Origin: Gloeocapsopsis crepidinum LEGE 06123
GTDB taxonomy: Bacteria > Cyanobacteriota > Cyanobacteriia > Cyanobacteriales > Chroococcidiopsidaceae
Length of the DNA: 37,489 nt
Direction of reading: 5' to 3'
Assembly: GCF_015207655.1 (NCBI RefSeq)
Contig: NZ_JADEWN010000061.1
Location: 1-37,489 of the forward strand
Part shown: positions 1-37,489 of the stretch, in pieces
Layout: the number at the start of each line of letters is the position of its first letter
Position numbering within the stretch: position 1 is the stretch's first letter
Notes under the pieces: model-generated
Told to the model about the DNA's origin: nothing
Database searches by the model: none
What the model saw: the letters and a program-made list of their open reading frames with translations, nothing else
Made by a program: the position numbers and the translations under genes

Positions 1-127
1 CTGATTGATGTGTCACCTTGTGTGTATGCCTTAACTATTTTTTCTCGCAAGTCGAGCGAGTACGGTTTCATTAGACTTCATTTGTGTACTCCTCTTACTG
101 TACCTCATAAACTTGCAATAGGCTGTA
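1..127 (-). repeat. Left copy of 127-bp terminal inverted repeat
   Basis: This stretch is the reverse complement of the last 127 bases of the window, with one mismatch at position 9 (T here; the other copy implies G). Similarity stops abruptly after position 127. Read outward on the minus strand it carries a 16-codon ORF (81 to 31, starting MKSNETVLARL) behind a GAGGAG ribosome-binding-like sequence. It cuts off the 3' end of the XRE/ImmA gene. It is probably the edge of a dispersed element whose remainder lies outside the window. The exact length of 127 also fits the node overlap left by a k=127 de Bruijn assembler. I do not recognise the element family. Confidence 0.85.
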
Positions 128-808
128 TGTAACCTCTTGCTCTTGAGATGAATCGAATAAAGTATGGCAGTACTCATGAGCAGCAGAAAAATTTTGTCGA
201 TATAGATCATCAAGGTAGTTAATGAGAATACAATGTCCGGCAACTGGATGGTTGATGTACAATCCAGAAATATTTTTATCCTCTAACCGCCGCTTGAAGA
301 CATGAATACCTTGCTGCCTAATCAAACCAAATATGTCTTCTATTGGTTTTTGTCCTAGACCTAAACGTTCTCTTTCAAAAGCAGCAGCTTCTTCGCCTTG
401 CTGTTTAAAGTGTTTATGACTGAACAATGATTGTCCATATTTAGGAATTACTATAGGCTGACGCTGAAATATTTCTCGTTCTAAAAAATCCTCATATTCG
501 CAAAGCCGAACAAATTCTTGAATAGCAACACGATCCCCTTGAGAAAGTGTAGCATTGCGTCGAAACATCTCTTGAACTTGTGACTCTGCTGACGGATAGT
601 CACCTGTGACAAAGTACCTAAAATCACGACGATACGAAGCAGCTAACAGTACTAACTGATCACCAGTAATCCTACTCCTACCCGCTTCAATATCTAGATA
701 CTCCTGCAAGCTTATTTGAAGCCGTAGTGCAGAATCTTGCGGAGCAATTAAAAGGCTTTCCCGCGCCTCCTTGAGCTTTCTACCTAAAACTGTATAATCA
801 AACGCCAT
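95..808 (-). pseudogene. XRE-type HTH / ImmA-IrrE metallopeptidase regulator, 3' end truncated
   Basis: The 237 residues have an N-terminal helix-turn-helix of XRE type (about residues 6-60) and an ImmA/IrrE-type zinc peptidase segment with HEYCH at 211-215. Proteins of this architecture sense stress or phage and cleave or bind a cognate repressor. After the HExxH helix the protein should continue for roughly 100 more residues, including the third zinc ligand. Instead, codon 228 onward lies in the terminal repeat and reads into a stop at 95. The reading frame up to that point is intact, which suggests recent interruption. It is likely non-functional as a protease, although the DNA-binding domain could still fold. 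Confidence 0.75.
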
Positions 809-1223
809 TTTTGTATAGGCTAACGATGTTTGAAAAATCGGCTTCCAAAATCATTCTACTTTATTCAATAAATATACTCGTATTAACCAAGCTCTGGCTG
901 CTAAGCACCTTGGACTTCTGACAGCCGATTTTCATAAACCGCCCTCGCCAGAATCTTAGGCTACACAACAATTTATCGGACAGAGCTTTGCTGTCCATTT
1001 ATTTACCTTTTAAAGGAAGATAAACAAACTGCTGCTGTCAATTCACTTAAAATCGGTAGATGCACAGTAGGGTATAGGTATATCAACCCTGGTGTGGGTG
1101 GATAGAAAGCGAAGTTTCGTATATCTTCTGAATTTACCATTGTAGAATTCGGGCTTAATTGCACAAAAAAGTATAAGTGTATGTGCATTCACCACATAGT
1201 TGATAGACCCAAGCAATCAAATA
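809..1223. other. Intergenic gap, no gene supported
   Basis: This 415-bp gap lies between the XRE/ImmA start and the ABC transporter stop. No convincing ORF is present. It holds a small hairpin (GGACAG 978-983, CTGTCC 991-996) followed by a T-rich stretch. At 901-960 on the minus strand it also holds a 19-codon stretch, closed by a stop, that looks like the tail of a lost gene. The promoter of the XRE/ImmA gene should lie near 810-880, but no clear -35/-10 pair is visible. Confidence 0.5.
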
Positions 1224-2945
1224 CTAATTAAATTGCTGAGCATAATATCGGGCGTAGCGACGTGACAGGGCTAATAATTCTTCGTGTGTTCCTGATTCGA
1301 CGATTTGCCCTTGTTCGATCACTAAAATGCGATCGCAGCGGCGCACAGTAGCTAGACGGTGCGCAATGATAAATACTGTACGACTGTGCATCAGTCGTTC
1401 TAAGGCTTCTTGCACCAAAGCTTCCGATTCAGAATCTAAAGCACTAGTAGCTTCATCAAGAATGAGAATACGTGGATTGAGTAGTACTGCACGGGCGATC
1501 GCGAGTCTTTGTCTTTGTCCGCCTGATAAATTGACACCGCGTTCTCCTACTAGAGTGTCATAACCATAAGATAGCTGCGTAATGAATTGATGTGCATTCG
1601 CGATTTTAGCGGCTGTCTCAATTTCATTAAGGTCAAATTCAGTTTTACCGAAGGCGATATTTTGGGCGATCGTCCCTGAGAAGAGAATCGTTTCTTGCGG
1701 TACAATCCCAATTTGTCGGCGTAAGCTACGTAAGGTGACATCTTGAATATCAATGCCATCGATCAAAATTTCACCAGATAGTGGATCGTAAAAACGCGGT
1801 AGCAAATTTACAATCGTCGTTTTACCCGCACCCGAAGCACCGACAAACGCAATTCTTTCACCTGGATGCGCTAATAAGCTTAAGTCTTTGATTACGGGTT
1901 GTTCAGGTTTATAAGCAAAAGAAACGTGGCGATATTCTACTTTACCTGTAACAGGAGGAAGGGCGATCGCATTAGGCTTTTCTAAAACAGTGGGTTTGAT
2001 TGCTAATAATTCAAAAATGCGATCTACTGATGCTTGTCCTTGCTTAAATTCGTTGTAATTAGTTGTGATAATGCCAATTGGGTCAATTAATAAAGCTAAA
2101 CCAGCGACGTAACTCACAAATTCGCTAGCAGTCAAGTTTCCTGTAGAAATTTGCCAACCACCTAAAAACAATAATATTAAAGCACTGATAGCTTCGAGAA
2201 AACCAATGACTGGAAACTGAATCGCTTTTAATCTCTCTGCAGCATATTTAGCTTTACGATTGCGTTCAGCATCTTGGCGAAAGCGATTTAAGGCATAATC
2301 TTCGGCAGCGAAAGCTTGCACTAACCGGATACCACTGAAAACCTCAATGAGTAATGCTGATAAATCTGATATCTGATTTTGACTGCGACGCGAAACTTGC
2401 TGCAACCGTTCGCCAAACCAAGCAATCAAAATCGCCATTAATGGCGCAATAATCAAAGTTGATAACGTCAGTTGCCAGTTGAGATAAATCATGTATCCCA
2501 AAACGACAATCAACTGCAACACACAAGGAATAAAGTCGTGAAAGATTTTGTTGATGACTTCCCCGATGCGGTCAATGTCTTCGGTGAGACGATATGATAA
2601 ATCACCTGTTTTAGCAGTTTCAAAATAGCTTAAGTTTAACCGCTGTAGATGTGCATAAACTTGCTGACGCAGATCAAACGCAATAAATAAGGCAGCTTTT
2701 GCCATTAAGGAATCTTGACCGAACTGTGCGATCTTTTGACTGAGAAATACGACAGCACTGATAACTGCAATTTGTGCGATCGCCAACACATTTCCCTGTC
2801 CAATATAGGCTGCAATGCGACCTGCTAACCACGCAAGTATTGGCCAAAAAACAGTAAAAACCAACGTGCAAACAAAAGCTTGCGCAATAGTTTTCCACTG
2901 CGGCTGAATGTAAGGTAAAAGTTGCCAGTAATGAAAGCGTTTCAA
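1224..2945 (-). CDS. ABC transporter, fused permease and ATPase (MsbA-type exporter)
   Basis: This 573-residue half-transporter would act as a homodimer in the plasma membrane, exporting lipid, peptide or drug-like substrates with ATP. Residues 1-320 form the six-helix type I exporter membrane domain. The ATPase domain follows, with Walker A GASGAGKT at 369-376, Q-loop in IVPQET, signature LSGGQ at 473-477, Walker B ILILDE with the catalytic Glu near 493-498, and the H-loop His at 529. All catalytic residues are intact and the length is normal. It stands alone, with no accessory periplasmic gene beside it, so the substrate cannot be inferred. HepA-like glycolipid/polysaccharide exporters and multidrug exporters share this layout. 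Confidence 0.92.
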   Translation of the reverse strand: MKRFHYWQLLPYIQPQWKTIAQAFVCTLVFTVFWPILAWLAGRIAAYIGQGNVLAIAQIAVISAVVFLSQKIAQFGQDSLMAKAALFIAFDLRQQVYAHLQRLNLSYFETAKTGDLSYRLTEDIDRIGEVINKIFHDFIPCVLQLIVVLGYMIYLNWQLTLSTLIIAPLMAILIAWFGERLQQVSRRSQNQISDLSALLIEVFSGIRLVQAFAAEDYALNRFRQDAERNRKAKYAAERLKAIQFPVIGFLEAISALILLFLGGWQISTGNLTASEFVSYVAGLALLIDPIGIITTNYNEFKQGQASVDRIFELLAIKPTVLEKPNAIALPPVTGKVEYRHVSFAYKPEQPVIKDLSLLAHPGERIAFVGASGAGKTTIVNLLPRFYDPLSGEILIDGIDIQDVTLRSLRRQIGIVPQETILFSGTIAQNIAFGKTEFDLNEIETAAKIANAHQFITQLSYGYDTLVGERGVNLSGGQRQRLAIARAVLLNPRILILDEATSALDSESEALVQEALERLMHSRTVFIIAHRLATVRRCDRILVIEQGQIVESGTHEELLALSRRYARYYAQQFN

Positions 2946-3123
2946 GCTGTAGCGTCCAAACGAAGTTTTGTTATTGATCTGACGTTACCAGTATCAGTTA
3001 CAGTTTCGCAGCGATTCTATTTTCCTAAGATTAGAGATTGACTTTGGTGAGTTTATGCCAAAATTGAGCTGGCGTCTAGAGCTACAATGGCGGTAATGAT
3101 GATTTGAGTAGGCTTTGAGTAAA

Positions 3124-3414
3124 ATGAAAAGAGATGAGGTGCTAGCAATTTTACTAGCCCATCAGACAAAGCTGAAGGATTTTAATGTAAAATCATTATT
3201 GCTGTTCGGTTCCGTTGCTAGAGATGAAGCGACAGCAGAGAGTGATGTCGATTTGCTAGTTGAATTTGAACAACCTGTTGGATTATTAACATTTGTGAGA
3301 CTACAGCGTTATCTAGAGAAGATTCTAGAATGTTCTGTAGATTTGGGAACGACAGACTCACTAAAGACTTATCTGCAAGAACCTGTGTTAGGGGAAGCAG
3401 TACGTGCCTTCTAG
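3124..3414 (+). CDS. mntA: MntA-type nucleotidyltransferase antitoxin
   Basis: This minimal nucleotidyltransferase of the MNT family carries the signature G-S-x10-D-x-D: GS in LLLFGSVAR and the metal-binding pair in SDVDLLVEF. In studied MntA-HepT pairs this enzyme AMPylates a tyrosine of the HEPN toxin and thereby neutralises it. The next gene overlaps its 3' end by 11 bp and encodes that HEPN partner, so the two are one translationally coupled module. I chose ATG 3124. A TTG at 3115 in the same frame would add three residues, and neither start has a strong Shine-Dalgarno. The length (96-99 aa) is normal for the family. Confidence 0.85.
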   Translation: MKRDEVLAILLAHQTKLKDFNVKSLLLFGSVARDEATAESDVDLLVEFEQPVGLLTFVRLQRYLEKILECSVDLGTTDSLKTYLQEPVLGEAVRAF

Positions 3415-3751
3415 AAAGTTGCGTCAGAGAATTCAAGATATTTTAGAAATGAGTCTTGAAATTGAAGACTTCACCAAAAACATAACCTTTATAGATTTCC
3501 AAAATGACAGAAAAACTATAAAAGCAGTTTTATACAACTTAGCGATTATTGGTGAAGCAGCAGGTAGTCTCCTACCTGAGATTGAACTTCTTTATCCAGA
3601 GATTCCTTGGATTGATATTCGAGGAATTCGCAATATTGTTGTACATGAATACTTTCGAGTCAATTTGGAAATTATCTGGAAAACTATCCAAACTGATTTG
3701 CCTCCACTAATACAACAACTGCAAGAAGTCATAGAGCAAATATCAAAGTAA
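3404..3751 (+). CDS. hepT: HepT-type HEPN ribonuclease toxin
   Basis: This 115-residue protein of the HepT (DUF86-like) family is predicted to be an all-helical dimeric RNase. The active-site motif R-x4-H-x-Y is present as RNIVVHEY (Arg76, His81, Tyr83). The tyrosine is the residue that MntA modifies in characterised systems. The GTG start at 3404 lies inside the antitoxin gene, which gives antitoxin-first order and coupling. Both genes appear intact, so the module is probably active. Such modules sit on chromosomes and plasmids as stabilisation or phage-defence elements. No phage or plasmid gene lies adjacent. Confidence 0.87.
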   Translation: MPSRKLRQRIQDILEMSLEIEDFTKNITFIDFQNDRKTIKAVLYNLAIIGEAAGSLLPEIELLYPEIPWIDIRGIRNIVVHEYFRVNLEIIWKTIQTDLPPLIQQLQEVIEQISK

Positions 3752-3803
3752 ATGACAATCGTATTCGAGGCTTTCAATTTTTACTGAGTGACGCTGATTA
3801 GAC

Positions 3804-4409
3804 TTAGCTATACCGCCGCATATTTTTTCTGACTATCCAAAGGATGAATGCGATGAGTAGAGTAACAACTACAATTTTAGAAACAGGACCAAGATACTCA
3901 TCTACCAATTCGTAATTATCTCCTAGAACGTAACCTAAGTAAGTCAGCAAACCTACCCACAATAACGTGCCCAGCGTGGAATAGAGGAGAAAGGGGACTA
4001 AATGCATTCCACTGATACCCGCAGGGAGTGAAATCAAAGTGCGGACACCAGGAACTAAGCGACAAAAGAAAACAGCTTTACTGCCGTGGCGATCAAACCA
4101 GCGATCTGCTTTAGTAATATCTTTGCTAGAAATTGATATCCACTTACCGTATTTGTCTGCTAGCTGTTGCAAGCGATCGCTACCAAGAATTTTACCTGCA
4201 TAGTACCAAGGCAACGCACCTATCACAGTACCCAAAACTCCAGCAGCGATCGCTGGAATAAACTGCATTTGTCCTCTGGCAACAGTAAAACCTGCTAAAG
4301 GCATAATTAATTCGGAAGGAATTGGCGGAAATAAATTTTCAAAAAACATTAACAATCCAATTCCTAAATATCCCAAAGAACTTATGGTATTTGTAATCCA
4401 ATTGAGCAT
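3804..4409 (-). CDS. DedA family membrane protein
   Basis: This 201-residue polytopic membrane protein of the DedA/VTT (SNARE-associated) family has the typical N-terminal segment with FFENLFPPIPSE, a re-entrant region rich in Gly/Pro, and the conserved arginine-containing stretch FFCRLVPGVRTLISLPAG. Members act as proton-motive-force-linked lipid flippases or scramblases, for example for undecaprenyl phosphate or phosphatidylethanolamine, and affect envelope integrity. At least four hydrophobic segments are visible and the length is typical. The neighbouring ExoD-like gene on the same strand is also a membrane protein, 121 bp upstream, so they may be co-transcribed, but heptad repeats separate them. 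Confidence 0.9.
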   Translation of the reverse strand: MLNWITNTISSLGYLGIGLLMFFENLFPPIPSELIMPLAGFTVARGQMQFIPAIAAGVLGTVIGALPWYYAGKILGSDRLQQLADKYGKWISISSKDITKADRWFDRHGSKAVFFCRLVPGVRTLISLPAGISGMHLVPFLLYSTLGTLLWVGLLTYLGYVLGDNYELVDEYLGPVSKIVVVTLLIAFILWIVRKNMRRYS

Positions 4410-4483
4410 AAAGTCTATTTCTGAAGTAGTTTTGGATGGAGAGCAGCTGATCTTATTCCAGTTGAGTAACTGAACTATTATTG

Positions 4484-4511
4484 AGTTACTAGTTACTAGT
4501 CACTAACCACT
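4484..4511. repeat. Heptanucleotide repeat (4 units)
   Basis: Four consecutive 7-bp units occur: AGTTACT, (one base offset) AGTTACT, AGTCACT and AACCACT. They lie in the gap between the DedA and ExoD-like genes. This is the short tandemly repeated repetitive sequence type seen in many cyanobacterial intergenic regions. No ORF crosses it. Confidence 0.7.
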
Positions 4512-4530
4512 TTATGGTATTGACTTTTGG

Positions 4531-5148
4531 TTAAAAAGATGACCTAAGCCAATCAATCAGACTTGTACTTCCGAAATACAAGGCAACTAGAATTGATGTA
4601 GATAGAATTGCGCCCAGTAAACACAAAACTAAACCAAGTAAACTGATAGCGCCGTCGTCTTCGAGTAAACCAAAGCCAGTCACAAAAATTCCCATTGCAG
4701 GAAGTGTATTTGTACCAGGAATAGGAATCATCATGGAAATTGCCATGAGTGCGATCGCACAACCAATTACAACTCGCCCAGTCAGACTAGTGCAGATGTA
4801 ACTTAAACGCGGACGGGCGATCGCTTCGATACGTTTTAACCACGGAATCCCTGTTTTTAAAATGCCTTGTAATTGTTTTAAGGCGATCGGGTGATTTGCT
4901 AGTCGTGGTGGAAGCCAGGGAGATTTAGCCCCAATAACTAACTGCACAGCTAAGACAAAAAGTAAAATTCCAAACGGAACCGAGTATCCTGGAGCAGGTA
5001 AAGGTAAAGCTGACGGTAAAGACAGCACGACAAATAAAAAGCCAAATATGCGTTCTCCCGCCAGTGCCAATATTTGCGACAAATTTACCTGTGAGGGGCG
5101 TTCTTCTTCAAAAAAGTAGCGGTGTAATTCTACAGAAAGTCGAGCCAC
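4531..5148 (-). CDS. ExoD-family exopolysaccharide synthesis membrane protein
   Basis: This 205-residue integral membrane protein resembles the ExoD family. The N-terminal soluble segment contains the family-like phrase VNLSQILALAGERIFGFLFVVLSLPSALP. It is followed by a Pro/Gly-rich loop and several transmembrane helices, including MAISMMIPIPGTNTLPAMG. ExoD was linked to exopolysaccharide production and alkaline tolerance in rhizobia, and its biochemical role is unknown. The GTG start at 5148 has AGGA about nine bases upstream. It lies directly downstream of the ahcY terminator, so it is probably transcribed from its own promoter. Confidence 0.85.
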   Translation of the reverse strand: MARLSVELHRYFFEEERPSQVNLSQILALAGERIFGFLFVVLSLPSALPLPAPGYSVPFGILLFVLAVQLVIGAKSPWLPPRLANHPIALKQLQGILKTGIPWLKRIEAIARPRLSYICTSLTGRVVIGCAIALMAISMMIPIPGTNTLPAMGIFVTGFGLLEDDGAISLLGLVLCLLGAILSTSILVALYFGSTSLIDWLRSSF

Positions 5149-5160
5149 GATTGAATTCCT

Positions 5161-5192
5161 TAAATAAACGGGGCGCTACCAACAACGCCCCG
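5161..5192 (-). terminator. Rho-independent terminator after ahcY
   Basis: On the minus strand a perfect 7-bp G+C stem (CGGGGCG / CGCCCCG, plus-strand arms 5169-5175 and 5186-5192) with a 10-nt loop is followed by TTTATTTA. It lies 27 bp past the ahcY stop and just before the ExoD-like start, so it separates the two transcription units. Confidence 0.88.
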
Positions 5193-5219
5193 CAACATTC
5201 TATTCGCAATCAGCCTAAA

Positions 5220-6500
<1,281 letters not shown>

Positions 6501-6609
6501 TTATCCTTTAATTTAGAACTGGGACGTGTGACCTAGCTTAACTGTATTCTTTACATATTATTAACCGTTACTCTATGTAACAGAGAATACTTTGAGCTGG
6601 AGGATAGAG

Positions 6610-8250
6610 ATGTACTCTCGATTTTGGGCAATTACGGGGTCAATTTTTTTTAATACTGTCATAATTTCCCCTCTTGCTGCTCAAATACCAGCACTTCCAA
6701 TACCTTTACCGAATCTTACTCAGCAGACAGACACCTCAGAAACTCAAGTCGTAACGACTTCAATTCGGTTGGATGGTCGTCGTTTGTTTCAGATTGCAGC
6801 ACCTAGGGCAAGCTTACAACAACGGGTTGACGATATTCAGCAGCGATTACAAGCTATTAGTCAAAGTTACTTTCAAAGTGACTCTGACGAACTTCAGGTA
6901 GACATCAGGGAACAAAACAATCTACCCATCATCTACGTCAACGGTCAACAGCTATTGACAATAACAGACCTTGATGCTCAAGTGCAACAGGAAGAAGATC
7001 CGTTTAGTTTGGCAGAAAGATTAGCTCAATCTTTAGAACAAAACCTCAGAAGAGCAAAACAAGAGCGACAACCAGAAATTCTACAGCGTCAAGGTGCGAT
7101 CGCTGCTGGTGTTTTGCTGGGTGTGGTTGTGACAAGTTGGGGAATTCGCCGTTGGTATTGGAAACTAAAACAGCAGCCTGTCACGTTTGCGACTCCACAA
7201 ACAACAAATCCAGTGACAACTCAACTCACACGACAGCGACACCGCAATATTGAAGAAGTTCGACAGCGCCTATTTCAACTTACACAAAGTCTTGTTTGGG
7301 GTGGTGGTACGCTGGTTATTTTGGGTTTATTTCCCTTTACGCGAATTGTCCAAGCCTGGATTTTTACAGCACTCACAATTCCCTTCACATTAGTAATTGT
7401 CGGCTTAGGAACTTATGTTGTTATCCGCTTGAGCTATATTTTGATCGATCAGTTCACGGCAGCTTTTGCGAGTAATGCGTTGCTAACTTCAGAAGACGCT
7501 TTAAGATTGCAATTGCGTGTTTCGACAATTTCGGGCGTTACCAAAAGTATTGCGACGCTGAGTGGAGTTATTATCGGTGCGCTCATTGCTTTGACAGCGT
7601 TAGGAGTTAACATTGCGCCTATCCTTGCTGGTGCTGGTTTGATTGGTGTTGCCGTTTCTTTAGCTTCTCAAAACTTAATCAAAGATGCAATTAACGGTTT
7701 TTTGATTATTGTTGAAGATCAATATGCGCTTGGAGATGTGATCGAAGTAGGAACCGTTGGCGGCTTAGTTGAAAACCTCAATCTGCGAATTACTCAACTA
7801 CGAGATGCTGAAGGGCGTTTGATTACAATTCCTAACAGTGAGATCAAAATTGTCGCAAATCTTTCAAGTCGGTGGTCTCGCGCTGATTTAAATATTCCTG
7901 TAGCGTATCATGCTGATGTTGATCAAGCGTTGAAGCTTATTAATCAAGTAGGTGTCGAGATGACACAGGATATTCGGTGGATGGAACACATTATAGAAAC
8001 ACCGCAGGTATTGGGAGTAGAAAATTTTGGCGATCGCGGTTTGGTAATTCGCGTATGGATTAAAACCCAACCTCTGAAACAATGGGATGTCGCGCGAGAA
8101 TATCGCCGTCGCCTCAAAATTACTTTTGATCAAGAAGGAATTCCAATTCCCTTTCCCCAACAAACTATCTGGCTGCAGGACTCGCAATTTCAGTCGATAC
8201 TTGATAACGATAAAAAGATCAAAGAAAAGGACAATAAGCGGCTTAGTTAG
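6610..8250 (+). CDS. MscS-family mechanosensitive ion channel
   Basis: This protein of about 546 residues would release osmolytes through the plasma membrane on hypo-osmotic shock or conduct small ions. It begins with a signal-like hydrophobic stretch ending near LAAQ. A soluble glutamine-rich extramembrane domain of about 130 residues follows, then four to five transmembrane helices, the Gly/Ala-rich pore helix TM3 (AGAGLIGVAVSLASQNLIKD), the beta domain (VEDQYALGDVIEVG) and a C-terminal alpha/beta cytoplasmic domain. I placed the start at ATG 6610 because GGAGG lies at 6599-6603. An in-frame TTG at 6592 is less likely. It is divergently oriented from ahcY. Confidence 0.9.
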   Translation: MYSRFWAITGSIFFNTVIISPLAAQIPALPIPLPNLTQQTDTSETQVVTTSIRLDGRRLFQIAAPRASLQQRVDDIQQRLQAISQSYFQSDSDELQVDIREQNNLPIIYVNGQQLLTITDLDAQVQQEEDPFSLAERLAQSLEQNLRRAKQERQPEILQRQGAIAAGVLLGVVVTSWGIRRWYWKLKQQPVTFATPQTTNPVTTQLTRQRHRNIEEVRQRLFQLTQSLVWGGGTLVILGLFPFTRIVQAWIFTALTIPFTLVIVGLGTYVVIRLSYILIDQFTAAFASNALLTSEDALRLQLRVSTISGVTKSIATLSGVIIGALIALTALGVNIAPILAGAGLIGVAVSLASQNLIKDAINGFLIIVEDQYALGDVIEVGTVGGLVENLNLRITQLRDAEGRLITIPNSEIKIVANLSSRWSRADLNIPVAYHADVDQALKLINQVGVEMTQDIRWMEHIIETPQVLGVENFGDRGLVIRVWIKTQPLKQWDVAREYRRRLKITFDQEGIPIPFPQQTIWLQDSQFQSILDNDKKIKEKDNKRLS

Positions 8251-8816
8251 AGAGATTTGAGTTTTGAGTTCTGAGTTGAAAGAAGTTGGAGAGTTTTGAG
8301 TTCTGAGTTGAAAGAAGTTGGAGAGTTTTGAGTTTTGAATTTTAAGTGAACAGAAGAAACTAGAGAGGTTTGAGTTATTTGAGTTAATAGAATTTTCTTA
8401 ACTCATACCTCAATACCCTATAATGTGAGGGCGGTGATTGTTTCTGATAGCCTTTAAGAGGGTAGTAGAAAAGACCATTATTAAGTATTTACCAGTTACA
8501 GACTAGAGTAGTAGTTTTTGATACGGCACATTTTTGCAGATAAATTTTCAAGAAGTAGTTAACTCTAGTTCAGCGTTGAATGAAATAATATCAAGTTATA
8601 TAGATTTGAGTGGCATGAACTTAGGTAGAGTCAGCCAGAGATAAAATAAAGTGAATCATTGCAACCTTGTCAAAAATGACTTGGTTGAGGTAAGTGTATG
8701 CAAGGTAACTTGTAAGATGTAGCACTTTGAGGTGCTAACGATAAGACAAAACTGGTTGCAGCAAACTTAAGTAAAAACCACACTGCCAATACTATTGCCA
8801 GATACAGGAGGCTTAG
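8251..8816. other. Long intergenic region upstream of the CrtISO-like gene
   Basis: This 566-bp stretch has no supported gene. It holds the 32-bp tandem repeat (8261-8346), a 7-bp inverted repeat GAGTTAA / TTAACTC (8381-8387, 8398-8404), a TATAAT at 8419-8424 with no good -35, and a hairpin TAGCAC / GTGCTA (8720-8725, 8732-8737). The last 400 bases probably contain the promoter and a long leader of the following gene. Confidence 0.5.
8261..8346. repeat. 32-bp tandem repeat, about 2.5 copies
   Basis: Two identical 32-bp units (8261-8292 and 8293-8324, each starting GTTTTGAGTTCTGAGTT) are followed by a partial, diverged third unit. The unit is itself built from TTGAGTT-like heptads, and related motifs recur at 12.8 and 21.7 kb. 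It begins 10 bp after the MscS-like stop codon. Confidence 0.85.
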
Positions 8817-10382
8817 ATGGAAAGCTTCGATTATGTGATTCTGGGAGCGGGACTAGGTGGACTTTCAGCAGCAGCGTGTTTGACGCGACAAGGACATCGA
8901 GTTGCTGTCTTAGAAAAACACTACTTACCTGGTGGATGTTGCCATACTTTCGACTATGGTGAGTATCGCTTTTGTGCCGATGTACATTACATTTCACAAT
9001 GCGGTTCTGGACAGGCGATCGCCCAGTTTCTCAACTATATTGAACGCGATGTCGAATTTAACTCGCTCGATCCTGAGTGTATCGACAGAGTAGTCACACC
9101 CGAAGTTGATTTTAGAATTCCTTTAGGATGGGAAAATTTGCGATCGCGTCTCTTAGCAACTTTTCCAGAAGAAACTGACGCTATTAATCGTTATTGCGAT
9201 GCAATCAAGCAGTTACACCAGGAAATTCACAGTTTAGTGCGCGAGGTCAGTTGGTACGATCAAAAATGGTCAGATTGGTTAAAACTACCAAAATATTGGA
9301 ACTTATTTACTAAACGAAATTGGACACTACAAGACCTTTACGATCGCGTTGGGCTATCTCCGAAGCTACAAGCTGTATTAGCAGGTCAAAGTGGTGATTA
9401 TGCCCTACCACCAAATGAAATTGCCTTACTGACTCATACTGCCCTTGTCTGGGATTATTCCGAAGGCGCTTATTATCCTAAGCATCACTTTAAACACTTT
9501 GTAGACACAATTGTTGAAGCTATTCGATCAGGTGGCGGTGTTGTTCAATTATCGACTTTAGTAGAACATATAGAAGTTAAACACCACCAAGTCCAAAGCG
9601 TCACTGCTGGAGGTAAAACGTATCAAGCAAAAGTTGCATACATCAGCGATCTTGACCCTAAGTTGACTGTACAGTTGATGCATGATTCTCATGCTTTGAG
9701 TCAACAAGAACTAAAGCGCCTTACTGGTTATGAGTACTCAGCTAGTGCCTTTAATATCTATCTAGGATTAGATAGTAGATTCAATCCTCAAAACTATGGA
9801 ATCGGCAATTGGAATATCTGGTATTACCCCAATAGCGATCTCAACCAAGCTTATCAACAACAATTATTAGGCAATCTGCACCATCCCTGGATTTTCCTCT
9901 CTTGCCCTACGATGAAATCTGATGAATCAGGAATGGCTCCTCACGGTCATCATGTTTTAGAAATTGCGACTGTTTGTCCCTATGAGCCATTTAAGCACCT
10001 ACACGAAACCGATCCCAAAGCCTATAAAGCCAAAAAGCGCCAAATTTACCAAGAGATCATGAATAGTGTGCGGGATTTGATTCCTGATGTCGATACTTAT
10101 GCCCGCATGAAAGTTCCTGGTACTCCAACAACGAGCGAATACTACTTAGGACAACCTCAAGGCAATATTTATGGAGCAAAACTCACACCAAAACAGGTTG
10201 GCTTAAATCGTTTGGGATATCACACCGAGTTGCCCAATCTTTTCTTAGTAGGAGCAAGCGCAGGCTATCCAAGTGTACCTGGAGTTATTGGCAATGGGAT
10301 GGATGTCGCTGAATTGCTAACAGGGCAATCTATTTGGAGTCACCAAAAAGCTAAAACTACTGGGGAGTTAGTGTACCACTAG
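8817..10382 (+). CDS. FAD-dependent oxidoreductase, CrtISO/phytoene-desaturase-like
   Basis: This 521-residue flavoprotein belongs to the phytoene dehydrogenase / carotenoid isomerase / retinol saturase superfamily. The N-terminal Rossmann motif is ILGAGLGGLSAAACL (8-22), with the FAD ribose-binding acidic residue in VLEKHYLPGG. The C-terminal FAD closing motif is LFLVGASAGYPSVPGVIGNG. Such enzymes isomerise or desaturate carotenoids or related polyenes. The true CrtISO is one candidate, but cyanobacteria carry several paralogues and I cannot tell them apart by eye. AGGAGG at 8806-8811 fixes the ATG start. It stands alone with a long upstream region. Confidence 0.85.
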   Translation: MESFDYVILGAGLGGLSAAACLTRQGHRVAVLEKHYLPGGCCHTFDYGEYRFCADVHYISQCGSGQAIAQFLNYIERDVEFNSLDPECIDRVVTPEVDFRIPLGWENLRSRLLATFPEETDAINRYCDAIKQLHQEIHSLVREVSWYDQKWSDWLKLPKYWNLFTKRNWTLQDLYDRVGLSPKLQAVLAGQSGDYALPPNEIALLTHTALVWDYSEGAYYPKHHFKHFVDTIVEAIRSGGGVVQLSTLVEHIEVKHHQVQSVTAGGKTYQAKVAYISDLDPKLTVQLMHDSHALSQQELKRLTGYEYSASAFNIYLGLDSRFNPQNYGIGNWNIWYYPNSDLNQAYQQQLLGNLHHPWIFLSCPTMKSDESGMAPHGHHVLEIATVCPYEPFKHLHETDPKAYKAKKRQIYQEIMNSVRDLIPDVDTYARMKVPGTPTTSEYYLGQPQGNIYGAKLTPKQVGLNRLGYHTELPNLFLVGASAGYPSVPGVIGNGMDVAELLTGQSIWSHQKAKTTGELVYH

Positions 10383-10391
10383 TTTGTCAAC

Positions 10392-10440
10392 GAGAGGGAC
10401 TAAACAGCTATCAGACTTTTTAGCCATCAAAATCCCTCTC
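10392..10440 (+). terminator. Weak possible terminator of the CrtISO-like gene
   Basis: Complementary 8-bp arms GAGAGGGA (10392-10399) and TCCCTCTC (10433-10440) lie just after the stop codon but are separated by 33 bases, and no clean T-run follows. They could form a long hairpin that ends transcription or protects the mRNA 3' end. Confidence 0.35.
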
Positions 10441-10571
10441 AATTCTGTGATATTTTTACGCAGTGCTAGGGAGTTAAAAGGCAGAGTGGTGTAAGTGGCT
10501 GTAACTGCCTATTCATCAGCTTTTCTTCACCTAAAATTCAAAATTAAATTGCCTAGATTTTCCCCATATTC

Positions 10572-10590
10572 AGTACATATGTACTATAAT
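10572..10590 (+). promoter_or_regulatory. LexA-box-like operator overlapping a -10 element
   Basis: AGTACATATGTACT (10572-10585) is a near-perfect palindrome that fits every position of the cyanobacterial LexA box consensus RGTACNNNDGTWCB. Its last base is the first base of a perfect TATAAT (10585-10590). No good -35 is visible at 17 bp. A repressor bound here would block RNA polymerase. The consensus is from established work on Anabaena-type LexA; binding here is inference. The downstream genes are the two unknown ORFs at 10677 and 10987. Confidence 0.65.
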
Positions 10591-10676
10591 AGATGAAGTA
10601 GATTCATCGAGCCTCAGCATAAGCAGTCAATGGCTCTACGGCGTACTCATCACGGATAAATTCAAGCTTTTGTCCT

Positions 10677-10946
10677 ATGACCAAACACTATCTTCTTAGC
10701 CTTAATCCAACAGCGAAGCATGACTGGGATCGTTGCGCTCTACGCGATCCGATTACCGCTAAGCGCCCAGAGCTAGCAAAATTGATTGCCGAAGCGATTG
10801 ATGCAGAACCAGGCACTTACCTTGTGTCTGTCAATATTGAAGTGAAAGTTTTAGAGCAAGCTCCTATGCATCAAGCCGAGCAGCTACCAATTAGCCCCGC
10901 AGAACGTTCGTCTACCCACGCTCAATTCAAGGAACTAGCCGCATAA
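10677..10946 (+). CDS. Hypothetical protein, first gene of putative LexA-controlled unit
   Basis: I do not recognise this 89-residue protein. It is soluble, with a basic N-terminal part (MTKHYLLSLNPTAKHDWDRC), a predicted helix rich in Ala/Glu, a short beta segment (TYLVSVNIEVKVLEQA), and a polar Ser/His/Gln tail. There is no signal peptide or membrane helix. The ATG at 10677 lies about 86 bp after the TATAAT and has no evident Shine-Dalgarno. It is followed 40 bp later by the 125-residue ORF on the same strand, and a strong terminator closes the pair. The operator context suggests a DNA-damage or stress role, which is inference. Confidence 0.7.
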   Translation: MTKHYLLSLNPTAKHDWDRCALRDPITAKRPELAKLIAEAIDAEPGTYLVSVNIEVKVLEQAPMHQAEQLPISPAERSSTHAQFKELAA

Positions 10947-10950
10947 TCTC

Positions 10951-10985
10951 TCCCTAATTTCTGACCTCTGATCCCCAACCCCTCG
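10951..10985. repeat. Heptanucleotide repeat (5 units) inside the two-gene unit
   Basis: Five 7-bp units, TCCCTAA TTTCTGA CCTCTGA TCCCCAA CCCCTCG, fill almost the whole gap between the 89- and 125-residue ORFs. They are the reverse complement type of the GGGGTTA/GGGGTGA units at 19.47 and 25.72 kb. They end two bases before the ATG of the second gene, where the ribosome-binding site should be. Confidence 0.7.
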
Positions 10986-10986
10986 T

Positions 10987-11364
10987 ATGATGACAATGCA
11001 ATTGAGTCATTACCCAGCGGCGATCGCCCAAGCTGCTCAACGGGTAAATGAACTCGACTCTCAAATTATGGCGGTGCAACAACTTGTTTACCGCGAAGAA
11101 GGTAATGCAGACACTCGCTCAGCTTTTGATCCAGATTTGAAAAATGATACTCAACGACGATCGCGTCGCTTTGAGTTACTGCTAGTTAATCAAGAATATC
11201 AAACCGCACTGAATACATTAATGCAGTTAACGGCAGAAAAAGCCAATGCTCTAGCGCATCTAGAATATCTCCGTAACCAGTTTAGTGTTGCAAAACTAGA
11301 GTGTCGGCGAGCGATCGCACAGCAACTTACTGACTTTGAATCGAGAGAACTCGTAGGTTTGTAA
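10987..11364 (+). CDS. Hypothetical coiled-coil protein, second gene of putative LexA-controlled unit
   Basis: This 125-residue soluble protein is almost entirely helical by composition, with heptad-like spacing of Leu/Ala (residues 10-30 and 65-115) that suggests a two-helix coiled coil. A polar middle (REEGNADTRSAFDPDLKNDT) interrupts it. The family is not recognised. Starts at 10987, 10990 or 10996 are possible because several Met codons cluster and the upstream region is heptad repeat without a Shine-Dalgarno. It shares a promoter and terminator with the preceding ORF. An accessory role in DNA metabolism would fit the operator, but nothing in the protein itself shows that. Confidence 0.7.
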   Translation: MMTMQLSHYPAAIAQAAQRVNELDSQIMAVQQLVYREEGNADTRSAFDPDLKNDTQRRSRRFELLLVNQEYQTALNTLMQLTAEKANALAHLEYLRNQFSVAKLECRRAIAQQLTDFESRELVGL

Positions 11365-11416
11365 TTCTAAACACAAATTAATTTTTCTAGCTAACAGCCT
11401 GATAGTCAAGACTGTT

Positions 11417-11450
11417 AAAGCAGTGAACTCATCTTCGCTGCTTTTTTCTT
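11417..11450 (+). terminator. Strong Rho-independent terminator of the two-gene unit
   Basis: AAAGCAGTGAA (11417-11427) pairs with TTCGCTGCTTT (11434-11444) over 11 positions with one G-T wobble and a 6-nt loop. TTTCTT follows, so the run of T is continuous with the stem end. It lies 53 bp after the stop of the 125-residue ORF. Confidence 0.88.
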
Positions 11451-11525
11451 TGGCGTTCATTATGTAAAAAATGCTGACTCAGCTTTTCTTGATTCAGAAT
11501 GGTATAAGTTAGTTGCAATTATTTC

Positions 11526-11906
11526 ATGACTCAAGTTACATCAGAAGACATTGCCAAATTTCGGGAAAAGTTACAAAACTATCCCGATGCCTCAACCGCC
11601 CTCGCAGCAATAGAAGATTGTGAGGGTAATCTTGAAGATGCGGCAATGGTGTTAGCCATTCGAGCAGGGCAACAACCAGACATTGCCAATGCAGAATGGT
11701 TAGACAGTTTAGCAAAAAAATGTCGTGCAATTATCTGCCGCGAAGAAAACAAACACGCACTACAGAGCGACGACTATGCTTCAGTGATAAGACATTTAAC
11801 GACAACAAGGCTTTGTCCACCACTGTTAGTTATTCCAGTTTTGATGTATGTATTACAACAGGGTATGGATCAATTTTGTCAGCCTTTAGATACAGTTTCT
11901 ACTTAA
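11526..11906 (+). CDS. Conserved-looking hypothetical protein (126 aa)
   Basis: I do not recognise a named family. Residues 1-50 resemble a small helical bundle with a UBA-like pattern (DIAKFREKL, STALAAIEDCEGNLEDAAMVLA). The middle contains a Cys/Arg-rich stretch (KKCRAIICREE). The C-terminus is hydrophobic (LCPPLLVIPVLMYVLQQGMD), which could be one membrane helix or a buried helix. It lies after the terminator of the previous unit, so it has its own promoter, which I cannot place. Heptad repeats follow its stop codon. Confidence 0.7.
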   Translation: MTQVTSEDIAKFREKLQNYPDASTALAAIEDCEGNLEDAAMVLAIRAGQQPDIANAEWLDSLAKKCRAIICREENKHALQSDDYASVIRHLTTTRLCPPLLVIPVLMYVLQQGMDQFCQPLDTVST

Positions 11907-11911
11907 AGGTT

Positions 11912-11964
11912 GGTCATGGGTAATGGGTAGTAGGTATTCTTTCCAACTACCAGTTACCAGTCCT
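11912..11964. repeat. Heptanucleotide repeats in two opposed blocks
   Basis: GGTCATG GGTAATG GGTAGTA GGTATTC (11912-11939) is followed by CAACTAC CAGTTAC CAGTCCT (11944-11964). The second block resembles the complement of the first, so the transcript could fold back. It lies between two convergent genes and might act as a weak bidirectional terminator. Confidence 0.65.
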
Positions 11965-11988
11965 TAAGTTATGTTTATTTTTACTCAC

Positions 11989-12675
11989 TTACTTAGTAGA
12001 CAAGTGCTGAGCTATAACTTGTGCTTTTAGCTTTAATAGTGGTTTATCACATATTCCATACTGCATCAAGCCATCAACTGTGTGAACTAAATAATCTGCA
12101 CAAGTGCCGAGTTTTCCGTTGGCTGTTGCTAGGCTATTGACAACAACTTCATTGGAAACATTGCCCGCATACATGACATGACTGTGATTAATAGTAAAGG
12201 CGATCGCATCCCAACGTTCTTTGCCATCCACAACTTTTACCCAACGTGGAGTGTAGGAACCGACTACCATTTCTCGCCGCCACAGAATGAGTAATTCTGT
12301 TAGTACATCTTCTGCGGGAATGCGATATGCAATACCACGACAGCTACCACCACGATCGAGTCCTAACATTAACCCTGGATTTTCTGGTGTTCCTCTACCA
12401 AGTGGCGTCCATAGACAAAAGCGACGATGCCATCCGTAAATTGTACCGACACGGCGATCGCTAAATTTCACTGTAGGATTCCAAATCAATGAACCATAAG
12501 CAAATACCCAGACATCTGAGTGCGAGCGCTGTTGGAGAATATCTTGTATGGACTGCTCTAGCTCAGTTTCATTCAAGATACGCAGATCTAATCCTGATTG
12601 TGCTACTAGTTCCTGTAATTGTCGCGATTCTAAGTAAGCACGAGTAAGCGCAATAGCTCCTTGACCGTCACTCAT
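11989..12675 (-). CDS. ChaC-type gamma-glutamylcyclotransferase
   Basis: This enzyme of about 228 residues is expected to cleave glutathione into 5-oxoproline and Cys-Gly in the cytoplasm. The ChaC fold marks are present: the substrate loop FAYGSLIWNP (YGSL at 60-63 from the chosen start), the GWHRRFCLW segment, and the catalytic glutamate in LWRREM (about 135). A poorly conserved 55-residue helical extension precedes the domain. I chose ATG 12675. A TTG at 12693 directly after an in-frame stop would add six residues. Both neighbours are unrelated, so it is monocistronic. Confidence 0.88.
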   Translation of the reverse strand: MSDGQGAIALTRAYLESRQLQELVAQSGLDLRILNETELEQSIQDILQQRSHSDVWVFAYGSLIWNPTVKFSDRRVGTIYGWHRRFCLWTPLGRGTPENPGLMLGLDRGGSCRGIAYRIPAEDVLTELLILWRREMVVGSYTPRWVKVVDGKERWDAIAFTINHSHVMYAGNVSNEVVVNSLATANGKLGTCADYLVHTVDGLMQYGICDKPLLKLKAQVIAQHLSTK

Positions 12676-12813
12676 TACACATCCATCAATCAATTATCTC
12701 AGCACATCTGTCACCGCACTAATGGTAATAACAGTGTTCTTAAAACCCCAAGCTATTGTCACTGGTAAATGCTTTTAACGCAGTATCAACAATAGCAAAA
12801 CAACTTTTTACTT

Positions 12814-12834
12814 AACTCAAAACTCAACACTCTT
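12814..12834. repeat. Heptanucleotide repeat (3 units)
   Basis: The units are AACTCAA AACTCAA CACTCTT, immediately after the stop of the DUF1995 gene. This is the reverse complement of the TTGAGTT units at 8.26 kb. Confidence 0.6.
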
Positions 12835-12840
12835 TAAGCT

Positions 12841-13572
12841 TTATCGGCTCAAAGTGCGTAAAAATCTTTGCATACTTGCAAATATTCCTGACTTTTTAGC
12901 TTGTGTAGAATCACCAGTTTGTTGTGAACTATTACTTGACAGAATTAAATCTATTTCATCACCTACAGGTTTTTTTGGCTGTTCGGCAATTAACTGATAT
13001 TCGCCATTTTTATTTTCTCGCCACACTTGCCAAGGAGAGGGATAACAACGAAATACTGCCGCATCATCCATTGGTCTTAAATAGTAGCAAGATTCAATAG
13101 TATTAAGAAAGCGCGATCGCAACTGACGTCCCGCATAACCAATACCAACGATCGCCACATCTTCTAACCGAGGATTTAGTAAAATAAAGGGTCGTTCTCC
13201 GACTACTTGATACATTTTTTCTACTTGCCCAACTTCAACTGCGGAAGGTGCAACAAATAAGAAAGCTTCATCTTCAGGTAATACTTGCTCCTCTACAGGA
13301 ACTCTACCACTACCAATATCTAAAATTTTAAATGGTACTGAACCCCAATCACGACGCGCAAGTGCAGCCGCACCAGCATCAGGGAAAAAAACCTTAAGTT
13401 GATTGCCATAAGAGTCTAGCGCTGGTAGAAATTGCTCAGCAACAGGCATCGGTTTGAGTTCTGGAATGACAATCTCAATTTGGAGTAGCGAATAACCATC
13501 CGCGATCGCTGCTTGTGTTGCTCCTTGGGCTTGCGCGATCGCTTGTTCTAGTGTTTTCGGAATTTCTGCCAT
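12841..13572 (-). CDS. DUF1995 family protein
   Basis: This 243-residue protein belongs to the DUF1995 family shared by cyanobacteria and chloroplasts, where a plant member (LPA3) assists photosystem II assembly. It has an N-terminal helix with QAIAQAQGATQAAIADG, a central alpha/beta domain with FFPDAGAAALA and PFILLNPRLEDVAIVGIGY, and a C-terminal region with CYYLRPMDDAAVFRCYPSPW. The tail is Ser/Gln-rich and ends in a basic helix. No signal peptide is present. The biochemical role is unknown; a part in thylakoid protein biogenesis is inferred from the plant homologue. Confidence 0.85.
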   Translation of the reverse strand: MAEIPKTLEQAIAQAQGATQAAIADGYSLLQIEIVIPELKPMPVAEQFLPALDSYGNQLKVFFPDAGAAALARRDWGSVPFKILDIGSGRVPVEEQVLPEDEAFLFVAPSAVEVGQVEKMYQVVGERPFILLNPRLEDVAIVGIGYAGRQLRSRFLNTIESCYYLRPMDDAAVFRCYPSPWQVWRENKNGEYQLIAEQPKKPVGDEIDLILSSNSSQQTGDSTQAKKSGIFASMQRFLRTLSR

Positions 13573-13661
13573 GATCTCGTATTTCGTGCTGCTATAATCT
13601 AGCTTACAGTGAGTAGGATAAGCATCCTGTTCATTGTCAAGTTAGTTCAGGTCAGCGATCG

Positions 13662-13836
13662 CTAATAACTGCTTAAATGTGAGCAATCTGTTTTGCTGGT
13701 TAAAGGGGTAATGATGATGTCTTGAGACGGGTGTGACCTACTCGCAACAGTAGCAAGCAGATCTTACCTTTGAAATTGACAAATCTGAGAAGGGATACCG
13801 CATCAATATGACATCATGCTTGGAGTAGCTGGGCAT
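13662..13836 (-). pseudogene. Decayed MazF/PemK-family toxin
   Basis: Starting at ATG 13836 inside the antitoxin gene, the frame reads MPSYSKHDVILMRYPFSDLS, then SISKVRSACY, and stops at 13738. A one-base shift restores a MazF-like continuation, SHPSQDIIITPLTSKT, which stops at 13662. Intact family members have xDVILxRYPFSDLSxSKVRPA followed by the same xxQDIxxxPLTSKT block and total about 110 residues, so the C-terminal half is missing. The 23-bp overlap with the upstream antitoxin matches the usual operon order. The toxin is dead while its antitoxin is intact. Confidence 0.8.
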
Positions 13837-14023
13837 ATACATTATCCTCAGCATTGTCCCAAACTGCATCGAGCGATGTTTGACTTGCTTGTAGCCAAAA
13901 CTCAGCCTCGTTTTCAGGTAAAAGTGTTACCAGCACTGTTACCCCTTCTGGTAGCTCTGCTGATTCTAATAGCTCAATTTTCTCCTCCCGAACCGTAGCC
14001 CAAAGCGTTTTTAACATATCCAT
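13814..14023 (-). CDS. Orphan type II antitoxin of a MazF/PemK pair
   Basis: This 69-residue acidic protein has an N-terminal SpoVT/AbrB-like or related small DNA-binding region (MLKTLWATVREEKIELLE...LPEGVTVLVTLLPENEAEFW) and a C-terminal toxin-neutralising tail (TSLDAVWDNAEDNVYAQLLQA). The same organisation is common in cyanobacterial antitoxins placed before MazF-like genes, and a toxin remnant does overlap its end here. The reading frame is complete. With no functional cognate toxin it may survive as an autoregulator or anti-addiction gene. Confidence 0.75.
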   Translation of the reverse strand: MDMLKTLWATVREEKIELLESAELPEGVTVLVTLLPENEAEFWLQASQTSLDAVWDNAEDNVYAQLLQA

Positions 14024-14069
14024 TGCCTGAAACCATGCGTTGATTTTATGCCGTAACTATAATGTTTGT

Positions 14070-14126
14070 GCGTTCGGCTTCGCCGTCTCGTTCGCATAGC
14101 ATCTCCGTAGGAGAAAGAGAATCGCC
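14070..14126. repeat. Dispersed palindromic cyanobacterial repeat
   Basis: This G+C-richer segment has nested palindromes (GGCTTCGCC, CTCCGTAGGAG) and the phrase GCGTTCGGCTTCGCC that recurs throughout many cyanobacterial genomes as an extragenic palindromic repeat. It sits in the gap between the antitoxin and the GNAT gene. It has no coding potential. Confidence 0.65.
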
Positions 14127-14178
14127 TCACTAAGAGCCTCAATGCATCAGGTTGCAACAGTCCGCTCCCAGCAAATTG

Positions 14179-14721
14179 TTATACCGTCACTGCCACAGCG
14201 CCACGCATCACATAGACTGCATGTGTTTTATTACCGAATTGTTGAGGTTCTGTTTTACGAATAACCTCAAATCCTAACTTTTTCCAAAATTGTAAGCCTA
14301 GCTCATTGGCTTCAACCACAGACAATGATACTTGCTTGACTGCTTGTGCTGATACCCAGTTCTCAAACGCCTGATAAAACTCTGAACCTAATCCTCGACC
14401 TCGCTGCTTGGGACTCAACATCATCAATCCTAACCACCACGTCTGATCGTCTGGATAATGACGAATCGATTCAATCATCCCGATTAGATCATTTTGTGGA
14501 TCGAACAACCCAAAAATATATTTGTCCTCCGTCGTTTTTCCATCTGGTACAGCATCAAATTCGTCACGTGCTGCCGTGGGTGAAGGAGGTTGACCATCAG
14601 TTAAAAGTGCAAATTCTGTGCACTGCTCGTAGAGAGTTTGCAGCACCACTGCATCCTCTGTTTTGAGGAGCTTTACTAAGTAGCTAGGACGATTTAGAGC
14701 GAAACTTGCTGAATTGTTCAT
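14179..14721 (-). CDS. GNAT-family N-acetyltransferase
   Basis: This 180-residue protein has a GNAT fold. The beta-strand 4 / acetyl-CoA pyrophosphate loop is recognisable as MMLSPKQRGRGLGSEFYQAF (R/Q-x-x-G-x-G). A hydrophobic strand LSVVEANELGLQFWKKLGFE follows, the usual N-L-x-A-x-x-F-x-K-x-G-F element. The acceptor substrate cannot be read from the sequence. It is a single gene ahead of the antitoxin remnant on the same strand. Confidence 0.9.
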   Translation of the reverse strand: MNNSASFALNRPSYLVKLLKTEDAVVLQTLYEQCTEFALLTDGQPPSPTAARDEFDAVPDGKTTEDKYIFGLFDPQNDLIGMIESIRHYPDDQTWWLGLMMLSPKQRGRGLGSEFYQAFENWVSAQAVKQVSLSVVEANELGLQFWKKLGFEVIRKTEPQQFGNKTHAVYVMRGAVAVTV

Positions 14722-14826
14722 ACCTCATTACCAATGATATTTGCGATCACCCCAACTTACTATCGATAGCCTTAACTTGAGATCAAACTACGCCTCAACT
14801 CGAAATAGAGACGGCATAATAAGAAT

Positions 14827-15363
14827 TTATGAGGAAGTAGCAACAATTTGCTTTTGATACTCTTGCTCAGTGACAAGATCCAAAGTACTCTCTAGACGAT
14901 CTAAAAATACAATGCCATTGAGATGATCTAGCTCGTGTTGAAAGATGCGGGCGACAAAATCTGTTAACTCCTGCTTTTGCCGCTTACCGTTGCGATCGCT
15001 ATATTCCACTTCAATGATTTGATATCGCGGTACTAACCCCCGAATTCCTGGAATACTCAAACAACCTTCCCAGCCTTTCACGACCTCTGTCGAGTGCGCT
15101 AAGATTTTGGGATTGATCATCGCTGTCGCATCCATAGTTGGAGCATGAGGATACCGAGGATTAGGGCGAGAAGCAACAATGAATAAGCGATAAGACTCAG
15201 CAACTTGCGGTGCAGCAATTCCGACACCGTTGGCTTGCCCAACAGTTGCCATTAAGTCATCAACGAGATTTTGAATATGATGATCTTGGATATTCTCAAC
15301 ATATTGAGCTTGGGTGCGGAGTATGGGATGACCAAGCTGTACAATTTCTAGAATTTCTGCCAT
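14827..15363 (-). CDS. def: Peptide deformylase
   Basis: This 178-residue metalloenzyme removes the formyl group from the N-terminal Met of nascent proteins. All three signature motifs are intact: GVGIAAPQ (46-53), EGCLS (99-103, metal-ligand Cys) and HELDH (143-147, catalytic Glu and His ligands). It begins 6 bp after the stop of the HtrA gene on the same strand, so the two form a likely protein-maturation and quality-control operon. Confidence 0.96.
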   Translation of the reverse strand: MAEILEIVQLGHPILRTQAQYVENIQDHHIQNLVDDLMATVGQANGVGIAAPQVAESYRLFIVASRPNPRYPHAPTMDATAMINPKILAHSTEVVKGWEGCLSIPGIRGLVPRYQIIEVEYSDRNGKRQKQELTDFVARIFQHELDHLNGIVFLDRLESTLDLVTEQEYQKQIVATSS

Positions 15364-15369
15364 AAGTTA

Positions 15370-16662
15370 TTAACTTTCACTTTGCACAGGAAGATTCTCA
15401 AGTCTCACGGCTACTTGTCTAGATTGCCCATTGCGTTGAACACCAATTTCCATTTGGCTACCTACTTGACTACCTGCAACTAAGCGTTGTACTTCTTCGG
15501 TTGTTTTTACAGGCTGATTGTTAATTGTTTGAACGACATCACCAGCACGCAATCCAGCGCGCGCAGCAGGAGAACCAGGAACAACACGAATAATCAAAAT
15601 CCCCTCATCTGCTGTGACATCAATTTCACCATCAGATTCAATTTCCAGTTGTTGCCTCACTTCTGGGGTTAGTGTTGCCATTTGTACGCCTAGATAAGCG
15701 TGCTGTACTTCTCCGGTAGCAATCAGTTGTTGGGAAATATTTTGTACTGTGTTAATGGGAATCGCAAATCCTAGCCCTTGAGCGCCACTGATAATGGCTG
15801 TATTCATACCAATGACTTCGCCACGCGCATTGAGTAAAGGACCGCCAGAGTTACCTGGATTAATCGCTGTATCGGTTTGAATTAAATCAACACGCTTATC
15901 AGAAACACCAATGTCACTTGTAGAGCGTTCGGTAGAACTAATGATTCCTGCTGTGACAGTATTATCTAGCCCCAAAGGATTGCCGATCGCAATTACCCAT
16001 TCACCTGGTTGTAGTACTTCTGAGTTACCAATTGGAACTACAGGTAAGTCGCTTGCTTGAACTTGAATGACTGCGACATCGGTGACAATGTCTTGTCCTA
16101 CCACTTCACCTTCAAACGTACGACCATCTTTAAGCGTGACACTGACGCGATCGGCACCATCAACAACATGGGCATTGGTTAAAATTTGACCTGAGTCACT
16201 GATAATAAATCCTGAACCCGTACCGCGGACAACTCGCTGTCTCGGTTGTGTTGGGTTTGGTTGAATGCCAAAGAATCTACGTAAAATCGGGTCATCAAGT
16301 TCTTCGGGTAACTGTCGCGAAACCGTCCTAGCTGCGTTAATTCTGACAACTGCAGGTCCTACCTTCTGTACGGCTGCAACAACAAAATTGGGGTCTGTCG
16401 GTGCGATCGCCGCTGTTGTATTCACAGGTTGTTGAGGAGTTGGTTGAGCAGTTGATTGTTCTGTTTGCGTTATGTTACCACGTTGCGCACATCCACTCAG
16501 ACTTGCTAGCCCTATTCCAGTTAATAATGTTAAAAGATAACCTACGGTTTGCCGCTGCAACAATGTCTGTATATTAACTTTCCTATGAATTGTATCTTTA
16601 TAATAATATTTTTTATGAATATTTGTAGAGTGTAGTTCAATATTGCGGCGGATAGTGCTCAT
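15370..16662 (-). CDS. HtrA/Deg-type serine protease, lipoprotein
   Basis: This protein of about 430 residues would degrade or refold damaged envelope proteins. After a basic N-terminus comes a hydrophobic segment ending in the lipobox LSGC (Cys58), so it is probably anchored to the membrane facing the periplasm. The trypsin-like triad is intact: His165 in NAHVV, Asp195 in TDVAVIQV, Ser272 in GNSGGP. A single PDZ domain occupies about the last 110 residues. I chose ATG 16662 over a TTG at 16719. Cyanobacteria have HhoA, HhoB and HtrA paralogues and I do not assign one. It is divergent from dnaA. Confidence 0.9.
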   Translation of the reverse strand: MSTIRRNIELHSTNIHKKYYYKDTIHRKVNIQTLLQRQTVGYLLTLLTGIGLASLSGCAQRGNITQTEQSTAQPTPQQPVNTTAAIAPTDPNFVVAAVQKVGPAVVRINAARTVSRQLPEELDDPILRRFFGIQPNPTQPRQRVVRGTGSGFIISDSGQILTNAHVVDGADRVSVTLKDGRTFEGEVVGQDIVTDVAVIQVQASDLPVVPIGNSEVLQPGEWVIAIGNPLGLDNTVTAGIISSTERSTSDIGVSDKRVDLIQTDTAINPGNSGGPLLNARGEVIGMNTAIISGAQGLGFAIPINTVQNISQQLIATGEVQHAYLGVQMATLTPEVRQQLEIESDGEIDVTADEGILIIRVVPGSPAARAGLRAGDVVQTINNQPVKTTEEVQRLVAGSQVGSQMEIGVQRNGQSRQVAVRLENLPVQSES

Positions 16663-16719
16663 TTGTTTTTGTTTTCTAAAAATCAAACTTTTGGTGGTAC
16701 CTTGCGGCGTAATTCTCAA

Positions 16720-16952
16720 TATATTCTTTAGTCTAGAAAAGCTAATGACACGCTAACGTAGTTGAAGCAAAACATTTTACCTACGCATTGTAATTTTGCG
16801 GTTATTTTTAGCTAGTGTCAAAAGCTTTAACATTCTTAAATAACTATATGACTAATCATATAAGTTTCTCATCATGGTTGCCAAGCGAAGCGCAGCAGAT
16901 GCTAAATTGGTTGCCTATATTCGTTTTTTGCTAGAGGTAGAGGTGGTAAGTA
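16720..16952. other. Divergent region between htrA and dnaA
   Basis: About 230 bp (290 bp from the chosen HtrA start) lies between two divergent genes and must contain both promoters. It is A+T-rich. I looked for DnaA boxes (TTWTNCACA) on both strands and saw no cluster, so there is no visible origin here. A short palindromic GCGAAGCGCAGC motif lies at 16881-16892. Confidence 0.45.
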
Positions 16953-18326
16953 GTGGAACTTTCTCTTGAAAGTCTATGGAGTCAGGTACTAGAGCGGCTA
17001 CAGGAAAAGTTGACTCGACCCACCTTTGAGACTTGGATCAAAACAGCTAGTGCGCAACGACTAGAAAATAATTGCTTGGTGATTTGTACCCCTAATCCAT
17101 TTGCCCGCAATTGGTTACAAAAGTACTACATCAAAACAATCGTAGGCGTTGTGGAAGAAATTCTCGGTCATGCTGTAGAAGTTCAAATCACTGTAGCCAA
17201 GGAAAATGGCGTGACTTCCTTCAACGAGCCAGAAGTAGGATGGCCTGCACCAATTGAGCCGAGTATACCAGAACCTCCAAACAATCGCCCTAAGCCTATT
17301 GAATTGAATCCTAAATATGTATTTTCCCGTTTTGTTGTGGGCGCGAATAGTCGCATGGCACATGCAGCAGCTTTGGCAGTCGCTGAATCACCAGGACGCG
17401 AATTTAATCCTTTATTTTTGTGCGGTGGCGTCGGGTTAGGGAAAACACACTTGATGCAGGCGATCGGGCATTACCGTTTAGAAATGTGTCCTAATTCAAG
17501 AATTTTTTATGTTTCTACCGAGCAATTTACTAACGATCTTATTGCTTCAATTCGTAAAGATAGTATGCAAAGCTTTCGAGAACACTATCGTGCAGCTGAT
17601 GTGTTGTTGGTAGATGATATTCAGTTTATTGAAGGAAAAGAATATACTCAAGAAGAATTTTTTCACACATTTAATACCTTGCATGAAGCAGGTAAGCAAG
17701 TTGTTTTAGCATCTGATCGTCCACCTAACCAAATCCCGCGCCTACAAGAAAGATTGTGTTCTCGCTTCTCAATGGGCTTGATTGCGGATATTCAACCACC
17801 AGATTTAGAAACAAGAATGGCTATTCTGCAAAAGAAAGCCGAATATGAAAATATGCGTCTACCCAGAGAGGTAATTGAGTATATAGCCTATAACTACAAG
17901 TCAAACATTCGAGAGCTAGAAGGCGCTTTAATACGGGCAGTTGCTTATATTTCTATTTCTGGCTTGTCCATGAGTGTAGAAAATCTTACTCCGGTCTTAA
18001 ACCCACCGGTAGAGAAAGTAGAAGCTTTCCCCGATGCTGTTTTGATGGTAGTGGCAGATGAATTTGATGTTTCTGTAGAAGATCTTAAAGGGAATTCTCG
18101 ACGTCGCGAAATTAGCTGGGCGCGTCAAATTGGTATGTACTTGATGCGGCAACATACCGACTTAAGTTTACCAAGAATTGGTGAAGAATTTGGTGGAAAA
18201 GATCATACAACTGTATTGTATAGCTGCGACAAGATTGCTCAGCTACGCGAAAATGATCAGAACTTAGCACAAACTCTAAGACAATTGAGCGATCGCATCA
18301 ACCTCGCCAGTCGTCATTCTTCTTAA
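16953..18326 (+). CDS. dnaA: Chromosomal replication initiator DnaA
   Basis: This 457-residue AAA+ protein melts the replication origin. Domain I (1-90) is followed by a short proline-rich domain II (about 95-118). Domain III has Walker A GGVGLGKT (158-165), Walker [10 protein letters not shown] (217-225) and the AAA+ arginine-rich sensor regions. Domain IV is a helix-turn-helix ending in the DnaA signature [12 protein letters not shown] (near 416-427). The GTG start at 16953 follows a GAGGTGG ribosome-binding sequence. The gene is followed by coaD rather than dnaN. In many cyanobacteria dnaA is dispensable and unlinked to an origin. Confidence 0.97.
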
Positions 18327-18397
18327 GTTGAAACTGAGTTTTCATCAAGGTTTCTCTAGCAGGTATAATTTCTCAGTAACTCCGAAATGCTAACAGC

Positions 18398-18880
18398 GTG
18401 ATTGCTATTTATCCTGGGAGCTTTGATCCGATTACTTTAGGACACCTTGATATCATCGAGCGCGGCTGTCGCCTCTTTGAGCGAGTTGTTGTCGCTGTGC
18501 TGCGTAATCCTAACAAAACACCTTTGTTTTCAGTGCAACAACGGCTAGAGCAAATACGGGTATCAACATCTCATCTGACAAATGTGGAAATTGACAGCTT
18601 TGACGGTCTAACAGTGAAGTACGCCCAAATGCGACAAGCACAAGTTCTCCTACGAGGTTTGCGAGCAATCTCTGATTTTGAAGCCGAGTTGCAAATGGCA
18701 CACACGAATAAAACGCTTTCTACCCATATCGAAACAGTTTTTTTAGCAACTTCTAATGAGCATAGTTTTTTAAGTAGTAGTGTGGTGAAAGAGATTGCCA
18801 AATTTGGTGGTTCCGTCGATCACCTTGTTCCTCAGCACGTTGCCTTAGATATCTACCGATGTCACACCAAGACCCCTTAA
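18398..18880 (+). CDS. coaD: Pantetheine-phosphate adenylyltransferase
   Basis: This 160-residue enzyme makes dephospho-CoA from phosphopantetheine and ATP, the fourth step of CoA synthesis. The nucleotidyltransferase motif is at the N-terminus ([17 protein letters not shown]/HxGH type). The conserved [21 protein letters not shown] segment and the C-terminal [15 protein letters not shown] motif with the ATP-binding Ser/Val run are present. The start is GTG 18398. The next gene starts 22 bp before its stop, so the two are translationally coupled. Confidence 0.95.
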
Positions 18881-19494
18881 GAATAGATCCTGAGCCGAAT
18901 AAAATTCCTCAGGAAGCAAGAAATACAGATATCCAGACGGCATTGAACCGACTGGAAGAAATAATCCTCGCCAGTCCTCGCATTCCTCTGACACGAAAAA
19001 CTCTGATTGATGAGGAAGTGATACTCGATCAGCTCGATCAAATTCGCTTTAGTCTACCATCTGTATTTCAAGAAGCACAGGCGGTTGTCGAGCAAAAAGA
19101 AGAAATTTTGTTGCAGGGAGAGCAACACGCACAAGAAATTATTCAAGCTGCTGAAGCTAAAGCAGCACAATTACTTAATGAAACTACGATTGTTCGGCAA
19201 GCCGAAGCTGCTGCACAAGAAATTCGTCAGCAAGTTGAACAAGATTGCATTGCAATGCAGCAACAAGTTCAAGCAGAAATCGAGCAAATGCGCCGTCAGG
19301 CTCAAGAGGAATTACGACAAATTCGCCAAGCTGCGATCGCTGAAGCTGAAGATATCCAAAATGGTGCCGATGAATACGCTGATAGTGTCTTAAGGAGTAT
19401 TGAGCAGCAGCTTAATGATATGCTCCGCATTATTCGTAATGGCAGACAACAACTGCAACCACCAAAGGGGTTAGGAGTTAGGGATGAGGGGTGA
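18859..19494 (+). CDS. Long coiled-coil protein coupled to coaD
   Basis: This 211-residue protein of unknown function has a short disordered N-terminus, a conserved-looking block [23 protein letters not shown] (about 45-68), then a continuous Glu/Gln/Ala coiled coil (about 70-200) resembling the stalk of ATP synthase subunit b or a DivIVA-like rod. It has no membrane segment. It overlaps coaD by 22 bp, which implies coupled expression. The last eight codons (from about 19467) and the stop are formed by heptanucleotide repeats, so its C-terminus was probably rewritten by repeat insertion. DivIVA-like and b-subunit-like annotations are both possible. Confidence 0.8.
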
Positions 19495-19497
19495 GGG
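19467..19497. repeat. Heptanucleotide repeat that forms the end of a CDS
   Basis: The units are GGGGTTA GGAGTTA GGGATGA GGGGTGA GGG. The TGA in the fourth unit (19492-19494) is the stop codon of the coiled-coil protein. The same unit family is found at 25715-25749 upstream-proximal to recJ. Confidence 0.75.
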
Positions 19498-19720
19498 AAA
19501 AATTGATTTGTTGCGATCGCACCAATCATTCGTTTTATTTAAAATTCTTATAAGTAATCTGCATGGCTATTAAGCTTTTCTTTTGCTACAGTCTTAACAT
19601 AATGAAATAAAACTTTGCCCTTGAGTCGTAATTGTCACGAGTGATTGTTTTAAACAACTAACGCTTAATGTGTACTTTTATTGCTGTTTGGGTAAAGTAT
19701 CTATAAAGATAGTCAAGAGC

Positions 19721-19732
19721 GTACATAGGTAC
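19721..19732. promoter_or_regulatory. LexA-box-like palindrome upstream of the PHP gene (weak)
   Basis: GTACATAGGTAC lies 11 bp before the ATG at 19744. Extended to 14 bases it fits RGTACNNNDGTWCB at all but the first position (C instead of A/G). It overlaps where the ribosome-binding site would be, and no -10 element abuts it, so its significance is doubtful. Confidence 0.3.
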
Positions 19733-19743
19733 GAGAGGCGATT

Positions 19744-20427
19744 ATGGCTGTCGTTGCCCAAACTTCTGCATCATCACACTTAAAGCAAGTCTTCCACAAA
19801 ATTAATGGACAAAGTTGCCCGCGGTATTTCAACTTTCATATGCATACTGTTTACTCGGATGGTAAATTGCAACCTGAAGAGTTAATACAACAGGCGATCG
19901 CAATTGGGTTAAAAGGACTTGCAATTACCGATCACCACACTGTTGATGGTTATCGCGTTGCTCTAAGTTACCTAGATGACTTGAAGTCGAAACCTCACCT
20001 CAAACATATCGTGCCAGAAATGTGGACTGGTGTAGAAATTAATGCCAACCTATTTGAGGTAGAAGTTCACATCTTAGGCTATGCTTTTCAACCAGAGCAC
20101 CTCAGTATAGCTCCTTATTTGCAAAGAAAAACGACAGTAGGCAAAACCTACCAGGCAGAAAACGTCATTACAGCAATTCATCAAGCTGGAGGACTAGCGG
20201 TACTAGCACACCCAGCGCGGTACAAGCGATCGCACCAAGAACTCATTCCAGCAGCTGCTGCTTTAGGTATCGATGGAGTCGAAGCTTTCTATGCTTATAA
20301 CAATCCTAGTCCTTGGCATCCTAGCCCAAAACAATCCGCAGAAGTACAAGTCTTAGCTAATCACTACGGTTTATTTAACACTTGTGGCACTGATACTCAC
20401 GGTCTAAGCTTGCTGCAACGTCTTTAA
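19744..20427 (+). CDS. PHP-domain phosphoesterase
   Basis: This 227-residue stand-alone PHP protein is likely a metal-dependent phosphatase or 3',5'-bisphosphate nucleotidase-like enzyme of the TrpH/RnmAM type. The metal-binding motifs are in order: FHMHTVYSDG (His32, His34, Asp39), ITDHHTVDG (Asp63, His64), GVEIN, LAHPARY, and CGTDTHG near the C-terminus. All ligands appear present. It has a 30-residue N-terminal extension and ends soon after the last motif. It is not part of DNA polymerase III alpha, which carries a larger PHP region. Confidence 0.85.
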   Translation: MAVVAQTSASSHLKQVFHKINGQSCPRYFNFHMHTVYSDGKLQPEELIQQAIAIGLKGLAITDHHTVDGYRVALSYLDDLKSKPHLKHIVPEMWTGVEINANLFEVEVHILGYAFQPEHLSIAPYLQRKTTVGKTYQAENVITAIHQAGGLAVLAHPARYKRSHQELIPAAAALGIDGVEAFYAYNNPSPWHPSPKQSAEVQVLANHYGLFNTCGTDTHGLSLLQRL

Positions 20428-20582
20428 GCTTTGTGTCAGTCTTATAGCACTCAGGGGTTAGAGAACGCGAATCGCGCAAACTTATGGTTCAGAATTAGAA
20501 GCTAGTTAGATGAGTGGTTTTGAGCTGCTATAGTGTCCCAACCTATTGACTTATTGCTATAGCATCCAGATTGTGTCGACTT

Positions 20583-20615
20583 GAAATAAAAGTACCCTGT
20601 CGCTGGAACAGGGTA
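20583..20615 (-). terminator. Terminator of the 31-residue membrane peptide gene
   Basis: A perfect 8-bp stem TACCCTGT (20593-20600) / ACAGGGTA (20608-20615) with a 7-nt loop is followed on the minus strand by ACTTTTATTTC. It lies 37 bp past the stop codon of the small ORF. On the plus strand no T-run follows, so it serves the minus strand. Confidence 0.75.
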
Positions 20616-20651
20616 ACTTTAAGAAATATTAGGATTATTAAAATAAAGGAC

Positions 20652-20747
20652 TTAGAAAACGGACATGATTGTAATGATGCCAGCGCTTGTCAATACAAAA
20701 ACGAAACCTAGAGCAATTGATTCGCCTAAGTGTTTTGAGACTTTCAT
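20652..20747 (-). CDS. Small single-helix membrane peptide, 31 aa
   Basis: ATG 20747 to TAA 20652 encodes MKVSKHLGESIALGF, then VFVLTSAGIITIMSVF. This is a short basic/amphipathic N-terminus (about 10 residues) followed by one hydrophobic helix of about 20 residues. The shape is that of small thylakoid subunits (PSII, cytochrome b6f, NDH, PSI peptides), but the sequence does not match any such subunit I can recall, so I leave it unnamed. Support comes from a dedicated terminator just downstream and an intergenic position with no overlapping gene. No strong ribosome-binding site is visible before the ATG. Confidence 0.6.
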   Translation of the reverse strand: MKVSKHLGESIALGFVFVLTSAGIITIMSVF

Positions 20748-20920
20748 AACTTTTGGCTTATTAAGTGAGTATTGTTATGAATTTATCATTAAGCTTTCAA
20801 TTAGCAACAAACAACACCAAAAAATTAAATTATCGTAATTTTTCTTAATTTATTTCTCAGTTAAAGAAGCAGTAGAGTAGACATCTTGCCTGCCCCTGCT
20901 TGTTGGGTAAGTTTATTAGT

Positions 20921-21610
20921 TTATTTCGTCAAGCCATGCTCCAAAGCAAAACGGACTAACTCAGTTCGACTATTTGTACCTGTTTTACTAAATAAGCGAC
21001 TAACATACTTTTCTACATTGCGGACACTCGTTTGCAGACGACGAGCAATTTCTTTATTCATCAACCCCTCTGTAACGAGGTTTAAAACACTTTGTTCTCT
21101 GGGAGTTAAATCAATTTTAATGGGGGCCGGAGTTGTTGCAATACCCTGGCGCTGAGTTAACAGTGCTTTAATTTGAGCAATTTGATTTGCCAAATCAGCA
21201 ATATCAGGCGTTTCTCCCAATTCACCACTTGAAGTTGTTACCCGACGTGCTAGTAAATTTTCTATAATGGCGACTAACTCATCTGGGTCAAATGGCTTGG
21301 GTAAATAAGCATCAACACCAGCTTGATAGCCTTGGATACGATCTGTAGTCATACCTTTTGCCGTTAGAAATACGACTGGCAAAGTTTGAAAGCGAGGATC
21401 GTCGCGCATTTGCTTAAGGAATTGGTAGCCATCTACCTGTGGCATCATAATGTCAGAAATGACCAAATCAGGTATATTTTGCTGTAGTAATTCCCATCCC
21501 TCATGAGCATTACTAGCTACCTGAACAGTAAAACCACTTTCTTGCAGATAATCTTTAACAGCTTCTCGCAAGCCTGGTTCGTCGTCTACCAGCAAAAGTT
21601 GTGCGGACAT
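20921..21610 (-). CDS. LuxR-type response regulator (Ycf29-like)
   Basis: This 229-residue two-component response regulator has receiver residues Asp9/Asp10, phospho-acceptor Asp53 in VISDIMMPQ, Thr83 and Lys105 (LPKPF). A linker leads to a C-terminal LuxR/NarL helix-turn-helix (about 165-225: LTPREQSVLNLVTEGLMNKEIARRL). The close resemblance to the algal plastid Ycf29 protein is by overall layout. There is no sensor kinase beside it. Its targets are unknown. The downstream minus-strand neighbour is the 31-residue membrane peptide, 173 bp away. Confidence 0.9.
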   Translation of the reverse strand: MSAQLLLVDDEPGLREAVKDYLQESGFTVQVASNAHEGWELLQQNIPDLVISDIMMPQVDGYQFLKQMRDDPRFQTLPVVFLTAKGMTTDRIQGYQAGVDAYLPKPFDPDELVAIIENLLARRVTTSSGELGETPDIADLANQIAQIKALLTQRQGIATTPAPIKIDLTPREQSVLNLVTEGLMNKEIARRLQTSVRNVEKYVSRLFSKTGTNSRTELVRFALEHGLTK

Positions 21611-21662
21611 CTACATATTCCTTGACGCTATCTTCTCACTGTAGCGAAAATGAGGGGCAGAG

Positions 21663-21767
21663 GAGTTATGAGTGTTGAGTGTTGAGTTATGAGTTATAAA
21701 ATGCTTCCATTCAAACCTCAAAACTCAAAACTAGCCACTGTATCACTAGCTACTAGCCACTCTTAAC
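21663..21767. repeat. Heptanucleotide repeat cluster (the largest in the window)
   Basis: Five units GAGTTAT GAGTGTT GAGTGTT GAGTTAT GAGTTAT (21663-21697) are followed by a block of CTCAAAA / ACTAGCC / CACTAGC-type units up to the Ctp stop codon. The two blocks are roughly complementary (GAGTTTT versus AAAACTC). The cluster lies between the Ctp gene and the response regulator gene. Confidence 0.7.
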
Positions 21768-23077
21768 TACCGCATCCCCGATGGTTTCAGCGTTTGATTT
21801 GGTGTAGTTTGAGCCAAGGAGTTTGTGCCTAGTACGGCGATCGCGCGAATATACTGCGGATCGTTTTGAGTACCAACTAAATTTGGATTACTTGCTAGCT
21901 GACGTATCTGTGCTTCTGTTAAGTCTATTTTGACATCAGGTGTAATCCCTTTTTGACTAATATCTGTCCCCCTAGGTGTGTAGTAATGAGCAATTGTAAT
22001 TGCTAAACCAGAACCATCAGAAAGTGAATGAACTGATTGCACTAGCGCTTTACCAAATGTTTGGCTGCCGACAACAACTCCTCTATTATTATCTTTAATT
22101 GCCCCTGCTAGAATTTCGCTGGCACTAGCAGAATTACCATCAACAAGCACAGCTACAGGCTGCTTGACTAATGCAGTACGGTTTGCTGCTATTTTTTCAC
22201 TTCTTCCTCGGCGATCTACAGTACGAACAATATCGCCGTTTTCTAGCCACATCCGCGCAATTTCGATACTCGATTGCAGTAAACCTCCAGGATTACCCCG
22301 CAAGTCTAATACGTAGCCATTGACTTGTTGGCGGTTGAGATCGTAGATTGCTCGTTGCATTTGTTCTGCAGCATGAGCATTGAATTCTCGTAAGCTGATA
22401 TAACCAACGCGATTTTTGCCTTCTTGCTTGACAGAGTAACGGACTGTTGGTACTTCTATTCTTGCCCGCGTGATTTTAACGTTTAAGTTTTGCTGTCCAG
22501 AACGTCCGATACTTAAACTCACAGGTGTTCCAGCCTTACCGCGAATCATGCTAGAAGCTTGCTGAACATCTAAGCCTTGTGTTGGTTTACCATCAATAGC
22601 TAATATCTGATCTCCCGATTTGATACCAGCTTGTAGTGCAGGAGAATTTTCGATTGCTTCTACCACAGTCAAACGCTTGGTTTGCTCATTGACTTCCATG
22701 CGAATGCCAACACCAGAGAGTTCTCCAGATGTCTGATCTGTAAGTGCGGCAAACTGTTTAGGATCGAGAAAGCGAGTATAGGGATCTCCTAGTTTTTCTA
22801 GTTCTTCTCGAACAGCATTATAAGCTTGTTCTTTAGAAGTATAGTTTTTGCTTAAAAGGTTTTGCCTGCTGGTTTGCCAATTAATTTTATTGAATGTAGC
22901 GTCAACATATTCGCGATTAACAAGCTGCCAAACTTCATCTACCAAAGCTTTAGGACTATCTTGAAATGAAGCACGAACTGAGCGAACTGGCAACAGGGAC
23001 ATTGTTACAGTCGTGGCGATCGCTCCACTAAATAAAGCAAAATGGCACAATGATAAGCGTTTAAAGTATTGCTGCAT
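21767..23077 (-). CDS. Carboxyl-terminal processing protease (S41, Ctp)
   Basis: This 436-residue serine protease would be exported by an N-terminal signal peptide (1-37, ending near VRASFQ). A PDZ domain (about 115-200, SGVGIRM...AGIKSGDQILAIDG) precedes the tail-specific catalytic core. The Ser/Lys dyad is Ser318 in NSASASEI and Lys343 in FGKALVQ, 25 residues apart as in CtpA. In cyanobacteria CtpA matures the D1 precursor of photosystem II, and the CtpB and CtpC paralogues do other jobs. I cannot separate them by eye. The gene is preceded by about 300 bp without genes. Confidence 0.92.
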   Translation of the reverse strand: MQQYFKRLSLCHFALFSGAIATTVTMSLLPVRSVRASFQDSPKALVDEVWQLVNREYVDATFNKINWQTSRQNLLSKNYTSKEQAYNAVREELEKLGDPYTRFLDPKQFAALTDQTSGELSGVGIRMEVNEQTKRLTVVEAIENSPALQAGIKSGDQILAIDGKPTQGLDVQQASSMIRGKAGTPVSLSIGRSGQQNLNVKITRARIEVPTVRYSVKQEGKNRVGYISLREFNAHAAEQMQRAIYDLNRQQVNGYVLDLRGNPGGLLQSSIEIARMWLENGDIVRTVDRRGRSEKIAANRTALVKQPVAVLVDGNSASASEILAGAIKDNNRGVVVGSQTFGKALVQSVHSLSDGSGLAITIAHYYTPRGTDISQKGITPDVKIDLTEAQIRQLASNPNLVGTQNDPQYIRAIAVLGTNSLAQTTPNQTLKPSGMR

Positions 23078-23374
23078 TGGAATTTGCGAAGTAATTTTTG
23101 TGCTTAGAATTTAGTATTACTCAGAGCCTACATCTTTGCACTGAGTATTATGTTGCTATTGACTATACACTTGGTTAGTCTGTGATGACAGTAAAAACAG
23201 TTAAAGTTTCGTTATAGTTTTCAAAAATATTATCTCCACGATACTTGGGGTCCTCATTGATGTATCAATTATTTTGTGCCAGTTTTCGCAGTGTCATTTA
23301 GACGAAAGAAACTATGAGTGATTTTCGTGCTTAGAACATAGAATTCATCTGACAATTCTCTGAGTTTCTCCTTT
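23078..23374. other. Intergenic region upstream of ctp, nothing distinct
   Basis: Nearly 300 bp between the RecJ stop and the Ctp start is A+T-rich and has no ORF, hairpin or repeat that stands out. It must hold the Ctp promoter, but no convincing -35/-10 pair can be named. Confidence 0.4.
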
Positions 23375-25708
23375 TTACAAACTTGATCCGCGTATCATTG
23401 ATTGGATAGTGGATAAGGGAACTGTCGAGAAGTACTGCTGTTGAAATTGTTCCTCTTGCACAGCGATTAAGAATTTTTCAATCACTTGCAAGCATTCATC
23501 TTCAGATATTTTGGCTTGTGGTTGCCAATGGACAATAAAACTTCGATCAACAGAACTAATTGTAAAACCTATACTAGTAAGTGCTTGAAATCCTTGTTTG
23601 AGTGTTTGATCGCTAATTTCTAGTTTTTGACATAGTTGAAACCGCGAGACAGTTTGACCTGTACGACTAATGTACTTTGCAATTCCGAGTAACGAAAGCC
23701 AAATTTGATTAGGTGGGATGAATTGTGGTTTTTTCCAGGCTAACACTAGCTGTTTTTTTTCGACAAGCGATCGCTTAAACCAAGTACGTAAATCATCCCA
23801 ACTCCGAGGACAATCTTGAACAATTAGTGCTTCTTCTAAATTGGTATCAATTTCACTAGGTAGATTACGCCAGTCTAATAAATCAAGATTAGTCGTGTCA
23901 GTTGTTTGAGCCGAAGCGTTTTCTGCTGTCCGCAGTGCCACAATCCGAATTTCATAACGTTTTTTAAATGAGTTATAATCAAGCTCTACAATGCAATCGC
24001 ACCGTGTAGATGGTAATTCGTCTTTATAGTGTCCCCACCACACACCAGGAAATTTAGCTTGCGTTGAATCATCTCGAAGATCAAATTCAGTTTTAATATA
24101 CTGAACTTTTTTCCCTTGTCCATCTTGTTGATTACGATGCCAAGCATTTTCAAACCAGCAATTTTGAATCAATAATTTTGGTACAGGATTTCCCATACCA
24201 CAAGGTTCAAGTAATTTCAATTCCCAAAAAAGCTCTTTGCCTAAGTCTTGGACATTACATACTAAGTCTGCTTGGATTGTTGGTGTTGTCATTCCACCAC
24301 CTAAGGACTGTCGTAATTTTTGATTAATTGCCTCAGCAAATAAAGAAATATTTTCTATTGGTAAACTCAATCCTGCAGCATAAGGATGTCCGCCAAAGCG
24401 ATGTAGTAAATGTGCCTGATCTTTTACCAACTGATATAAATCGATTTGATTGATTGAGCGTGCCGAACCACGGGCTAAGGTAGTGTGTTCTGTACTTGCA
24501 CCTTCAGTACTCAGTAATATTGTCGGACGTCCGGTTTCTTGTGCAACTTGTCCAGCGACTAAGCCAAGTACACCCGCAGACCATTGAGGATCTGCTAAAA
24601 CAATAACACTAGTAGTCGATAAGTCCAATTGCTGTAGCTTTGCCGTCACTTGCTGGGCAACGTCTTTTTGTAGAGATTTGCGTCGAGAGTTTGCCAGTTC
24701 TGTATCTTGTGCTAGCTGTTCAACGCGTTGTAAGTCGCGACTTGTCAGTAATTCTACACAAAAACTAGCATCACCCTGAATTCGGCTGACGGCATTGATG
24801 CGCGGACCCAGACCAAAAGAAATATCAGTAGGGCGATCGCCACTTTTCTGACACCACTCTAATAATCTTCCTACCCCTGGACGTCGTCGTTGTGAGGCTG
24901 GTTGTTTGAAGTCTTGCTGCATTTTGGCAATACCCAACTGCGCTAAATAGCGACAATCACCGGAAAGTTGTACCAAATCTGCGATTAAACCAATTGCAAC
25001 TAAATCAAGTAAATCTTCTAGCGGTTGTTGAGGGTTATCTGTTTTTTGATACAAAGCTTCTACGAGTTTATATGCAACAGCAACTCCTGAAAGATGAAAT
25101 AAGGGATGGTCTTGTGGTAAATATCGAGGATTGATAATTGCGACAACTGGCGGTCGTTCTAGCGGCAATGTATGATGGTCGGTGACAATGGTATCAATAC
25201 CGAGTTGCTTTGCATACTCGATTTCAGCAATATTAGTACTACCTGTGTCGCAAGTAACAATTAACTGCGCACCTTGTTTAGCAAGCAGCTCAATCCCCTG
25301 ACAGTTCAAACCATGAGACTCAGTAATGCGATTAGGAATGTAATAAACTAAGTGCGTGTTTTGGCTAAAAAACTGTCCTAAGCCATCCCAAAGCACAGCA
25401 GTTGATGTAATCCCGTCAGCATCAAAGTCTCCCCAAATTGCAACTTTTTCGCGGCGATCGCGTGCTTGTTGAAGTCGTTCTACTGCTTGATACATTTCTG
25501 CACCAAATTCAAAGGGATCTGCTAATTCTTGACAAGCTTGGGGATTGACAAATGAATCTAAACTATGCTGATCGCAAATTCCTCGTTGCCACAATAGCTG
25601 TGCAGCATATCTACCAGAGGAGTTTGGACAATACTGACTAACAGCTTGGATAAACCATTCGGGTGGTGATTCAACAGGTAGTAGCAGCCACTGTAGTTGT
25701 TCAGGCAT
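23375..25708 (-). CDS. recJ: Single-stranded-DNA-specific exonuclease RecJ
   Basis: This 777-residue 5'-3' ssDNA exonuclease serves recombination and mismatch or base-excision repair. The DHH phosphoesterase motifs are intact: GDFDADGITS (93-102), VTCDTGSTN (151-159), VTDHH (175-179). The DHHA1 domain includes LLHRFGGHPYAAGLSLP. The C-terminal extension of about 200 residues beyond the catalytic core makes it longer than the E. coli enzyme and resembles other cyanobacterial RecJ proteins. It is separated by a heptad repeat from the upstream GNAT gene and could be co-transcribed with it. Confidence 0.95.
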   Translation of the reverse strand: MPEQLQWLLLPVESPPEWFIQAVSQYCPNSSGRYAAQLLWQRGICDQHSLDSFVNPQACQELADPFEFGAEMYQAVERLQQARDRREKVAIWGDFDADGITSTAVLWDGLGQFFSQNTHLVYYIPNRITESHGLNCQGIELLAKQGAQLIVTCDTGSTNIAEIEYAKQLGIDTIVTDHHTLPLERPPVVAIINPRYLPQDHPLFHLSGVAVAYKLVEALYQKTDNPQQPLEDLLDLVAIGLIADLVQLSGDCRYLAQLGIAKMQQDFKQPASQRRRPGVGRLLEWCQKSGDRPTDISFGLGPRINAVSRIQGDASFCVELLTSRDLQRVEQLAQDTELANSRRKSLQKDVAQQVTAKLQQLDLSTTSVIVLADPQWSAGVLGLVAGQVAQETGRPTILLSTEGASTEHTTLARGSARSINQIDLYQLVKDQAHLLHRFGGHPYAAGLSLPIENISLFAEAINQKLRQSLGGGMTTPTIQADLVCNVQDLGKELFWELKLLEPCGMGNPVPKLLIQNCWFENAWHRNQQDGQGKKVQYIKTEFDLRDDSTQAKFPGVWWGHYKDELPSTRCDCIVELDYNSFKKRYEIRIVALRTAENASAQTTDTTNLDLLDWRNLPSEIDTNLEEALIVQDCPRSWDDLRTWFKRSLVEKKQLVLAWKKPQFIPPNQIWLSLLGIAKYISRTGQTVSRFQLCQKLEISDQTLKQGFQALTSIGFTISSVDRSFIVHWQPQAKISEDECLQVIEKFLIAVQEEQFQQQYFSTVPLSTIQSMIRGSSL

Positions 25709-25714
25709 GAAGAA

Positions 25715-25749
25715 GGGGTGAGGAGTGAGGGGCGAGGGGCGAGGGGTTA
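25715..25749. repeat. Heptanucleotide repeat (5 units) in front of recJ
   Basis: The units GGGGTGA GGAGTGA GGGGCGA GGGGCGA GGGGTTA fill most of the 45-bp space between the GNAT stop (25754) and the RecJ start (25708), including the place where the RecJ ribosome-binding site should be. On the minus strand this region is C-rich and offers no Shine-Dalgarno sequence. Confidence 0.75.
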
Positions 25750-25753
25750 GTTG

Positions 25754-26383
25754 CTAATCACTATTTTCGTCTACTAGAGAATTGAGGGCAACTTCACCGG
25801 CGATTCCTTCGGGTTTGCGCGATACAGTGGGACGCGATCGCTTATATCCTGCTCTTTCAGCTTTTTGTCTTTCGTAAGCAATTAATCTACCGTAGTATTC
25901 ATTTTTACTTAAGTTCATCGATAAGAAAATATGCTGCCGGCTGTTGCCAAAGCCTTTACGCTGAAAAAATTTGACGGCGGGTACATTGGCGGGATCAGTA
26001 TCAACAAGCATAAACCGCGCACCATCTTCAATCATCCGTTCAATGAGTTTGTCTACCAAAGTGTCGCCAACTCCACGGCGTTGAAAGTGGGGGTTAACTC
26101 CTAACCAAATAATGTAACCATATGTCCAAGAACCTTTCGTAATCACTGTACCTAAAATAAAGCCTGCCAGTTCGCCGTCGACTTCTGCAACAAGACAATA
26201 TTCAGGATCGGTGTTATAAAGTCCAATGACCTCCCACTTATCCCATGTACGGTACAAGTAGGGATATAAATCGCTCGTAAATAACTTTTCTCCTAAGTGA
26301 TACACAGGAGCAAGGTCGTCAATTTCTAATTCGCGGACATAAACTGAGGATGTATATGTTGAATCTGTAGTGTCGTGCGTCAT
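25754..26383 (-). CDS. GNAT-family N-acetyltransferase (RimI-like)
   Basis: This 209-residue protein has the acetyl-CoA loop QRRGVGDTLVDKLIERM, preceded by the strand IIWLGVNPHF and followed by DTDPANVPAVKFFQRKGFGN. This is the canonical RimI/Ard1-like pattern. A basic C-terminal tail (KRSRPTVSRKPEG) adds about 35 residues. RimI-type enzymes acetylate protein N-termini, but the substrate here is unknown. It lies between the RecB-like gene and recJ on the same strand with short spacing (22 and 45 bp), so the three may be one transcript. Confidence 0.9.
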   Translation of the reverse strand: MTHDTTDSTYTSSVYVRELEIDDLAPVYHLGEKLFTSDLYPYLYRTWDKWEVIGLYNTDPEYCLVAEVDGELAGFILGTVITKGSWTYGYIIWLGVNPHFQRRGVGDTLVDKLIERMIEDGARFMLVDTDPANVPAVKFFQRKGFGNSRQHIFLSMNLSKNEYYGRLIAYERQKAERAGYKRSRPTVSRKPEGIAGEVALNSLVDENSD

Positions 26384-26405
26384 AACTAATTTACTATTCA
26401 GTCCT

Positions 26406-27179
26406 TTATAGTGGGACTTCTTGAATATTTACAAGATTTGGCAGTAAGCTTTGAGGAGATGCTTCATCGTAGCGATCGCGATGACAGCGCGTTGCATACT
26501 GACAAAGATCGCACAGCTTGCTTCCTAATGTTATTTGTGGAAATGGTTCGCCATGTTCGTAACGTTGCAACCATTGTGTAAGTTGGTTTAAGAGATAGTT
26601 TAGTTGTTGTGCTGTTTTGGCGTGCTGAGCGTTGTTGTATGTAAATTTGAGACTTTGTGGCTGATTTTCTGACTGAATAAACCAGTAAGTCATAGACAAC
26701 TGTTCGGGTACGTATTCGCTTGTTTCTGCGAGGACATACAAGTAAAGTCGTGTTTGCCAGTTATGTGCCAAAGCGCGGCGATTTTGGGGTTTGGGATAAG
26801 TTTTCCAATCGAGAATTTGAGCTTGGCGATTGTCTGCAATAAATAAGTCATAAATTACTGTCAACAGATAATCTTGCACTTGTAATGTACGGCAATGTTC
26901 GCTTTCGCGGAATGATTGAGTGGTGATATCTGGTGTTATTTCTGGTGCAACGCTGGTAAAAGCACTCATCCAGCATTGTAGTTGAGCGTCTTCTTGCACT
27001 AAAGATTCAATTGGCAATCCAAGTTCGCGCTGCTGCATGAGCAAATGAAAGCGACTGCCCCATGTCAGGCGCTCTTGTTGCTCTAAACTGGTTGGTGAGC
27101 CAAGTTGCTCTAAGTAAGTGTGTTGAAATTGACGCGGACAACGTTCTAGTAAGTTGAGCTGTCCCTGAGATAGACGCAT
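26406..27179 (-). CDS. RecB-like PD-(D/E)XK exonuclease with Fe-S cysteines
   Basis: This 257-residue protein of the Cas4/AddB-RecB nuclease superfamily begins with LSQGQLNLLERCPRQFQ, where the first cluster Cys sits in the standard SxSxLxxxxxCPRxF motif. The catalytic region contains QILDWKTYPKPQN (motif II/III D...xK). Near the C-terminus LCDLCQYATRC supplies the other three Cys of a 4Fe-4S cluster. It should process DNA ends or single strands. Its close spacing to GNAT and recJ hints at a DNA-repair context. It is not beside any CRISPR array. Confidence 0.87.
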   Translation of the reverse strand: MRLSQGQLNLLERCPRQFQHTYLEQLGSPTSLEQQERLTWGSRFHLLMQQRELGLPIESLVQEDAQLQCWMSAFTSVAPEITPDITTQSFRESEHCRTLQVQDYLLTVIYDLFIADNRQAQILDWKTYPKPQNRRALAHNWQTRLYLYVLAETSEYVPEQLSMTYWFIQSENQPQSLKFTYNNAQHAKTAQQLNYLLNQLTQWLQRYEHGEPFPQITLGSKLCDLCQYATRCHRDRYDEASPQSLLPNLVNIQEVPL

Positions 27180-27256
27180 AGAGCTATTGATGACTAGCTT
27201 TATTTAATTTTACTCAGCTAGGTGAACCTGTTGTTACTCTAGTGCAATTCACGAAG

Positions 27257-27349
27257 TCAGAGGAAGCCCCGTCTTTGTACGGCGCGTTGGCGTTCTTGTT
27301 CAAGTTCCGTCGTCACCCAATTGCCTTGAGCATCATACCAACGCAGCTT
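27257..27349 (-). pseudogene. Remnant of a Uma2-family endonuclease C-terminus
   Basis: The minus strand reads KLRWYDAQGNWVTTELEQER, then QRAVQRRGFL and a stop. The phrase LRWYDAQGNWxxTxxEQExQRA is the usual tail of Uma2/DUF820 endonucleases in cyanobacteria. Only about 30 codons remain and a stop lies just upstream in frame. It is therefore debris of a lost gene that shared the region with the fibrillin fragment below. Confidence 0.65.
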
Positions 27350-27488
27350 GGTAAATCATACATTGTGGGCAGAAATTCTGAGGATGACTGCGGCGCGTCT
27401 ATTTAAAACATGGCACCAACTCGTAACTGATTAGCTTTAGGTTAACTTAGGGGTTGCGGTAATTGGTAACGGATAATAATTGCGATCG

Positions 27489-27545
27489 CTATTTACTCAG
27501 AATATAAACGCTGCTTTTGTCACTACGTCCAACTAGCCTTAAATC
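27489..27545 (-). pseudogene. Remnant of a PAP/fibrillin C-terminus
   Basis: The minus strand reads DLRLVGRSDKSSVYILSK and a stop. The intact PAP/fibrillin protein at 30744-31331 ends DLRIGRGNEGSVYVLSKV. The DNA also matches in part (for example ATAAACGCTGC in both). This is the last 18-19 codons of a second, lost paralogue, in the same orientation as the intact copy about 3.3 kb away. Confidence 0.65.
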
Positions 27546-27714
27546 AAAACACCAGCATGGGTTGTTGCGTTTAGCTTCAGCGCAGCGAAGGTGAGTAAAT
27601 CTATTCAGTTCTTTCTTAGGTTCCCATAACTAATAGGTATGTTTTTTGATGAGTTTGTGGGCTTTCTGTAACTACATTAGTCTCATCTCGAACTTACTTT
27701 TTTGGAGGATTCAT

Positions 27715-28548
27715 ATGGGAGTCGGTGTAGCTCGTAAAGAAGTGACACGCACAGATGTTACAACATTACCTATTAAAGCCACAACAGTTCTCACACGACA
27801 AGACTTAGTTGATTTAGTACAAGGTAAATTCATTGCCTTGTGTATTACTGACTACTATCCAAAGTGGCTTTGCGAGCAACTATGCAAAAGGTTGCTAAAA
27901 CTTCCGGAGTTTGCCCGCTACTTACGAGCACAAAATGTTGGTGTTCAAAGAACTGGAATGACTTTTTTTGAAACAAAAGGAGATCCAGCGCTACTTGAAC
28001 AGTACTATGCAGAAGCCCAGCGTATGCGCACTACTATCAGAAATACTTGCTTTCCTTACCTTTCCCCAATAGATAAACTAAGAGTTGAGCTTGAAGAGGT
28101 ATGGTTCGCAGGCGCTCGGCTTGAGAACATTCATGGACGACCAATGATGGTTGGAATTGCACGCATGTTCGAGGACAGCTTTGAGCTTCCACCACACCAA
28201 GATGTTTTAGCTCGTGATATTGTAGATAACTCAAGCGATGGGACGCTTTTGTCTCAGCTTTCTGCAAATATATATTTACGAGAAGCAAAATTTGGTGGTG
28301 AGCTAGAGATTTGGGGAATCAAACCGTCTTATCAAGAGTTTCTCAAACTTGCTTGCGACGATCTTCACTTTGATCAAAATAAACTTCCACCATCAGAAGT
28401 GCTGTATAAACCCTGTGCCGGCGATCTAGTTCTCTTTGATTCAGGGCGAGTTCATGCGGTACGTCCATCCAAGCAGGGACCACGAGTATCTATGTCATGT
28501 TTTGTGGGTTATCGCGGTCAGAATATGCCTTTAACTTATTGGAGTTAA
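27715..28548 (+). CDS. 2-oxoglutarate/Fe(II)-dependent oxygenase
   Basis: This protein of about 277 residues has a double-stranded beta-helix oxygenase core. The iron triad is His161-x-Asp163 in PPHQDVLARD and His247 in DSGRVHAVRP, with Arg257 (GPRVSMSCF) as the 2-oxoglutarate carboxylate anchor. Such enzymes hydroxylate amino acids, peptides or secondary metabolites. I chose ATG 27715 because GGAGG at 27704-27708 is well placed. A longer in-frame reading starting at 27646 adds 23 residues without a ribosome-binding site. No peptide or NRPS gene lies beside it, so the substrate is unknown. Confidence 0.85.
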   Translation: MGVGVARKEVTRTDVTTLPIKATTVLTRQDLVDLVQGKFIALCITDYYPKWLCEQLCKRLLKLPEFARYLRAQNVGVQRTGMTFFETKGDPALLEQYYAEAQRMRTTIRNTCFPYLSPIDKLRVELEEVWFAGARLENIHGRPMMVGIARMFEDSFELPPHQDVLARDIVDNSSDGTLLSQLSANIYLREAKFGGELEIWGIKPSYQEFLKLACDDLHFDQNKLPPSEVLYKPCAGDLVLFDSGRVHAVRPSKQGPRVSMSCFVGYRGQNMPLTYWS

Positions 28549-28859
28549 TGCCTATTCTACTTTGCCTTGTCGTAGGTTACTATCTGTAAGTAGTGGCAGA
28601 ATGCTGTGTTTTTTTAAGTGATAGGAATTGACTAAATTGTGAGGTGAGGCAAGAATTGCCTCTACAGCTAAGGCAGTCTACCTATGGTCTAAGGATATGG
28701 GTAGTATCCTAAAAAGGGTATTGCCCATTCACTCACTTAATGTTGCCTTGAATTTCTGTCCTCAAGAAATAGTAAATTGAATAAAGCAAATGAGTATAAT
28801 CACCTTATCGCCAGAAAATTTGACCACACATTAACCATGATTTATGCGCTAAGCTTGCT
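28549..28859. other. Intergenic region with an interspersed hairpin repeat
   Basis: This 311-bp gap contains a perfect inverted repeat GAGGCAA-GAA-TTGCCTC (28646-28662) of the GTAGAGGCAA...TTGCCTCTAC type often scattered in cyanobacterial genomes. No gene is visible. The promoter of the GGDEF-EAL gene should lie in the last 150 bases. Confidence 0.5.
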
Positions 28860-30725
28860 ATGCTTCCGAGTAGTTCAAACTCACATTGGCAGTGTAAATT
28901 ACCTGAGACAGAAATTAAACGTTTGCAGGCGCTGTGTCAGTATCAGATTCTAGATACTGTTCCTGAAGCACACTTTGACAACATAACTCGCTTAGCTGCT
29001 TACATTTGCCAAACTCCAATTGCTGCAATTAGTTTAGTAGATGCTCAGCGGCAGTGGTTCAAATCAAAAATGGGGTTCACGGCAACTGAAGAACCCCGCG
29101 ATATTACTTTCTGCTCTTATACCATCCGGCAAGCTGAATTACTAGTTATCCCAGACACCTTAGCTGATGAGCACTTTGCAACTAACCCGTTTGTGGTTGG
29201 CGACGCTCGGATTCGATTTTATGCAGGTGCTCCTCTGATTACTCCCACTGGCTTTACTTTAGGAACTTTATGCGTACTCGATCATGTTCCACGGAAATTA
29301 AGTTGCGAACAGATACAATTTCTACGGGTTTTAGCTGACCAAGTCGTGGCGCAACTAGAGTTGCGACGTAATTTAAAAGATTTGAAACAAAGCATTATCG
29401 AGCGTCAAAAATCAGAAGCAAAACTTCGCCACCATGTCTTTCATGATGAGTTAACAGGTTTGCCGAACCGAGCACTTTTTATGAAGCGGTTGAAATCTGC
29501 AATTTTGAAGAAGAAGTGGGAAACAAACTACTTATTTGCTGTGCTTTTTATCGATTTAGATCGTTTTAAGGTTGTTAACGATAGCCTTGGGCACATGGTT
29601 GGAGATCAGCTACTGATTGCAACTGCACGCAGATTGAAAGCATGTTTGCGGCCTGAGGACATGGTTGCTCGGCTCGGAGGTGACGAGTTTGTGATTTTGC
29701 TTAACAATATTAAGGGTATCGGCGACGCTACTGATGTGGCAGAGCGGATTCAGAAAAGACTATCATTGCCTTGCAACTTGAGTGGGCACGAAGTATTTAC
29801 CAGCATCAGTATAGGTATTGCTCTAGGCACAACAAATTATCACCAACCGGAAGTCCTGCTCCGCGATGCTGATACGGCAATGTACCGTGCAAAGGTACTA
29901 GGTAAGGCTCGTTACGAGGTCTTTGATATAGAAATGCATGACTCGGTTGTGAAGCTTATGCAACTAGAGAACGATCTCCGACGGGCAATTGAACGTCAGG
30001 AGTTCCAGATTTATTACCAACCAATAGTACTCGTAGATACAGGCAGAATCACTGGGTTTGAAGCGCTAATTCGCTGGCAACATCCAATGCGTGGCTTGCT
30101 GAATCCAGCGGATTTCATCTCGGTAGCAGAAGAAACTGGAGCGATCGTCCCGATTGGCTATTGGGTACTTTATGAGGCATGCCGCCAGCTACGGAGATGG
30201 CAGTCGGAATTTTCCGCTCAACCCTTAACAATCAGTGTCAATCTCTCCAGCAAACAGTTTTCACAACTAGATCTCGTTGAGCAAATCATTCACATTCTGC
30301 AATCAACTAACCTTGATGCACGTAGCTTGAAGCTGGAAATCACTGAAAGCACGATTATGGAGAATGCAGAATCTGCAACTGCCATGCTTTTGCAACTGAG
30401 AGACTTGGGCATTGAAATATATTTAGATGACTTTGGTACAGGCTATTCATCCTTGAGTTCTTTACACCGCTTTCCAGTTGATGTACTCAAAATTGATCGC
30501 TCTTTTATTAACACAATTCAAGCTAATCATGAGAAGACAAAGATTGTTCAAGTCATCATGACACTAGCTCAGAATTTGGGTATGGACGCAATAGCAGAAG
30601 GAATAGAAACAGTAGAACAAAGGGAGCAGCTTAAAACATTACAGTGTAAGTATGGACAAGGGTACTTATTTTATCAGCCAGTAGACACACAGACAGCGGC
30701 AGCAATAATTGCCCAAAACAAATAA
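28860..30725 (+). CDS. GAF-GGDEF-EAL cyclic-di-GMP signalling protein
   Basis: This 621-residue cytoplasmic protein can in principle both make and degrade c-di-GMP. A GAF domain (about 36-170) lacks an obvious chromophore Cys in the usual DXCF/CH context. The GGDEF domain has an intact active site GGDEF (273-277) and an inhibitory I-site RPED (264-267) five residues before it. The EAL domain has EALIRW (401-406) and the metal-binding DDFGTGYSS loop. All catalytic motifs look intact. The ligand sensed by the GAF domain is not readable. No partner gene is adjacent. Confidence 0.93.
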   Translation: MLPSSSNSHWQCKLPETEIKRLQALCQYQILDTVPEAHFDNITRLAAYICQTPIAAISLVDAQRQWFKSKMGFTATEEPRDITFCSYTIRQAELLVIPDTLADEHFATNPFVVGDARIRFYAGAPLITPTGFTLGTLCVLDHVPRKLSCEQIQFLRVLADQVVAQLELRRNLKDLKQSIIERQKSEAKLRHHVFHDELTGLPNRALFMKRLKSAILKKKWETNYLFAVLFIDLDRFKVVNDSLGHMVGDQLLIATARRLKACLRPEDMVARLGGDEFVILLNNIKGIGDATDVAERIQKRLSLPCNLSGHEVFTSISIGIALGTTNYHQPEVLLRDADTAMYRAKVLGKARYEVFDIEMHDSVVKLMQLENDLRRAIERQEFQIYYQPIVLVDTGRITGFEALIRWQHPMRGLLNPADFISVAEETGAIVPIGYWVLYEACRQLRRWQSEFSAQPLTISVNLSSKQFSQLDLVEQIIHILQSTNLDARSLKLEITESTIMENAESATAMLLQLRDLGIEIYLDDFGTGYSSLSSLHRFPVDVLKIDRSFINTIQANHEKTKIVQVIMTLAQNLGMDAIAEGIETVEQREQLKTLQCKYGQGYLFYQPVDTQTAAAIIAQNK

Positions 30726-30743
30726 TAGACTGCACAATGATCG

Positions 30744-31331
30744 CTAAACTTTACTTAAAACATAAACGCTGCCTTCGTTACCACGCCCGATGCGTAAATC
30801 ACGATCGAGATAAGTAATATCTAGCCATCCTTGTTGTTCGCGGTTATCTAAACGAAAATCAACTGCTGCAAACTTTTTACCCGCTTCAATCTGCCCAATA
30901 AAGTCCCTAGGAGACTTGTTGTAGCCTACCAAACGCTGTAAACCCAAGATTGAACGCTCAAATTTGACTTGTACTCGACGTTCAGAAAGTGGCTCAAACC
31001 GCGCAGCAACTGCCACCATTCCTTCTAAAAAGGGTATGCCATAAACTTCTGCAATGTTATACACGCTAGTTGTCGCGACACGGATAGACTGATAAATTTG
31101 ACCGAGCTTGAATAATGGCAGTTGATCAATATTTAATAAACCTTTACTGGTAGTGTAAAGAAGTCGCCAGTCACCATCGAGGAGTTCTCCCGCTTCAACG
31201 GGGCGAGGAGTTGGGTTGCGCTCTTCTAGCTGAGCGATCGCCATTAAAATAGCTTGCTTGTCTTGTTCAGTTGCCAGCAGTCCGCGATTTTTGCCTGCGA
31301 TCGCTTCTAACAGTGTTGTCTTTCCTACCAT
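30744..31331 (-). CDS. PAP/fibrillin family protein
   Basis: This protein of about 195 residues belongs to the plastid-lipid-associated protein (plastoglobulin/fibrillin) family, which binds lipids or prenylquinones at thylakoids. Family features are the GDWRLLYTTSKGLL motif (about 53-66), a beta-barrel lipocalin-like middle and the C-terminal DLRIGRGNEGSVYVLSKV. There is no signal peptide. A GTG at 31334 precedes the ATG 31331. It converges with the GGDEF-EAL gene (18-bp gap). A broken second copy of its 3' end lies at 27.5 kb. Confidence 0.88.
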   Translation of the reverse strand: MVGKTTLLEAIAGKNRGLLATEQDKQAILMAIAQLEERNPTPRPVEAGELLDGDWRLLYTTSKGLLNIDQLPLFKLGQIYQSIRVATTSVYNIAEVYGIPFLEGMVAVAARFEPLSERRVQVKFERSILGLQRLVGYNKSPRDFIGQIEAGKKFAAVDFRLDNREQQGWLDITYLDRDLRIGRGNEGSVYVLSKV

Positions 31332-31620
31332 CACACCCTTGCCTATTTTTTCTTGTTAATAGAGGTTTATACCTTATTTCACCGACACTAACTTAGTTAG
31401 CCTTACAAATTATTCTCGGTCGAGTGAGTCTCTGATAGTTAATAAGTTTTTTGTTATTTAGCTGGCAAGGACTGCCTAATTATCAACAGCAATTGTACTT
31501 GCTATCTTCAGGGCTGTTACCTCTTCAACATAAAGGCTTCAAGCTAAATGTAAACAGCTTTTTTAGTGATAAACTTAAACTATATAGGTTAAAATACATC
31601 CTCTATCAAAACATTTTGCT

Positions 31621-31851
31621 ATGCGTAATTCTGCTCTGCGTGAAGAACCTCGCGATCAACGTGCTGCTGTGATTCCTCTAAAGAATGAATCTTCATTACT
31701 CGATTGGTTAGAGTCGTCAGGTCGGTTGATAGCGCGTGACAATCAAGAGCCAGACTATTCAGATGATGAGGAAGAAATTGCCGGCTTAATGGACCCAGAT
31801 GATATGTCTTACGACCTTGATGATGATGATGCCATAGAGGTAGAAGATTAG
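31621..31851 (+). CDS. DUF3134 family small acidic protein
   Basis: This 76-residue protein has the cyanobacterial DUF3134 layout. A short N-terminal block (NSALREEPRDQRAAVIPLKNES) precedes SLLDWLESSGRLIARD, then a very acidic tail rich in Asp/Glu. The function is unknown. Its length and composition are normal for the family. It is independent of mraY, which starts 200 bp later. An alternative upstream ORF in another frame (31451-31672) overlaps its start and lacks coding features. Confidence 0.85.
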   Translation: MRNSALREEPRDQRAAVIPLKNESSLLDWLESSGRLIARDNQEPDYSDDEEEIAGLMDPDDMSYDLDDDDAIEVED

Positions 31852-32050
31852 TGTGTTGATGCAGCAATACTATATGTATTCTCGATCAAGCAAGTAAGTC
31901 ATTATCAAGCCTTCACAACTCACTGGGAGTTTGACGACAAATCAAACAGCCCTTAAACTCTATCCTGGTTGCTCTAAATGTGGTTAAGTATATTGCCACA
32001 GATAAGCTCAGGAGTCATCACTCAAAAAAGTGCTGTTGTGAGGGAATTTT

Positions 32051-33154
32051 GTGGAAGCTAAATCAACTTCGGATTCATTTCATCTATCTGGCATCAATCT
32101 ACTTGTGCTATTGGGCGTATCAGTAAGTATTACGGCACTTGTTCTAGATTGGATAGCAAACCGATTGCCTTGGCAAGTCACTTCTCTAACTTTACCTTTG
32201 ATAGTTTGTGGACTGGCAACTGCAGGGATAGGATATGGTGTAGTACCATTACTCGTTAGCTTAAAAACTGGGCAAGTCATTCGTGAAGATGGTCCTCAAG
32301 CTCATTTAAAAAAAGCAGGTACGCCTACAATGGGAGGCGTTTTTTTTATCCCTGTTGCACTTAGCTTTGCACTGGTTTTATCTAGAATTGCTCCTAATGT
32401 AGTTGCAGTGTGTTTACTAGCACTAGGGTACGCAGCAATTGGCTGGCTTGATGATTGGCAAATTCTGCGCCGTAAATCTAATAAAGGAATTTCGCCTCAG
32501 ATGAAGCTAGTTTTGCAGATTGGGTTTGCGATACTGTTTTGTCTGTGGCTGTGGTGGAGTCAATCGAGCAATACAACGACATTGATTTTACCTTTTGGTT
32601 ATGTATTGCCGTTAGGTTTGTTATTTTGGCTATTAGCAGTATTTGTGATGGTAGCTGAGAGCAACGCTACTAACCTGACTGATGGTGTTGATGGTTTAGC
32701 TGGGGGAACAGTCGCGATCGCATTTTTAGGTTTGGGTACCTTAGTTGCTCCTACTCATCCTGAATTGATGATTTTCTGTGCTTGTATGAGTGGTAGCTGT
32801 TTAGGATTTTTGGTACATAATCGCAATCCTGCACGTGTATTCATGGGAGATACAGGATCGCTGGCTTTAGGTGGTGCGTTAGCTGCTGTAGGATTACTTA
32901 GCAATACACTTTGGGCACTATTTATTCTTAGTGGAATCTTTTTTGTCGAAACACTTTCAGTAATGGCACAAGTTGGTTATTACAAAGCAACCAAAGATCC
33001 TAACGGTGTAGGAAAACGTCTATTCAAGATGGCTCCTTTACATCATCATCTTGAACTATCAGGCTGGTCAGAATTACAAGTAGTAGGGGTGTTTTACTTG
33101 ATTAATGCAATTTTAGCTGGATTGTGTTTGTGGCTTAACAGAGTAAGTGGGTAA
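32051..33154 (+). CDS. mraY: Phospho-N-acetylmuramoyl-pentapeptide-transferase
   Basis: This 367-residue integral membrane enzyme makes lipid I by joining UDP-MurNAc-pentapeptide to undecaprenyl phosphate, the first membrane step of peptidoglycan synthesis. Family motifs are intact: the GTPTMGGVFF segment, LDDWQILRRKSNKG with the catalytic Asp pair, NATNLTDGVDGLAGG, FMGDTGSLALGG, and APLHHHLELSGWSE. About ten membrane helices are visible. The start is GTG 32051 with AGGGA upstream. It stands alone, away from the other mur genes, as is usual in cyanobacteria. Confidence 0.96.
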   Translation: MEAKSTSDSFHLSGINLLVLLGVSVSITALVLDWIANRLPWQVTSLTLPLIVCGLATAGIGYGVVPLLVSLKTGQVIREDGPQAHLKKAGTPTMGGVFFIPVALSFALVLSRIAPNVVAVCLLALGYAAIGWLDDWQILRRKSNKGISPQMKLVLQIGFAILFCLWLWWSQSSNTTTLILPFGYVLPLGLLFWLLAVFVMVAESNATNLTDGVDGLAGGTVAIAFLGLGTLVAPTHPELMIFCACMSGSCLGFLVHNRNPARVFMGDTGSLALGGALAAVGLLSNTLWALFILSGIFFVETLSVMAQVGYYKATKDPNGVGKRLFKMAPLHHHLELSGWSELQVVGVFYLINAILAGLCLWLNRVSG

Positions 33155-33172
33155 AAATCAATATAAATTAAG

Positions 33173-33207
33173 AACTGATAACTGGTAACTAGACATTGGT
33201 TATTGGA
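33173..33207. repeat. Heptanucleotide repeat (5 units)
   Basis: The units AACTGAT AACTGGT AACTAGA CATTGGT TATTGGA begin 19 bp past the mraY stop, between the convergent mraY and moaB genes. The spacing matches the other heptad arrays in this window, but the unit sequence belongs to a different (AACTGGT) class. Confidence 0.65.
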
Positions 33208-33277
33208 AAGAACATCTATTACCCCTTACCTAACAGATGTTGGATGTGATATGTAATTATGCCCACCTACTTATTCT

Positions 33278-33787
33278 CTATCTAGTTCCTTTGATTTGAC
33301 TAACTAAATGAACAAGTTCGGGCAAAATTAGTTGCTGCATTGCGAGTTTTACAGCATTAGCAGAACCAGGAAGCGAAAAAACAAGTTTGTTTTGATATAC
33401 GCCAGCGATTGCACGAGAGGCAATTGCTCGCGAACCGATTTCTTGGTAACTCAAGTAGCGAAACAACTCTCCAAAGCCAGGTAAAGTTTTTTCAAGGAGA
33501 TTTGCGATCGCGTCATATGTTGTATCTCTGGGGGCAATTCCAGTACCACCATTGCAAATCACTACGTCCAAGTTTACTTGGCTAGCTAGGTTGTATAACT
33601 GATTTTGAATTTGTCTTGGCTCATCTGGAATAATTGTATATGCCCCCACATTACGATCGGCATCCAAAAGTAGCTTTTTAATTAGTTGACCACTTTTGTC
33701 AGTTTCAACAGTGCGCGTATCACTTACTGTGATGACAGCACAGGTGATTGTCATACTGGTCAGATCAGGGTGCGGCTGATGCGTCAT
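33278..33787 (-). CDS. moaB: Molybdenum cofactor biosynthesis protein B
   Basis: This protein of about 169 residues belongs to the MoaB/Mog family, which adenylates molybdopterin during cofactor assembly. Motifs are present: TCAVITVSDTR near the N-terminus, the molybdopterin-binding ICNGGTGIAPRDTT, and VFSLPGSANAVKLAMQQLILPE near the C-terminus. A TTG at 33790 precedes the ATG 33787. No other molybdopterin genes are in the window. It is on the same strand as psb28, 19 bp downstream, so co-transcription is possible. Confidence 0.93.
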   Translation of the reverse strand: MTHQPHPDLTSMTITCAVITVSDTRTVETDKSGQLIKKLLLDADRNVGAYTIIPDEPRQIQNQLYNLASQVNLDVVICNGGTGIAPRDTTYDAIANLLEKTLPGFGELFRYLSYQEIGSRAIASRAIAGVYQNKLVFSLPGSANAVKLAMQQLILPELVHLVSQIKGTR

Positions 33788-33806
33788 CAAAGTAAAAGTA
33801 ATAAAT

Positions 33807-34142
33807 TTATGACTTACTGAATTCTAAGCCATGAGCTTCCGCATAGCGCTGCATAAAGCGCAGGAAGCGATCCCATTCATCAGTAGATTTCATGAGGTAG
33901 AATACCTCTAAAGCTTCCGGCTTACCATTAACGAATTTACCCTTCACTTCGCGAGTTGTCAGCATCCCTTCTTCATCAATCATATACATTCCGGTAATTT
34001 CTTCTGTCGCTTCGCTACTCAAAGCTTGGGGATTTTGAAAGTAAAAAGTTGCAGTACCGTTACTACCATCGCGCGATCGCGTTAGACGTACATCTGGAAT
34101 AACTTCTTCATCAACGCCTCTAAAAAATTGAATTTGAGCCAT
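33807..34142 (-). CDS. psb28: Photosystem II assembly factor Psb28
   Basis: This 111-residue soluble protein associates with PSII assembly intermediates (the RC47 complex) and is not part of the mature dimer. The N-terminal [20 protein letters not shown] and the central [21 protein letters not shown] phrases are typical Psb28. I chose ATG 34142. A TTG at 34154 would add four residues not seen in the family. Its upstream region is A+T-rich with no clear promoter. Confidence 0.96.
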
Positions 34143-34201
34143 AGTACTTTGCAATTACTCTTGTTGCATCTTATCTATAACTTTATATTTTCTCATTTTT
34201 T

Positions 34202-34222
34202 GGATAATTGGTAATTGTCAAT
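34202..34222. repeat. Short heptanucleotide run (3 units)
   Basis: The units GGATAAT TGGTAAT TGTCAAT lie in the gap between psb28 and dtd. It is a weak match to the heptad class. Confidence 0.4.
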
Positions 34223-34318
34223 AGGTGAGGAGCAGCTATATTACTCTGACGCAAGAATGAGGAAAACAGCAAAGATTGCAACTAACCATATAAATGGTGA
34301 ATACTCTCATCTGGCGTG

Positions 34319-34774
34319 CTAAGTATGCTCTTTATCAAGTAAAAGAGTAACTGGACCATCATTGTCAATCGAAACTTGCATCATTGCACCAAATATGCCA
34401 GTTTCCACTCTTAAACCACTTTGCCGAAGTTTGCTCACGAATAAGTGATACAAATTAACTGCGATGCTGGGCGATGCAGAACGGTCAAAAGAGGGACGAC
34501 GACCTTTGCGACAGTCACCATAAAGCGTAAATTGGCTGATAACTAATAATTCGCCACCAATTTCCTGTACAGATTTAGAAAAGCGATCGCCACTAGCATC
34601 TTCGTCAGGAAAAATGCGCAATTCCAAGCACTTGCGTACCATCCAATCGAGTTCAGCTTCCGTATCAGTATCAGCAATACCAACCAATAAATTAACCCCT
34701 CGCCCAATTTTACCGACAAGTTCACCATTAACAGTAACTTGAGAAGATTTAACTCGTTGAATGACAACACGCAT
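34319..34774 (-). CDS. dtd: D-aminoacyl-tRNA deacylase
   Basis: This 151-residue enzyme removes D-amino acids mischarged on tRNA (D-Tyr and others), and glycine from tRNA-Ala. The two signature motifs are present: [17 protein letters not shown] (with the S-Q-x-x-L element) and the cross-subunit Gly-cisPro motif [10 protein letters not shown] near the C-terminus. The length is normal. It is the upstream neighbour of psb28 on the same strand, 176 bp apart. Confidence 0.96.
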
Positions 34775-34855
34775 ATTAATTTGATTTCTTACTACTTCGC
34801 CAAATACTAACTGCTAGCGATCGCGATCGCACAAATCACCTGATAAAATCGCTTC

Positions 34856-35692
34856 ATGTTTGACAATATTTGTAAATTTTTAGTTGAAAATTTTTCTAAC
34901 GACTTTGCCAACTGGTTACTCGGAAAATCTCTGTCTTTTACCGAGTTAAGTCCTTCAGAACTTTCGTTAGAACCGATTCGCGCTGATGCGTTGATTTTGC
35001 TGGAATCGGAAGAAGTTGTACTGCACTTAGAATTTCAAACTGTACCTAAAACTGATATTCCGTTTCGGATGATTGATTATCGGCTGCGAGTACATCGTCG
35101 CTTTCCTTTAAAGGAGATGCATCAAGTAGTCATTTATCTGCGACAATCAACTTCGGAACTCGCACAACAAACAACATTTATCCTTGAAAAAACTCGTCAT
35201 GAATTTGAAGTGATTCGCCTATGGGAACAACCAACAGGTGTATTTCTGCAATGTCCAGGCTTGTTACCCTTTGCGGTTTTAAGTCAGACTAGTAACCGTG
35301 TGGGAACATTACAGCAAGTAGCACAGGAAATCGCTAAAATTCCAGATCAACGCGCACAAAATAACGTCGCAGCATCAGCATTTATTTTAGCTGGGTTAGT
35401 ATTAGAGAAAGACATTGTACAACAGGTACTGCGGAGGGAACTCATGCAGGAATCGGTAACATATCAAGCTTTAGTAGAAGAGGGACGTGCGGAAGGGCGT
35501 GCGGAAGGACGTGCGGAAGGACGTGCGGAAGGACGTGCGGAAGGACTTCAAGAAGGTATTCAAGAAGGAATTCGTTCAGTAGCTACTAATTTATTGCGCG
35601 AAGGAGTTGCGATAGAAATGGTGGCGAGAGTGACTGGATTATCGGTGGAGGTAGTGCAGCAGTTGGCAAGCGATCTCGGTGGAGGTGCGTGA
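34856..35692 (+). CDS. Rpn-family recombination-promoting nuclease
   Basis: This 278-residue protein of the Rpn/YhgA-like PD-(D/E)XK transposase-related family is common in multi-copy form in cyanobacteria. The nuclease core has RADALILLESEEVVLHLEFQ (D...ExQ of the PD-(D/E)XK fold) and HRRFPLKEMHQVVIYL. After a helical middle there is a tandem repeat of GRAE (residues 210-229, encoded by five 12-bp units), then a helical C-terminus with the GVAIEMVARVTGLS element. Rpn proteins are nicking nucleases linked to recombination and phage defence. The gene is flanked by debris, consistent with a mobile past. Confidence 0.85.
   Translation: MFDNICKFLVENFSNDFANWLLGKSLSFTELSPSELSLEPIRADALILLESEEVVLHLEFQTVPKTDIPFRMIDYRLRVHRRFPLKEMHQVVIYLRQSTSELAQQTTFILEKTRHEFEVIRLWEQPTGVFLQCPGLLPFAVLSQTSNRVGTLQQVAQEIAKIPDQRAQNNVAASAFILAGLVLEKDIVQQVLRRELMQESVTYQALVEEGRAEGRAEGRAEGRAEGRAEGLQEGIQEGIRSVATNLLREGVAIEMVARVTGLSVEVVQQLASDLGGGA
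35483..35542 (+). repeat. 12-bp in-frame tandem repeat (5 units) in the Rpn gene
   Basis: Five units of GGACGTGCGGAA (one variant with GGGCGT) encode five GRAE tetrapeptides. Because the unit is a multiple of three, slippage changes the length of a charged helical linker without breaking the frame. Confidence 0.9.
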
Positions 35693-35791
35693 AGCGCGAT
35701 CGCTTTATTTCATCTTTGCAAATCAAACATCGTTGTATAGCGATCGCATTACAGTTGTTAATATATTCGAGAAAAATGTACTAATGATCTA

Positions 35792-36500
35792 TTAAATATT
35801 TGAATAAATCATTCCTGTTTTTGGTTCTACCATACCATAAAGATAGTAGTACTCCCTTGACCATTGGAGTTGACCTACTGGTTTTACGCCTTTAATCGTA
35901 ATTAAACGTCTCGTGATTGTCTTCAGTCCAAATAGACTTTCATCTTCTACCCAGTAGCGGATTGGGAGCAAAATATTTTCTTTCAAACTCGGCAGATAAG
36001 GTTGCATCTGCTTCACCATTGTTAATAGAAAAGGCAGGTTTTTTTAAAGTCTTCTCTCTGCGTAGGGTCTTGTTTAATGCTTTGGGTTCGCGGTACTTTG
36101 AGCTTAGCTTGAAGTCTATATCTAGTGGTTTTATTAGACCACCGAATAAGAGGCTTTAACTCCACATTCACTAGCTAACCAGCTCTGAATCTGTTCGTAA
36201 GTTTTAAAACCTTTTTCTTGTGCTAGTCTAGAAGCTAACTTTTCAGCAACTTCTGCTCCAATCGCTGGTTTTCTTCCTGGCAGTAGTTTCTGCTCACCCA
36301 ATAATGCCCGAATGCCTCCTGCTTGATACTTGCTCCACCATCTGTGGATCGTTATCCGATTTTTTCCCAATGCCGTGGCAATTCCTGTTACGGTTTTAAT
36401 TTGTCCTGTTTGAAACCAATATAGTGCCTGGATTTTCTCCAACCCGCTGAGTGTGGTTTGCTGCTTGAGTAACTCTTTGAACTCTTCTATCGTCTCTTAA
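35792..36500 (-). pseudogene. IS630-family transposase remnant
   Basis: On the minus strand an N-terminal helix-turn-helix part (to 36134: QALYWFQTGQIKTVTGIA...ITIHRWWSKYQ) and the start of the DDE domain (36019-35792: RYWVEDESLFGLKTITRR, VKPVGQLQWSREYYYLYG) lie in the same frame. They are separated by about 95 bp read in another frame. A one-base insertion near 36137 breaks the first part after SYSVV. A run of seven A (36039-36045 as T on plus) returns the frame. The 3' part, with the second and third catalytic acids, is missing, and the 5' end has a stop and no start codon. It is inactive. Confidence 0.85.
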
Positions 36501-36632
36501 ATCTGGAGTTTACATCTTCTTTTCATTTGAAGCTGTTCCTACACATTTTTCTCTTTAGTGTTGCACGTAAAAAGCAAAATGGTATCAAGTAGTCAATGTA
36601 TGTGGATGATAAAGGAAGTACACACCCGAAGC

Positions 36633-36676
36633 GATCGCCAAACGGATCTTTTTTGATCGCTAAACGGATTTTTTAG
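36633..36676. promoter_or_regulatory. Two 22-bp direct repeats, possible AraC-type operator
   Basis: GATCGCCAAACGGATCTTTT (from 36633) and GATCGCTAAACGGATTTTTT (from 36655) are adjacent 22-bp units that match at 18 of 22 positions. Two-turn spacing of direct half-sites is how AraC-family regulators bind. The array begins 7 bp past the stop of the AraC-type gene, where it could control a downstream minus-strand gene that is now replaced by the IS630 remnant. The first unit includes a HIP1 octamer overlap. Confidence 0.4.
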
Positions 36677-36683
36677 GTTATAT

Positions 36684-37362
36684 CTACCGCTTTGAACGCA
36701 AGTAAACGCTAGGATTAACACCAAATTTACGCCGAAATGCCGCCGCGAAATCACCTCGATTGGTAAAACCTACTGCACGCGCAACACCAGCTACAGTAAA
36801 ATTACCAGCATCAAGGAGTAAGCGCGATTGCTCTAAGCGACATTCGTGCAAGTATCCAAATACTGTTTTTCCAAAAATCTGGCGAAAACCAATTTTGAGC
36901 TTGTAGTCATTCAATCCCACTGCCCGTGCAAGATCTATCAAAGAAGGCGGATTATCTAGACACGCCAGTAACATTTCTTTAGCGTGGTAAATGCGATCAA
37001 TATCTTCTGCTTTAAGTTTAAATTGCCTTTTTTGAGCTTTCGTTTCTTTCAGCAGTGGTTCGAGAATTAAAGCCCATAATTCAATCACTTTTGACTGCAA
37101 ATACATCCGTTTGGTTAAACCGTAATACGGACAATGCAAAATTTGTTGCACTGCTACGCGCATTACAGGGGTAGATTGGTTGTGCTGGAAACCTTGTCTG
37201 CCATTCATTCTCCTGAAATAATAAGCTTGATTCTGGAGGGATTGCTCCTGAGTAACAGAAAAGATTTTTGAACAATTCTGGTTCGATGTGTACTTCAATT
37301 CCTAAGTAGTGTTGTTGTACCATTTGCATGGTAGTTTGTGCTGGTGCGATACCACTACCAAT
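36684..37362 (-). pseudogene. AraC-family (PchR-like) regulator, truncated and frameshifted
   Basis: The C-terminal AraC DNA-binding domain is intact (about the last 100 residues: DLARAVGLNDYKLKIGFRQI and GVARAVGFTNRGDFAAAFRR). Upstream, the effector/linker part reads in a second frame (IGSGIAPAQTTMQMVQQHYL...QENEWQTRFPAQP). It joins the first frame (STPVMRVAVQQILHCPYYGL) only if one base is skipped near 37170. The 5' end is replaced by the terminal repeat from 37363. PchR-like regulators control siderophore and TonB receptor genes. None is in this window. A shorter protein could start at 37298 in the C-terminal frame. Confidence 0.75.
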
Positions 37363-37489
37363 TACAGCCTATTGCAAGTTTATGAGGTACAGTAAGAGGA
37401 GTACACAAATGAAGTCTAATGAAACCGTACTCGCTCGACTTGCGAGAAAAAATAGTTAAGGCATACACACAAGGTGACACCTCAATCAG
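37363..37489 (+). repeat. Right copy of 127-bp terminal inverted repeat
   Basis: This is the reverse complement of positions 1-127 with one difference (37481). It carries the same 16-codon ORF, here 37409-37459 on the plus strand (MKSNETVLARLARKNS), preceded by AAGAGGAG at a good Shine-Dalgarno distance. Both copies point outward. It interrupts the AraC-type gene. Confidence 0.85.
37409..37459 (+). other. 16-codon ORF in the terminal repeat
   Basis: ATG to TAA encodes MKSNETVLARLARKNS, with GAGGAG upstream. It is too short to classify. It may be a leader peptide, the stub of an element gene, or chance. An identical copy lies at 81-31 on the minus strand. Confidence 0.35.

Follow-up and report, generated by a model that had tools for sequence, protein, structure and literature searches.

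A conserved LexA-type promoter ahead of two small genes of Gloeocapsopsis crepidinum LEGE 06123

The contig NZ_JADEWN010000061.1 of Gloeocapsopsis crepidinum LEGE 06123 (37,489 nucleotides, referred to as the window) carries two small genes behind what resembles an operator for LexA, which raises the question whether the pair belongs to the LexA response of cyanobacteria and what its products may do. The following features were assigned to the locus, all on the + strand:

10561-10567, +, weak -35 region TCCCCAT, inferred from promoter columns and missed by a consensus scan
10572-10585, +, predicted LexA box and operator AGTACATATGTACT, within the core promoter, from sequence fit
10585-10590, +, -10 element TATAAT, its first T being the last T of the LexA box
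10677-10946, +, ORF1, open reading frame of 89 aa, no known family
10929-10943, +, codons for the C-terminal KELAA of ORF1, an ssrA-like end and putative ClpXP degron, from tail comparison
10987-11364, +, ORF2, open reading frame of 125 aa, predicted to form a long helical hairpin; distantly related proteins in phages and plasmids
11417-11444, +, intrinsic terminator ending the two-gene unit, from terminator prediction and folding
11526-11906, +, ORF3, open reading frame of 126 aa, no Pfam match, neighbour past the terminator

Promoter, genes and terminator

AGTACATATGTACT is a perfect palindrome of 14 bp and, as a sequence-only reading of the locus had claimed, fits the cyanobacterial LexA box; it is the sole match in the window to the LexA consensus RGTACNNNDGTWCB published for Nostoc (PMC3091678). 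The perfect TATAAT, which that reading saw abutting the box, shares one base with it, and the operator thus overlaps the predicted core promoter. A sigma-70 scan of positions 9800-12200 reported no + strand promoter, missing this one because its -35 region is poor. Among 106 aligned promoters (see below), the columns 5-10 bp ahead of the box lean towards T, C/T, C/G, C, C and A, and these -35-like columns stand 17 bp ahead of the -10 element. The exact 14-mer is present as a single copy in the 5.67-Mb genome and is one among eight AGTAC-N4-GTACT sites; the extended motif AGTAC-N4-GTACT-ATAAT occurs exactly only once, at this promoter. Looser searches led to 13 matches of a related pattern with at most one mismatch in the window (6.5 expected) and, in the genome, to 23 matches of the 14-mer with at most two mismatches (8 in controls), 165 matches of the looser AGTAC-N4-GTACT (119 in reversed controls) and 74 of the looser AGTAC-N4-GTACT-ATAAT (66 in reversed controls). 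As the last two counts lie near those of their reversed controls, near-matches alone say little.

The two small unrecognised proteins of 89 and 125 aa that had been proposed were recovered as ORF1 and ORF2, and the strong terminator assigned behind them was confirmed, with a folding energy of -16.9 kcal/mol (z -3.68) for 11398-11450. ORF3 is probably a separate unit in the window. It appears UBA-like by eye only; several relatives also have it behind the pair, and in G118 it directly follows ORF1. At 95-808 on the - strand, the window further encodes a possible other stress regulator, a protein whose Peptidase_M78 domain is IrrE-like and which matches HTH_3 below the threshold.

Conservation of the operator and its link to LexA

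ORF1 has a match in 47 of 120 order genomes and in 51 of 386 drawn from the phylum, with 12 common to both and 86 in total. The 250-300 bp upstream of ORF1 were scanned for AGTAC-N4-GTACT, allowing at most one mismatch in its 10 fixed bases, and a box was detected in 75 of the 86 genomes (by batch 30/30, 11/17 from the order, 8/13 from others, 22/22 and 4/4), compared to 11 of 1500 base-shuffled upstream regions. Four genomes showed two mismatches (G010, G086, G137 and G452), and the box was absent from seven, namely four of family f28 as well as G318, G359 and G398, the last with just 127 bp of upstream sequence for the scan; these 11 genomes comprise two with two mismatches and four boxless ones in the batch of 17, and two and three, respectively, in the batch of 13. 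A second sample, the loci of the best 80 of 196 ORF1 relatives scanned within 200 bp, gave a box with at most one mismatch in 79/80 and with two mismatches in the remaining one. TATAAT was likewise found at the ORF1 promoter in 79/80 of these loci, and control windows 500-700 bp upstream led to 0/79 at up to one mismatch and 2/79 at two. Most loci stem from Nostocales or Chroococcidiopsis relatives, and due to this kinship the counts of boxes, of the protein tails and of the spaced genes described below are not independent. Had orthologues lacked the palindrome upstream, this would have counted against the sequence-only reading; it is conserved, and the proposed LexA-controlled operon is supported.

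A promoter logo was built from 110 promoters, of which 106 gave distinct rows. Its fixed box columns reach 1.2-2.3 bits and the four central ones 0.3-1.0 bits, compared to a maximum of 0.65 bits in the upstream flank and 1.3 bits in some downstream columns; box column 10 holds G in 65% of the rows and A in 34%. The four boxless genomes among the 47 of the order with ORF1 all belong to f28 and have retained ORF1. An altered LexA motif as the cause was rejected, as the lexA genes of f28 retain the box AGTAC-N4-GTTCT, indicating that the box was lost at ORF1 with LexA specificity unchanged. The pair was also observed outside the order (G137, G266, G363 and G359), with the box directly after a putative -10 element in G266 and G363 and, in G137, an exact box lying about 640 bp ahead of ORF1. 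At one locus (L312 of G042), the ORF1 reading frame meets stops after about 20 codons, with the box (one mismatch) and TATAAT still in place. A contig titled Tatlockia sp. MAG, by name a gammaproteobacterium (L092), carries the operon with 74% identity in ORF1, which is probably a binning error.

The host genome encodes LexA (match E 1.9e-60), and its lexA gene has the box AGTACGAATGTTCT, its recA gene AGTATATCTGCACT, and AGTACATCTGTACT stands directly ahead of its ssb gene (SSB family PF00436, E 1.1e-25), the ORF1 box being the most symmetrical of the four. The LexA regulon of Nostoc PCC 7120 includes lexA, recA, ssb and uvrA. Including its flanks, the host recA box is identical to the one given for Chroococcidiopsis sp. 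CCMEE 029, a strain in which a fusion to the recA promoter reacts to H2O2, to UVC and to gamma rays (PMC13416735); taken alone, this identity would make that desiccation- and radiation-tolerant genus the probable source of the window. The lexA box AGTAC-N4-GTTCT was found in 12/12 further genomes, a hand-picked set of four f28 members and eight others. LexA (TIGR00498) was matched in 87 of the 120 order genomes, 79 of them above the cut-off; all 47 ORF1-bearing genomes are among the 87 and none of the 33 genomes without a LexA match has ORF1, a co-occurrence confounded by ancestry. As judged from sequence, control of the gene pair by LexA is well supported, and it is very probable that both genes form part of the LexA (DNA-damage) response.

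ORF2 was present in the locus sequence examined for 48 of the best 80 of 196 ORF1 relatives; in the other 32 loci ORF1 was found there without it, some of the contigs being short. Gap lengths, determined in 18 of the 48 loci with both genes, were at least 370 bp (up to 3 kb) in 12 and shorter in six. In all 12 spaced loci ORF2 has a site resembling AGTAC-N4-GTACT-ATAAT, located 144-235 bp ahead of the gene and with 1-3 mismatches in 15 fixed bases (at most two in 10/12), compared to 37/2400 first-order Markov controls at up to three mismatches and 2/2400 at up to two. As the spaced loci are related, they reflect fewer than 12 separate events. When the gap was 108-320 bp, 0/6 loci had an ORF2 site at up to three mismatches, and scanning 260 bp ahead of ORF2 in the other 30 loci gave none at up to one. 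Four further genomes with spaced genes, possibly overlapping with species of the 80 loci, carry an ORF2 box with one mismatch, and G017, also with spaced genes, has none within 1400 bp. Its two genes are separated by a 394-aa IS605-type transposase gene (OrfB_IS605; L039:206-1390). In L141 the ORF2 match is split into two pieces about 170 bp apart, which suggests a broken copy. Both genes thus seem to be under LexA-type control, and the tendency of ORF2 to have its own box-type promoter when standing apart speaks for both products being needed in one response.

The two proteins and their relatives

The ORF1 protein of the window gave no match in Pfam or NCBIfam (E≤1), PHROGs or PADLOC, and 43 ORF1 members searched against Pfam (E≤0.1) gave one stray match; neither search pointed to the SulA or DinI family. 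A variable linker separates its conserved part of some 65 aa from the C-terminal end, which is conserved as well; P11, W17, P31, G46, L49 and L59 are invariant in 43 sequences. Its structure model is poor (mean pLDDT 66.3, pTM 0.38). PDB profile matches to designed 'Bagel' and cell-surface repeat proteins (E from 1.3e-06) were discarded as repeat artefacts; they cover residues 3-18 only, and no single stretch passed. ORF1 relatives were also sought in viral contigs and none was found, a small ORF in L169 being a weak candidate.

The C-terminus of ORF1 resembles the host tmRNA tag ANNIVPFARKQALVAA, as both end in two small hydrophobic residues (KELAA in ORF1, ...ALVAA in the tag). AA or VA form the end of 104 of 116 distinct ORF1 sequences, and of 23/32 after thinning at 80% identity, compared to 3/414 and 3/132 background proteins. 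The count comprised 138 ORF1 proteins (the 116 being distinct) from L033-L062, L088-L167 and L203-L232 minus L207 and L219, leaving out the copies in L172-L200 and L309-L312; the 414 background proteins were mechanical ORFs of at least 200 aa from the same 80 loci, and the 132 were ORFs of at least 150 aa from other loci and the window. Tail entropy amounts to 0.7 bits at the last residue and about 3 bits ten residues inward, and all four Ala codons are used at the last position, indicating that the protein rather than the DNA is conserved. The tail is probably an encoded ssrA-like ClpXP degron.

Counting distant members, the ORF2 family occurs in 25 of the 120 order genomes and in 21 of the 386 from the phylum. 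AlphaFold predicts helices at residues 6-46, 54-67 and 69-122 (mean pLDDT 92.4), hence a long helical hairpin, in line with the coiled coil foreseen for the second protein. The window protein matches no known family, and weak hits to Pfam and PHROGs were dismissed as noise from coiled coils. A few members match unnamed PHROG families better (phrog_2058 in 2/19, best 2e-05; phrog_1069 in 2/19, best 1.7e-04), and a scan of five distant relatives led to one match at E≤0.01 (phrog_15639, 0.0084). PDB profiles gave nothing meaningful (best E 0.23), and Foldseek retrieved nothing from the PDB or viral libraries at E≤0.001, although TM values of 0.7-0.8 are reached by small phage proteins; the fold matches are generic. 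UvsY was not matched in Pfam by the window ORF2 (E≤1) or by 19 members (E≤0.1).

Distant relatives of ORF2 with about 30-42% identity occur in four viral contigs, three plasmids and chromosomal loci. They stand near a Sak4-like AAA_24 ATPase (L084), with terminase, integrase and sigma factor (viral contig L168), or with head and portal genes (viral contig L169), and eight loci of such relatives had no box upstream. With one relative as query, tblastn gave nothing in a phage collection. In G017 a 204-aa relative follows a CBASS-like trio of SMODS CD-NTase, ThiF and Prok-JAB (L083:2008-6544), with one small ORF in between. Directly upstream of the relative in L169, a 79-aa ORF resembles ORF1 weakly, with hmmsearch E values of 0.0082 and 0.063 (two profiles, small set) and hhalign probabilities of 28.5% and 16.8%; searches with this ORF and its neighbour matched their own contig alone. 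Upstream of both, two near-palindromes ACACT-N6-AGTGC around a TATAAT were noticed by eye (L169:5540-6360, IMG/VR contig) and are possibly phage operators in place of the LexA box.

Possible functions of the gene pair

From the box, the architecture, their conservation, the box-type promoters at both genes when apart and the conserved tail, all read from sequence, we infer LexA binding, a single transcript, damage induction and proteolysis of ORF1, and the best explanation, which we consider probable, is a LexA-repressed SOS operon for an effector pair. A LexA dimer on the palindrome between -35 and -10 would exclude RNA polymerase, and upon inactivation of LexA both small proteins would be made from one transcript ending at the hairpin. 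ORF1 would be transient, its ssrA-like C-terminus (ELAA/ELVA/REAA) delivering it to ClpXP, so that its effect would fade after induction ends. ORF2 might be a helical-hairpin protein of phage-related stock that assists DNA recombination or the handling of single strands as an oligomer, and ORF1 would be its short-lived partner or brake. The role in recombination, which is suggested weakly by the company kept by the relatives of ORF2, is the weakest step and doubtful. Tentatively, both proteins may form an undescribed cyanobacterial SOS module, in which a protease-timed protein and a phage-derived helical partner, each under LexA control when apart, act as a recombination or division checkpoint.

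Several SOS proteins such as RecN, SulA and YneA are short-lived and carry C-terminal degrons. ORF1 shares LexA-type control and an ssrA-like C-terminus with these three, but no sequence relation to them was found, and degradation of ORF1 would be expected from its tail. A checkpoint of the SulA/YneA type, with ORF1 briefly blocking division during repair before being degraded and ORF2 as its scaffold, would combine exactly this control and this tail as a timed inhibitor needs them, and fits the 32 loci in whose examined sequence ORF1 stands without ORF2; as ORF1 has no usable structure and gave no family match beyond the stray one, the comparison is by analogy and we regard such a checkpoint as rather unlikely. 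DinI and RecX act on RecA, and the small size of both proteins, their LexA-type control and the phage relatives of ORF2 would also suit a feedback modulator of the SOS switch, in which ORF1 and/or ORF2 bind LexA or RecA. Phage GIL01 gp7, which acts on LexA (PMC4551915), is likewise a small protein in a LexA-controlled unit; similarity of the pair to gp7 or DinI-type modulators was not detectable in Pfam or NCBIfam, which leaves this reading unlikely. Phage recombination genes, namely neighbours of Sak4-like ATPases and T4 UvsY, offer a further comparison: a distant ORF2 relative lies near such an ATPase in L084, and for UvsY the fold match of ORF2 was no better than that of unrelated hairpins and a sequence match was not found in Pfam.

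LexA might instead control the operon in a carbon, redox or salt response, as the LexA of Synechocystis is reported to act outside SOS (PMC3091678; PMC5101192) and the Anabaena LexA to cleave without RecA, with Anabaena lexA reportedly uninduced by UV-B or mitomycin C (PMC5101192), so that LexA control need not imply DNA damage. However, the Synechocystis LexA is described as being without the cleavage residues (PMC3091678), the same type of box precedes lexA, recA and ssb of the host, and the recA promoter of a near relative responds to damage (PMC13416735), making this quite unlikely. A toxin-antitoxin or prophage-remnant pair silenced by LexA, with ORF1 as labile antitoxin, would agree with the degron-like tail, the distant ORF2 relatives in phages and plasmids and the L169 contig, where the weakly ORF1-like ORF precedes an ORF2 relative. 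We hold this improbable, since the genes are not obligatorily together (ORF1 without ORF2 in 32/80, some contigs short), are elsewhere separated by as much as 3 kb and served by promoters of their own, and gave no PADLOC match. That the palindrome serves another repressor is very improbable: binding of LexA is deduced from the fit to its consensus and f28 lost the box at ORF1 while its lexA kept one, but lexA (12/12 genomes) and the host ssb share the left half-site with a near-identical right one, and ORF1 co-occurs with lexA.

Compared to the known cyanobacterial LexA regulon, ORF1 shares the type of operator (RGTACNNNDGTWCB or AGTACWNWTGTACT) and its place in the promoter region, but none of the targets named in the relevant parts of PMC3091678 or PMC13416735 was matched to ORF1 or ORF2. 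Titles and opening lines of abstracts likewise gave nothing pointing to the pair, which has no searchable name; it may be listed somewhere as a putative LexA target, e.g. in supplements. By naming custom, all4790 and alr4905 presumably both encode more than 100 aa, so ORF1 should be neither of them. Both appear as unnamed LexA targets in Table 1 of PMC3091678.

There is dispute over whether cyanobacteria run an SOS response like that of E. coli (PMC5101192). With a box more symmetrical than those of lexA, recA and ssb, kept across many genera and joined by an own box at ORF2 when the genes stand apart, the operon would make a good reporter and allow this question to be tested directly, and two protein families without known function can be named as likely effectors of the damage response.
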